Below, piece after piece: positions 1 to 64,000 of a stretch of DNA of 64,000 bases. Below the pieces are notes generated by a model that was not told the DNA's origin, made no database searches, and saw only the letters and a program-made list of their open reading frames with translations. The DNA lies in assembly GCA_033398695.1 (NCBI GenBank), contig CM065804.1:39695501-39759500 (forward strand), read 5' to 3'. Both the position numbers and the translations under genes were made by a program. This DNA comes from Orobanche coerulescens. Its lineage: Eukaryota; Streptophyta; Magnoliopsida; Lamiales; Orobanchaceae. How positions within the stretch are numbered: the first letter of the stretch is position 1; each line of letters opens with the position of its first letter.

Positions 1-229
1 GAGACAGTTTCCATACTTGGTCTTATTACAAGTCTTCTTGCTGTACTGACGAGCTTCACTTATGCTGATTCGAGGCAGGTCTTCGATATAGGATAAAGCC
101 TTGAAGCCTCGATACAGTTTCCTTACTGTATATTTGGCATATATGTCAAAACCTTCTCAATAACAAATAACAATCGATACAGGGATCGGGTATCATTGAT
201 TCGATACTGAGGTGATTGTTTTCCCAACA
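1..229 (-). repeat. Sirevirus-like 3' LTR, cut by window edge
   Basis: On the minus strand an LTR begins at 229 with TGTTGGGAAAACAATC, directly after a polypurine tract. Only its first 229 bp are in the window. The TGTTGGG start and the preceding run of G are typical of plant Copia elements of the Sirevirus group. It terminates the element that holds the large ORF at 735-3806. Confidence 0.65.
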
Positions 230-230
230 A

Positions 231-249
231 TTTCCCCCTTTTTGACAAT
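231..249 (-). other. Polypurine tract next to the 3' LTR
   Basis: Minus-strand TTGTCAAAAAGGGGGAAAT lies immediately before the LTR start at 229. This is the expected primer for plus-strand DNA synthesis and fixes the element's orientation as minus. Confidence 0.7.
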
Positions 250-734
250 TTGCCAAGACTAACTTTCTTCAACTTTTCGAGTCTTCTTGATGATGCCAAA
301 ACCTTCTTTATGAAGCATTCTTCTTCGATGACTTCTGGCAGATTTCTTGGTCTTTTGTCAATAGGTCTGACTTAGTGTCTTAGTCTACACAAATGACCGC
401 TTTCATGAGCACGTTCGATCTGATTTGAGATTTATTACAACTTAAGCCTATGATTGGCGCGCAGGCACAATCTTACAATGTATTCTAAGTTTACAACTGA
501 ATTTATGAACTGTTCGTAGACTAGTTCGTACAGCTTATTTTTCAATCAAGTTAATCTTACTTGAGATTCCTATCAAACAATTTTAAGTAATCATACATAA
601 ACACAGTAGATTACGAGTTGTAATCTTTCAAGACAAACAAACTGTTTTATTGATATTCAAAATGATTGAGTACAAAGTTTGCTGTGTTGAATAGAATTTA
701 CAAAAACAAAAAAATATACATAAATTTCAGCTCT

Positions 735-3700
735 TTATCTTTGATCCGCATGCCTCCATGGTCTCTTTCCTTGCTCATACTTGGTGCCGCGCCACCAGTT
801 TTGAAGTGAATCATTGCCTCGTTCCTGGTAAATCGCTCTTCCTTCATATGAACGATCAAAGGCAAGTATCCAATCCTCTGGATGGGTGACCCGATCTCCT
901 CTTCTATGTTTTGATTTCATTTCGACTTGGAGAGGGAGCTTACCTTCTTCTAGCATCTTTGAAAACTTATCTGCCGCTTCCGCCAATGTCTTATAATTTT
1001 TGAAGATGGCGGATTCCCTGATGAGTCTGACAAAATATCTCATCAGTTCATTCTTCCTCCATTGCTTCACTTCTTCGGCAGTTGGGTTGCGGTTGGTCGT
1101 GACGTATTTAGAAGGTCTTTGTACAAGATTTTGCCAAGGGACATTTGGGTCATGGAATTACAGTGCGGGCACGAAATTCTAAAGCTTTGGGGTTGAGGTG
1201 CTAGCTTGTTCAATTCGGCAGCGATACTGCTCTGAGCAACCTCAAATTCCCTTTCCTGTTGTAGTCTTATTCTCCTTGCAGCTTCTCGTGCCTCTTCCCC
1301 CTTTTTGGCTTCATCAAGACTTTGCAGGATTTCAAGAGCGGCGTCCTGTTTGGTCTCGATGCTGGTTATTCTTTCAACAAGGGAGGAAAGAGTCTGCGAC
1401 ATCTCTTGAATGCTTTTATCGTGCGCACGCAGCTGAGAGCTGTTCTCAATCATTGCACAGGTAGTCTTGGCTTCAGCAATCCTTGTTTTCGTAGCTTCCT
1501 CCTTCAGCAGTTGCTCTTGTTTAGCTTCCATGATCTTCAAGGCTTGCTTGAAAACTTCTGGCAGAAGAATGAATGCGTCGACAACTCGAGATACTTCGTG
1601 TTGAAAAGTGGTCATCTCTTCGACTGCAGAGGTGTGCATCCAATTCAGTGCCTTTTCAACAGAAGATAGAGCGTTGACTGCGTCTTAGATAAATACAGTC
1701 TGAAGGCCAAGAGCTCGCAGGCGCTCTTTGCGTGCACCAGAGATAGGAGAGTCAGGCTGGGCGAAGTCTTCAGCTCCGTTCAACCTCCTTACATTTACGG
1801 ATGGACGTGAAGTAAGTTGGACATCCTCAGGTTCGTTACCGTCCTCGGATTCCAAGGTTGCAGGGGTGGGAGTAGCTTCTTGTGGTTCGGCGACAGTTGG
1901 TTCAGAAGCGTCCTGTGGCGAAGGTTCTTCGGCAGATGCGGATGCAGAAGGGACTGAATCCTCCTGTTGGCTGGCAGGAATAGCTTCTTCGGTCGCAACA
2001 GGCTCGGGTGCCTGTTTCAAAATTTCTTGATCTTCCTCGACTGGAGGGACTGACTCCTCCTGGTCGGGGATGTTCTCCGGCTGTGGCGAAGGTGGATTGG
2101 CTTGGGTTGAAGGCCCTTCGTCTTTTCTGGGTGGAGAGGTGGCTTGGGCTTCAGCCTCTTCACGGCTCATTCTCAGACCTGCTTGAAGAGCATCGTCGTC
2201 ATCGTCTGAGTCATGATCGTTGTCATCTTTTGGATTTATGGGAGAGTCCTCTGACTTCTTCTTTCCTTTTCTTCTGGCGTCGGATTTGTGCAACAGGTGG
2301 ATTTCAATGAGATCTTTGCAAGAAGCGTTGTCCCATCGAAGCAAGGCCTCAATTTCAGTTGAGTCTATTACTTCGGAGACAAATCGCTCTTCGTGGCTCC
2401 ATTCGCTCCAGTTGTACAGTGTGTCGTACGGAGCTAGCCTATAGCTTTTCCATTGCAGAAATCTTTCGTACGCTTGTTCAATTTGAACCGAAAGAAGTGT
2501 TTGATTTATGATTGAGTCATGGGAGGGACTTCGAATCACGTGCAGACGCTGTTTGAGGATTCGTGCAGTATGGGATCTGTACGGAAGATGGACTCCTTGC
2601 GGGGATGGTGCCGAAGGAAATTGGATCTGTGCGGGTGTGGGATCCGCAGAGGAGAGGTAGCTTTTGGCTCGAATGGCGGTAGACGTGCTAACGTCTTGAA
2701 TGTTGGCGAGATGTCTCTATATCCGTCGTAGCGCAAAGGCTCGGGATCTACTGTCGATGCGGTAGGAGACACTTCTTCGCGGGGTTGGGCCACAGGGTTC
2801 TTCGATGGGTTGCGCCACGGGCGAGACATCCTCGGAGTGTTTGGCTTTGATTTTTGAGAGCCTCCAGTCTCTTCTTGGACTTCTCACCCGGAGTGTTTCT
2901 TTGTGAACGCTTGCGCTTCTTCTTTGAAGATTCCATTTCTGGGACCTTCACAGATTCATCTCTTGGGTTGGCAGAAATAGGCATGTGCCTGGTTCTCGGG
3001 TGGTTGGCATGCATGGTGCTCTGGTTATAGGCAGTGGGCTTGACGCCTCCTAAATATATCCTGGAGCTATTTTTCTTGGCGTCGGCGGATTGGTTGACTC
3101 CACACTTCGTCAAAATGTAGTTCAGCATTAAGCCAAATGATTTCTTTTGGGTGGCAGGCTTGCACACCTCTTCTTGAAGTCGTTTCAAAATGATTTGGCA
3201 CCAATTGACCTTTTCACAGGTCAAAATAGCTACCATCACTCTGAACCTTAGATTCGTGCACATCTCGAACGCACCAGTTCGATTTTCAATGATCCTGGAA
3301 CAGAAATCGTGAAGATAAACGAAATGAAGAAGAAAATTTTTCTTGTGGCAGGTGGTTGTCACCATATCAACCACTTTGGACCCGGTAAATAGTCCATAAA
3401 ACTTGGTAATCAGCTCTTGAGACCCGAACGTCTCAAGCTGGTCCATGGTCAGGCCGTCGGCGGGCAGCCTGTAGATTTTCTGGAGTAGGTCGCTATTGAT
3501 GCAGATTTGCATTCCTTGGACTGTTGCAGTGATGTCAGCAACGTGTCCTCCCTGAGCTAGTGATAGAAAACGAACGGCGGCGTTGAGGTAGAATTCCTCA
3601 ACCAGATGGGCGTCGTATTTGTCGGCGGTTTTGCTCCCGAAGCGATAGACTCCTTGTTGTTCAAGGCGAGTAATGATATACTCCATTGGTTCGGTGTCGT

Positions 3701-3806
3701 TGATTTCCGAGATGATACGCTCGATGATGACAGGTTTCGAGAAGATGCGGCCATCAATGATGTTGGAGGTTTTCTTCAGAACAGGGGAAGAAGATTGACT
3801 AGCCAT
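735..3806 (-). pseudogene. Large extra ORF of a Sirevirus-like element (plant transposon protein type), broken
   Basis: A coding region of about 1,000 codons survives as five overlapping or abutting minus-strand ORFs (3806-2748, 2829-2536, 2539-1685, 1639-1067, 1070-735). They are separated by three frame changes and one in-frame stop near 1685. Order of parts: an N-terminal globular domain of about 250 residues beginning MASQSSSPVLKK, with motifs such as DTFGSQEL-like helices and FVYLHDFC; a basic KKKRKR stretch like a nuclear signal; a long acidic Pro/Glu/Ser-rich linker; a coiled coil; and a CPHC-containing tail. The N-terminal part resembles the family called putative plant transposon protein; this is recalled, not searched. 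It occupies the envelope-like position between pol and the 3' LTR. Function unknown. It is not a virus envelope by any motif I can see: there is no signal peptide or membrane segment. Confidence 0.65.
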
Positions 3807-3940
3807 GGATGTTTTCTTAAAACGAAGGTGGAAGAAAACAGTAGAAATTCGCAGTGAATATGCAGAAAATATGTAGGCTGTTTGCTTGAGATCTCTCGTA
3901 ATTGCAGAAAGCGTAAAGAGTCTCTAATGGCGAATCTGAT

Positions 3941-3950
3941 CCTTTTATAC
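3941..3950 (-). promoter_or_regulatory. TATA box upstream of the extra ORF
   Basis: Minus-strand GTATAAAAGG lies about 135 bp upstream of the ATG at 3806. That leaves room for a leader of about 110 nt. It suggests that the extra ORF has, or had, its own internal promoter rather than depending only on the LTR. No other promoter element was identified. Confidence 0.45.
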
Positions 3951-4320
3951 TTGGGCGGCGAAATAGGGTTTGCAGTACGAATGGTCGATTTTAAGGATGG
4001 GAACCGGTTTTGAAATCGAGTCGGGATGGATTTAGTATAAGCTGTACGCTAATCCATTAAAAGGTTTTAAAATACAATGGTCCCACTTCTGACATAGGTT
4101 GATACCCTAAATGCCTAAAACGGCGGTTTAAAAATAATAAACCATTTAAAAACATCGCGGCTTTTGAGATTCAGTTGTCCAGATGTCGTGTAAGGCATTT
4201 AATGAACATGACGTTTGACATAAAAACAGGGCACGTGGACAAAAATTCTTTTAAAAGGAAATAATATTATATTATATACTGAATCGAAATCCTATAGTAT
4301 GTGCTGTTCTCCGCGTCGAT

Positions 4321-4550
4321 ACAGCGTTCCCCCTTAAAAAGGTACTAATAGGTTTTAAATTCCATACAACAATATTTGGATTTATGCTGTATTCATGGGT
4401 CCTACAGTATTCCCCCTTAATTATTGCACACATCAGCTGTAAGATTCATATGCCTTCGTTCGCTACAGTACTGTATTGATGTTTCTGAGTGTACAGATAA
4501 TTAATGTTGGATACTGTATTCACGGGTCTTACAGCATTCCCCCTCAATTG
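4321..4550 (-). other. Three repeated polypurine-tract-like motifs
   Basis: Minus-strand motifs of the form AAGGGGGAAnnCTGTA occur at about 4321-4340, 4403-4420 and 4531-4550, in otherwise AT-rich non-coding DNA. Multiple polypurine tracts upstream of the envelope-like region are a known Sirevirus hallmark, which supports the assignment. The rest of 3951-4320 shows nothing else I can name. Confidence 0.45.
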
Positions 4551-4559
4551 TTGAGTAAA

Positions 4560-4737
4560 AGCAGTAAATTTACTTACAGGGAGTCTGGCTGTAGTATTCC
4601 CAATTCTGTTGCTACTGATAGGCCAAAATGAAGGGTTCCGTTGTGGCAATACCCACAACTCATTAATTGTCGCGAAAAATGAAGGGTTCCGTTGTGGCAT
4701 ACCCACAATCTAATACCCACAACTCAATGCCTCGAGT
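4560..4737. other. Patchwork filler at an element junction
   Basis: Short blocks here recur elsewhere in the window. A block containing GAAGGGTTCCGTTGTGGCA is present twice (from about 4626 and 4676) and again near 28450. A block containing GTCTGGCTGTAGTATTCCCA (about 4569) recurs near 28580. CCACAACTCAATGCCTCGAG (about 4712) recurs near 27402. The segment separates the minus-strand Sirevirus remnant from the plus-strand Angela-like remnant. It reads like templated filler from end joining, or like an assembly patch. Confidence 0.5.
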
Positions 4738-5011
4738 CTCGCGTGGAATCTTCGTGAGACTGTGTGTTACGCTGCCAGAGCAGTAGCACAGGCCTAGGAG
4801 CCGAGGTTTCACAACAGTACCAAACATATTGAGAGAGAGTATCATCTCGTAAGAGAATTTGTTTGCATAGAGATACATTGTGCTGCATAGAGTAGAGTCA
4901 GCCGACTACGTCGCTGATCCAGACAAGCCACAATCTCGGATTAGCTTGGGCGTGTCGGAGAACATGGGTATTAGATACCATAGTGTGTGGCATTGAGTGC
5001 AAGTGGGAGAT
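4738..5011 (+). pseudogene. Copia A: 3' end of pol (RNase H C-terminus)
   Basis: The plus strand, in shifting frames, encodes the end of a Copia polyprotein: the stretch corresponding to AVAQAKEP, then HIERKYHLVREFV-like residues, ending MGIRYHSVWH just before GTGGGAGAT and the LTR. Frameshifts and stops make it non-functional. The same damaged sequence (TGTGTGTTACGCTGCC in place of the intact region) is found in copy C at about 39325. Confidence 0.7.
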
Positions 5012-6348
5012 TGTTAGGAATATGCCCTCGAATGCAACTCAGAGGATGTTGAGTGAGGGCATTGTACTTGTAATTATGTAAACCGGAAGGCGGGGGTCAA
5101 CCTCGACGTGCATCTTGACGGGCAAGTAGCAGGTCCTACTGAATACCAAGATAGAATTCTTTCTCCCGTTAGTGAGCGGGTTATATGTCCTATGCGGTTA
5201 TTGGCAGATGAGATCATAAGTCTTTGGCCAAAGCATTGGAGCTAGTTGTATTAGATACACGACAGCTCGATGATCTCGATTTGCATTAACGAATGCATAG
5301 CGTCAAGTACAGATAGGGTTTGACTGATCGTGACTCTATAACTTGATCGGGACATTTGAAAGAAGGGTTTATACGTATACTGGTATTCACGACAGAATGG
5401 TTCTTGAATGATCCCAATCATTCGTTCTCAGTTGGGGTACAGTGTAGGCCGCCAGGCTGGCTAGGTGGTGCTACTACTCTTTGGTTCCTCCCATTGCTGA
5501 CTGAGACGGACCTACCGAGTCGCGCAATAGGATTGACGACGGAATGAATAAAGCTAATTCTCTCATTATGAATATTAGATATTGGATATCTAATTTTGGA
5601 ACATTGGATGTTTAAATCGATTTATTGGATAAATTGATTTACGGCCTAATGAATTAAATAAATTACTGGGTGATTAATTTAATTCATGTATATAATTATT
5701 TCTTGGAGAAATTAATTATATATTATTTTGTATTTGATATGTTTAATTAATTGGATTAATTAATCGATATAAATACATCGATACGGAATCGGAGTTTATC
5801 TGTTTAGACCCTCGAGTCAAACGAACCGAACTCGTCCGATTTCTAGCATGGGCCGCCCCCCACATTCCACCCACCTTCCTTTTGGACTTATGTCTCCATT
5901 CTTTAATGTATTATTATTGTGGAGGTGGGGTTAGATTCCCACATGCATGAGTTGTTAAAGGTAGTGGGGAGTTGAATAAATAAAGGAGGATGACTATCAC
6001 TTACAGACACAAGCTTCCATACGTGAAAGTGAAACAGAGAGAGAATATTATTCTTCTCAAGTTTTCATCATCTTCTTCATTTTTATTCTTGAGTTCTCTT
6101 GGAGAAAATTCAAGATATATTGAGAGATATAAATTAAAACACTTAGAGTGTTATAATCAAAGCTTCATCACTTGATTCTAGCCGTAACCTTAGAGGTTAA
6201 TCGAGTGTTGTCATTCCGTTCGTTTCTCCGGCGCATGACAAGTAGAGACGCGGTTTTTTCGGCGTTGGATCATCCAAGGGCTTGGAGCATTTTGGATCGT
6301 TTGGGGAATAGCTCAAGAGAAGGAAATCCATATAATCAACGGACGACA
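5012..6348 (+). repeat. Copia A: Tork/Angela-like 3' LTR with internal deletion
   Basis: Starts TGTTAGGAATATGCCC after the polypurine GTGGGAGAT. Compared with copies B and C, it lacks about 480 bp after TGTAAACC at about 5079-5086; that 8-bp word borders both ends of the missing block. It runs on to CAACGGACGACAAG at about 6348, where it leaves the sequence of full copy D (35470-37417), so the terminal part is missing. The start motif is that of the Angela/Tork Copia lineage. Confidence 0.75.
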
Positions 6349-6472
6349 AGTGAGTAATCCAAGATATCGTTGGATTACAAGTGAGTATAACGAGGAATAC
6401 AATTCTACCCTCCATATATGCTCTCGTTTTCCTATATATTACATTCTACCCTCCGGATTTATGTCTAAGAAA
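6349..6472. other. Short junction segment
   Basis: Contains ATTCTACCCTCC twice (about 6402 and 6446). The second copy is preceded by ATATTACA, which is the family X polypurine tract and LTR start read backwards. It joins Copia A to the X LTR fragment at a shared GGTGAGC. Probably a decayed scrap of another X-like end. Confidence 0.4.
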
Positions 6473-7140
6473 CGGTGAGCTAAAACGACCATAACTCTCT
6501 CGTCCGGACTCCGATTGACTCACCGTTTGAACCATTGGAAAGCTAACTCGATGCTCTATAATGTTGCAAAGATTCAGAATTTTTGGAGTTACCAAAAATT
6601 AATGGTGATCTAACAAAGTCGAACTCATACTTAGAAAAGTCGTTTAGTAATCCTGAATTCAACAAAACGACACCGAAACCCGAACCTGAATACGAACCGA
6701 AGATACGGTTACGAAGTACTCACAAAGACGAATCTAAGAGCTAGTAGGACACACGATTCTGACCACCCGAAGGCTCGAAATTCGACAACGGAAGGTAATT
6801 ACCCCAAACTTTGGGAAATTACGAAAATGGCCCAAATGCCCGAAAATCACCATACGACAACGAATAATCAAACCGAAGCTCACAACACGTATAACAACGT
6901 TAAATGAACTTACGAAAAACCCCAAACGAAGTTTGAGCGAGATTCGCAAGAACCGAACTCAAGCGCGGAAAAGTCGCTAAAAAGCACGGAACTCAACAAA
7001 GCAGCACCGAAACGAACTCGGATGACAAAAAGTGCAGAATTAAATATTCTCCGAATGACGAAACGGTCATGATAGAGTTGTCAAAATAAAATTCCTCCGA
7101 AAAAAGAAAATTACCGAAATTCGAAATTGCGGATATTACA
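6473..7140 (-). repeat. Family X LTR, first 668 bp only
   Basis: On the minus strand the LTR starts at 7140 with TGTAATATCCGCAATTTC, directly after the purine-rich AAGGAGGGTAGAA. It stops at 6473, before the palindrome array and TATA box. It matches 12871-13533 closely. It is the downstream LTR of the interior at 7141-11137. Confidence 0.75.
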
Positions 7141-9224
7141 TTCTACCCTCCTTAAAAGAAGTTTCGTCCCGAAACTTAAAACAAGTAGGGGGGAGCAATA
7201 TACCCGCCAGGAAAACTCGACGAGATACACCAAAAACAGAAAACTCGCGCCCAACGGCGAAATGCTGCAAGAAACGCAAAGAGACATACGGCGTGAAAAC
7301 ACGTTCCACGACGACCAACACAACGTCGCCGTTAGGGATATAATAAAACCAACAAATGACAAGCGTCATCAAACGGATAATATAGCCAAGTCAATTATCC
7401 GACAATCACAAAACACAACGAACGAAAGTCAGTATGATTGACCAACCCAACGGTACATCAATCGAAACGCGAGCCAATCGCTGAACTAATACTGAATTCC
7501 ACCGCCCAAGGGTTGGAAGATCGAAAACGAGACTAATTTCCCAAACTTAAGGGAATTAGGAAGGAGCCTGAATGCTCAACGATCACAAAACGAACAATCA
7601 TGTCCGAAACATTCAAACGATCACAAAATGAACAAGCAAACGATCGAGACAACAAAAATCGAACAATCATGTCCGAAACACGAAGGATAATAAAACTCAA
7701 ACAACAACTCCCAGGATGATCTGGTGAGAACTACAAGGAATGCATTCCCATAAGATCCACAGGATAGGGAATAGCGATTGAAAAGTCACAGCGACAAACG
7801 AGTTATTCCAAAACAATACCACACTCGTTCGATCAACAAAAGCAAGGGATAGGGAAAGTTCAGAAATGTCAACGAACATAAACGAGTCGACAGAGTCGAA
7901 AATACAGAAGTTCCAATTCCGATCCACTTCGAATAAAAGAACTAGTAGAACCAAAAGATGTTACTTCCGAACAAGGTTCACAAGAATCGATCAGAAATCG
8001 GAAAAGTCAAAGAGATTACCAGATCGACACAAAACAAGATCACACTGCTCGAATGATGAACCCGAAATACAAAACAAGTTCGAGAAAGATCAACGAACAC
8101 GAACGAATCGATAGACTGGAGAAAGAAAATACAGAAGTCAAAATAGTATGGGTAGTATCCCCGACCTCATCCACGAAATTCACAAAACAGGAGCAAGGTA
8201 ACAAGACACTAAACAACCGACACATAACGGAACGATCACCGATGCACACGGTCATACCAAACCAAGCTCTAACAGCTCGCACATGCGCGACAACGTAGAA
8301 ATCACTACGAGGCGGCAACATTCGACACTAACATACCACCTCTCACAACAAATGCGTGGCAACGCCTCGACGTTCATGCCACCAATCTGATCATACTCGG
8401 GAGCAAACATCATAACGACAACGCGAACATCATACATATATACCCATCCCTCAAACGGGAATGGATAGGTTTTAAAAACGAAAACCTCATTTTGAAAATA
8501 ATTTAGAAGAACACCGGTTGATCTTGAGTATCACCTTTCAAAAAGTACAAACGTGAAACATCGTTATCGAGACTTTGGAGAACCATTTCGCATTTGATAA
8601 AAATGAGGACACTTTCTCTTAGTGAAAACTTTCAGAATATTCGACCCTCGGGTCTAAATAAAAGTGTTTCTAAAACATTGAAAATATCTCAAAGCATTTT
8701 GGTCCTCGAGGTAGAAGAATTTTGAAATGTGTTGTGGCACCTTGTATGTACTACGAGAAAATAATTCATTTTAAAAGAACGTCTCGAAATTTATTTTCTA
8801 AGATACTCAAGGTTTTTCAGAAGTACAATAGGCCAAAATGCCCAGAATTCACACTTGTCAATATTCACTTAAACACATCATAGCACACTCATTAAATCGT
8901 TCACAATCAAGACAGGTGATATACAATCCCTAGGATATGCTTAACAACATCATTAAAACAACGATCGGTTTATCAAAACCGGATGGAAAACGACATCAAG
9001 AACAAAACTCCAAAAAGTCAACTCTAGGGATTCAAGAAAAATTGCTGGATTCGCGAAGAACAATGGATTAGATGATCTTAAAAATCATCTAGGATACTCC
9101 AAAACACCTTTGGATGGAAGAAAAAAATCAGCCCCAATGCGAAACCTAGTCGCTCGTCTCAATCTCATGGAGGAAGAAGAAAAATGAAGAAAATGCAACT
9201 TCTAGACCGGTGTCCTATTTATAT

Positions 9225-9475
9225 CGACACAATTAGCGTGCGCTAATCATTAAGGTTAGCGTGCGCTATCACGGCACCAAACAAAACTCCCGACCAAAAA
9301 TACACCGTTAGCGTGCGCTAATCCCAAGTGTTAGCGTGCGCTAACGAGAACTTCGCACTACCCAAAGAGTTCCCGGATCGCTCAACTACCGAGTAGCGTG
9401 CGCTATTCTCCCTTTAGCGTGCTACCAACGTACTCTCGCGCGCGTAAGCCGTAAAGCGTAGCGTGCGCTAACAAT
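9225..9475 (-). promoter_or_regulatory. Dyad array and TATA box inside family X interior
   Basis: Several copies of TTAGCGTGCGCTAA (6-bp arms, 2-bp spacer) and half sites precede, on the minus strand, a TATAAATAGG motif at about 9216-9225. The same array recurs at 15630-15870, 17940-18202 (six full or near-full dyads, TATAAATA at 18195-18202) and 26965-27215. A second internal promoter is inferred; no transcription evidence is available. Confidence 0.45.
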
Positions 9476-11121
9476 TCGGAGAGACAACAACAAAACATAT
9501 CATAAAATTACATGCCGTAAACCCTTCTCACAAGGATTTACCGTGCTAAGCATGATTTCCCATCTCATTTCGAAAATGCTAAAAAGACCAATGACGGTGA
9601 TGTTTTCCAAAACTCAAAACTCATTTGTCAAACCATCATGAAATATTCAAGGCCAAAATGCCAAAACTTGATTCAAGGAATCGGTTTTACGAAATAAAAC
9701 TCGGTTGCAAAATACCGAAAGTTGTTTGAAAGAACTCACGCAATGGATAAAATACGTACGAAAATACATCAAGAGTGACGACACTCCTCGTATAAACCAA
9801 ATACGAGAGTCTAATAAACACATATCGTGAAATCAAAATCCATAGAAGGATTCCATCATTCAATCGACTAATCATACAAATAACTCGTGTCACACGAGGC
9901 ACAACACAAGGAAGGGAGTATTACATCCATAGGTCGACGTAAGTGACGACCGCCTTGATACTAATCACGACCAATGATCTCAAGCGACGCGTCGCGATGC
10001 GACTAAGTCGACAAAATCCGACGACAAAACTCAACCAACACAACTTGGCTCGACAAATTTAGGTTTTCCTGTGCTAACTGATTTTAAAATCGTATACTCT
10101 AGTTATTCGAAAATAAAACCGATAAGTTAAAAATCGTTTTCAAGACCCTTTTAAACACGACAAGGGCTTAACAGTGGTAGCATTTTATAAAATGTCCTAA
10201 ACACTTTTATACACGACCTTTAAATACCGACACAAGGTTTTATTTGAAAATACAAGGCTGGCTCGCCCAAATTCATGTCACTTTTCAAAAACCCACAATA
10301 CGATCAAGTCTAAGAAATTTTCAAGCATGTACGCCGCATGTATTATTATTAATAGAAACACATTGGTTGTAAATAATAATAATTAGCCAAGTACCAACAA
10401 TTCCCGGACACACTCATATACGACATTCAAAAATCACCAGTTCAAAAAGCGCAACTCGGAAATACTAATTCCAAGCATATGTCAAACTATCTCTTCAAGT
10501 TTAACAACAGAACCAAAGATCACCGATTTGGACATATGTCGAAACCGGCTATGTGAGTTTCTCAACAAACTCGCCATCAATACCTATACCGAACATATCA
10601 ATGTTCAAAACTTCTACATCATACCGCACCCTTCGGTGTCCAACTCATCGGTACATTCGGCTCAACATACATTTAGTATATCGCAATTACCAAACACATT
10701 CCATCACACGGAAAAGACTAGAGAGTCAAGCCCTCTCACAATATATCACGGAGCAAAACTCGGATCTTTCGATCACCAACGATCCCACCAATGCTAGGAA
10801 GTTTAGCGATGGAAGGCTCGCAAAACGACAAACGGTCAAGCCTTAACGACGCACATACTCCGAGAGATAAAGAAGCGCGCAATACTAGAATCAAAAGTGC
10901 ACGAACCGGATGGATCGAAAAAAAAACAACTCGACGATAAGTACGAGAGAGGCAATCACAGCTCAAGAAGTGGAATTTCAATACGAGAAAACAAGAGAAT
11001 CGAGGAAGGAAAACTTACGAGCACTGGATGTACTGAGATGCCGGCAGCGGTGTGACAATGTGCAAAACAAAACACAACTAGACCCAAATAACCAACAAGC
11101 CTAGGTATCCATAAACCTAGA

Positions 11122-11133
11122 GCTCCGATACCA
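11122..11133 (-). other. Primer binding site, family X
   Basis: Minus-strand TGGTATCGGAGC lies 4 bp after the LTR end TGTTACA at 11138. It differs at one base from TGGTATCAGAGC, the usual complement of the initiator tRNA-Met 3' end. Confidence 0.75.
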
Positions 11134-11137
11134 TTTC

Positions 11138-13533
11138 TGTAACACCCCCAAGATATTCGAGGAGAATTACAGCGCCGTGGACCCCTACATGGGACCCACC
11201 AGGCTAACACAAGAAAACACCACTCGACTAACCGCCTCAGTTAGCAAGGAAACAATTGTTAACAATAAGAACATAAAACAACACGTCCGGTACAACCGGC
11301 ATAAATAACATGAACCGACAAATACAATAACTCCAACGAAGACCAATCACAATCTGAAAGGAAAAGCCTAAGTACTCGCGAGTACAATCTATAAGTTTAC
11401 AATTTGGAAAACATCCACATCAAAAGAGACAGTAAGAAATAACAAGACTCGATTGCACATGTCAACAACCTTGGCCGACATCCTCGTACCATCCCAGCCC
11501 GCTCTGGCTGAGCATAACCTGAAATCCATAACAAGAATTTCCCCGACAACGGGTCCCCATAGGGGTTAGCAATTACGCTAGTACAAGTATTCAAGGCAAA
11601 CCAATCGCTTACACATTTCATAGTACATGCACCAGTATCATTTCGAAAACCAAAACAAGACGTGTCTTTTCCGGAAACAAACAGTCTCAATTAATTTGCC
11701 TAGGACCGGGACGAAGCCACGAATCCCACTAGAGGCCTCTAAGGACCCTCCCGAGCTGGCCACATTCATAAAACAAACCAAGCACCACACGTCACCTAGG
11801 ATCGGGACGAAGCCACGAATCCCACTCGAGGCCTCTAAGGACCCTCCCGAGCTGGCTAGCGAAACAAACTCATGAATCTAGGACGAAGCCATAGATTCCC
11901 TCCGTGATCCCGTCGGACCCTCCCGAGGTGAGCAAATCACACACAATATACATTACCATTTCACGTTAAGCATAAAGGTTTCCAAAAATACTTGCCTTGA
12001 ATTATTGACGACGCAACGAACGGAAAGGAAAGTCACCGACGAACGCTAGGAACCAACGAGACCGAACCTAACGATTCGAAGAATACAATCACAACCATTT
12101 CTAAATGAATACGGAATTGGAATACACCCGAAAATCCGCCTACGATTCATGTATATTCGTATATAAACAACAACGAGGGCGGACCGCAACCAAACCCTCT
12201 CGATTCCGTAAAAATCACGAAATATACCATGAATCCGTAGGAAACTAAGAATACCAACAAGATTAATCATATTCATCATGAATTAATCAACAAAACGGAA
12301 CGAATCGGACAAAAACACGAAAACCCCCAATTTTAGCAAAAGTAGGGTTCTAAAGATCTAACCTTGATTCGCTGGATCAAGGGATGATATCGGACGGATT
12401 ATTGATGATATAACCTCAAGAACTCCATGGATATGTTGTTAAACAACATGGCTTCAAGCTTAGAACACGCCTGATTGCGGAAGAGGAGAAGAAGAAGGTG
12501 AAAATGGCAAGAAAAACGTCTGCATGGCCTTATATAGGTTGATCGCCTGCCGACACGGCCCGTGCCGATCGGCACGGTCGTGTCGCATACCTGGCCGACA
12601 GGGGACTCGACCGTCCCGCTTGACACGGCCGCGGCGCGGAGGGCCTTCCGATAGTGACCCGTCCGAATGGCCGACTGGCATGACTCGACCGTGTCCTCGA
12701 ACACGGTCGGGCGTGTCAGCGATCGGTTCGCTTATCCGGAAGAGCTCGACGGGCCGTGTCGGACGACACGGTCGGGTCCCGAGACAAACTTTCGGCATTT
12801 CCATACGAGTGCGGCACGGGCCGTGTCGGATGACACGGCCGAGTTCGCCGGCGGATCGCCAATAACGAGCGGGTGAGCTAAAACGACCATAACTCTCTCG
12901 TCCGGACTCCGATTGACTCACCGTTTGAACCCTTGGAAAGCTAACTCGATGCTCTATAATGTTGCAAAGATTCAGAATTTTTGGAGTTACCAAAAATTAA
13001 TGGTGATCTAACAAAGTCGAAGTCATACTTAGAAAAGTCGTTTAGTAATCCTGAATTCAACAAAACGACACCGAAACCCGAACCTGAATACGAACCGAAG
13101 ATACGGTTACGAAGTACTCACAAAGACGAATCTAAGAGCTAGTAGGACACACGATTCTGACCACCCGAAGGCTCGAAATTCGACAACGGAAGGTAATTAC
13201 CCCAAACTTTGGAAATTACGAAAATGGCCCAAATGCCCGAAAATCACCATACGACAACGAATAATCAAACCGAAGCTCACAACACGTATAACAACGTTAA
13301 ATGAACTTACGAAAAACCCCAAACGATTTGAGCGAGATTCGCAAGAACCGAACTCAAGCGCGGAAAAGTCGCTAAAAAGCACGGAACTCAACAAAGCAGC
13401 ACCGAAACGAACTCGGATGACAAAAAGTGCAGAATTAAATATTCTCCGAATGACGAAACGGTCATGATAGAGTTGTCAAAATAAAATTCCTCCGAAAAAA
13501 GAAAATTACCGAATTCAAATTGCGGATATTACA
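11138..13533 (-). repeat. Family X LTR, full length (2,396 bp)
   Basis: Minus strand: starts TGTAATATCCGCAATT at 13533 and ends CTTGGGGGTGTTACA at 11138. Parts in order: about 660 bp of U3; a GC-rich palindrome array at 12540-12870; TATA (CTATATAAGG) at about 12528-12537; a leader with a near-palindrome ATGTTGTTTAACAACAT; a repeat of about 96 bp (2.7 copies, 11699-11920); and a conserved end containing GGCGCTGTAATTCTCC. X interior lies on both sides (13534 up and 11137 down). This is therefore an LTR shared by two tandem interiors, not a simple insertion flanked by target duplications. Confidence 0.75.
12528..12870 (-). promoter_or_regulatory. Palindrome array and TATA box, X LTR
   Basis: GC-rich block with repeated inverted words CGTGTCG/CGACACG and CACGGCCGTG, directly upstream of TATATAAGG on the minus strand. 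The block stands out from AT-rich surroundings. Equivalent blocks are at 20935-21282, 23850-24200 and 30780-31121. Confidence 0.55.
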
Positions 13534-16006
13534 TTCTACCCTCATTAACAGAAGTTTCGTCCAGTAACTTAAAACAAGTAGGGGAGCAATATACCCGCCA
13601 GGAAAACTCGACGAGATACACCAAAAACAGAAAACTCGCGCCCAACGGCGAAATGCTGCAAGAAACGCAAAGAGACATACGGCGTGAAAACACGTTCCAC
13701 GACGACCAACACAACGTCGCCGTTAGGGATATAATAAAACCAACAAATGACAAGCGTCATCAAACGGATAATATAGCCAAGTCAATTATCCGACAATCAC
13801 AAAACACAACGAACGAAAGTCAGTATGATTGACCAACCCAACGGTACATCAATCGAAACGCGAGCCAATCGCTGAACTAATACTGAATTCCACCGCCCAA
13901 GGGTTGGAAGATCGAAAACGAGACTAATTTCCCAAACTTAAGGGAATTAGGAAGGAGCCTGAATGCTCAACGATCACAAAACGAACAATCATGTCCGAAA
14001 CATTCAAACGATCACAAAATGAACAAGCAAACGATCGAGACAACAAAAATCGAACAATCATGTCCGAAACACGAAGGATAATAAAACTCAAACAACAACT
14101 CCTAGGATGATCTGGTGAGAACTACAAGGAATGCATTCCCATAAGATCCACAGGATAGGGAATAGCGATTGAAAAGTCACAGCGACAAACGAGTTATTCC
14201 AAAACAATACCACACTCGTTCGATCAACAAAAGCAAGGGATAGGGAAAGTTCAGAAATGTCAACGAACATAAACGAGTCGACAGAGTCGAAAATACAGAA
14301 GTTCCAATTCCGATCCACTTCGAATAAAAGAACTAGTAGAACCAAAAGATGTTACTTCCGAACAAGGTTCACAAGAATCGAACCGAACTCGGAAAAGTCA
14401 CAGCGATAACCAGATCGACCCAAAACAAGATCACAGCTCGTTCGAATGATGAACCCGAAATACAAAACAAGTTCGATAAGATCAACGAACACGAACGAAT
14501 CGATAGATCGAGAAAGAGAAAATACAGAAGTCAAAATAGTATGGGTAGTATCCCCGACCTCATCCACGAAATTCACAAAAACAGGAGCAAGGTAACAAGA
14601 CATTAAACAACCGACACATAACGGAACGATCACCGATGCACACGGTCATACCAAACCAAGCTCTAACAGCTCGCACATGCGCGACAACGTAGAAATCACT
14701 ACGAGGCGGCAACATTCGACACTAACATCCCACCTCTCACAACAAATGCGTGGCAACGCCTCGACGTTCATGCCACCAATCTGATCATACTCGGGAGCAA
14801 ACATCATAACGACAACGCGAACATCATACATATATACCCATCCCTCAAACGGGAATGGATAGGTTTTAAAAACGAAAAACTCATTTTGAAAATAATTTAG
14901 AAGAACACCGGTTGATCTTGAGTATCACCTTTCAAAAAGTACAAACGTGAAACATCGTTATCGAGACTTTGGAGAACCATTTCGCATTTGATAAAAATGA
15001 GGACACTTTCTCTTAGTGAAAACTTTCAGAATATTCGACCCTCGGGTCTAAATAAAAGTGTTTCTAAAACATTGAAAATATCTCAGAGCATTTTGGTCCT
15101 CGAGGTAGAAGAATTTTGAAATGTGTTGTGGCACCTTGTATGTACTACGAGAAAATAATTCATTTTAAAAGAACGTCTCGAAATTTATTTTCTAAGATAC
15201 TCAAGGTTTTTCGTATACAATAGGCCAAAATGCCCAGAATTCACACTTGTCAACATTCACTTAAACACATCATAGCACACTCATTAAATCGTTCACAATC
15301 AAGACAGTGATATACAATCCCTAGGATATGCTTAACAACATCATTAAAACAACGATCGGTTTATCAAAACCGGATGGAAAACGACATCAAGAACAAAACT
15401 CCAAAAAGTCAACTCTAGGGATTCAAGAAAAATTACCTGGATTCGGCGAAGAACAATGGATTAGATGATGTTAAAAATCATCTAGGATACTCCAAAACAC
15501 CTTTGGATGGAAGAAAAAAATCAGCCCCAATGCGAAAACTCGTCGCTACGAATCAATCTAATGGAGCAATAACAAAAATGAAGAAAAATGCAACATCTAG
15601 ACGGGTGTCCGGTATTTATATCGACACAATTAGCGTGCGCTAATCATTAAGGTTAGCGTGCGCTATCACGGCACCAAACAAAACTCGACCAAAAATACAC
15701 CGTTAGCGTGCGCTAATCCCAAGTGTTAGCGTGCGCTAACGAGAACTTCGAGACCACCCGGTAGTTCTGGATCGCTCAACTACCAGGTAGCGTGCGCTAT
15801 TCTCCCTTTAGCGTGCTACCAACGTACTTTCGCGCGCGTAAGCCGTAAAGCGTAGCGTGCGCTAACAATTCACAGAGACAACAACAGAACATATCATAAA
15901 AATTACATGCCGTAAACCCTTCTCACAAGGATTTACCAGGCTAAGCATGATTTCCCATCTCATTTCGAAAATGCTAAAAAGACCAATGACGGTGATGTTT
16001 TCCAAA
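13534..16006 (-). mobile_element. Family X interior, partial (3' half)
   Basis: Nearly the same sequence as 7141-9610, on the minus strand, ending at a junction where orientation flips. The shared word GATGTTTTCCAAA (15994-16006) belongs both to the X interior and to the X LTR near its end. The crossover therefore lies in 13 bp of microhomology. Confidence 0.7.
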
Positions 16007-16271
16007 TTGTAAACTTATAGATTGTACTCGCGAGTACTTAGGCTTTTCCTTTCAGATTGTGATTGGTCTTCGTTGGAGTTATTGTATTTGTCGGTTGATG
16101 TTATTTATGCCGGTTGTACTGGACGTGTTGTTTTATGTTCTTATTGTTAACAATTGTTTCCTTGCTAACCGAGGCGGTTAGTCGAGTGGTGTTTTCTTGT
16201 GTTAGCCTGGTAGGTCCCATGTAGGGGTCCACGGCGCTGTAATTCTCCTCGAATATCTTGGGGGTGTTACA
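16007..16271 (+). repeat. Family X LTR, last about 265 bp
   Basis: Plus-strand tail of the X LTR ending GGGGGTGTTACA at 16271, followed by a primer site. The rest of this LTR is missing because of the inverted junction at 15994-16006. Confidence 0.7.
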
Positions 16272-19200
16272 GAAATGGCATCGGAGCTCTAGGTTTATGG
16301 ATACCTAGGCTTGTTGGTTATTTGGGTCTAGTTGTGTTTTGTTTTGCACACCGCTGCCGGCATCTCAGTACATCCAGTGCTCGTAAGTTTTCCTTACTCG
16401 ATTCTCTTGTTTTCTCGTATTGAAATTCCACTTCTTGAGCTGTGATTGCCTCTCTCGTACTTATCGTCGAGTTGTTTTTTTTCGATCCATCCGGTTCGTG
16501 CACTTTTGATTCTAGTATTGCGCAGTTCTTTATCTCTCTGGAGTATGTGCGTCGTTCTGGGCTTGACCGTTTGTCGTTTTGCGAGCCTTCCATCGCTAAA
16601 CTTCCTAGCATTGGTGGGATCGTTGGTGATCGAAAGATCCGAGTTTTGCTCCGTGATATATTGTGAGAGGGCTTGACTCTCTAGTCTTTTGCTGTGTGAT
16701 GGAATCTGTGTTTGGTAATTGCGATATACTAAATGTATGTTGAGCCGAATGTACCGATGAGTTGGACACCGAAGGGTGCAGTATGATGTAGAAGTTTTGA
16801 ACATTGATATGTTCCGGTATAGGTATTGATGGCAGAGTTTGTTGAGAAACTCACATAGCTGGTTTCGACATATGTCCAAATCGGTGATCTTTGGTTACGC
16901 TGTTAAACTTGAAGAGATAGTTTGACATATGCTTGGAATTAGTATTTCCGAGTTGCGCTTTTTGAACTGGTGATTTTTGAATGTCGTATATGAGTGTGTC
17001 CGTTAATTGTTGGTACTTGGCTAATTATTATTATTTACAACCAATGTGTTTCTATTAATAATAATACATGCGGCGTACATGCTTGAAAATTTCTTAGACT
17101 TGATCGTATTGTGGGTTTTTGAAAAGTGACATGAATTTGGGCGAGCCAGCCTTGTATTTTCAAATAAAACCTTGTGTCGGTATTTAAAGGTCGTGTATAA
17201 AAGTGTTTAGGACATTTTATAAAATGCTACCACTGTTAAGCCCTTGTCGTGTTTAAAAGGGTCTTGAAAACGATTTTTAACTTATCGGTTTTATTTTCGA
17301 ATAACTAGAGTATACGATTTTAAAATCAGATTAGACTGGGAAAACCTAGGCTGTCGAGCCAAGTTGTGTTGGTTGAGTTTTCTCTCGTCGGATTTTGTCT
17401 GACTTAGTCGCATCGCGACGCGTCGTTTGAGATAATTGGTCGTGATTAGTATCAAAGGGCGGTCGTCACTTACGTGCGACCTATGGATGTAATACTCCCT
17501 TCCTTGTGTTGTGCCTCGTGTGACACGAGTTATTTGTATGATTAGTCGATTGAATGATGGAATCCTTCTATGGATTTTGATTTCACGATATGTGTTTATT
17601 AGACTCTCGTATTTGGTTTATACGAGGAGTGTCGTCACCATCGATGTATTTTCGCACCGTATTTTATCCACGCGTGAGTTCTTTCAAACGGCTTTCGTAT
17701 TTTGCAACCGAGTTTTATTTCGTAAAACCGATTCCTTGAATCAAGTTTTGGCATTTTGGCCTTGAATATTTCATGATGGTTTGACAAATGAGTTTTTGAG
17801 TTTTGGAAAACATCACCGTCATTGGTCTTTTTAGCATTTTCGAAATGAGATGGGAAATCATGCTTAGCCTGGTAAATCCTTGTGAGAAGGGTTTACGGCA
17901 TGTAATTTTTATGATATGTTCTGTTGTTGTCTCTGTGAATTGTTAGCGCACGCTACGCTTTACGGCTTACGCGCGCGAGAGTACGTTGGTAGCACGCTAA
18001 AGGGAGAATAGCGCACGCTACCTGGTAGTTCAGAGCAGTCCAGGAACTACTGGACTGGGTCTGAAGTTCTCGTTAGCGCACGCTAACACTTGGGATTAGC
18101 GCACGCTAACAGTGTATTTTTGGTCAGGAGTTTTGTTTGGTGCCGTGATACCGCACGCTAACCTTAATGATTAGCGCACGCTAATTGTGTCCAGTATAAA
18201 TACCGGACACCAGTCTAGAAGTTGCATTTTTCTTCATTTTTCTTCTTCCTCCATGAGATTGAGACGTAGCAACTAGGTTTCGCATTGGGGCTGATTTTTT
18301 TTTCTTCCATCCAAAGGTGTTTTGGAGTATCCTAGATGATTTTTAACATCATCTAATCCATTGTTCTTCGCCGAATCCAGGCAATTTTTCTTGAATCCCT
18401 AGAGTTGACTTTTTGGAGTTTTGTTCTTGATGTCGTTTTCCATCCGGTTTTGATAAACCGATCGTTGTTTTAATGATGTTGTTAAGCATATCCTAGGGAT
18501 TGTATATCACTGTCTTGATTGTGAACGATTTAATGAGTGTGCTATGATGTGTTTAAGTGAATATTGACAAGTGTGAATTCTGGGCATTTTGGCCTATTGT
18601 ACTTCTGAAAAACCTTGAGTATCTTAGAAAATAAATTTCGAGACGTTCTTTTAAAATGAATTATTTTCTCGTAGTACATACAAGGTGCCACAACACATTT
18701 CAAAATTCTTCTACCTCGAGGACCAAAATGCTTTGAGATATTTTCAATGTTTTAGAAACACTTTTATTTAGACCCGAGGGTCGAATATTCTGAAAGTTTT
18801 CACTAAGAGAAAGTGTCCTCATTTTTATCAAATGCGAAATGGTTCTCTAAAGTCTCGATAACGATGTTTCACGTTTGTACTTTTTGAAAGGTGATACTCA
18901 AGATCAACCGGTGTTCTTCTAAATTATTTTTAAAATGAGGTTTTCGTTTTTAAAACCTATCCATTCCCGTTTGAGGGATGGGTATATATGTATGATGTTC
19001 GCGTTGTCGTTATGATGTTTGCTCCCGAGTATGATCAGATTGGTGGCATGAACGTCGAGGCGTTACCACGCATTTGTTGTGAGAGGTGGGATGTTAGTGT
19101 CGAATGTTGCCGCCTCGTAGTGATTTCTACGTTGTCGCGCATGTGCGAGATGTTAGAGCTTGGTTTGGTATGACCGTGTGCATCGGTGATCGTTCCGTTA

Positions 19201-20266
19201 TGTGTCGGTTGTTTAATGTCTTGTTACCTTGCTCCTGTTTTTGTGAATTTCGTGGATGAGGTCGGGGATACTACCCATACTATTTTGACTTCTGTATTTT
19301 CTCCTTCTCCAGTCTATCGATTCGTTCGTGTTCGTTGATACTGTCTGAACTTGTTTTGTATTTCGGGTTCATCATTCGAACGAGCTGTGATCTTGTTTTG
19401 GGTCGATCTGGTTATCGCTGTGACTTTTCCGAGTTCGGTTCGATTCTTGTGAACCTTGTTCGGAAGTAACATCTTTTGGTTCTACTAGTTCTTTTATTCG
19501 AAGTGGATCGGAATTGGAACTTCAGATTTTCGACTGTCGACTCGCTTATGTTCGTTGACATTTCGAACTTTCCCTATCCCTTGCTTTTGTTGATCGAACG
19601 AGTGTGGTATTGTTTTGGAATAACTCGTTTGTCGTTGTGACTTTTCAATCGCTATTCCCTATCCTGTGGATCTTATGGGAATGCATTCCTTGTAGTTCTC
19701 ACCAGATCATCCTAGGAGTTGTTGTTTGAGTTTTATTATCCTTCGTGTTTCGGACATGATTGTTCGATTTTTGTTGTCTCGATCGTTTGCTTGTTCATTT
19801 TGTGATCGTTTGAATGTTTCGACATGATTGTTCGCTTTGTGATCGTTGAGCATTCGTGCTCCTTCCTAATTCCCTTAAGTTTGGGAAATTAGTCTCGTTT
19901 TCGATCTTCCAACCTTGGGCGGTGGAATTCAAGATTAGTTCAATGATTGGCTCGCTTTGATTGATCTACCGTTGGGTTGGTCAATCATACCGACTTTCGC
20001 TCGTTGTGTTTTGTGATTGTCGGATAATTGACTTGGCTATATTATCCGCTTGATGACGCTTGTCATTTGTTGGTTTTATTGTATCCCTAACGGCGACATT
20101 GTGTTGGTCGTCGTGGAGCGTGTTTTCACGCCGTATGTCTCTTTGCGTTTCTTGCGCCGTTGGGCGCGAGTTTTCTATTTTTGTGTATCTCGTTGAGTTT
20201 TCCGGTGTATATTGCTCCCCACTTGTTTTAAGTTTCGGGACGAAACTTCTTTTAAGGAGGGTAGAA
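16272..20266 (+). mobile_element. Family X interior, complete, plus strand
   Basis: 3,995 bp from the primer site to the purine-rich AAGGAGGGTAGAA at 20254-20266. No coding domain is visible. A TGTAATACTCCC at about 17489 looks like an old LTR start. Downstream of it come the TTAGCGCACGCTAA array (17940-18185) and TATAAATA (18195-18202), so an older T1-like LTR seems to be built into the interior. Confidence 0.65.
16276..16287 (+). other. Primer binding site, family X plus-strand copy
   Basis: TGGCATCGGAGC, two changes from the usual initiator tRNA-Met site TGGTATCAGAGC, 4 bp after the LTR end. Confidence 0.65.
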
Positions 20267-22678
20267 TGTAATATCCGCAATTTCAAATTTCGTAATTTTC
20301 TTTTTCGGAGGAAGTTCGTTTTGACAACTCTATCATGACCGCTTTCGTCATTCGGAGAATATTTAATTCGCACTTTTGTCATCCGAGTTCGCTTTGCCGC
20401 TTTGTTGAGTTCCGTGCTTTTAGCGACTTTTCCGCGCTTGAGTTCGGTTCTTGCGAATCTCGTTCAAACTGCTGCTTGGGGTTTTTCGTAAGTTCATTTA
20501 ACGTTGTTATACGTGTTGTGAGCTTCGGTTTGATTATTCGTCGTATGGTGATTTTCGGGCATTTGGGCCATTTTCGTAATTTCCCAAAGTTTGGGGTAAT
20601 TACCTTCCGTTGTCGAATTTCGAGCCTTCGGGTGGTCAGAATCGTGTGTCCTACTAGCTCTTAGATTCGTCTTTGTGAGTACTTCGTAACCGTATCTTCG
20701 GTTCATATTCAGGTTCGGGTTTCGGTGTCGTTTTGTTGAATTCAGGATTACTAAACGACTTTTCTAAGTATGAGTTCGACTTTGTTAGATCACCATTAAT
20801 TTTTCGTAACTCCAAAAATTCTGAATCTTTGCAACATTATAGAGCATCGAGTTAGCTTTCCAATGGTTCAAACGGTGAGTCAATCGGAGTCCGGACGAGA
20901 GAGTTATGGTCGTTTTAGCTCACCCGCTCGTTATTGGCCGATCACTGCCGGGCGAACTCGGCCGTGTCGTCCGACACGGCCCGTGCCGTACTTGTCCGGA
21001 ACGGCCGAAAGTTTCTGTCTCAGGACCCGACCGTGTCGTCCGACACGGCCCGTGCCGAACTCTTCCGGATAAGCGAGCCGATCGCTGACACGCCCGGCCG
21101 TGTTCCGTGACACGGCCGAGTCATGCCGAAGTCGCCGTCGGACGGGTCACTATCGGAAGGCCCTCCCGCGCCGCGACCATGTCAAGCGTGACACGGTCGA
21201 GTCCTCGCCGGCCAGGTATGCGACACGACCGTGCCGATCGGCACGGGCCGTGTCCGGCAGGGCAGTCAACCCCTATATAAGGCCCTGCAGACGTTTTTCT
21301 TGCCATTTTTCACCTTCTTCTTCTCCTCTTCCGCAGCTGGGCGTGTTCTAAGCTTGAAGCCATGTTGTTTAACAACATATCCATGGAGTTCTTGAGGTTA
21401 TATCATCAATAATCCGTCCGATATCATCCCTTGATCCAGCGAATCAAGGTTAGATCTTTAGAACCCTACTTTTGCTAAAATTGGGGGTTTTCGTGTTTTT
21501 GTCCGATTCGTTCCGTTTTGTTGATTAATTCATGATGAATATGATTAATCTTGTTGGTATTCTTAGTTTCCCTACGGATTCATGGTATATTTCGTGATTT
21601 TTACGGAATCGAGAGGGTTTGGTTGCGGTCCTCCCTCGTTGTTGTTTATATACGAATATACATGAATCGTAGGCGGATTTTCGGGTGTATTCCAATTCCG
21701 TATTCATTTAGAAATGGTTGTGATTGTATTCTTCGAATCGTTAGGTTCGGTCTCGTTGGTTCCTAGCGTTCGTCGGTGACTTTCCTTTCCGTTCGTTGCG
21801 TCGTCAATAATTCAAGGCAAGTATTTTTGGAAACCTTTATGCTTAACGTGAAATGGTAATGTATATTGTGTGTGATTTGCTCACCTCGGGAGGGTCCGAC
21901 GGGATCACGGAGGGAATCTATGGCTTCGTCCTAGATTCATGAGTTTGTTTCGCTAGCCAGCTCGGGAGGGTCCTTAGAGGCCTCGAGTGGGATTCGTGGC
22001 TTCGTCCCGGTCCTAGGTGACGTGTGGTGCTTGGTTTGTTTTATGAATGTGGCCAGCTCGGGAGGGTCCTTAGAGGCCTCGAGTGGGATTCGTGGCTTCG
22101 TCCCGGTCCTAGGCAAATTAATTGAGACTGTTTGTTTCCGGAAAAGACACGTCTTGTTTTGGTTTTCGAAATGATATTGGTGCATGTACTATGAAATGTG
22201 TAAGCGATTGGTTTGCCTTGAATACTTGTACTAGCGTAATTGCTAACCCCTCTGGGGACCCGTTGTCGGGGAAATTCTTGTTATGGATTTCAGGTTATGC
22301 TCAGCCAGACGAGCGGGCGCTGGGATGGTACGAGGATGTCGGCCAAGGTTGTTGACATGTGCAATCGAGTCTTGTTATTTCTTACTGTCTCTTTTGATGT
22401 GGATGTTTTCTAAATTGTAAACTTATAGATTGTACTCGCGAGTACTTAGGCTTTTCCTTTCAGATTGTGATTGGTCTTCGTTGGAGTTATTGTATTTGTC
22501 GGTTGATGTTATTTATGCCGGTTGTACCGGACGTGTTGTTTTATGTTCTTATTGTTAACAATTGTTTCCTTGCTATCCGAGGCGGTTAGTCGAGTGGTGT
22601 TTTCTTGTGTTAGCCTGGTGGGTCCCATGTAGGGGTCCACGGCGCTGTAATTCTCCTCGAATATCTTGGGGGTGTTAC
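20267..22678 (+). repeat. Family X LTR, full length, plus strand
   Basis: Starts TGTAATATCCGCAATT and ends GGGGGTGTTAC at 22678. The palindrome array is at 20935-21260 and TATATAAGG at 21274-21282. The leader starts in pyrimidine-rich DNA (CTTCTTCTTCTCCTCTTCCG). A 96-bp-type repeat is at 21955-22110. The expected primer site after 22678 is replaced by an inverted X LTR, joined at a GAAA shared by both. Confidence 0.75.
20935..21282 (+). promoter_or_regulatory. Palindrome array and TATA box, X LTR (best example)
   Basis: At 20960-20981 a perfect dyad has arms GGCCGTGTCG and CGACACGGCC around TC. At 21031-21048 the arms are CCGTGTCG and CGACACGG around TC. Further CACGGCC and CGGCCGTGT words follow down to TATATAAGG at 21274-21282. 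The position immediately upstream of TATA suggests binding sites for a dimeric factor; this is inference. Confidence 0.55.
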
Positions 22679-24873
22679 GGAAAGGAAAAGCCTAAGTACT
22701 CGCGAGTACAATCTATAAGTTTACAATTTGGAAAACATCCACATCAAAAGAGACAGTAAGAAATAACAAGACTCGATTGCACATGTCAACAACCTTGGCC
22801 GACATCCTCGTACCATCCCAGCGCCCGCTCGTCTGGCTGAGCATAACCTGAAATCCATAACAAGAATTTCCCCGACAACGGGTCCCCAGAGGGGTTAGCA
22901 ATTACGCTAGTACAAGTATTCAAGGCAAACCAATCGCTTACACATTTCATAGTACATGCACCAATATCATTTCGAAAACCAAAACAAGACGTGTCTTTTC
23001 CTAAACAAATGATCTCAATTAATTTGCCTAGACCGGACGAAGCCACGAATCCCACTCGAGGCCTCTAAGGACCCTCCCGAGCCGCCATATTCATAAAACA
23101 AACCAAGCACCACACGTCACCTAGGACCGGACGAAGCCACGAATCCCACTCGAGGCCTCTAAGGACCCTCCCGAGCCGGCTAGCGAAACAAACTCATGAA
23201 TCTAGGACGAAGCCATAGATTCCTCCGTGATCCCGCTTGACCTCCCGAGGTGAGCAAATCACACACAATATACATTACCATTTCACGTTAAGCATAAAGG
23301 TTTCCAAAAATACTTGCCTTGAATTATTGACGACGCAACGAACGGAAAGGAAAGTCACCGACGAACGCTAGGAACCAACGAGACCGAACCTAACGATTTG
23401 AAGAATACAATCACAACCATTTCTAAATGAATACGGAATTGGAATACACCCGAAAATCCGCCTAGGATTCATGTATATTCGTATATAAACAACAACGAGG
23501 GCGGACCGCAACCAAACCCTCTCGATTCCGTAAAAATCACGAAATATACCATGAATCCGTAGGGAAACTAAGAATACCAACAAGATTAATCATATTCATC
23601 ATGAATTAATCAACAAAACGGAACGAATCGGACAAAAACACGAAAACCCCCAATTTTAGCAAAAGTAGGGTTCTAAAGATCTAACCTTGATTCGCTGGAT
23701 CAAGGGATGATATCGGACGGATTATTGATGATATAACCTCAAGAACTCCATGGATATGTTGTTAAACAACATGGCTTCAAGCTTAGAACACGCCCAGCTG
23801 CGGAAGAGGAGAAGAAGAAGGTGAAAAATGGCAAGAAAAACGTCATAGGCCTTATATGGGGTTGATCGCTCGCCGGACACGGCCCGTGCCGATCGGGCAC
23901 GGCCGTGTCGCATACCTGGCCGACAGGACTCGACCGTGTCCTCGCTTGACACGGTCGCGGCGCGGAGGGCCTTCCGATAGTGACCCGTCCGACAATGACT
24001 TCGGCATGACTCGACCGTGTCCTCGGAACACGGCCGGGCGGTTTCGGCAATGCTATGGCTTATCCTAAGAGTTCGCACGGCCGTGTCGGACGACACGGTC
24101 GGGTCCTGAGACAGAAACTTTCGGCCGTTCCGGACAAGTACGGCACGGGCCGTGTCGGACGACACGGCCGAGTTCGGCCGGCAGTGATCGGCCAATAACG
24201 AGCGGGTGAGCTAAAACGACCATAACTCTCTCGTCCGGACTCCGATTGACTCACCGTTTGAACCATTGGAAAGCTAACTCGATGCTCTATAATGTTGCAA
24301 AGATTCAGAATTTTTGGAGTTACGAAAAATTAATGGTGATCTAACAAAGTCGAACTCATACTTAGAAAAGTCGTTTAGTAATCCTGAATTCAACAAAACG
24401 ACACCGAAACCCGAACCTGAATATGAACCGAAGATACGGTTACGAAGTACTCACAAAGACGAATCTAAGAGCTAGTAGGACACACGATTCTGACCACCCG
24501 AAGGCTCGAAATTCGACAACGGAAGGTAATTACCCCAAACTTTGGGAAATTACGAAAATGGCCCAAATGCCCGAAAATCACCATACGACAACGAATAATC
24601 AAACCGAAGCTCAAAACACGTATAACAACGTTAAATGAACTTACGAAAAACCCCAAACGACAGTTTCGAACGAGATTCGCAAGAACCGAACTCAAGCGCG
24701 GAAAAGTCGCTAAAAAGCACGGAACTCAACAAAGCAGCACCGAAACGAACTCGGATGACAAAAAGTGCAGAATTAAATATTCTCCGAATGACGAAACGGT
24801 CATGATAGAGTTGTCAAAACGAACTTCCTCCGAAAAAAGAAAATTACCGAAATTTGAAATTGCGGATATTACA
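22679..24873 (-). repeat. Family X LTR lacking its last about 220 bp
   Basis: Minus-strand LTR starting TGTAATATCC at 24873, running through the palindrome array (23860-24200) and TATA (CATATAAGG near 23852) to GGAAAGGAAAAGCC at 22679, where it meets the preceding plus-strand LTR tail to tail. With the preceding copy it makes a palindrome with a 220-bp spacer at 22461-22680. Confidence 0.7.
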
Positions 24874-27300
24874 TTCTACCCTCCTTAAAAGAAGTTTCGT
24901 CCCGAAACTTAAAACAAGTAGGGGGGAGCAATATACCTGCCAGGAAAACTCAACGAGATACACAAAAATAGAAAACTCGCGCCCAACGGCGAAACGCTGC
25001 AAGAAACGCAAAGAGACATACGGCGTGAAAACACGCTCCACGACGACCAACACAATGTCGCCGTTAGGGATACAATAAAACCAACAAATGACAAGCGTCA
25101 TCAAACGGATAATATAGCCAAGTCAATTATCCGACAATCACAAAACACAACGAACGAAAGTCAGTATGATTGACCAACCCAACAGTACATCAATCAAAAC
25201 GCGAGCCAATCGCTGAACTAATACTGAATTCCACCGCCCAAGGGTTGGAAGATCGAAAACGAGACTAATTTCCCAAACTTAAGGGAATTAGGAAGGAGCC
25301 TGAATGCTCAACGATCACAAAACGAACAATCATGTCCGAAACATTCAAACGATCACAAAATGAACAAGCAAACGATCGAGACAACAAAAATCGAACAATC
25401 ATGTCCGAAACACGAAGGATAATAAAACTCAAACAACAACTCCTAGGATGATCTGGTGAGAACTACAAGGAATCCATAACCATAAGATCCACAAGATAGG
25501 GAATAGCGATTGAAAAGTCACAGCGACAAACGAGTTATTCCAAAACAATACCACACTCGTTCGATCAACAAAAGCAAGGGATAGGGAAAGTTCAGAAATG
25601 TCAACGAACATAAATGAGTCGACAGAGTCGAAAATACAGAAGTTCCAATTCCGATCCACTTCGAATAAAAGAACTAGTAGAACCAAAAGATGTTACTTCC
25701 GAACAAGGTTCACAAGAATCGAACCGAACTCGGAAAAGTCACAGCGATAACCAGATCGACCCAAAACAAGATCACACTGCTCAATGATGAACCCGAAATA
25801 CAAAACAAGTTCGATAAAGATCAACGAACACGAACGAATCGATAGACTGGAGAAAGAGAAAATACAGAAGTCAAAATAGTATGGGTAGTATCCCCGACCT
25901 CATCCACGAAATTCACAAAAACAGGAGCAAGGTAACAAGATATTAAACAACCGACACATAACGGAACGATCACCGATGCACACGGTTATACCAAACCAAG
26001 CTCTAACAGCTCGCACATGCGCGACAACGTAGAAATCACTACGAGGCGGCAACATTCGACACTAACATCCCACCTCTCACAACAAATGCGTGGCAACGCC
26101 TCGACGTTCATGCCACCAATCTGATCATACTCGGGAGCAAACATCATAACGACAACGCGAACATCATACATATATACCCATCCCTCAAACGGGAATGGAT
26201 AGGTTTTAAAAACGAAAACCTCATTTTGAAAATAATTTAGAAGAACACCGGTTGATCTTGAGTATCACCTTTCAAAAAGTACAAACGTGAAACATCGTTA
26301 TCGAGACTTTGGAGAACCATTTCGCATTTGATAAAAATGAGGACACTTTCTCTTAGTGAAAACTTTCAGAATATTCGACCCTCGGGTCTAAATAAAAGTG
26401 TTTCTAAAACATTGAAAATATCTCAAAGCATTTTGGTCCTCGAGGTAGAAGAATTTTGAAACGTGTTGTGGCACCTTGTATGTACTACGAGAAAATAATT
26501 CATTTTAAAAGTACGTCTCGAAATTTATTTTCTAAGATACTCAAGGTTTTTCGTATACAATAGGCCAAAATGCCCGAATTCACACTTGTCAATATTCACT
26601 TAAACACATCATAGCACACTCATTAAATCGTTCACAATCAAGACAGTGATATACAATCCCTAGGATATGCTTAACAACATCGTTAAAACAACGATCGGTT
26701 TATCAAAACCGGATGGGAAACGACATCAAGAACAAAACTCCAACAAGTCAACTCTAGGGATTCAAGAAAAATTGCCTGGATTCGGCGAAGAACAATGGAT
26801 TAGATGATGTTAAAAATCATCTAGGATACTCCAAAACACCTTTGGATGGAAGAAAAAAAAATCAGCCCCAATGCGAAACCTAGTCGCTACGTCTCAATCT
26901 CATGGAGGAAGAAGAAAAATGAAGAAAAATGCAACTTCTAGACTGGTGTCCGGTATTTATACTGGACACAATTAGCGTGCGCTAATCATTAAGGTTAGCG
27001 TGCGCTATCACGGCACCAAACAAAACTCCTGACCAAAAATACACTGTTAGCGTGCGCTAATCCCAAGTGTTAGCGTGCGCTAATGAGAACTTCAGACCCA
27101 GTCCAGTAGTTCCTGGACTGCTCTGAACTACCAGGTAGCGTGCGCTATTCTCCCTTTAGCGTGCTACCAACGTACTCTCGCGCGCGTAAGCCGTAAAGCG
27201 TAGCGTGCGCTAACAATTCACAGAGACAACAACAGAACATATCATAAAAATTACATGCCGTAAACCCTTCTCACAAGGATTTACCAGGCTAAGCATGATT
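24874..27300 (-). mobile_element. Family X interior, partial
   Basis: Minus-strand 3' half of the X interior, ending at 27300 in GCTAAGCATGATT next to filler DNA. It is nearly identical to the reverse complement of 17856-20266. A dyad array is at 26965-27215. Confidence 0.7.
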
Positions 27301-27440
27301 ATTTTCACTATGTCCTAGATCATATCTCATATGTCCTAGATCATATCTCAAGAGGGTTCCTACCGATGCGACAACTACTTTGGCTAGTATCACTCAATGC
27401 CCACAACTCAATGCCTCGAGTGTGTGGTACCCACAACTCA
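27301..27440. other. Filler segment with a duplicated 21-mer
   Basis: TATGTCCTAGATCATATCTC occurs twice in tandem (about 27306 and 27329). GAGGGTTCCTACCGATGCGA is then a copy of Copia C reverse transcriptase at about 38835. A block shared with 4712 follows. Patchwork origin; no gene. Confidence 0.5.
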
Positions 27441-27468
27441 CAGAACTGGGAATGCCACACACTATAGG
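27441..27468 (+). repeat. 28-bp perfect inverted repeat, left copy
   Basis: Begins CAGAACTGGGAATGCC and ends CACACACTATAGG. It is the exact reverse complement of 28399-28426. The pair encloses the gag fragment. No matching target duplication is seen outside it. Confidence 0.75.
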
Positions 27469-27473
27469 TTGCC

Positions 27474-28454
27474 AACATCCTTCGTCATGTGGTTGATCAG
27501 TTAGTGCAGATGAATCAGGCCGTACATCGGAATGAGAACCCAGATGGGGATAACGGGGCTAGTAAGTGGTTACGAGATGTGATGAGGATGCAGCCGCCCC
27601 GTTTTGTGGGTTCATCTGACTCGTTAGGTTGGGAAGGCTGGCTCTTCCAGTTGGACAGAACATTTGATGCTGTAGCTTGTCCGGATGAGAAAAGGGTACC
27701 CATTGCTCAGTACTTGCTTGACAAAGAAGCTGCAGACTAGTGGCAGGCTGTAGTGCCTGCAGATCGTACACCTACATGGGCTGAGTTTAAGACTGCCATG
27801 GAGGCAGAGTATTGCCCGTTACCTGTTCGTGAATGCAAGATCGTTGAGTTTTTCTCGGCCACGCCCCAGGATGTGTCGATATCCCAGGCGATAGTCGATT
27901 TTAATCGACAGCTGGCTTATGTTCGTGATCAAGTGAGAAGTGAAGCGGACAAGGTCCGATACTTCAATATGCGCATGAAACCCCATATCCGTGAGAGTAT
28001 GGCTCCGCTCATGTGTACCACCTTGAAAGATTACCAGGATCGAGCTCTAGCCATCGAGATGGCTGTTTCCATGTCAGAGGGTAGCTCAGGAGGTAAGAGG
28101 CAGAAGACCTCGAGTAACTTTTCAAGAGGCCAGAGAAGTGAGATCCGTGAGCCTGTTGCTTCACAGTTTCCTTCTGGGAGCACTCCTCGTTCGGTTGACC
28201 AGTCTAAGAATCCTACTCACGAGCCGAGTAAGACAAGCGGCGTGAAGTTATGTTTCAATTGTAGCCTTGTGGGCCATACTCGTAAGAATTGTCGCTCGCC
28301 GCAAGTTAACTGTTTCAAATGTGGACATGTGGGACATCAGGCGGTACACTGCGAGACCGTCGTTGAGATGTTCGGAAGCCTAGATCCCGCCCCTACGCCC
28401 TATAGTGTGTGGCATTCCCAGTTCTGGAACACGGTCGGCAGACTCCCAAAATGA
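27474..28454 (+). pseudogene. Tekay-type Gypsy gag with one nonsense codon
   Basis: One reading frame of about 325 codons, interrupted once by TAG at 27738-27740 where the family has tryptophan (EAAD-stop-WQAV). It contains the retrotransposon gag core (RMQPPRFVGSSD, WLFQLDRTFD, YLLDKEAAD, FRHV-type helices to about residue 200). Two zinc knuckles follow: CFNCSLVGHTRKNC and CFKCGHVGHQAVHC, both CX2CX4HX4C. The gag shell protein packages element RNA. The N-terminus is missing. After VHCETVVEMFGSLD the frame runs into the right 28-bp inverted repeat, so the end is not native. No protease or pol follows. It is the only gag of this class in the window and could have come from an autonomous partner of X. 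Confidence 0.8.
28399..28426 (+). repeat. 28-bp perfect inverted repeat, right copy
   Basis: Begins CCTATAGTGTGTGGCATTCC. Part of it, TAGTGTGTGGCATT, is also the end of Angela-like pol (for example 4981-4995). A pol tail was therefore probably fused to gag here. Confidence 0.7.
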
Positions 28455-28605
28455 AGGGTTCTGTTGTGGCAATACCCAAAATCATGTAGTGAACCGGGAC
28501 ACTACATGAAGCCAAAACCATGCTTGGATATCTTATGAGATATGAGATATGTTCACGTTGTGAGAAGGGTTTCCAGGGAGTCTGGCTGTAGTATTCCCAA
28601 TTCTC
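28427..28605. other. Filler segment
   Basis: Carries the GAAGGGTTCTGTTGTGGCA and GTCTGGCTGTAGTATTCCCA blocks also present in 4560-4737. It joins gag to a diverged X copy. No gene. Confidence 0.5.
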
Positions 28606-30102
28606 ACCAAAATTATTTTCAAAAGGAGGTTTTCGCTTTTAAAAACCTATCCATTCCTGTTTGAGGGCTGGGTATGTATGTATGATGTTCACGTTGTCGT
28701 TATGATGTTTGCTCCCGAGTATGATCGAGGCGTTGCCACGCATTTGCTGTACTAGCCCTCTGTGAGAGGTGTGAACCGGTGTTTACTGTTTATCGCCTCG
28801 TGGCGATTTGCGTGTTGTCGCACGAGTGTGAGATGTTGAAGCTTGGGTTTGTACGTTTGTGTACATGTGTGATTGTTTCATAATGTTTGTAATTATGTGC
28901 TAATTATCGTTCGGGCCGTTGATGTCGCCGAACGATACTGTCGTTGTTGTAGTGTTTGTGTGTGTATTACTTTACGATGGTAATCGTTGTATATGATATG
29001 TGTTATGATTCTTTATTATGCTGAGTTGGCATCTCCGGTATGTTGTTTTGCGGTGTTATGTTCCATTGTATCTAGCATCTGTATTTTCGATATGCCGAGC
29101 CGAGGCATTTCGAACGTATTGTGCCGGGGGCATGTACGTGCCAATTGTCCTTCTCATCAGTAACGCTTTTCAAGTGTGGACCCGAGAGACACAGGATCCA
29201 GTTTTGCGAGTTGGGTTCCGAGTCTTTCGGGGCGCGAACTTCAGTATAGATATGAGGATCGGATCTGAGAAGCCCATGGGAGATATTTCTGTCGTTTGCT
29301 TTTTGTGATGTCACCTTACTCCAGTTGTTGTGAATTGCGGGAACGACATTTCTTTTATAAGAGGTCGAATGTAATGCCTGTATCGTTTTGACTTCTGCAT
29401 TTCCTCTTTCTCAGGTCTATCGACTCGTTTATGTTCGTTGACATTTTCTGAGCTTGTCCTGCCCCTTGCTTTGGTTGATCGAACGAGCGTGGTATTGTTT
29501 CGGAATAACTTGTTTGTTGTTGTAACTTTTCAATTTCTACTTCCTTTCCTGTGGATCTTATGTGAAAGCACATGTTGTTTTCACCAGATCATATATTGTC
29601 TCGAGTCGAGATGTGAACCTTAGAGTTGTTGTTTGAATTTTATTGTCCTTCGTGATTCGAACATGATTGTTCGATTTTTGTTGTCTCGATCGTTGTGGTT
29701 CGATCGTTTGATTGATCGGTTTTTGTTGATCTCGTTTCATGATTGTTGAACGTTCAGACTCCTTCGTAATTCCCTTAAGTTTGAGAAATTAGTCTCGTTT
29801 CGATCTTCCAACCCTTGGGCGGTGGAATTCCGTATTTGTTCAGCGTTTGGCTCGCGTTTTGATTGATGAACCGTTGGGTTGGTCAATCGTATTGATTTTA
29901 CTATGTCTCTACCGGTGGCGTCGTGTTGGTCGTCGTGGGGCGTGTTTTCACGCCGTATATTCTGTTGCGTTGCTTGTAACGTTTCTCCGTTGGGCATGAG
30001 TTACGTGCTACTTGTGTATCTCGTTGAGTTTTTCCGGTGGGATATTTCTTCTCCCTACTTGTTTTAAGTTTCGGGACGAAACTTCTTTTAAGGAGGGTAG
30101 AA
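28606..30102 (+). mobile_element. Diverged family X (X') interior, 3' part
   Basis: Aligns with 18925-20266 at the ends, with a different middle (about 28760-29370). At 29338-29375 there is a second pol-tail and LTR-start signature: GGGAACGACATTTCTTTT, a purine-rich tract, then TGTAATGCC. The region is itself composite. It ends with AAGGAGGGTAGAA before the LTR. No coding domain seen. Confidence 0.6.
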
Positions 30103-32384
30103 TGTAATATCCGCAATTTTCGATTTTCGGTAAATTTCTTTTTTCGGCCGAAGTCCGTTTTGACGACTCGCTTTTGACCGTTTCGTCATTCGGAGAATAT
30201 TTAATTCTGCACTTTTTGTCATCCGAGTTCGTTTCGGTGCTGCTTTGTTGAGTTCCGTGCTTTTTAGTGACTTTTCCGCGCTTGAGTTCGGTTCTTGCGA
30301 ATCTCGCTCAAACCTGCTGCTTGGGGTTTTTCGTAAGTTCATTTAACGTTGTTATACGTGTTGTGAGCTTCGGTTTGATTATTCGTTGTCGTATGGTGAT
30401 TTTCGGGCATTTGGGCCATTTTCGTAATTTCCCAAAGTTTGGGGTAATTACCTTCCGTTGTCGAATGTTAGCCTTCCGGTGGTCGGAATCGTGTGTTCTA
30501 CTAGCTCTTAGATTCGTCTTTGTGAGTACTTCGTAACCGTATCTTCGGTTTGTATTCAGGTTCGGGTTTCGGTGTCGTTTTGTTGAATTCAGGATTACTA
30601 AACGACTTTTCTAAGTATGAGTTCGACTTTGTTAGATCACCATTAATTTTTGGTAACTCCAAAAATTCTGAATCTTTGCAATATTATAGAGCATCGAGTT
30701 AGATTTCCAATGGTTCAAACGGTGAGTCAATCGGAGTCCGGACGAGAGAGTTATGGTCGTTTTAACTCACCCGCTCGTTATTGGCCGATCATCACGGCCG
30801 AACTTCGGCCGTGTCGTCCGACACGGCCCGCGGCTGCACTCGTCCGGATAAGCCGAAAGTTTCGTCTCGAGACCCGACCGTGTCGTCCGTCACGGCGCGT
30901 GCCGATCTATTCCGGATTAACCTGTAGCGACTGCCGACACGCCCTACCGTGTTCCAGACACGGCCGAGTCATGCCGAGTCGCCGGACGGGTCACTATCGC
31001 AGAGGCCCTTCGCGCCGCGACCGTGTCATGCAGACACGGTCGAGTCCCTCGCCGCCAGTATGCAACACGACCGTGCCGATCGCACGGCCGCCGTGTCCGG
31101 CAGCGCCAACCCCTATAAAAGGCCCCCGCAGACGCTTTTTCTTGCCATTTTTCACCTTCTTCTTCTCCTCTTCCGCAGCTGGGCGTGTTCTAAGCTTGAA
31201 GCCATGTTGTTTAACAATAAATCCATGAAGTCTTGGAGTTCATATCATCAATCATCCATCCTATAACATCCTTTGATCGAGCAAATCAGGTCAGATTTTC
31301 TAGAAATCTAATTTTGGGGATTTTGGGTATTTTGTTCGATTTCGTCCGTTTAATCCGATTTAACTTAGGATTGTGATGGATTGATGATTATTTAGATGTA
31401 TTATATCATTTCCCTTGTTATTCCATGGTTGGATCGTATCGATTCGTTATTTTGGTCGAGTTCTTGATCGACGCCTTGAAGGTGTCCGGTTAAATGTCAT
31501 AGAGGGGTTTTCGGGCGTTCTACGATTATTCTTCCTCATATGATCGATGATTTATTGATTATATGTTGTTAGGGTCGAATTCTTGTGAAGAACTCGAGTC
31601 GGAACCCTTTCGTTCGTTGTCTTCTTCGGGGTCCGAGCTTCCCGGTCGAACCGTGTTCTTCGGAGCGTTTGGTAGCGGTTATTAAGGCAAGTATCATATT
31701 ATACGACTTGTATCTTGTGAATAGTAATTACGTATGATATGTATAACGATTTTGCTTGCCTCCGTAAATATGTTCCGTGTGAGTTGGTTGTGTTTTCCGA
31801 AATTTGAAGGCTATGTGATAATAGTGATATATTGGTATACGTGTTAGGCGTTGTGCCATTTGTGCAGGATTGCGATGTACATATGAGATGGTTGTACACG
31901 TGTTTCTTCAATGTATTGTGTACCGAATGTGTGTTGTGTTGGTTAAGAGTCGTTGTGATGATCATGATGTTTGTGTTGTTTTGGTTTACTTGCTTGATTG
32001 TACATTCGGCGTAATGTGGAATGACTTGACATTTAATGATTATGAATTGCGTCGAGTCGATGTGTGTGTGATCCAGGTAGGGTCTGACGAGGCCTCTGGA
32101 GTTCGGTACTTGATGTGTACGAACAAAGTGTGTGAACCAGGTAGGGTCTGACGAGGCCTCTGGAGTCCGGTACATGACGTGTGCGGACAAGGTGTGTAAT
32201 CCAGGTAGGGTCTGACGAGACCTCTGGAGTTCGGTACATGATGTGTACGAACGATGCTGTAGCCGGGTAGGGTCCGTTGAGGCCTCCGGAGTTCGGTACA
32301 TGATGTGTACGAACAGTGTGTGTTGTAGACGGGTAGGGTCCGTTGAGGCCTCCGGAGTTCGGTACATGATGTGTACGAACAGTG
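30103..32384 (+). repeat. Diverged family X (X') LTR, 3' truncated
   Basis: Starts TGTAATATCCGCAATTTTCG. The first 1.1 kb follows the X LTR: palindrome array 30780-31090, TATAAAAG at 31114-31121, pyrimidine-rich leader. From about 31205 it is clearly more diverged. It carries its own tandem repeat at 32068-32383, then stops at a GTGTGT shared with Copia B. Confidence 0.65.
32068..32383 (+). repeat. 62-66 bp tandem repeat, five copies
   Basis: Each unit contains GGTAGGGTC, then GAGGCCTC(T/C)GGAGTYCGGTAC and a TGTGTACGAAC-like end. It lies in the transcribed part of the X' LTR. The long minus-strand ORF over it (31699-32430) is only the repeat read in frame. Confidence 0.8.
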
Positions 32385-33081
32385 TGTCCTCAAAGTGAGG
32401 AACATTGAAAGGAAATGAGTTATATACCATATGATTCGGCAGTGGGTAGCCTTACATATGCTTTATTGTGTACGAGACCTGACATTGCGCATGCTGGGAG
32501 CGTGGTAAGTAGGTTTCGGGCTAACCCAGGTAGGGAATATTAGACTACCGTAAAGAACGTTCTCAAGTACTTTAGAAGGACTAGAGATATGGTTCTTATA
32601 TATGGCGGTGGAGAACTGAATGTGATGGGATTCACTGTATTGAACTTCCAAGGACAGAAAGACGATTCTATCTCTACTTCTGGCTACATTTACTCTTAAT
32701 GGAGGAGCAGTATCTTGGCATAGTGCCAAGTATAGCGCGACTGCTGATTCCACCGATTAAATTTGAGTATAAAGCGGCCTCGGAGGCCTCCAAAGGAAGG
32801 GTTAAGAAGTTACTAGGTAAACTTCTCGTGAGGCGTGTGTTACGCCGCGCAGCGAGCACGAGCCTAGGAGCCGAGGTTTCACAACACCAAACATATTGAG
32901 AGGAAGTATCATCTCGTAAGAGAATTTGTTCGCAAGGGATACATTGTCTTTGCCAGAGTAGACTCGGTGACAACGTCGCCGATCCACCGACTAAGCCACT
33001 TTCTCGGACTAGCTTGGAGCGTCATCTGAGAACATGGGTATTAGATACCATAGTGTGTGGCATTGAGTGCAAGTGGGAGAT
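32385..33081 (+). pseudogene. Copia B: end of reverse transcriptase and RNase H, broken
   Basis: Reads SEEH-stop-KEMSYIPYD, then AVGSLTYALLCTRPDIAHA, YGGGELNVMGFT and HIERKYHLVREFV, with many stops and frame changes. It is nearly identical to 38880-39584 in copy C, including the same stop after SEEH and other shared lesions. The two are therefore descendants of an already dead copy. The 5' border is a microhomology join to the X' LTR. Confidence 0.8.
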
Positions 33082-34599
33082 TGTTAGGAGTATGCCCTCG
33101 AATGCCACTCGGAGGTTGTTGAGTGAGGGCATTGTACTTGTAATTATGTAAACCATTTATATAAGGCAATGAATGTTTATTTATTTACTTGGTAGTTCTT
33201 GGCATTCCTAACTCGTAAATAAACATATAGAAACTAGTCCGTATATTTGAGAGCAAAACATTCCACTCCTTATTGGATAAGGGGTCGGCCTTTGGAAAGG
33301 TTATAGCTCAAATACTTAATCGTTCGCAAGTCGATGAAACTTGGTAGGTGTTAAGTTTATGTGAAGACTTGTATGACGTGTTCTTTGACATGGAGAGTGC
33401 ACGCTTAACGCTAATGGTTAGTGGGAGCACACATAATAGGTATGCTAATTGGATTAGTATACTCGAACCGACTCACCCTCGATTCGTCACATGGATTTCA
33501 CTCCGGGACAGTCAATGACGGAATCGAAAGGTTGTGATAGGTATTCGTGAACCTTCGACTTGAGGATTTAGTAGGGATGTGCTTTTGACGTCAAGATTTT
33601 CATTAGAGTAGTTCGACCTTGTAAACCGGAAGTTGGGGGTCAACCTCGACGTGCATCTTGACGGGCAAGTAGCAGGTCCTACTGAATACCAAGATAGAAT
33701 TCTTTCTCCCGTTAGTGATCGGGTTATATGTCCTATGCGGTTATTGGCAGATGAGATCATAAGTCTTTGGCCAAAGCATTGGAGCTAGTTGTATTAGATA
33801 CACGACAGCTCGATGATCTCGATTTGCATTAACGAATGCATAGCGTCAAGTACAGATAGGGTTTGACTGATCGTGACTCTATAACTTGATCGGGACATTT
33901 GAAAAAAGGGTTTATACGTATACTGGTATTCATGACAGAATGGTTCTTGAATGATCCCAATCATTCGTTCTCATTTGGGGTACAGTGTAGGCCGCCAGGC
34001 TGGCTAGGTGGTGCTACTACTCTTTGGTTCCTCCCATTGCTGACTGAGACGGACCTACCAAGTCGCGCAATAGGATTGACGACGGAATGAATAAAGCTAA
34101 TTCTCTCATTATGAATATTAGATATTGGATATCTAATTTTGGAACATTGGATGTTTAAATCGATTTATTGGATAAATTGATTTACGGCCTAATGAATTAA
34201 ATAAATTACTGGGTGATTAATTTAATTCATGTATATAATTATTTCTTGGAGAAATTAATTATATTATTTTGTATTTGATATGTTTAATTAATTGGATTAA
34301 TTAATCGATATAAATACATCGATACGAAATCGGAGTTTATCTGTTTAGACCCTCGGGAGTCCGAAACGAACCGAACTCATCCGATTTCTAGCATGGGCCG
34401 CCCCCCACATTCCACCCACCTTCCTTTTGGACTTATGTCTCCATTCTTTAATGTATTATTATTGTGGAGGTGGGGTTAGATTCCCACATGCATGAGTTGT
34501 TAAAGGTAGTGGGGAGTTGAATAAATAAAGGAGGATGACTATCACTTACAGATACAAGCTTCCATACGTGAAAGTGAAACAGAGAGGGAATATTATTCC
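33082..34599 (+). repeat. Copia B: Angela-like LTR, 3' truncated
   Basis: Starts TGTTAGGAGTATGCCC. It carries the about 500-bp block missing from copy A. It ends at GAATATTATTCC, where copy D continues with TTCTCAAG, and joins head to head with the leader of copy D. Confidence 0.75.
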
Positions 34600-35469
34600 G
34601 AGTTGCAAGGTGATTGTTGTATACCGATTTATAAAATATCGTTATTAACAAAATGTATATACTTAATCACTTAGATATAAAATTAGCATATTCGTATAAA
34701 CGAATTCGGTCTCTATAACGAAAATAAGAACAGCATATACAGCATATTCGTTATATCCGAATCGTAGATATTTTATTCGTTATTTCTAGTATGTTTCTCG
34801 TATCTCTTGTATTTCGTTTATGTTTTCTTGTGATAGCCGTATCCCGGCAGCCTACAGGCCACGCCCTGCAGCCTACAGGCCACGCCCGGCTCCAGACAGG
34901 AAAGGGGGCCCGACCATGCCCGGACACGCCCGGCAGGATACAGCACGTGCCCGGCACTGACCCGGAAGGCAACAGCAACGCTCGGCCGGATACAGCAACG
35001 CGCTCAGCCAAGCACTCGGCTGGATACAGCAAGCGCGCTCGGCACTGACCCGGCAGCCAACAGCCACGCTCGGCCGGATACAGCAAGCGTCCGGCCGGAT
35101 CCAGCGAGCACTCGGCTCGATACTGGCCCGGCGGTCGGCTAGACTTCGGCGAGAATCGGCAAAGCGTCGGCCACGGCCGGGACGTGCTCGACCACACTTT
35201 CGGCACTGTATGGAAAATCGTCCAACGATTCGATCTGACTCGTTTTTAGGCGATTTCTAAAATCCTGTTATTCCTGATCTGAATATTATTAATATAAATC
35301 ATATTTCCAAGAAAAACCTGATTTATATCATAACATAAAATCACGGAGAAACGACACTACGACGAACAATAAAATATCTACGATTATTAAAGTGATTCTA
35401 AATCACAAAATAAGCATTCCAAATGCTAAATATCGTATATACGATCGCAAGACCTCTCTCCGATACCAC
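34600..35469 (-). mobile_element. Copia D: primer site and 5' leader
   Basis: On the minus strand the primer site TGGTATCGGAGA (35457-35468) follows the LTR D end. About 850 bp of leader without a coding domain comes next. At 34845-35165 the leader is very GC-rich, with repeated words such as CGGCCGGATACAGCAA and a doubled GCAGCCTACAGGCCACGCCC. gag is missing because the leader is cut at 34600. Confidence 0.65.
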
Positions 35470-37417
35470 TGTTGGGATTCGGTGCCTAAAACGAAGGCCC
35501 AGCGGAAGCGGTAAAACGAAAATTAATTCGATCCGAATCCCTACGAGGATCGATCGAGCTACGCATATACGAATATAAAATAAGCAAAGGAAGATTCGAA
35601 ATCATACCCTTGTCGTCCGTTGATTATATGGATTTCCTTCTCTTGAGCTATTCCCCAAACGATCCAAAATGCTCCAAGCCCTTTGATGATCCAACGCCGA
35701 AAAAACCGCGTCTCTACTTGTCACGCGCCGGAGAAACGAACGGAATGACAACACTCGATTAACCTCTAAGGTTACGGCTAGAATCAAGTGATGAAGCTTT
35801 GATTATAACACTCTAAGTGTTTTAATTTATATCTCTCAATATATCTTGAATTTTCTCCAAGAGAACTCAAGAATAAAAATGAAGAAGATGATGAAAACTT
35901 GAGAAGAATAATATTCCCTCTCTGTTTCACTTTCACGTATGGAAGCTTGTGTCTGTAAGTGATAGTCATCCTCCTTTATTTATTCAACTCCCCACTACCT
36001 TTAACAACTCATGCATGTGGGAATCTAACCCCACCTCCACAATAATAATACATTAAAGAATGGAGACATAAGTCCAAAAGGAAGGTGGGTGGAATGTGGG
36101 GGGCGGCCCATGCTAGAAATCGGACGAGTTCGGTTCGTTTCGGACTCCCGAGGGTCTAAACAGATAAACTCCGATTCCGTATCGATGTATTTATATCGAT
36201 TAATTAATCCAATTAATTAAATATATCAAATACAAAATAATATATAATTAATTTCTCCAAGAAATAATTATATACATGAATTAAATTAATCACCCAGTAA
36301 TTTATTTAATTCATTAGGCCGTAAATCAATTTATCCAATAAATCGATTTAAACATCCAATGTTCCAAAATTAGATATCCAATATCTAATATTCATAATGA
36401 GAGAATTAGCTTTATTCATTCCGTCAATCAATCTATTGCGACTCGGTAGGTCCGTCTCGATCGAGAATGGGAGGAACCAAAGAGTAGTAGCACCACCTAG
36501 CTTGGCTGGCCTACACTGTACCCCATCGAGAACGAATGATTGGGATCATTCAAGAACCATTCTGTCGTGAATACCGGTATACGTATAAACCCTTCTTTCA
36601 AATGTCCCGATCAAGTTATAGAGTCACGATCGGTCAAACCCTATCTGTACTTGACGCTATGCATTCGTTAATGCAAATCGAGATCATCGAGTCATTGTGT
36701 ATCTAATACAACTAGCTCCAATGCTTTGGCCAAAGACTTATGATCTCATCGCAATAACCGCATAGGACATATAACCCGCTCACTAACGGGAGAAAGAATT
36801 CTATCTTGGTATTCGGATAGGACCTGCTACTTGCCCGTCAAGATGCACGTCGAGGTTGACCCCGCCTTCCGGTTTACAGGGTCGAACTACTCTAATGAAA
36901 ATCTTGACGTCACAAGCACATCCCTACTAAATCCTCAAGTCGAAGGTTCACGAATACCTATCACAACCTTTCGATTCCATCATTGGTATGTCCTGAGTGA
37001 AATCCGTGTGATGAATCGAGGGTGAGTCGGTTCGAGTATACTAATCCAATTAGCATACCTATAACGTGTGCTCCCACTAACCATTAGTGTTCGACAGGCA
37101 CTCTCCATGTCAAAGAACACGTCATACAAGTCTTCACATAAACTTAACGCCCAGTCAAGTTTCATCGACTTGCGAACGATTAAGTATTTGAGCTATAACC
37201 TTTCCAGTGCCGACCCCCTTATCCAATAAGGAGTGGAACGTTTTGCTCTCAAATATACGTACTAGTTTCTATATGTTTATTTACGAGTTAGGAATGCCAG
37301 TAACTGCCAGTAAATAAAGAAACATTCATTTGCCTTATATAAATGGTTTACATAATTACAAGTACAATGCCCTCACTCAACATCCTCTGAGTGGCATTCG
37401 AGGGCATATTCCTAACA
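35470..37417 (-). repeat. Copia D: full Angela-like LTR (1,948 bp)
   Basis: Minus strand from TGTTAGGAATATGCCC at 37417 to CCGAATCCCAACA at 35470. It is the only complete LTR of this family here and the reference for copies A, B and C. Upstream of it (37418-37457) lie the last 40 bp of pol, with the purine tract GTGGGAGAT; downstream lies a primer site. It therefore has both 3'-LTR and 5'-LTR neighbours, as in a tandem or recombined element. Confidence 0.8.
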
Positions 37418-37457
37418 ATCTCCCACTTGCACTCAATGCCACACACTATGGTATCTG

Positions 37458-37597
37458 TTAATACTTCTTATCCTGATGCATACATATTCTATATCTCTCA
37501 ATATATTATAAGTATGCTATATGTATGCTTTATGTATGCTATACGTATGCTTTATGTATGCTATATGTATGCTATATGTATGCTTTAATGTGTTCTC
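37458..37597 (+). repeat. AT-rich spacer with about 11-bp repeats
   Basis: At about 37508-37588, TATGCTWTATG-type units are repeated about seven times. Nothing else recognised. It separates the inverted copy D from copy C. Confidence 0.5.
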
Positions 37598-38503
37598 AAA
37601 TATTTCATTACGTTTACAGATGATCATACTAGGTATGGTTATGTATACTTAATGAAACATAAATCCGAGGCTTTTGAGAAATTCCAGGAATTCAAGGCCC
37701 TAGTCGAGAAACAAACTGGTAATCATATCAAAGCACTTCGGTCGGACCGAGGTGGCGAGTATATGAGTATGGATTTTGACGAGTTCCTTAAGGAACATGG
37801 AATAGTTTCACAACTAACACCTCCAGGTACTCCTCAGTTAAATGGTGTGTCAGAAAGAAGGAACCGGACCTTGTTAAACATGGTCCGTTCCATGCTGGGC
37901 TACACTGACTTACCAATTTACCTGTGGGGGTATGCACTCCTGACTGCCGCGTATATCTTGAACAGATGTCCTTCCAAATCCGTTCCTAAAACTCCATATG
38001 AGATGTGGGAGGGCAGGAAACCAAGTCTTGATCACATTAGGATTTGGGGATGTCCCGCTTATGTCAAGAAGACTAAGGTGGAGAAGTTGGAAGCTAGGTC
38101 CGCAAAGGGATATTTCATTGGATTCCCATCTTGGACGATGGGATATCTATTCTACATGCCCGAAGATCGAAAGATCGTTGTTGCTTTACAAGCACACTTC
38201 CTGGAAGATGAGTTCATTCAGGAAGGCGGAGCAGGTAGAAGTATTTCTTTAGAAGAATACAATGAAACTCCTCGGGAGACACCTGTGCAAGAAAATGGAA
38301 CCAAACCTTCTATAACACAAGTACAACCACCTCGTAGGTCAAGTAGGGTGTCTCAATTACCTGAGAGGTATAGTTTTATGCACTTGGAGGAACTGGGTTT
38401 CTACGAGGTTCCAGGTGATAAACAAGAGACCGACCCGCGACCAAATGACCTAGCAATGGTGGATGTAGACTCCATGAAATGGACTGTAGCAGTCTTCATG
38501 TAG
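37598..38503 (+). pseudogene. Copia C: integrase core, readable for 300 codons
   Basis: An open frame begins within the integrase ([19 protein letters not shown]) and runs 300 codons. The catalytic triad is present: D in FTDDHTR, D in SDRGGEY, E in GVSERRNRT. It is followed by the usual C-terminal motifs [22 protein letters not shown] and GYFIGFP, a linker, and [13 protein letters not shown] at the start of the reverse transcriptase region. The zinc-finger N-terminus, gag and protease are missing. After MKWTVAVFM the frame closes because most of the reverse transcriptase fingers and palm are deleted. The family is Copia, Tork/Angela-like. Integrase would insert element cDNA into the genome; this fragment cannot. 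Confidence 0.85.
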
Positions 38504-39584
38504 TTAGGACCTTCATTTTGACGAGACAGTCAAAGAGTTTGACTTTGTGCAAAATGAAGAGGAACCTTGTGTATACAAGAGGGTTAGTAGGAGCAAGATC
38601 GCATTCTTAGTACTATCTGTAGATGACATTCTACTAAAAGGAAATGATGTGGGAATGCTTAGTTCTGTGAAAGCTTAGCTTTCGAGTAATTTCTCCATGA
38701 AAGACTTGGGAGAAGCTACCTATATTCTTTGTATTCGACTCTACCGGGATAGAGCGAAGAGAACAATAGGTCTTTCCCAAGCCCTCTATATAGATAAAAT
38801 CTTAAAGCAATTTAAGATGGATGATTCTAAAAGAGGGTTCCTACCGATGCGACATGGAATAAAACTCTCCTTGAAGATGTGTCCTCAAAGTGAGGAACAT
38901 TGAAAGGAAATGAGTTATATACCATATGATTCGGCAGTGGGTAGCCTTACATATGCTTTATTGTGTACGAGACCTGACATTGCGCATGCTGGGAGCGTGG
39001 TAAGTAGGTTTCGGGCTAACCCAGGTAGGGAACATTAGACTACCGTAAAGAACGTTCTCAAGTACTTTAGAAGGACTAGAGATATGGTTCTTATATATGG
39101 CGGTGGAGAACTGAATGTGATGGGATTCACTGTATTGAACTTCCAAGGACAGAAAGATGATTCTATCTCTACTTCTGGCTACATTTACTCTTAATGGAGG
39201 AGCAGTATCTTGGCATAGTGCCAAGTATAGCGACTCTTGATTCCACCGATTGCTAGCTGAGTATAAAGCGGCCTCGGAGGCCTCCAAAGGAAGGGTTAAG
39301 AAGTTACTAGGTAAACTTCTCGTGAGACTGTGTGTTACGCTGCCAGAGCAGTAGCACAGGCCTAGGAGCCGAGGTTTCACAACAACACCAAACATATTGA
39401 GAGGAAGTATCATCTCGTAAGAGAATTTGTTCGCAAGGGATACATTGTGCTGCACAGAGTAGACTCGGATGACAACGTCGCCGATCCACTGACCATGCCA
39501 CTTTCTCAGACTAGCTTGGAGCGTCATCTGGAGAACATGGGTATTAGATACCATAGTGTGTGGCATTGAGTGCAAGTGGGAGAT
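38504..39584 (+). pseudogene. Copia C: reverse transcriptase remnant and RNase H, broken
   Basis: Begins DETVKEFDFVQNEEEP. The active-site motif is SVDDILL, where YVDD is usual. It then reads MKDLGEATYILCIRLYRD, IGLSQALYIDKILKQF and, after a stop, KEMSYIPYDSAVGSLTYA. RNase H is frameshifted. The pol end MGIRYHSVWH and the purine tract precede the LTR at 39585. The Y-to-S change, the stops and the deletion at 38503 make it inactive. The sequence from 38880 on is shared with copy B, lesions included. Confidence 0.8.
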
Positions 39585-41042
39585 TGTTAGGAGTATGCCC
39601 TCGAATGCCACTCAGAGGTTGTTGAGTGAGGGCATTGTACTTGTAATTATGTAAACCATTTATATAAGGCAAATGAATGTTTCTTTATTTACTGGTAGTT
39701 ACTGGCATTCCTAACTCGTAAATAAACATATAGAAACTAGTCCGTATATTTGAGAGCAAAACATTCCACTCCTTATTGGATAAGGGGGTCGGCACTGGAA
39801 AGGTTATAGCTCAAATACTTAATCGTTCGCAAGTCGATGAAACTTGACTGGCCGTTAAGTTTATGTGAAGACTTGTATGACGTGTTCTTTGACATGGAGA
39901 GTGCCTGTCGAACACTAATGGTTAGTGGGAGCACACGTTATAGGTATGCTAATTGGATTAGTATACTCGAACCGACTCACCCTCGATTCGTCACACGGAT
40001 TTCACTCCGGGACTGTCAATGACGGAATCGAAAGGTTGTGATAGGTATTCGTGAACCTTCGACTTGAGGATTTAGTAGGGATGTGCTTGTGACGTCAAGA
40101 TTTTCATTAGAGTAGTTCGACCCTGTAAACCGAAAGGCGGGGGTCAACCTCGACGTGCATCTTGACGGCAAGTAGCAGTCCTGCGAATACCAAGATAGAA
40201 TTCTTTCTCCCGTTAGTGAGCGGGTTATATGTCCTATGCGGTTATTGGCGAGATGAGATCATAAGTCTTTGGCCAAAGCATTGGAGCTAGTTGTATTAGA
40301 TACACGGCATACCGATGATCTCGATTTGCATTAACGAATGCATAGCGTCAAGTCTGAGATAGGGTTTGGTGATCGTGACTCTATAACTTGATCGGGACAT
40401 TTGAAAGAAGGGTTTATACGTATCTTGGTATTCACGACAGAATGGTTCTTGAATGATCCCAATCATTCGTTCTCGATTAAGTGCAGTGTAGGCCGCCAGT
40501 GGCTAGGTGGTGCTACTACTCTTTGGTTCCTCCCATTCTTTGAATGAGACGGACCTACGAGTCGCGCATAGGATTGACGACGGAATGAATAAAGCTAATT
40601 CTCTCATTATGAATATTAGATATTGGATATCTAATTTTGGAACATTGGATGTTTAAATCGATTTATTGGATAAATTGATTTACGGCCTAATGAATTAAAT
40701 AAATTACTGGGTGATAAATTTAATTCATGTATATAATTATTTCTTGGAGAAATTAATTATATATTATTTTGTATTTGATATGTTTAATTAATTGGATTAA
40801 TTAATCGATATAAATACATCGATACGGAATCGGAGTTTATCTGTTTAGACCCTCGGGAGTCCGAAACGAACCGAACTCGTCCGATTTCTAGCATGGGCCG
40901 CCCCCCACATTCCACCCACCTTCCTTTTGGACTTATGTCTCCATTCTTTAATGTATTATTATTGTGGAGGTGGGGTTAGATTCCCACATGCATGAGTTGT
41001 TAAAGGTAGTGGGGAGTTGAATAAATAAAGGAGAATATTATT
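39585..41042 (+). repeat. Copia C: Angela-like LTR, 3' truncated
   Basis: Starts TGTTAGGAGTATGCCC. It lacks the stretch between AAAGGAG and GAATATTATT that copy B retains. It ends, like B, at GAATATTATTCC, followed by unrelated sequence. Confidence 0.75.
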
Positions 41043-41375
41043 CCGGACTAGAGATATGGTTCTGATGTATGGCGGTGGAGATTTGGATGTGGTGGGATTC
41101 ACTGATTCGGACTTCCAAGGACTGAAGGACGACTCGATGTCTACTTCTGGCTACATATTTACTCTTAATGGAGGAGCAGTATCTTGGCGTAGCGCCAAGC
41201 AAAGCGCGATCCGATTCCACACTGTCGGTGAGTATCTAGCAGCCTCGGAGGCTTCCAAGGAAGGGTTCTGGATTAAGAAGTTTCTGGGAGAACTTCAAAT
41301 AATACCATGTGCTGAGCTGCCTATTCGGCTGTACTGCGACAACGACGGAGCTGTAGCGCAGGCCAAGGAACCTAA
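41043..41375 (+). pseudogene. Angela-like RNase H fragment, open frame
   Basis: An open frame of about 110 codons carries the Copia RNase H signature: GFTDSDFQG (catalytic D), GEYLAASEASKEG (catalytic E) and LYCDNDGAVAQAKEP (catalytic D). It is far better preserved than copies A-C, so it comes from a younger or different copy. It is joined directly to the truncated LTR C on the left and to family Z on the right at a shared AACCTA. Confidence 0.8.
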
Positions 41376-43114
41376 TACAATAATCAATCAACAACCGGTA
41401 TAATCAACCAATCAAACTCAACGGTATCTCGATCGTACGAAACCAAACCGTATCAACTCTTAACAATACGAACACAAGCCGAGATTCGGTGTTCAATAAT
41501 CCTAACAATGTCTTCAACATATAGTTCATATAACCGCAAGAATCGTACCAACAAAACCATAATCATCTTCATACGAATCCTTCTTCAACGATAACATCAA
41601 AATCCGAATTCAAGGAGAGGATTATCGAACATACCTCTAGAAGATGAAATACACAAGTAATCACTTATTTTGAATAGCACAGTGCGAAGAAATCGATAAA
41701 AGGGAAGGGTACCGATTCAACTTCCTTCAAAAGTTCATTCCTAAATCACAATAATATCAATTCAATCACCATTCGTACGAAAACGTATAGAATTTCCCAA
41801 GTTCTACTCATTGAGGCATTTCATCGAACATTTGAAGGCATAGTCCAATTCAATCGATTATTCAAAGAAATACTCGAATTTTTCCACAAAACTTCAAGAG
41901 TATTGAATGATTACGAGTATACAATCAAGTTCTATCAATAATCTGAATCAAAATGGAGCAAATCGGCCAAAACACCAAGAAACCTCAAGAACATCCAAAA
42001 ACCAAAAGTTCATGTGTTCTTACCTTCGATCAGGGTGGAGGATGATGTTAATCCATGATTCCAACTTCCAAAACATGTTGTTATAAGTTGATTCTACTCA
42101 AAACCATCATATTTGCTGAAGAAATCGCGGAAGGCGAAGAAAAAGCGAAGAAATGACCGGATGACTCGGTCTGTGCCTTATATAGGCGAGACACTGCCGG
42201 CGATTACGTACGTAACGGCCGTGGCTTACGACGTAACCGGCGATGGCCTACCTTCTTGTCGGTTGTTCGGCACCCACGACGTGCGTATCGGCGGTGGCTT
42301 ACGTACGTAACTGGCCCTTACGGCCGTAACCGGTCACTGCCTTACGTACGTAATCGGCCAGTCCTAGCCATCCCTGCGCGTCACTGCCGACCGTGATCGG
42401 CCATCTACTACGAGTCACTGCCGACCATGCTCGGCCACTACAGGTCCACTCGGCCACGACTCGGCCAGCCGCCCCGTAACGTACGTAACACTATTCCGTT
42501 GCGTACGTAATACGTACGTTGACTTGCTACAGTACAATGGTCGTGTTACGTACGTAACACGTCTTGTATAACGTACGTAACACGTACGTTGACTCACCTG
42601 TGAACATCCTCCGCCGAAAGTTGTCGACACAGGGTCCCACCTGCCGACCACGACTCGATCGTCTGATTCCCATGTTACGTACGTATTGTCTCGGCCATAA
42701 CGTACGTAACTCTACGTAAGCTTCAACACATAACGTACGTAATGGCTTCCATACTTAGCCATTTCCAGAAATTCCTGTCCAACATCTCGACATAACAAAT
42801 GTGAACATACGACAATACTGAAAACATATACGAAATCCCGAAAATATTCTCGTACGGTACGTCTGATGCACGATACCCCCAATTACAACTGTCGACCAAG
42901 TACGGCAATCATACAAATACCCATACGGTATATCCGACATCGAAAAACACATCAAGCATGTAATATCCTAGAATCAAAATAACCTCGATGACATACTGGC
43001 ACGACTGTCACGGTTTCCAAAATTATCCGCTCATATCGTGTCGGTCCCACTCTGTACAGTACATCCCAGATAAAATAATGCGAAAAATTTATAGTGAAAT
43101 TCTAGGATATTACA
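41370..43114 (-). repeat. Family Z LTR, first 1.75 kb
   Basis: Minus strand starting TGTAATATCCTAGAATTTC at 43114 and cut at 41370. It matches 46557-48328. It contains the TACGTA palindrome array and TATA box (42178-42730). Confidence 0.75.
42178..42730 (-). promoter_or_regulatory. TTACGTACGTAA array and TATA box, family Z LTR
   Basis: About ten copies of TTACGTACGTAA or slightly shorter forms (AACGTACGTAA, GCGTACGTAA), and one TTACGGCCGTAA, lie upstream of CTATATAAGG on the minus strand. The same array occurs at 47371-47960. TACGTA and ACGT cores are bZIP-type sites in plants, so transcription-factor binding is plausible. Confidence 0.55.
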
Positions 43115-43495
43115 TATCTACCCACTTAAATAATTTTCGTCCTCGAAACTCAAAATCATGTCACAATCAGTATCTCAAACCCGAAATATCTCAAAATCAC
43201 GACACCATACTCAAATAATCATCATCAAAACTGAAATAACTGAAAGAACACACTTACAGGTCCGTGAAGTCGATGATCTTCCGTGATACCAGCATACGAC
43301 TCCCATACAAGTCTAAACACACCGGCATCGCAAATACAATAATTTAAAAATATTTCAAAAATTTCGAAACCTCCAAAATCGGGTTGACTCAAAAGTTAGG
43401 AAATCATTTTCAAAGGTCACGCTACTACCGCACCGGTAGAGCCACATAACACACACGCCCGGGTTTTACGAAACCCAAGCTCTGATACCATCTTC
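43115..43495 (-). mobile_element. Family Z interior, only 381 bp
   Basis: Between the 5' LTR end TGTTACA (43496) and the 3' LTR start (43114) lie only a primer site, about 330 bp of non-coding DNA and a pol-tail-like GAGTTTCGAGGACGAAAA plus purine-rich AAGTGGGTAGATA. gag and pol are entirely absent, so mobility would need proteins supplied by another element. Confidence 0.75.
43480..43491 (-). other. Primer binding site, family Z
   Basis: Minus-strand TGGTATCAGAGC, a perfect initiator tRNA-Met site, 4 bp after the LTR end. Confidence 0.85.
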
Positions 43496-46400
43496 TGTAA
43501 CACCCCCAAAACCTTACGGGAATATTACAGCGCCGTGGGCCCCACATTGGAGCCCACAAGGCTAAAATCATTTTCGCAAATGTTTAAAAATGCCAAAAGG
43601 CCCTTTTGAAAGTACACACACGCACAGCGGATAAAAACACAGTTCAAAGAATATCGAAAGCCATTTAGAAATATACACACACACCGGATGAAACATAATT
43701 AAATAAATTTGCAGCGGAATTATAAAAACTAGAAAGAACACTCGAATCCCAACAACTACGCCATAGCCAGTATCACCGGAAAGCTCATCCCTTCACGACC
43801 GCTACTAGCTCGAACTCCGAGTACCTAAAAGATAAAGCCCACGACGGGTTCATCCATAATACTCAACAATGATAACGATCACATCACAAAAACAATACAT
43901 ATCAATGTAATTACAAGGTTTGAATAATTCCAATATGATCTCACCGAAGTAACCTTACCAACCTGTCACGACCATAACAATCAAATCTTACCATATCCCA
44001 TGCCTCGTGTCCTTAAGTAATGAACGAATTCAAATGTAATCACCTGTACTCTATCCGAAACACTACCAAGATTTCCAAACAGAAACATATCTCGAGTATA
44101 GAATAATCTGGTCAAGTTCGATTCTTTCGGCTGGGTCGCACAATCGGAACCCAATACTGATAGGAACTGATATCACAGGATACATCTGCAAATCAACTGT
44201 CCCGAAACAATGGCAAGTCCCGGATGTCAATACAAAGCATGAATGCTCACACAATCAATAATGATAAACAATCGATGCATCACAACGGAAATATCAACGA
44301 CATGATATTTCCACACAAGATCGACAAAGGGATCAACCAAGAACGAGAATACCATGATGTGGTAACTCCAACAAGATCAATGAAGAATCAATAATCGGGA
44401 ATACCGGCAATACGGCAAATCCCAACAAGGTCAATAAAAGGTCGACAACCGAGAATACCGACGACACAATAAGGATCAACGAAGAATCAATAATCGAGAA
44501 TACCGACGACACGGTAAGGATCAATGAAGAGTCAATAACCGAGAATACCGACGACACAGTAAGGATCAACGAAGAATCAATAATCGAGAATACCGACGAC
44601 ACGGTAATGATCAATGAAGAGTCAATAACCGAGAATACCGGCGACACAGTAAGGATCAACGAAGAATCAATATTCGAGAATACCGACGACACGGTAAGGA
44701 TCAATGAAGAGTCAATAACCGAGAATACCGACGACACAGTAAGGATCAACGAAGAATTAATAATCGAGAATACCGACGACACGGTAAGGATCAATGAAGA
44801 GTCAATAACCGAGAATACTGACGAGACGGTAAACTCTAACAAGGTCAATAAGAGTCGACAACCAGAATTACCAATGGTACGATAAACTCAAATGAGAACA
44901 ATAAAGGGTCAATAACCGAGAATACTGACGACACAGTAAATTCTAGCAAGATCAATAAGGACCAACAACTGGGAATACCAACGATACGGTGAACTCCAAC
45001 AAGAGCAATAAGGAATCGACAACCGAGAATACTTACGACACGGTAAACTCCAATAACATCAATCAAGGACTAATAACCAAGAATACCAACGGTGAGACAA
45101 CTCCCAAACGGAATCAATAAGGATCAATAACGAACGAGATTACCAATGACAGGGTGAACTCCAAACGAGATTTATAAAGGATCGATATCAATGAGTTGAC
45201 CATCAATATGGTAACTCCGAACGAGATTAGTAAAGGTTCAATGCCGACAGATACACAAGAGAATAAAATCGTCAACCATATACAAATCATATATACGGGG
45301 TTTCAAAGACAACCCGAATATCGAACAGACCCAATTATACATGGACTGTGAACGACCAATCAATAAGACTCAAGATAGACGTCACGATATGCTCGATCCG
45401 GACATGTGTCCGTGTACAAGCCAACCACGGGTATTGATCAATACACGTCTGGTCTCGTACCTAATCAGCCTCACGAAGTACGTCTCGTGTGCACGGTTCA
45501 ATATGAGGTCGAAACCAACATATGCTACACGTGCCCGTCCCAAAAATCCTACACATGAATGATCAGAACGTATCTGACTCCAGATATGCCATGATACAAC
45601 ATGACAACAGATTTCGAAGAAACGCATATCCAACAAGGATCAGAAGATTTTCCAAGAGGGCAACAATAACTCGATCATGAAAGACCGACACGACCACAAT
45701 GTCGTATTCCGTCAGACAGTAGTCCACCGCATGCTCAACAATGCATATAATAATAGCATATAAACTCCCAAGGCAGCAGCCAAGGGTCACGGAAGCATCT
45801 ACTCAGGAATACTCCGGACAATATCACATAAACTCCCAAGGCAACAGCCGAGGGTCACGGAAGCATGTACTCAGGAATACTCCGGACATAGGTGCCATTT
45901 AGGTCTTATCCCCTAACACATTTCCATTCGGGTACCATACAGGTTTTGTCCCCAACACATCGGCCCCACAAATTACGGCTCAAGAAAGAGCACTTCACAA
46001 AACGTAACAAATAATGGTGAATATTCACCGCATGGAATATCAACACACACATGCAATAATGCAACATGATGATTATCATAATCTAACAATATTAATTTAC
46101 CTCAAGCTGAAGACGCTAACCTTTCCACGACCAACCGCCCTGAACGAATACACGGTTTATCCGACAATCCAAAATGAAGTACAGTCCATAACTAATACCA
46201 AACCACCATCCCGAGTTCAACATCGACAAGATAACTAACCTTGATATCCAACTTCTCATGCAATAGACCAAATTATAATTCACGTTCTCATTTCCACTAG
46301 ACATCCTTAAAATCATATACATTATGATTTATCTTACATACCACCATTCCGACAATTCATATATTCCATAATACCATTGCTATATGAATCATAAATGAAA

Positions 46401-48328
46401 TGAAAATGAAATCATTTATTAACATTATGAACTGAGCAAGCATAACTTGCCTGGATACCAATAAGACGAAGCCACCATCAATCCCGCCGTCTTCGTCTAC
46501 AAGCTTCGCAGCCCCGACTCACCGCAGCACAACGGTTAATATCAACGATCATCTAATGCAACCTAATACAATAATCAATCAACAACCGGTATAATCAACC
46601 AATCAAACTCAACGGTATCTCGATCGTACGAAACCAAACCGTATCAACTCTTAACAATACGAACACAAGCCGAAATTCGGTATTCAATAATCCTAACAAT
46701 GTCTTCAACATATAGTTCATATAACCGCAAGAATCGTAACAACAAAACCATAATCATCTTCATACGAATCCTTCTTCAACGATAACATCAAAATCCGAAT
46801 TCAAGGAGAGGATTATCGAACATACCTCTAGAAGATGAAATACACAAGTAGTCACTTATTTTGAATAGCACGATGCGAAGAAATCGACAAAAGGGAAGGG
46901 TACCGATTCAACTTCCTTCAAAAGTTCATTCCTAAATCACAATAATATCAATTCAATCACCATTCGTACGAAAACGTATAGAATTTCCCAAGTTCTACTC
47001 ATTGAGGCATTTCATCGAACACTTTGAAGGCATAGTCCAATTCAATCGATTATTCAAAGAAATACTCAAATTTGTTCCACAAAACTTCAAGAGTATTGAA
47101 TGATTACGAGTATACAATCAAGTTCTATCAATAATCTGAATCAAAATGGAGCAAATCGGCCAAAACACCAAGAAACCTCAAGAACATCCAAAAACCAAAA
47201 GTTCATGTGTTCTTACCTTCGATCCGGGTGGAGGATGATGTTAATCCATGATTCCAACTTCCAAAACATGTTGTTATAAGTTGATTCTACTCAAAACCAT
47301 CATATTTGCTGAAGAAATCGCGGAAGGAACGAAGAAAAACGAAGAAATGACCAGATGACTCGGTCCAGGCCTTATATAGGCCGAGACCTGCCGGCCAGTT
47401 ACGTACGTAACCGGCCGTGGCTTACGTACGTAACCGGCAGTGGCCTACCTTACTGTCCAGTTTGTTCGGCACCCTTACGTACGTAACCGACAGCTGGATT
47501 ACGTACGTAACTGGCCCTTACGGCCGTAACCGGTCACTGCCTTACGTATGTAATCGGCCAGTCCTAGCCATCCCTGCGAGTCACTGCCGACCGTGATCGG
47601 CCATCTACTACGAGTCACTGCCGACCATGCTCGGCCACTACAGGTCCACTCGGCCACGACTCGGCCAGCCGCCCCGTAACGTACGTAACACTTATTCCGT
47701 TGCGTACGTAATACGTACGTTGACTTGCTACAGTACAATGGTCGTGTTACGTACGTAACACGTCCTGTATAACGTACGTAACACGTACGTTGACTCACCT
47801 GTCAACATCCTCCGCCGAAAGTTGTCGACACAGGGTCCCACCTGCCGACCACGACTCGATCGTCTGATTCCCATGTTACGTACGTAATGTCTCGGCCATA
47901 ACGTACGTAACTCTACCAATTTAACATACGTAAGCTTCAACACATAACGTACGTAATGGCTTCCATACTTAGCCATTTCCAGCAATTCCTGTCCAACATC
48001 TCGACATAACAAATGTGAACATTCGACAATACTGAACACATATACGAAATCCCGAAAATATTCTCGTACGGTACGTCTGATGCACGATACCCCCAATTAC
48101 AACTGTCGACCAAGTACGGCAATCATACAAATACCCATACGGTATATCCGACATCGAAAAACACATCAAGCATGTAATATCCTAGAATCAAAATAACCTC
48201 GATGACATACTGGCACGACTGTCACGGTTTCCAAAATTATCCGCTCATATCGTGTCGGTCCCAGTCTGTACAGTACATCCCAGATAAAATAATGCGAAAA
48301 ATTCATAGTAAAATTCTAGGATATTACA
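43496..48328 (-). repeat. Family Z 5' LTR, full length (4,833 bp)
   Basis: Minus strand from TGTAATATCCTAGAATTT at 48328 to GGGGGTGTTACA at 43496. TATA at about 47372-47380 is preceded by the TTACGTACGTAA array. A 45-bp tandem repeat lies at 44300-45070. The end carries GGCGCTGTAATATTCCC, shared with X and T2. The long minus-strand and plus-strand ORFs over 44333-44885 are the 45-bp repeat read in frame. The upstream flank (48329-48341) is T1 LTR sequence. Confidence 0.75.
44300..45070 (-). repeat. 45-bp tandem repeat with 90-bp higher order
   Basis: Core at about 44470-44830 has eight units of the type AAGGATCAAYGAAGARTCAA + TAAYCGAGAATACCGACGAC + ACRGT. Two alternating variants (CGAAGAATC and TGAAGAGTC) give a 90-bp dimer. 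Degenerate units extend both ways, to about 45250. The unit is a multiple of three, so it stays open in several frames; I see no reason to call it a gene. Confidence 0.8.
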
Positions 48329-49319
48329 TCCAGGGTGCTACCACTATAAGAATAAACGTCAAAGACTTCGGATAATATCCGAAGTAAAAATGTTATAATT
48401 ACCGAAGTCTATGTTCGTGTAGTTAAAGGTATACTTTAGACTTCGCTTATTAGACGAAGTCTAATATCGTAATAACCGAAGTCTATCTCAGTTTTTAGAA
48501 CCCGAATATGGGGGTTTGCGAAGTAAAAAAGGTCCTTCCACTTCACTTATTTTATAATCGCTGAAGTGTATATTTCCTATTCGCTTCAGTAAAATATATA
48601 CAGATGAAGTGAAATAATGTTATCGACTTCGCTTATTAATAGGTAACGAAGTTAAAGATACCACATTTACTTCACTTTTATTTGTTTAGCCGAAGCATTA
48701 CACTCCTTTTACTTCGCTTATTCTATTTTATGTCGCTAATTATATATCTCGACTTCGTTTTTATCCGAAGTAAATAACCACATTGCATATTTCTTTTCAA
48801 TTTGTAAATATAGAATCCTGTTGTACAAAAACATGATCCATCCAATAAAAAACCTCAATTCACAAGATCTCAACAACACAACCTCAAATACATCAATCAA
48901 CCTCATTAAAAATCCAACAAACTCAAATCACAAGATCCCAATTCAATAACACAAGATCATAAGCATTGATAATAGTAATAAACCACAATTTCATATATAA
49001 ACGGCGGGATCGTACAAAAATGCCAAATATTCGATTCGCGTGATTCACAAGTTTGCATTGGGCATAACTATAATATGCCAACATCAAATAAACTTCCACA
49101 ATGTCTACGAGACACATGCATAGGTCTAGCTAATGGACTGCACATTAACAAAACATTCACCATATTTACCCGATCAAACGACATGTTCCGATCTAACTAT
49201 ACCAACAGATATGCACCAGAGTACCAATAGTGTTGCAACCAAGACCATACACATATAGTACTGATTTGAAACTAGACAAAGAACTTCCTGACAATGAAGC
49301 CAGCCTAAGCACCATCGAC

Positions 49320-49437
49320 AAACGTGTAGACGAACTTGCTCCACTCGTTCCTGACTTCATCATACTGCTCCTGAGTGGTATTGGTCTTTGATGAACCAGA
49401 TCTTGAGCAAATCACATTGAAACAAAAAAATAGATTA
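49320..49437 (-). pseudogene. Unidentified exon-like segment near the left end of CACTA 1
   Basis: Minus-strand frame reading SGSSKTNTTQEQYDEVRNEW and ending VDGA-stop, after a possible acceptor (TTTGCTCAAG). It could be the terminal exon of the element's own transposase, or more captured sequence. I do not recognise it. Confidence 0.3.
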
Positions 49438-49481
49438 AGTACGTTCATAAAAGATGCATCAACATCACAAATTTTCAGTAC

Positions 49482-50146
49482 CAGAAGCTACTGAGTCGTG
49501 TTTTGCGAGCGCACTCTGCAGGCTGTCATTTAGTTCAAGACCCTGACACAGAAGTTCTTCATCCCTGTCAAAATTAAAATTAAAATTACCCCTAAAGTTT
49601 AGCCTAATCACAGAAAACTCCCATTATGTTTGGAAATTAGAAATACCCCCTTAAAAGTGTCGCAAACATGTCTGTATTTACTTTATAAATACCCGATTTT
49701 CGCAATTTGTTAAAGGAGTAACAAATGTCATAGGAATATTTGTAAATTCTGAAAGATATTTTTTTTCCTTTCTATTTAAAATTGAAATTTGTATCCGGTG
49801 GTAATTTTTGTAATTAACCCTAGGGAAACGGAATGCACAATTTTGAAATAGTACACCGGCAACATGAATGAAAGGAGCGAAGCGAGAAAGGCTAACCCGG
49901 TGGTCCCCAACAACCGCATCAACTTCCTTTGATTGGCACGACATTGTTCAACAAGGTCGATTATCACTTCATCTTTTTACCTACAAAGGTAATCGGAAAA
50001 ATATTAATCAACATTTACCACTATTCTTGTCATGGATAAGTAGGTAGCTCCCGAAATTTTAAATACCGAGCGGTCTATTGGATCAACACTTGCAACATAT
50101 CACCAAGAGATCAAGAACATCGCGCATGGAGTTTAAGCTTGATAAA
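49482..50146 (-). pseudogene. Captured TOM1-like (TOL) gene fragment, three exons
   Basis: Exons at 50067-50146, 49897-49980 and 49482-49564, each with AG acceptor and GT donor. Exon 1 reads LSSLNSMRDVLDLL then, after a one-base shift, GDMLQ. Exon 2 reads DEVIIDLVEQCRANQRKLM. Exon 3 reads DEELLCQGLELNDSLQ and LAKHDSVASG. Joining exons 2 and 3 is in frame (LLGTTG-DEELL). These are consecutive pieces of the GAT domain of plant TOL proteins, ubiquitin-binding sorting adaptors of the endosomal pathway. The VHS domain and the tail are missing. An extra A at the start of exon 2 and the shift in exon 1 break the frame. Confidence 0.85.
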
Positions 50147-50804
50147 CTACAAAAAAAAAAAAAAAAATAACAAACCGAATTTATAGAATCTTGGGGATAA
50201 GTCAAGAAGACAAAACCATCAAATGTGGGGCACCACCAAGCATATAGACACAAGGTTACGAAATATATCCTTGAGGTTTAGTCTAATTACAAACAAATCC
50301 AACCGTCTTTCAAAATTACCCCAAAAAAACACTTGCTTTTAGACCGTTTCGAGAAGATCGATTAAAACCTTCCCTCCGTGGTTTCCACATATCCAATACC
50401 CAAGCTGAAAGTTTAGGTTAAAAGAAAAATAAATGCCTATAAACCTTACTCAAAGCCTATGAAACCAAACACTATCACATTATTCTCCATTGTCATTCCA
50501 TAAAGTGATCAACAAGTTCCATATGAACAAGGATAGCAAGTAAGCTAGCATGATTTTCAACAATAGTAAAATGGTAAAAGTGAACACGGAGGCAACAGTC
50601 TCTGCATGATCTTCCTTAGGATCATTCAAAGGAGCATTGATATGAATAATGCACCCAGACTACACATTCCACCTATATGCAAGAATGAAAGCTTATTTTG
50701 TTCTTTTGCCACAGGTGTCATCGCTCATGAATAACACATATTTCTCGTGCAAAAAAACAAAAAAAAACCAGTCAAGCGCAGATAAATCTACCTAGATCAC
50801 ATAC

Positions 50805-51158
50805 TTGAAACTTTATGTTGTTATACTGCAGAGTTTCCACATTGAATCCAATTGCTGCAATTAAAAGAAAATATATATACATAAAATCAACCATAAGCAT
50901 CTCTTTCTGGAATATATCCACATTAATTCATTCTACTTCAAATAGACACACCAAAAATTTAAAGTCGAGTATGAGATCAGAATTCAGTAAGAACAATAAC
51001 GATCCGAAGTCGTAGTCGGAAAAAATCTCTTTCATACGAAACAGACCAAATGTTAGAAACAATGCGGTGCTCCCATCATTCTAGATTCGTTATATCAGAA
51101 ATAATTGAGTATGCAAAAGGACACACTTACTCGGAATAGTTGATACTACTTCACCCAT
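50805..51158 (-). pseudogene. Captured ARL1-type small GTPase fragment, two exons
   Basis: Exons at 51131-51158 and 50805-50854 with intact GT-AG borders. The first reads MGEVVSTIP and the second, joined in frame, TIGFNVETLQYNNIKFQ. This is the switch I region of an ARF-family GTPase. YNNIKFQ is the ARL1 form, not ARF1 (which has YKNISFT). The P-loop exon before it and the WDLGGQ exon after it are absent, so it cannot bind GTP. ARL1 acts at the trans-Golgi. Confidence 0.85.
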
Positions 51159-51329
51159 CTGCAATCGATCCGCGAAACAATAACCAAAAAAAAATTTAGA
51201 ATAATCGACACAAAAAGGAAATTTTCTAAGAACTCCGGATCGGATCGAAGCGAAGAAACAGCAGTACCCTCTTATGCTTCCTGCGAAATCAAAAGTTACC
51301 TATACTCCTATTCGAATCATGATAAGATA

Positions 51330-51569
51330 TAATAAGTGCCAAAAGAAAACTATTTCCCATAAGAAAGTAATGCCTAAAGGTGTCCAGCTCACGATCATAA
51401 GATCGCCTCACATTCGATGAAACCTCATGCACCACACAATTGCCGTGAGAGCTTCCAATGAACACCGGTTTCATTATAGTGTCATACACTGAAATGAAGT
51501 CGATAAACAAATCGAGGTACCAAGCCAAGAAGACAACTGCATAGAGTTCCTGAGTCTTCACGAAAATTC
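51330..51569 (-). pseudogene. Captured KDEL receptor (ERD2-like) fragment
   Basis: After an acceptor TATATTCAG at 51570 the minus strand reads GIFVKTQELYAVVF, YLDLFIDFISVYDTIMK and, after a local double frame shift over VWCMRFH, RRSYDRELDTFRHYFL, ending near LLALI. This is the second part of a KDEL/HDEL receptor, the seven-helix Golgi membrane protein that returns ER residents. The N-terminal exon and the last four helices are not found. Compensating indels in the middle show decay after capture. Confidence 0.85.
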
Positions 51570-52471
51570 CTGAATATAATGCAGGTAGTTAGTTGCACTA
51601 TCTCATATAGCGACAATATGTGATAATTATTCATAACTTAAGCATATATGCACCGACATGGTTCATTAAAACCAGCAAAGTGACAATCTAGACATCTATG
51701 TAGACATATTGAACAGAACATCTTGAGCTCAATCAATTTCTGACTCATAAAACTTCGAATACATTGAATATAACAATACCTCTTACACACATAAATACAT
51801 GCCCTTGACGTATAATTTGACGACCCATCAATAGTTGGCATGATGTAGATTTCAACAAAAATAAAGAAATACAAATCTCTATAGGCACTCCAGGATACAC
51901 CATAATGCAACAAGACAAGAAGATCACCGGAGAGCCTTCAACCTTATCCGCCCTAACCCACCATACTCTTAAAACATAAAGATAATTAGCTTCACCGGGA
52001 ACACTTAAAAAGAATAGCACAATTCAGAAGTCGATATCCTGATTCCTGATACATATGCGCATGCAAGAACAGAATCGCATCCATCACCTTTACAAGCAAA
52101 GCTGCACCACAAAATGAAACCCTAACCCTACGCCATTTCTGATTCTACTATAGAATACATGAACAAGAACAACAAATTTCAGTAGGTAAAATATTGATTA
52201 TAGGTTGATTAATCCATTATATCAACTTAAAAAAATCGTAACACATCAACAATTAAAAAAACAAACGCATCGGATATGATAACCGAAATAAAGTACCCAA
52301 CCTGAACATGATTCCAGCCAACACATCACATATTCCAGCCAATCCAACCAACAATTCAGCAAACTCCATCCACAAAATAATATAACATTCAAATTTGATA
52401 GCAAACGATTACAAGAATAACACATAAACATTGCTCGGAAAACCTTGTGCTCAGTAACTGAAAGAGCATAC

Positions 52472-53068
52472 CTGAAATCTTTTTAGGGCAATTGTAAGAA
52501 TGTATGGAACCAGCTGGATGGTTAGGCGCTTCCATGCCATGACATAAGCATTGCAACTGCAAGGACAACACAATCAGAGTTGTTAAAGCAACACAATTAA
52601 CATTAAATATAAGAGTTTCTACACTATAAGTAGATTATAATCTAAGAGCACTCATTATGAAACAAAAGAATAACACAAGCATCAAATAATATTGCTAGTC
52701 AAGGAATCAAGTTGAGTAAGCGAGCCACCCAACACAAGAGATGCAGAATTATAATAATGCAAAGAACAAAAGACAACTAATTCACACACTCAAGAACCAT
52801 CCAACAGACGGTAAAAACAATAATTTACGACTAATGTGTTCATATTCAGGATGCTCAAAAGCATATTACTTAAAAAAAATTGAGCTAGGCTGAAAAGCGG
52901 TGAAATATATGTAGCCTTCATGCTACAAAACAAACAATTACCCATCACATTTATACAAATTATCCCCATGAAGCCATTCTTTGGCGGTGAACCGATCCAA
53001 ACACTCCTCCAAAGATCCAAGATCCCCATGAATTTCAATAATTAAATTTCAACAATGTAAGAATCTCC
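52472..53068 (-). pseudogene. Captured ubiquitin-specific protease (UBP) fragment, two exons
   Basis: Exons at 52942-53068 and 52472-52556 with GT-AG borders. The first contains [20 protein letters not shown] and [12 protein letters not shown]. The second joins in frame as GCNAYVMAWKRLTIQ and ends YILTIALKRFQ. This is the middle of the peptidase C19 catalytic domain of plant UBPs, including one zinc-ribbon CXXC half-site. The catalytic Cys box and His box are not included. A stop lies just before NLIIEIHGD at the start of the first exon. Confidence 0.85.
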
Positions 53069-53169
53069 CTGAAACTTTTATGACTAATTCAATCAAATTA
53101 CATACATCGACAAGAAACTTGATACTAAATAAAAGAGATAAAACTTGAGTTCTTCACAATAAGTTTGCA

Positions 53170-53397
53170 ATGGATTCCCTCGCACAACAAAGAAAGAATG
53201 AGCATGACGAGAAAGCAAGGAAGTCCAGTCTCGACGTTCGTCACCCAATCATGATCCCGATCGACTCCGGTAGAAAGTTCAAATGGACGTCTCACCAACC
53301 GTTCAACCTCCGGTACCTCGACTTTTCCCGACAAGGTAACACAATTTGCCTCTCCTTGCTTTTAGTCCATCGATTGGAAACTTGTAAAATCTCGTGA
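53170..53397 (+). other. Unidentified 75-codon ORF in CACTA 1
   Basis: Plus-strand ORF starting MDSLAQQRKNEHDEKARK, with a good splice donor (CAAG/GTAACA) near 53334. It is the only plausible plus-strand exon in the element. I recognise no family; it may be chance. Confidence 0.25.
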
Positions 53398-53901
53398 TAC
53401 GAACTCGCAAGCCAAAAGACAAACCAAAAATTCATCCAAAATCAAAAAGTTGCACCTTATCATCACATTTCTTCATTACACTTATAACAAACTAGTATCC
53501 CAATTTAAATCAATTCTCGTCCATTCTCTTCATTGTAAATCACCTTCAACTTGGTTGGATTTTCACCATTCCACTTACACATAAAGTTCTCCACCGTATC
53601 TTCCCGTATACTTATTTTGTCAATCCCTAATCACCAATTCAAAAACCATTCAAATCAACCAAAACCCAAATTTTACCCTAACGAAGACTCACTAACACGA
53701 ACTCATCAGCCCGATTCGAGCACTGAAGCACTCAAACTAAACAGAATAAAAAAGTTCTTCAAATCCTAACCGGAAGATGAAATTTTTCATCTGTTATGGA
53801 GGAACCCTAATTCTACTGGACTTTCATCGACTTTAATTCCCCTCTATAGTCAATCGAGGCCACCGTAAACCAAAGATCAAACAACCCAACTCGGCCCGAA
53901 A

Positions 53902-53979
53902 TTAGGAACCACATCTCTCGGACCGAAGCTCGTAACCCGAGCTCACCAGCGTCGACCGTCGCAAGTCCTCGCCGCTCAT
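53902..53979 (-). other. Short GC-rich ORF, possible captured first exon
   Basis: An ATG at 53979 opens 25 codons beginning MSGEDLRRSTLVSSGYEL in a GC-rich patch, 126 bp below a TATA box. Two upstream ATGs (about 54013 and 54001) give very short ORFs. Not recognised. Confidence 0.3.
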
Positions 53980-54104
53980 CCGGATGCTATTTAATCATCC
54001 TTCTTTAATCCATGCGTGTAATCTTGAGTGTATGCGTGCTTTGGTGTATGTAGAGGGAGAGAGATCGATTTTGGGGAGAGATTAATCGGGTTTTTGCAAT
54101 TGAA

Positions 54105-54113
54105 CTTTTTATA
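54105..54113 (-). promoter_or_regulatory. Candidate promoter of CACTA 1 cargo
   Basis: Minus-strand CTCTATAAAAAGTTC is followed after about 30 bp by a CT-rich leader (AATCTCTCCCC, CTCTCTCCCTC), as in plant 5' untranslated regions. All captured exons lie downstream in the same orientation. It may be the transposon's own promoter or a captured one. Confidence 0.45.
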
Positions 54114-54767
54114 GAGAAAAACTTCGGAGGAGAGAGAGTTCACGGGGGAGAAAGGAGAGAAGTGAGGGTTGTCGGTCGTGGTGTGTTGTGTGAAGGGAAG
54201 TTTTGCGACTTCTCCCCATGTTAAAAAGTTCTGCTCAATTAACAATATAATTTTCCATGTTAAAAGTTCTACTCAATTAATAGTATCATTTTTTCCAATG
54301 TTGTATCAGATTAATTGACTAGAATAGCAAAATTTAAATCCCTAAAATCAAATTAAAGCAAGATGAAGCAAAATATTTCAAATTTTGAAATACCATTTAT
54401 TAAAGTAACGTTTTGGTTTCCAAAAAAAAAAAACTAAGCTTAGTGTTTTTTTGAGCTCAAATGAAAAAAATTGAACCTCAAAATATTAATTCCCGGTCTC
54501 AAGACATACACTTCGCTATTGTAAAATTTTTTTGGTAAAAAATAAAATTTCACACTTTTTACTTCAGTAATTATCAAATTAGCGAAGTTTTTGTAACTTA
54601 AAATTTCTAACTAGCTTCTATTTTTCTGTTTGGTACCATTTACTGAAGTCTATGTGGCTTTTTTACTTCAGTAAATTGAAAAGCGAAGTTGTTGTTTGTT
54701 TTTACTTTGCTAATATACATTACCGAAGTGAGATGTACCGAAGTCTTTGATGTTTATTCTACTAGTG

Positions 54768-55327
54768 TACTCCACTTCAATGATTACTCACAAGTAATAT
54801 CCAATATTCAAGGATCAAGTAGATGTGTTCTAAGTGTGTTAGGAGGACAATTATTGCTCTCTGTTCTCTCAAGAATGAAGAATAAACGAAGGAAATGTAA
54901 GCCAAAAACGGGTTGTTGTCTCATTTATAATATTTCTGCACTTTAGCTAATTAGCGCACGCTACCATACATACTTAGCACATGCTAATAGGCGTTGACTC
55001 CAAATCTGTCCAGGTTCGTCCGCGAGAATCTTATCCGGACCCATGTCCCGGCTGGCGCATGTGCTAGCCGCCCAGCTCAATAATTCAGTGCCTAGCGCAC
55101 GCAACTCCTACATACGTAGCGTGCGCTAGTAGTAGCCGATAGCGCGCGTTAAGCTACATTCTTAGCGTGCTATCACGAATTTGCATGAGAAATTTTGCAT
55201 GTTGTTATACTTATGTACAAGGATACCAATGCAAGAAATATCATACTCCAATTATCAAGACCACAAATCCGAATAATACAGGGTTCGAAAACAGATGAAA
55301 TACACAATAATAAATCCGGATATTACA
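54768..55327 (-). repeat. T1 Tekay LTR, 5' part, split by CACTA 1
   Basis: Minus strand starts TGTAATATCCGGATTT at 55327 after AGTAGGAGAGTA. It carries TAGCGTGCGCTA dyads (54950-55170) and TTATAAATGA at 54921-54930. CACTA 1 interrupts it at TAC, and 48329-48341 is its continuation before family Z cuts in. Confidence 0.7.
54921..55170 (-). promoter_or_regulatory. TAGCGTGCGCTA dyads and TATA-like box, T1 LTR
   Basis: TAGCGTGCGCTA, TAGCGCACGCTA and several half sites lie upstream of minus-strand TTATAAATGA. It is the same motif type as the array inside family X interiors. Confidence 0.45.
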
Positions 55328-56819
55328 TACTCTCCTACTAAAAAGGAGTTTCGTCCCGAAACTCAAGACGAAAATAACTCGGGATATCTGGACTTCATGC
55401 CATCTTCTGTTTCCCATGTGGCTTCTTCCACTCCGTGGCGTGACCATTGAACTTTGACCAGGACGATTGGTTTGTTCCTCAATTGTTTAACTCGACTCTC
55501 GAGTATCTTGACCGGTATTTCTTCAAACGTCCCTTCATGAGAGACTTCGATCTCGTCGAAATCAATGACATGACTAGATCTGGTATATACCTCCGTAACT
55601 GGGATACGTGGAATACGTTATGAACATGGAACAATGACGGCGGCATTGCCAATCTGTATGCCAACTCTCCAACTCTCTTAAGGATCTCAAATGGTCCGAT
55701 ATATCTCGGACTCACCTTTCCTTTCCTTTCCTTCCGAAACGAAAGATTCCCCGAGTAGGAGAAACCTTTAAAAGTACGCGGTCTCCCGTACTGAACTCCA
55801 AAGGGCGACAGCGTACGTCTGCATAAGATTTCTGTTGACTCTAGGCGGTCAACAGTCTTTCACGAATTAAGGCTATCTTCTCTCGAGTCTGTACGATCAA
55901 CTATGGTTCTGTTCCGATCAAGTCTAATGAATCGTCCCAGCATAGGGGCGATCTGGATCTTCTCCCGTATAATGCCTCAAATGGTGCCATCTTAATGGAA
56001 GCATGCCAACTATTGTTGTAAGTAAATTCAATCAACGATAGATGAACTTCCCAATCGTTCGACCAATCTAAGGCACAGGCCCTTAGCATGTCTTCCTCCG
56101 TTTGAATGGTCCTCTCGGATTGTCCGTCAGTCTGCGGGTGATAAGTTGTACTAAAGTTCAATTCGGTCCCCAAGGCCTTATGAACTGCTTTCCAAAAGTG
56201 AGACACAAAACGGCCGTCTCGGTCAGAAATAATGGTCTTCGGCGTACCATACAGTCGAACTATCTCTGAAATAAATACTCGCGCCAACCTCTCTGGTCCC
56301 CACGTGTCCTTAATGCCTAGGAAATGAGCTGATTTGGTTAGACAATCAACTATCACCCAAATCATGTTCATTCCTGTCTTGCTTCTCGGCATGCCAGTGA
56401 TAAAGTCCATCGATATGTCCTCCCACTTCCATTCAGGAATCGGGAGCGGCTTCAGCATTCCGGCAGGTCGTTGATGCTCGATCTTAACCTGCTGACAAGT
56501 CAAGCATTTCGAAACATAGTCCGCTACATCTTTCTTCATGTTGCCCCACCAAAAATTCTGTTCCAAGTCCTTATACATCTTACTGGTGCCTGGGTGGATA
56601 GAATTGGGCGAGCTGTGAGCTTCCTTCATAATCGTCTGTTTCAGAACATCGATATCAGGAACGCAGAGTCGGTTCTGAAATCTCAAAACTCCATCATCAT
56701 GAATTAGGAATCCGGGGGCCTTTCCCTTGATCACTTCATCACGTAACCGAATCATCAGAGGATCATCTTCCTGTCTAGATTTGATTTCTTCGGTTAATGA
56801 CGAAGTTAATTCCATCAAG
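55328..56819 (-). pseudogene. T1 Tekay chromovirus integrase and chromodomain, broken
   Basis: Minus strand from 56819. It shows a histidine-cysteine zinc finger (HSSPNSIHPG through KCLTCQQVK) and the integrase core with D in MDFITGMP, D in SDRDGRFVSHFW and E in DGQSERTIQT. LYGRRSRSPLCW follows; after stops comes the GPY-type module [20 protein letters not shown], then SVFHVS-like residues. In another frame lies the chromodomain end KVQWSRHGVEEATWET. At least two stops and one frameshift inactivate it. A chromodomain directs integration towards heterochromatin. The upstream end is cut by CACTA 2 at 56820. The reverse transcriptase is not found on the far side. Confidence 0.85.
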
Positions 56820-58874
56820 CACAGTTGTCCTTTATAACCGGTTTTACATCGGTTATCTTTATAACCGATGCTAAATTATATTTTTACATCGATTGTATTT
56901 AGGAACCAATGTAAAATAATGTAAAATCAACACTTTTAACATCGGTTATAAACAACCAATGTATATATTTTTCTTAATATTGTAATCTATTTTATATACC
57001 AGCCCCCTGTAATTTCAAAACCCTGTTAAAACACACACCCCAACCTTTTTGACCATTATATTGCAATCAACAACACAAAATCCCGAGAACACAACTCTTC
57101 TAGAAATTTCGCATTCAACCAAAATTTCAAGTAAAACAATGTCGTCAAAGCTGCAAAGTTATACAAAATAGTCATAGACACAACCATTTTGCCAATAGTT
57201 TCGCTAATACAAACTACCTTACACCAAGCATTGTGAAAGTCTCACCATATTATCTCAAACATCAAAAAAACGACATACATACTCAATGCTTATCATCCAA
57301 AATGTGGCAGGCCCAATGAGTATGGATCTCTCCAATTCTCGTTCCAGAAAGTACACTAGTGTTAAATATGTAAAACATACAAATTATGAAGAATAGTACA
57401 ATAACCCAAAAATGGACTATAAATATCTACAGTTATTTTCCTAAAAAATTACCTCCAGCTATTCTTGACACTCACTAGAATAATGGTTAAAATTCAATAT
57501 ATAACGTAACATCCACATTCCCAAGATCCGACTTGTCTTTTACACTAAAAAAATTAAATTAAAAATTAATTTTAAAACAATTACAATAAACATGTACAAC
57601 TATTTAAGTTAAATCTAAAATGACTTACTTTCGAAAAAAGCCAAATAAGATCGTGCTTCGAATTGTTGTTGTGTTTACCATCAAGAACATTAGAAGGGGT
57701 CACAACACTGTGGTTTGATGACAACTCTCATTATGCTTGTACTTAGAAGTAATTCACAAATGCCAACAGATTAAACTAAACAAAATATACTAAATTACAT
57801 ATTAAACATACCTCTGTACTATGAATTTCATAGCGGGGTCCGACCTAGCATGTTTTGAACAAAGCCGCTAGAACCCACTTCTTTAGGAATAACCACTAGG
57901 AGCTGTCGATGATTCCTATATTAGAATGAAATATTTTTACAACGAGGTATATAAAAATTTTACTATAACATATTAATTATGTGGTGAGTGTACTTACCCA
58001 TGATGATAAGCTTCTAAATAAATCTGTTTGTTTGATTCCCGCATATATTTTAGAATGTACTTGGTGATTTCATTTTCATTGTTCCCCATATATTGTATAG
58101 ATTGGGGTGCAAGATATCCATAGACATCATCATTCCCATCTCCAGGAAATCTAATGATGCAATTCCTTTCAAAACTATATATTTCCAACGGGTAGACTGA
58201 CTAGCTGATGGCAAAAGTGAGAAGTGAATACCAACCAGTCAACCTAGATTTCTGTTTTTCGTCTTACAACACCTATTGCCCAGGAAGAAAAAAGATGGGC
58301 TTTGCAGAGCGGAAGCAAAACCCTTATTTTTTCCATGCGAGAGGACGTAGTAAGAGAGAAATCTGCCAAGTATAATTATGCTAAAAAATTGGCATTTACG
58401 ACGGTTCGATTAAAAACCATCGTAAAAATAAGATAATATGGGTTTTACATCGGTTAATAACAATCATCGTAGAATTTCATGGAAATTCACCAATGCTTTA
58501 GAATAAAGCCGATGTAAATTGGATACAATTTCAATTTTTACATCGGTTTTTAACAATCAACATAAAACAATAGTAAATTTACATCGGTTATTTACAACCG
58601 TAGTAAGTAAAAATAGTAATTTTACATCCGTTTTCTAGCCACCGATGTAAAATTACCGTTTTAAATGTTTACATCGAGTGTTTACAGCCGATATAAAAAA
58701 GCAGTAATTTTACATCGGTTTTACATATTACCGATATAAAATTACCGCATTTTCAAATTTTAAATTGGTTATTTTGACAATCGATGTAAATTTACCGCAA
58801 ATTTTTATTTATACATCAGTTTTCGTTCAACTGATGTAAATCGAGCGTTTTAAAAGGCATATTTTGTAGCAGTG
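56820..58874. mobile_element. CACTA transposon 2 (2,055 bp)
   Basis: Flanked by AAG on both sides (56817-56819, 58875-58877). The right end on the reverse strand reads CACTGCTACAAAATATGCC; the left end reads CACAGTTGTCC, a weaker match. Subterminal DNA is filled with ACATCGGTTAT-type words (56845-56960 and 58400-58850), as in CACTA elements. The interior carries Ulp1-like exons. It splits the T1 integrase gene. Confidence 0.7.
57812..58195 (-). pseudogene. Ulp1-like (C48) protease fragment in CACTA 2
   Basis: Two exons, 57998-58195 and 57812-57915, with GT-AG borders. The first reads YGYLAPQSIQYMGNNENEI and QIYLEAYHHG. The second joins in frame as NHRQLLVVIPKE, matching the His-box region of plant transposon Ulp1-type proteases, where HW is usual (here HR). 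A later frame gives SDPAMKFIVQ. Only part of the domain is present, without the catalytic Cys. Such domains are often carried by plant CACTA and Mutator-like elements. Confidence 0.65.
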
Positions 58875-58877
58875 AAG

Positions 58878-59512
58878 TCAGGTATATCATATCTATGAAT
58901 GGTATAACATGCAAGTGTTTATCTAGATTCAGTACTACCTGGATTCTAGTAAACAATCACATGTATGGAGCTCGTGGACGTAGAGGACTTTTTCTCAAAC
59001 CATGCTAACTCACTGTGCATTTACTACTTTATTTACTGTCAACATACAATATCATACATGTAGTTTATACTTATATACTTTCTGAAAAACCTTTCTAAGG
59101 TATCAAGCCTACAGGACTGCACACAGTTGATGTAAGTACAACAACGCTACTTCCATAGAACACGAATCTTCAAAAACAGGGTATAACTTACTCACCCCCA
59201 AGTTATTTCTCAAGTATAATGTGACCAAGAATTGGTATTAGAGAGGTTGGTTCTATTAAGAATCAATTGATATATTCTTAAACTAGATTAGATCCAAAAA
59301 TCACAAGTTTTCAAAACCTGCCTGATTTCGTCTTTCCAGAACCACTAATTCATACAATACGGACTTATCCATGATCAATAAATCTGAATGTTTTCTATTA
59401 ATGAATTTGATGATTGGTAGATCATAGTGGAAGCTCATCTCATTATCATGCATGAAGATATGATCTTCATCATACAAGAATGAGCAATAAAAATCTTGAA
59501 GGTGAATACACT
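58878..59512. other. Unassigned non-coding segment
   Basis: AT-rich DNA between CACTA 2 and T2. Its first bases keep the T1 frame open briefly across the CACTA 2 duplication (DIPDLMELTSS). Otherwise no gene, repeat or element end was recognised. Confidence 0.4.
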
Positions 59513-60160
59513 TGCCCGTGTATAAATGCGTCGATTAAGATGGCACCGTATGAGGCGTTGCATGGCCGACAGTTTCGATCACCGAGATATTGGGACGAGC
59601 CGTCCGATTTAGTTGGTACTGAGCCAGATCTTGTGTTCGAGACGAGGAAGAAAGTTGAGTTGATTCGAGAGGGGATGTTGGCGGCTCAGAGTCGACAAAA
59701 GTCTTATGCGGATGTTAGGCGTTGACCTTGGGAGTTTGAAGTAGGGGATCGTGTTTTGTTGAGAGTGTCTCCATCGAAGGGAGTTTTCCGTTTTTGGAAA
59801 AAGGGGAAGCTTAGTCCAAGGTATATTGGACCTTTCGAGATATTAGAGAGAGTTGGCGAGTTAGCATACCATTTGGCTTTGCCTCCATCGTTGAGTCATG
59901 TGCATAGTGTATTTCACGTGTCTCATTTGAGGAAGTATGTTCCGGACCCGACTCATGTTATTGACTTCGGGGACGTGGAGATTAAGAAGAACATTACGTT
60001 TGAGGAGAGGCCGGTGAGAATTTTAGAATGTCGGGACAAATAGTTAAGGCACAAAACCATTCCCTTGGTTAAAGTGCAATGGTCGAGGCATGGAGTGGAA
60101 GAAGCAACGTGGGAATTGGAGGAGGATATGCGTGCGAGTCACCCTGAAATTTTTGATTCT
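59513..60160 (+). pseudogene. T2 Tekay chromovirus integrase C-terminus and chromodomain, broken
   Basis: The frame starts at NASIKMAPYEALHGRQFRSP inside the integrase. It continues [20 protein letters not shown] and VFHVSHLRKYVPD and ends with a chromodomain (VKVQWSRHGVEEATWELEED, HPEIF). Two in-frame stops interrupt it (after ADVRR and after ECRDK). Everything upstream is missing; the border at 59513 abuts unrelated DNA. The polypurine tract AGAGGGGGAGAA precedes the LTR. Confidence 0.85.
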
Positions 60161-60198
60161 TAAGTTTTAGGATGAAACTTCTTTTTAGAGGGGGAGAA

Positions 60199-62144
60199 TG
60201 TAATATCCGTACTTTCCATTTTAGCAGTTTCCATTTTTGGTGTATGTCTATTCTTATTGACTCGCTTGTAACTGTTTTGATGTTTTTAAACTATTTGTTC
60301 TTGGTGTTTTTCCATTTAGTGGAGCTTCGGATGTGTTTTTACGTGATTTTGCCTTATATTATGATCTTGTTGTATGTACATTCGATTCTCGTAAAACTCG
60401 TTCGTTTTTGTTGTTTCTTCATTTACATGAGTTCGTATGGTTGAGTTGTTCATGTTGTGAGTTTCGGTTTGTTAATCCGACGCCGTATCGTGATTTCCGA
60501 ACATTTGGGCCATTTTATAATTTCCTTAAACTTAAGGGAAGTTTACTTCCATCATCGAATTCCGAACCTTCGGGAAGTCGGAATTATGTTTCCTTTTTGC
60601 GCTTAGATTCTTCATCGAGAATACTTCGTAACCATATTTTTGGTTCATCAGCATGTCCGGGTTTTGGGGTCGTTCGGAACGGTTTTGGACAGCAGCTTCT
60701 CATACTGCTGTCCAGTAGGGTGTTACGGCCGTAACACCCCATTCGTTACGGCCGTAAGTTGTCCATGTTACGGCCGTATGTCACCCATGTTACGGCCGTA
60801 ACAGCCCGCTGTTTTAAATCAGTGGGCAGAAGTCAGAAACCTCATTTTCATCCTTCCTTTCGTTTTCTTCGTCGGGCGACACAAGAACCTCCAAGGCGAT
60901 TTCCATCACTTTCAATCTGTGTATTTTTCACCCTTCATCACCGTGAGATAGTAGGAGCACATCATCTTCAACGTAATCATCTTCCTCCACCGGAATTCAA
61001 GGTATTTTCGTCTAGAACCTTAACTTTGTCAATTTTGTCGGTTTTTCGGGTTTTGCTTGTTAAACTCGAATTGTTCAATTATATTGTAATATTCCTTATC
61101 GATTATTGTTATTGGGTGATTCCCAATCCGATTCCGTCGTGTTTATTCTGTGGATTGTCAATTCGGGGGGCTTTTGTGAAAACCCTCGCCCGTATCAATT
61201 ATACGTTTGTCGTCATAACTTGTAATCGGGGTTGTGCGCGTATTCGATTTGATTATTGTTATCGTATAGTACTGAGTTGTGTTAATCCGTCATTAAGGAA
61301 CAGTCATGTTCCCTCCGGGTTAATCGTAGTCGTTGTTCGTTCCTGTTTCGTCGAAGATGTCTCGAAGGCAAGTACTTTACATTTGTTTGCATATTCTAGT
61401 AATTTGGATTATGGCTTTCCGTGTATGTTGTGGATGTATATGTATGTTCACCCAGGGATGGTCTTACGGGGCCTCTGGGGATATGTATTGTCGTGTGTGT
61501 GCGTATCATGAACTGGGGTTAACCACCCACGAATGGTTGGACGGGGCCTCTGCGGGGTACGGTGGCCGTGAGTTTCGTACCAATGGTTAACCTTTGAAAT
61601 GTTTTATCGGGGAAATGTGTTTTGTGCTTGTGCACCGTAATATTCCGGAATATAAATGTTTTCTAAAATGATTTTGGCGCATATTTCATCTGATTAGAAT
61701 TGTAGTTCAAATGGATTCTACTTGCACTAGCAATTGTCGCTAACCCTTTAAATGGGGGAAATACTTTTGTATTTCAGGTACAGGTCATGGAGGCAAATGA
61801 GCATGCGGGCCGTACGAAGATGATGGGCAAGAGTGATTCTGTTCAGTGGTCATCTGTTTGGTGTCATGTCTTTTTAAATTTATTTATCATGTCATTTGCT
61901 TAAGTACTCGAGTACTTCCTTCTTGCATTTATTATTGCCGTGTACCCATTTTGGGGAAGATTTGATATTGAATGGTATTATTGAGTTCAGTATTTTGTTT
62001 TGAATGTCTTGAATTTTGGAATCGTGTGTATGTCGATGATGTTTGTCTTTTGTCGTAATGTCGGATTGGTACATTAGCCTGGTGGATTCCAAAGGGTGGG
62101 GTCCATGGCGCTGTAATATTCCCTGAACGTCTTGGGGTGTTACA
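60199..62144 (+). repeat. T2 Tekay 3' LTR, full length (1,946 bp)
   Basis: Starts TGTAATATCCGTACTTTCC, ends CTTGGGGTGTTACA. Contains four TTACGGCCGTAA-type palindromes (60722-60805), a two-copy repeat with GGGGCCTCTG (about 61455-61560), and the conserved end module GGCGCTGTAATATTCCC. Right flank TCTTT is Sirevirus sequence. The 250-codon ORF at 60759-61511 overlaps these features and is not considered a gene. Confidence 0.8.
60722..60805 (+). promoter_or_regulatory. TTACGGCCGTAA palindromes in the T2 LTR
   Basis: TTACGGCCGTAA or near copies occur four times in about 85 bp. The position within the LTR matches the arrays of X and Z. The TATA-like TTTTAAAT at about 60813 is weak. Confidence 0.5.
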
Positions 62145-63020
62145 TCTTTACTGTGATTTATACAAGTATACATTGCAAAACCCTGTACGCAGTAAGCAAA
62201 TAGGAGAAAGCATAGTTGCTATATTTACAGCAACTCACTTTAACGAACTTCCGCTACGCACTCACATTCAAAAATCATATAGCTTGTTGTACTATCACTT
62301 TTCAAGTTGTATTCTCTATACTTAGTGGCCAACAACTCTCATTGGTGAAGATCAAATCCAAGAAAGAGTAGAATCAAGCAGTAGATTCTTTTTAGATGAT
62401 GATGACAACTGCAACTGATTGATGGCCAACCTAGCTGATGAATAGGTAACATCTAAACCTCCAACTTCAGGATATGCCAGCTCAGACATGTCTGAAGATA
62501 TTGATCTTCACAAATATGTAAATCAGCTTTTAAAAGATTTTGAAACACTTAAAACTGCACATCTGACTGTGACAGTTGAGAATACACAGCTGAAGGGTGA
62601 GAATAGGTTGTTGAAAAATGATTTGTACAAACTCAGCCTAGAGTCACCAAACATCATATCTGAGTTTGAAAAACAGACTGATAATAATTTGAAAAACTCA
62701 GCTGAAATTACCACAGCTGAGATTAAGAGGCTGACTACTTTAAACAGTGAAAAATCAGCTGCACTTGCTCATATCAAAACTGAGTTTTCTAAACTGACAC
62801 ATCCAAGTAATACACAAGCTAAGTAAATAACATATTTAAAAGCATATATAACCTTAGATGGTTTGTGTATAAACTAGAGGCTACTTTATTTAAATCAGGC
62901 CTTATATATGACCCAAATACTCCCTCAAGTTAAAAAACCACTTTCATTAAGGGAGAAACACTTGTCCAGATTGCTGAGCCTGCAAAGAAATCTGTATTTA
63001 AAAATAGGGAGCAGCCCAGC
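62145..63020 (+). pseudogene. Sirevirus-like gag remnant
   Basis: After the T2 LTR, 200 bp of non-coding DNA lead to a gag remnant: LMANLADE-stop at about 62422, the usual sequence after the zinc knuckle of Sirevirus gag. A 112-codon open frame (62488-62826) follows, starting MSEDIDLHKYVNQLLKDFE, a predicted coiled coil. At about 62970-63020 comes VAEPAKKSVFKNREQP. At 63021 an LTR starts abruptly, so pol is deleted. Confidence 0.6.
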
Positions 63021-64000
63021 TGTTGGGATAAACAATCTTGTATCCTATTTTGATAATGGCCATCATACATCAAAGGAGTCGAAAGAGCTGAAATGCCGCT
63101 AAGTATGGAAGCTGTCTGGAATCTCCATACAACCCCTTCCATACAGCATTGTACCCTTACAGTCTATCTTACAGAGCCTACAACTACAGCAAAAGACAAG
63201 CGCCGGATACAGCAGACAAGCTGTAGGATGTTTTACTTAGGAAAAATAAAACACATCCGACAGGCCTGATTAAAAAATGCTTTAAACCATTGTGAAATAC
63301 ACTTTGTTTATTCATAAAATATTCACGGTTAAAGAAGCATTTATTGCTGATAGGACAACATTTAATGCAGCCGGAGTGAGAAAAGTCTGAATGCACTGAA
63401 GAGCATTTAATGCGAAGTCAAAAAGAATGTCTGACGCATTAAATGCGATCTACTTTTATTTAAATATTCAGCAAGCCACCAATCAGAGACGTCAACATCT
63501 CACCTACCTGCAACGGATATATTTATAATGGATGCATTTTCCAAAGGTTATAAATACCCCAAGCCAGATGACCTAAACACACGAAGATCATATATCGCAA
63601 AAGCTCTGACAAATTAGTTTGACATTCTAGCGATTACAATATAGTATATTTCATAAGCATACAACAGGTATTCAAGCGAAGAAATATACAAGTCCTCAAC
63701 GCAAACAACACAGCATACAGTAAACATATATCAAAGATCAAGTTGCTGTTCAGAGAATTCTACCTTTATCATTGAGATAATCACCAACCCGGTGTGGACT
63801 ATAGATCCTTGCGTATTCCGACCTGTGTGGGAAGAATAGAATTGTAGACGAAGCTTTAAACTGTGTGTGACGACGCAAGTCAAGAAAGAGATCAAGTCAA
63901 TATGTGTGAACGACAATAAGCTTCGGTCCCTATAACAATCTGTGTGAACGTTACATAGACAAGGTTTAGTTATAGTCACATAGTTGTGTACGTAGTGATT
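63021..64000 (+). repeat. Sirevirus-like LTR, runs off the right edge
   Basis: Begins TGTTGGGATAAACAATC, a common Sirevirus LTR start. TATAAATA at 63549-63556 is a good promoter position, about 530 bp in. The LTR continues past 64000. No polypurine tract precedes it, consistent with a deletion joining gag to the LTR, or with a different copy. Confidence 0.55.

Follow-up and report, generated by a model that had tools for sequence, protein, structure and literature searches.

The window, a stretch of 64,000 nucleotides of Orobanche coerulescens, contains a complete element of 6,426 bp (48342–54767), very probably a non-autonomous CACTA (En/Spm-type) transposon of the Pack-CACTA kind. Both ends are intact and belong to a type with repeated transposition behind it. 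The interior holds blocks that, as judged by alignment, were copied from four host genes, each on a different chromosome, with the introns retained. This composite has multiplied, with the right block at at least 40 places, and sisters with the same ends hold other blocks or genes.

Boundaries and termini

The terminal features are as follows.

48339–48341, no strand: target-site duplication, left copy (TAC), read in the flank
48342–48371, plus strand: left terminal inverted repeat CACTATAAGAATAAACGTCAAAGACTTCGG (TIR pairing, shuffles, genome-wide counts)
48342–48791, no strand: left subterminal repeat region, 16 ACTTC[AG]/[CT]GAAGT hexamers in 450 bp (hexamer count against shuffles)
54738–54767, minus strand: right terminal inverted repeat (TIR pairing, shuffles)
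54768–54770, no strand: target-site duplication, right copy (TAC), read in the flank

The termini begin with CACTA in inverted orientation (CACTATAAG... and ...CTACTAGTG), as in CACTA (En/Spm) elements, and the two 30-nt terminal inverted repeats (TIRs) are 90% complementary. The TIR pattern occurs at two sites in the window, both of them ends of the element, and in 0 of 100 shuffles; genome-wide, the exact left TIR has 900 copies, against none for the reversed control pattern. Two further CACTA (En/Spm) features are the 3-bp target-site duplication, TAC on both flanks, and a repeated subterminal motif (ACTTCG repeats) at both ends. The left 450 bp hold 16 subterminal hexamers (shuffle mean 0.39, maximum 3) and the right 320 bp hold 8 (shuffle mean 0.29). 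In six frames against Pfam, no transposase domain was found in the element at E ≤ 1, as expected of Pack-CACTA. The preliminary description, made from the letters of the window, had proposed a bounded CACTA element lacking a transposase, and both points hold. No empty site was recovered for the window: similarity of the joined flanks to the first LTR copy stops at the LTR end, at 48329. One relative (L021) starts with CAGTA.

Host-gene pieces and their donors

The blocks between the termini, with their exons, are listed below.

48342–49492, no strand: left block (element 1–1151), common to closer sisters with other cargo (sister comparison)
49476–50329, minus strand: TOL block (element 1135–1988), three exons and two introns of a TOL/TOM1-like gene (C3 gene match)
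49470–49564, minus strand: TOL exon DEELLCQGLELNDSLQSALAKHDSVASG (splicing, Pfam, gene comparison)
49897–49980, minus strand: TOL exon KDEVIIDLVEQCRANQRKLMRLLGTTG (splicing, Pfam, gene comparison), its start placed by the observed acceptor
50066–50148, minus strand: third TOL exon, frameshifted (L046 matches element 1725–1807)
50340–51219, minus strand: ARL1 block (element 1999–2878), two exons in the window (C10 gene match, sister comparison)
50792–50854, minus strand: ARL1 exon TIGFNVETLQYNNIKFQVCDL (splicing, Pfam)
51131–51172, minus strand: ARL1 exon DRLQMGEVVSTIP (splicing, Pfam)
51220–51330, no strand: junction filler, ARL1/KDEL, without match in the fetched donor stretches
51331–52313, minus strand: KDEL-receptor block (element 2990–3972), exon-1 tail, complete intron 1 and truncated exon 2 (C13 gene match)
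51331–51569, minus strand: second KDEL-receptor exon, with an internal frameshift in the window copy (Pfam, donor comparison)
52314–52462, no strand: junction filler, common to sister L021, missing in the KDEL donor (sister and donor comparison)
52463–53047, minus strand: UBP18/19 block (element 4122–4706; C18 gene match)
52472–52556, minus strand: UBP exon CNAYVMAWKRLTIQLVPYILTIALKRFQ (splicing, protein matches, donor)
52942–53046, minus strand: UBP exon of 35 protein letters (splicing, protein matches, donor)
53048–54464, minus strand: right block, possible fifth captured piece or promoter (carried by 40 of 40 scored places)
54465–54767, no strand: right block common to sisters (element 6124–6426, partial in some; sister comparison, hexamer count)

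All four gene pieces lie on the minus strand of the element and contain introns; the three plus-strand frames gave no Pfam match at E ≤ 1. The KDEL receptor, ARL1 and TOL have roles in membrane traffic. The KDEL-receptor piece matches Pfam PF00810 (E = 6e-19), the spliced GAT/TOL reading PF03127 (2.5e-14) and the spliced Arf reading PF00025 (5e-9). UBP is weak in Pfam (PF00443, 0.12, under the cut-off) and clear against USP47 of the PDB (1.1e-7) and plant UBP18/19 (2e-6, identity 79–81%). The four gene identities named in the preliminary description are thus supported, that of UBP through the PDB and plant UBP18/19, and the in-frame GT-AG splices that it had read in three of the genes were confirmed: GCNAYV in UBP (intron 385 nt), PTIGF in ARL1 (276 nt) and TTGDEELL in TOL (332 nt). 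The third TOL exon (50148–50066) is absent from that description. KDEL exon 2 is open throughout in sister L021 and has one gap in L022.

Intron-containing counterparts of all four pieces are present in the same genome, as expected of the coding DNA in a Pack-CACTA element. The UBP block matches a gene on C18 at 8.21 Mb (L058; 92.3% over 601 bp), and the KDEL block matches a KDEL-receptor gene on C13 at 11.04 Mb (L042; 95.1% over 984 bp, donor exons in order), with a second, slightly more distant match on C2 (L045; 94.1%). The TOL block matches a gene on C3 at 2.53 Mb (L050; 93.4% over 877 bp including introns), the match running to one edge of the fetched stretch. For ARL1, the counterpart of element 2207–2878 is a gene at 11.71 Mb of C10; the two align at 90.8% over 728 bp (gaps included) and differ by substitution at 9 of 642 sites. 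Several other donor candidates were rejected: L043 and L044 are without DNA similarity to the KDEL block, L059–L062 are other ARF genes, and L063 on C7 matches ARL1 over just 153 bp (90.9%). By substitutions, the introns match those of the donors at 95–99% in all four blocks, which indicates that genomic DNA and not cDNA was copied, as the preliminary description had argued. The donor genes for which it had proposed a search do not run across the TIRs of the window, and no element ends were found in the fetched stretches of the four donors.

The ARL1 donor was read in part, as two stretches of 901 and 301 bp. Sister L022 covers the first of these over its full length, so no C10 flank beyond an element's reach is in view. 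The C10 locus differs from the family consensus at 9 of 639 sites, closer than the copies are among themselves (mean 4.1%), and ARL1, which occurs in several sister types, has the lowest donor divergence, a reason against reading the order of captures from divergence. The ARL1 block extends further in sisters L011 and L022 than in the window; the late exon of the C10 locus is in 0 of 28 element sequences compared. The locus may have served as a donor very recently, or it may itself be mobile.

Exons have diverged from the donor at least as much as non-exon DNA in three of the four blocks (ARL1, UBP and KDEL); in TOL they are slightly less diverged (4/236 substitutions, against 15/606 in introns). 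This pattern in three blocks, together with the frameshifted KDEL exon, makes a function of the cargo as protein unlikely.

The whole left block is present in L011, L021, L022, L025 and L028, and only 82–625 bp of it in the more distant L036–L041. A fifth gene at 49280–49470 was considered and rejected (one homologue candidate, none at E ≤ 1); the region lies within this sister-shared block. The right block (53048–54464) is possibly a fifth captured piece or a promoter. Its minus strand has a CT-rich leader and, at 54113, a TATA-like box; across the element, that strand has nine such motifs in all. Of 246 candidates for the right block, 40 places were scored and gave no donor; all 40 resemble element copies, so a donor could be hidden.

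Multiplication and assembly of the composite

All 40 scored places, of the 246 candidates, carry the right block. A copy number derived from the junction 33-mer (16 places) was replaced by the lower bound of 40; the 33-mer is present within 3 mismatches in 7 of 15 aligned full copies, and scaling gives about 34 copies. Among 20 similarity-ranked copies, 15 match nearly the whole element and 5 have other cargo, which are the sister copies that the preliminary description had suggested looking for. Twenty-six relatives were fetched; 21 are bounded at both ends, all with identical 3-bp duplications (18 + 2 + 1). The sisters have the same ends and different cargo, including pieces of spermidine synthase, a DEAD helicase, serine carboxypeptidase and PARP, further ARL1 exons and KDEL exon 3. 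Four elements were scanned on both strands; 9 of 9 gene pieces in them have the same orientation, and no plus-strand Pfam match is credible.

As the copies are dispersed and bounded, we infer mobilisation in trans: a transposase from an autonomous relative would act on the TIRs together with the subterminal ACTTCG repeats. Of 9,258 Transposase_21 candidates, 150 were scored, and the domain is abundant in the genome. An autonomous partner sharing these TIRs did not come to light: on C1, which has 81 exact TIRs, even the closest of the 12 Transposase_21 matches listed lies 117 kb from any of them. The interior would have been exchanged one block at a time, with gap repair and template switching as the most likely route, and the cargo may give rise to chimeric RNAs starting at the right end, with no selected protein. 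There is a slim chance that this is a modular gene-fragment shuffling family of a holoparasitic plant whose cargo is kept sense to a promoter at the right end because, once transcribed, the multi-copy pieces of host genes shield the element from silencing or yield small RNAs that act on the genes of origin (KDEL receptor, ARL1, TOL, UBP).

A less probable, though serious, alternative to gap repair leaves the kind of element the same: two neighbouring elements flanking host DNA would have fused and been re-mobilised as one unit, as the literature describes for Pack-TYPE elements generally, CACTA included (PMC8903248; review PMC13317346). Such tandem insertion would have to occur separately at each of four donors on four chromosomes. 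Between the blocks (element 850–6100) there is no excess of hexamers (8, against a shuffle mean of 5.4; 51 of 300 shuffles reach 8), and filler and donor blocks directly adjoin at the junctions read. Deletion could have removed the end remnants; their lack is no proof of gap repair, and fusion followed by deletion would also fit. Processed (cDNA) copies in a retroelement later swallowed by a CACTA element are hardly credible as the source: an intronless TOL retrocopy elsewhere in the genome (L046) attests retroposition, but it was rejected as the source of the TOL block, and donor-matching introns in all four blocks refute this origin. A genuine cluster of host genes or a chimeric host gene, lying by chance between two CACTA-like repeats, to which the in-frame splice sites of three genes might point, is refuted by the dispersed, bounded copies (near-whole and right-block alike), the separate TSD of each bounded relative, the frameshifted KDEL exon and the location of the four donors elsewhere.

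Comparison with known systems

The Orobanche element is a clear case of a gene capture process already known in plants, as the preliminary description had acknowledged and as Tgm-Express1 (PMC1947982) and Tpn1 (PMC5105172) illustrate. Calling it striking was an overstatement, given five gene fragments in 5.7 kb in the former and hundreds of copies with captured host DNA in the latter. The term 'CACTA' has 0 occurrences in the main text of the published assembly paper (PMC11219998).

Tgm-Express1, the 5.7-kb insertion of the soybean wp allele, is likewise CACTA-type and about 6 kb long, and it too combines fragments of introns and exons from unrelated host genes, five in soybean and four in Orobanche. 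That source describes an insertion in one allele and demonstrates chimeric splicing, whereas the Orobanche element has its right block at at least 40 places, a modular series of sisters and located donor candidates. The Tpn1 family of morning glory (Ipomoea nil; 339 identified, mean 7,081 bp) is alike by description: its En/Spm-type elements are non-autonomous, keep conserved ends and have captured host DNA in place of the interior. It belongs to another plant, and copies with putative TnpA and TnpD are reported there, while none are known for the Orobanche type.

With Pack-CACTA and other Pack-TYPE elements (PMC8903248), the element shares TIRs, a TSD, the lack of a transposase and coding DNA of several loci. 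How Pack-TYPE elements gain cargo is still debated, and the Orobanche series bears on this: donor candidates for the four named blocks, the element and its sisters are all in one assembly, so that the size of the captures, their junctions and perhaps their order can be read directly. The CACTA Pack-TYPE elements of rice and maize are described in that source as mostly low copy; the Orobanche type, by contrast, occurs at at least 40 places within a wider family of 900 exact left TIRs.

Ends and gene content of the element

The CACTA element at 48342–54767 is delimited by inverted repeats of 30 nt (90% complementary) and flanked by TAC on left and right, in agreement with the 30-bp TIRs and TAC duplication of the preliminary description. 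The TIR pattern occurs at no other place in the window and in 0 of 100 shuffles. Hexamers ACTTC[AG]/[CT]GAAGT are dense at either end: the left 450 bp contain 16 (shuffle mean 0.39), the right 320 bp contain 8 (shuffle mean 0.29). As had been claimed, no transposase is left: a Pfam profile search of all six frames gave no such domain at E≤1.

The minus strand holds all four gene pieces that had been read in the element. The KDEL receptor (Pfam, 6e-19), spliced GAT/TOL (2.5e-14) and spliced Arf (ARL1; 5e-9) pieces have clear matches; the UBP piece scores weakly in Pfam (0.12) and is better matched by the PDB entry for USP47 (1.1e-7) and by UBP18/19 of plants (2e-6, 79–81% identity). The three in-frame GT-AG junctions proposed for UBP, ARL1 and TOL are exact. 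The preliminary description had missed a third, frameshifted TOL exon (50148–50066) and, in the KDEL block, the exon-1 tail and the whole of intron 1. The KDEL exon in the window has an internal frameshift. An open minus-strand frame of 60 codons (49308–49487) lies in the left block common to the sister elements; no homologue of its middle part was found, and it is possibly the last exon of a gene of the ancestral element.

An LTR-like pair (41369–43115 and 46560–48329, 96.2% identical) probably belongs to a retrotransposon, and its second copy stops 12 bp left of the element; a 45-bp tandem repeat array (nine overlapping 180-nt register copies) occupies 44341–44880 between the repeats. Window 1–41000 contains many direct and inverted repeats hundreds of bp long, with inverted arms of up to 770 nt (91–100% among the 25 longest). 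These repeats, with direct spacings of, for example, 6.4 and 11.3 kb, suggest nested recent insertions.

Donor genes and the capture step

The search for the four donor genes in the host genome located them on four chromosomes, none of them C4, to which the window belongs. No element ends are present within the fetched stretches of any of the four loci. Divergence was measured between each donor and a consensus of 15 copies.

Donor loci, length and identity of match, and divergence at exon and non-exon sites
KDEL receptor: C13; 984 bp at 95.1% to element 2990–3972; 13/238 and 29/732
TOL: C3; 877 bp at 93.4%; 4/236 and 15/606
UBP18/19: C18; 601 bp at 92.3%; 15/189 and 15/393
ARL1: C10; 728 bp at 90.8% with gaps; 2/105 and 7/534

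Introns are included in the KDEL (intron 1), TOL (two) and UBP (385 nt) matches, which bears out capture as intron-bearing DNA. The C13 gene has its exons in order, and sister L021 retains a longer KDEL piece with exon 3. The TOL match runs to one edge of the fetched stretch, and the C18 locus has more gene sequence beyond the block on both sides. An intronless copy on C11 (L046, 162568359 region), where TOL exon pieces adjoin, is likely a retrocopy; it matches only exon pieces and is therefore ruled out as the source of the TOL block.

C10, where 1.2 kb was read, is the least certain donor. There are just 9 substitutions in 642 sites, and the locus lies nearer to the family consensus (9/639) than the copies lie to one another over the same part (mean 4.1%). 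The exons seen at C10 read open, and sister L022 matches all 901 bp fetched (92.0%). The late exon of this locus is in 0 of 28 element sequences compared (27 elements, one represented twice).

Nothing suggests that protein function of the cargo has been maintained. Exons are less diverged than introns for TOL only. Splice sites are not uniform across the copies: the TOL and UBP donors are GT in 15/15, whereas for ARL1 just 5/15 have AG aligned at the acceptor.

The cargo blocks join directly or via short fillers, and the subterminal motif is not in excess between them (8, shuffle mean 5.4). We weakly favour gap repair with template switching, through which the cargo would have been gained; fusion of neighbouring elements (PMC8903248, section 9; PMC13317346) is the less favoured model.

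Sister elements, cargo orientation and family size

Sister copies with other cargo, for which a search had been proposed, do exist. The closer ones share element 1–1151 and the right end, with blocks mixed. L022 carries KDEL and a wider ARL1 piece, L021 carries KDEL exons 2 and 3, and L011 has ARL1 with an extra exon; the window-type TOL block takes the place of the downstream ARL1 exon of L011 and L022. L028 is 96.2% identical to L025 over its full extent. The left end of L036 is more diverged, L039 has a weak GIP1_N match below cut-off, and L041 contains a nested gypsy-type element. The orientation count covers four elements scanned on both strands (window, L025, L011 and L036).

Independent gene pieces in the four elements
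UBP, minus strand, window
KDEL, minus strand, window
ARL1, minus strand, window
TOL, minus strand, window
Spermidine synthase, minus strand, L025
AMP-binding enzyme (possible, below cut-off), minus strand, L025
PARP (below cut-off), minus strand, L011
DEAD helicase, minus strand, L036
Serine carboxypeptidase, minus strand, L036

All nine are on the element minus strand (two-sided sign test, p ~0.004; 7/7 without AMP-binding and PARP, p ~0.016). The four plus strands gave just DM4_12 (0.089, L011) and DotA (0.59, L036), both below cut-offs. A TATA-like box and CT-rich leader at 54113 point toward the cargo, and the box may be a promoter; nine TATA motifs of this kind lie on the minus strand. 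The right block (53048–54464), for which the 40 scored places yielded no donor, is possibly a captured promoter and first exon.

Genome-wide, 900 places carry an exact copy of the left TIR (reversed control, 0). Of the top 40 matches listed for a search with the left 559 bp, 20 were fetched: 15 follow nearly the whole element (L012 without 0.37 kb of the ARL1 block; L010 cut by the fetch boundary) and five differ. Among the TIR sites listed for C1, the first seven (L028 and six others) all have interiors mostly unlike that of the window element. The right block is present at 40/40 scored places, among 246 candidates. Of 26 relatives fetched, the 21 bounded at both ends all have identical 3-bp TSDs; the right ends of L010, L037, L038, L040 and L041 lie beyond the fetched sequence. 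Among fifteen aligned full copies (window in, L010 out), the mean pairwise difference is 2.6% (1.8–4.0% over 105 pairs); the uniformity of the leftmost 800 bp is false, since copies were chosen by that end. About 220 bp at 53421–53428 (element 5080–5087) is present in 8/15 of these and missing from the window and six others.

Relation to known elements

No published account of this Orobanche family was found in the literature searched; the Orobanche coerulescens assembly paper (PMC11219998) has 0 occurrences of CACTA, and PMC13192451 has none of CACTA, transposon, transposable or repeat. The kind of element is already known. Tgm-Express1 holds five fragments within 5.7 kb (PMC1947982), and 339 Tpn1 elements have been identified in morning glory (PMC5105172). 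In maize, section 10 of PMC8903248 describes Pack-TYPE elements as often holding several loci, Pack-CACTA most.
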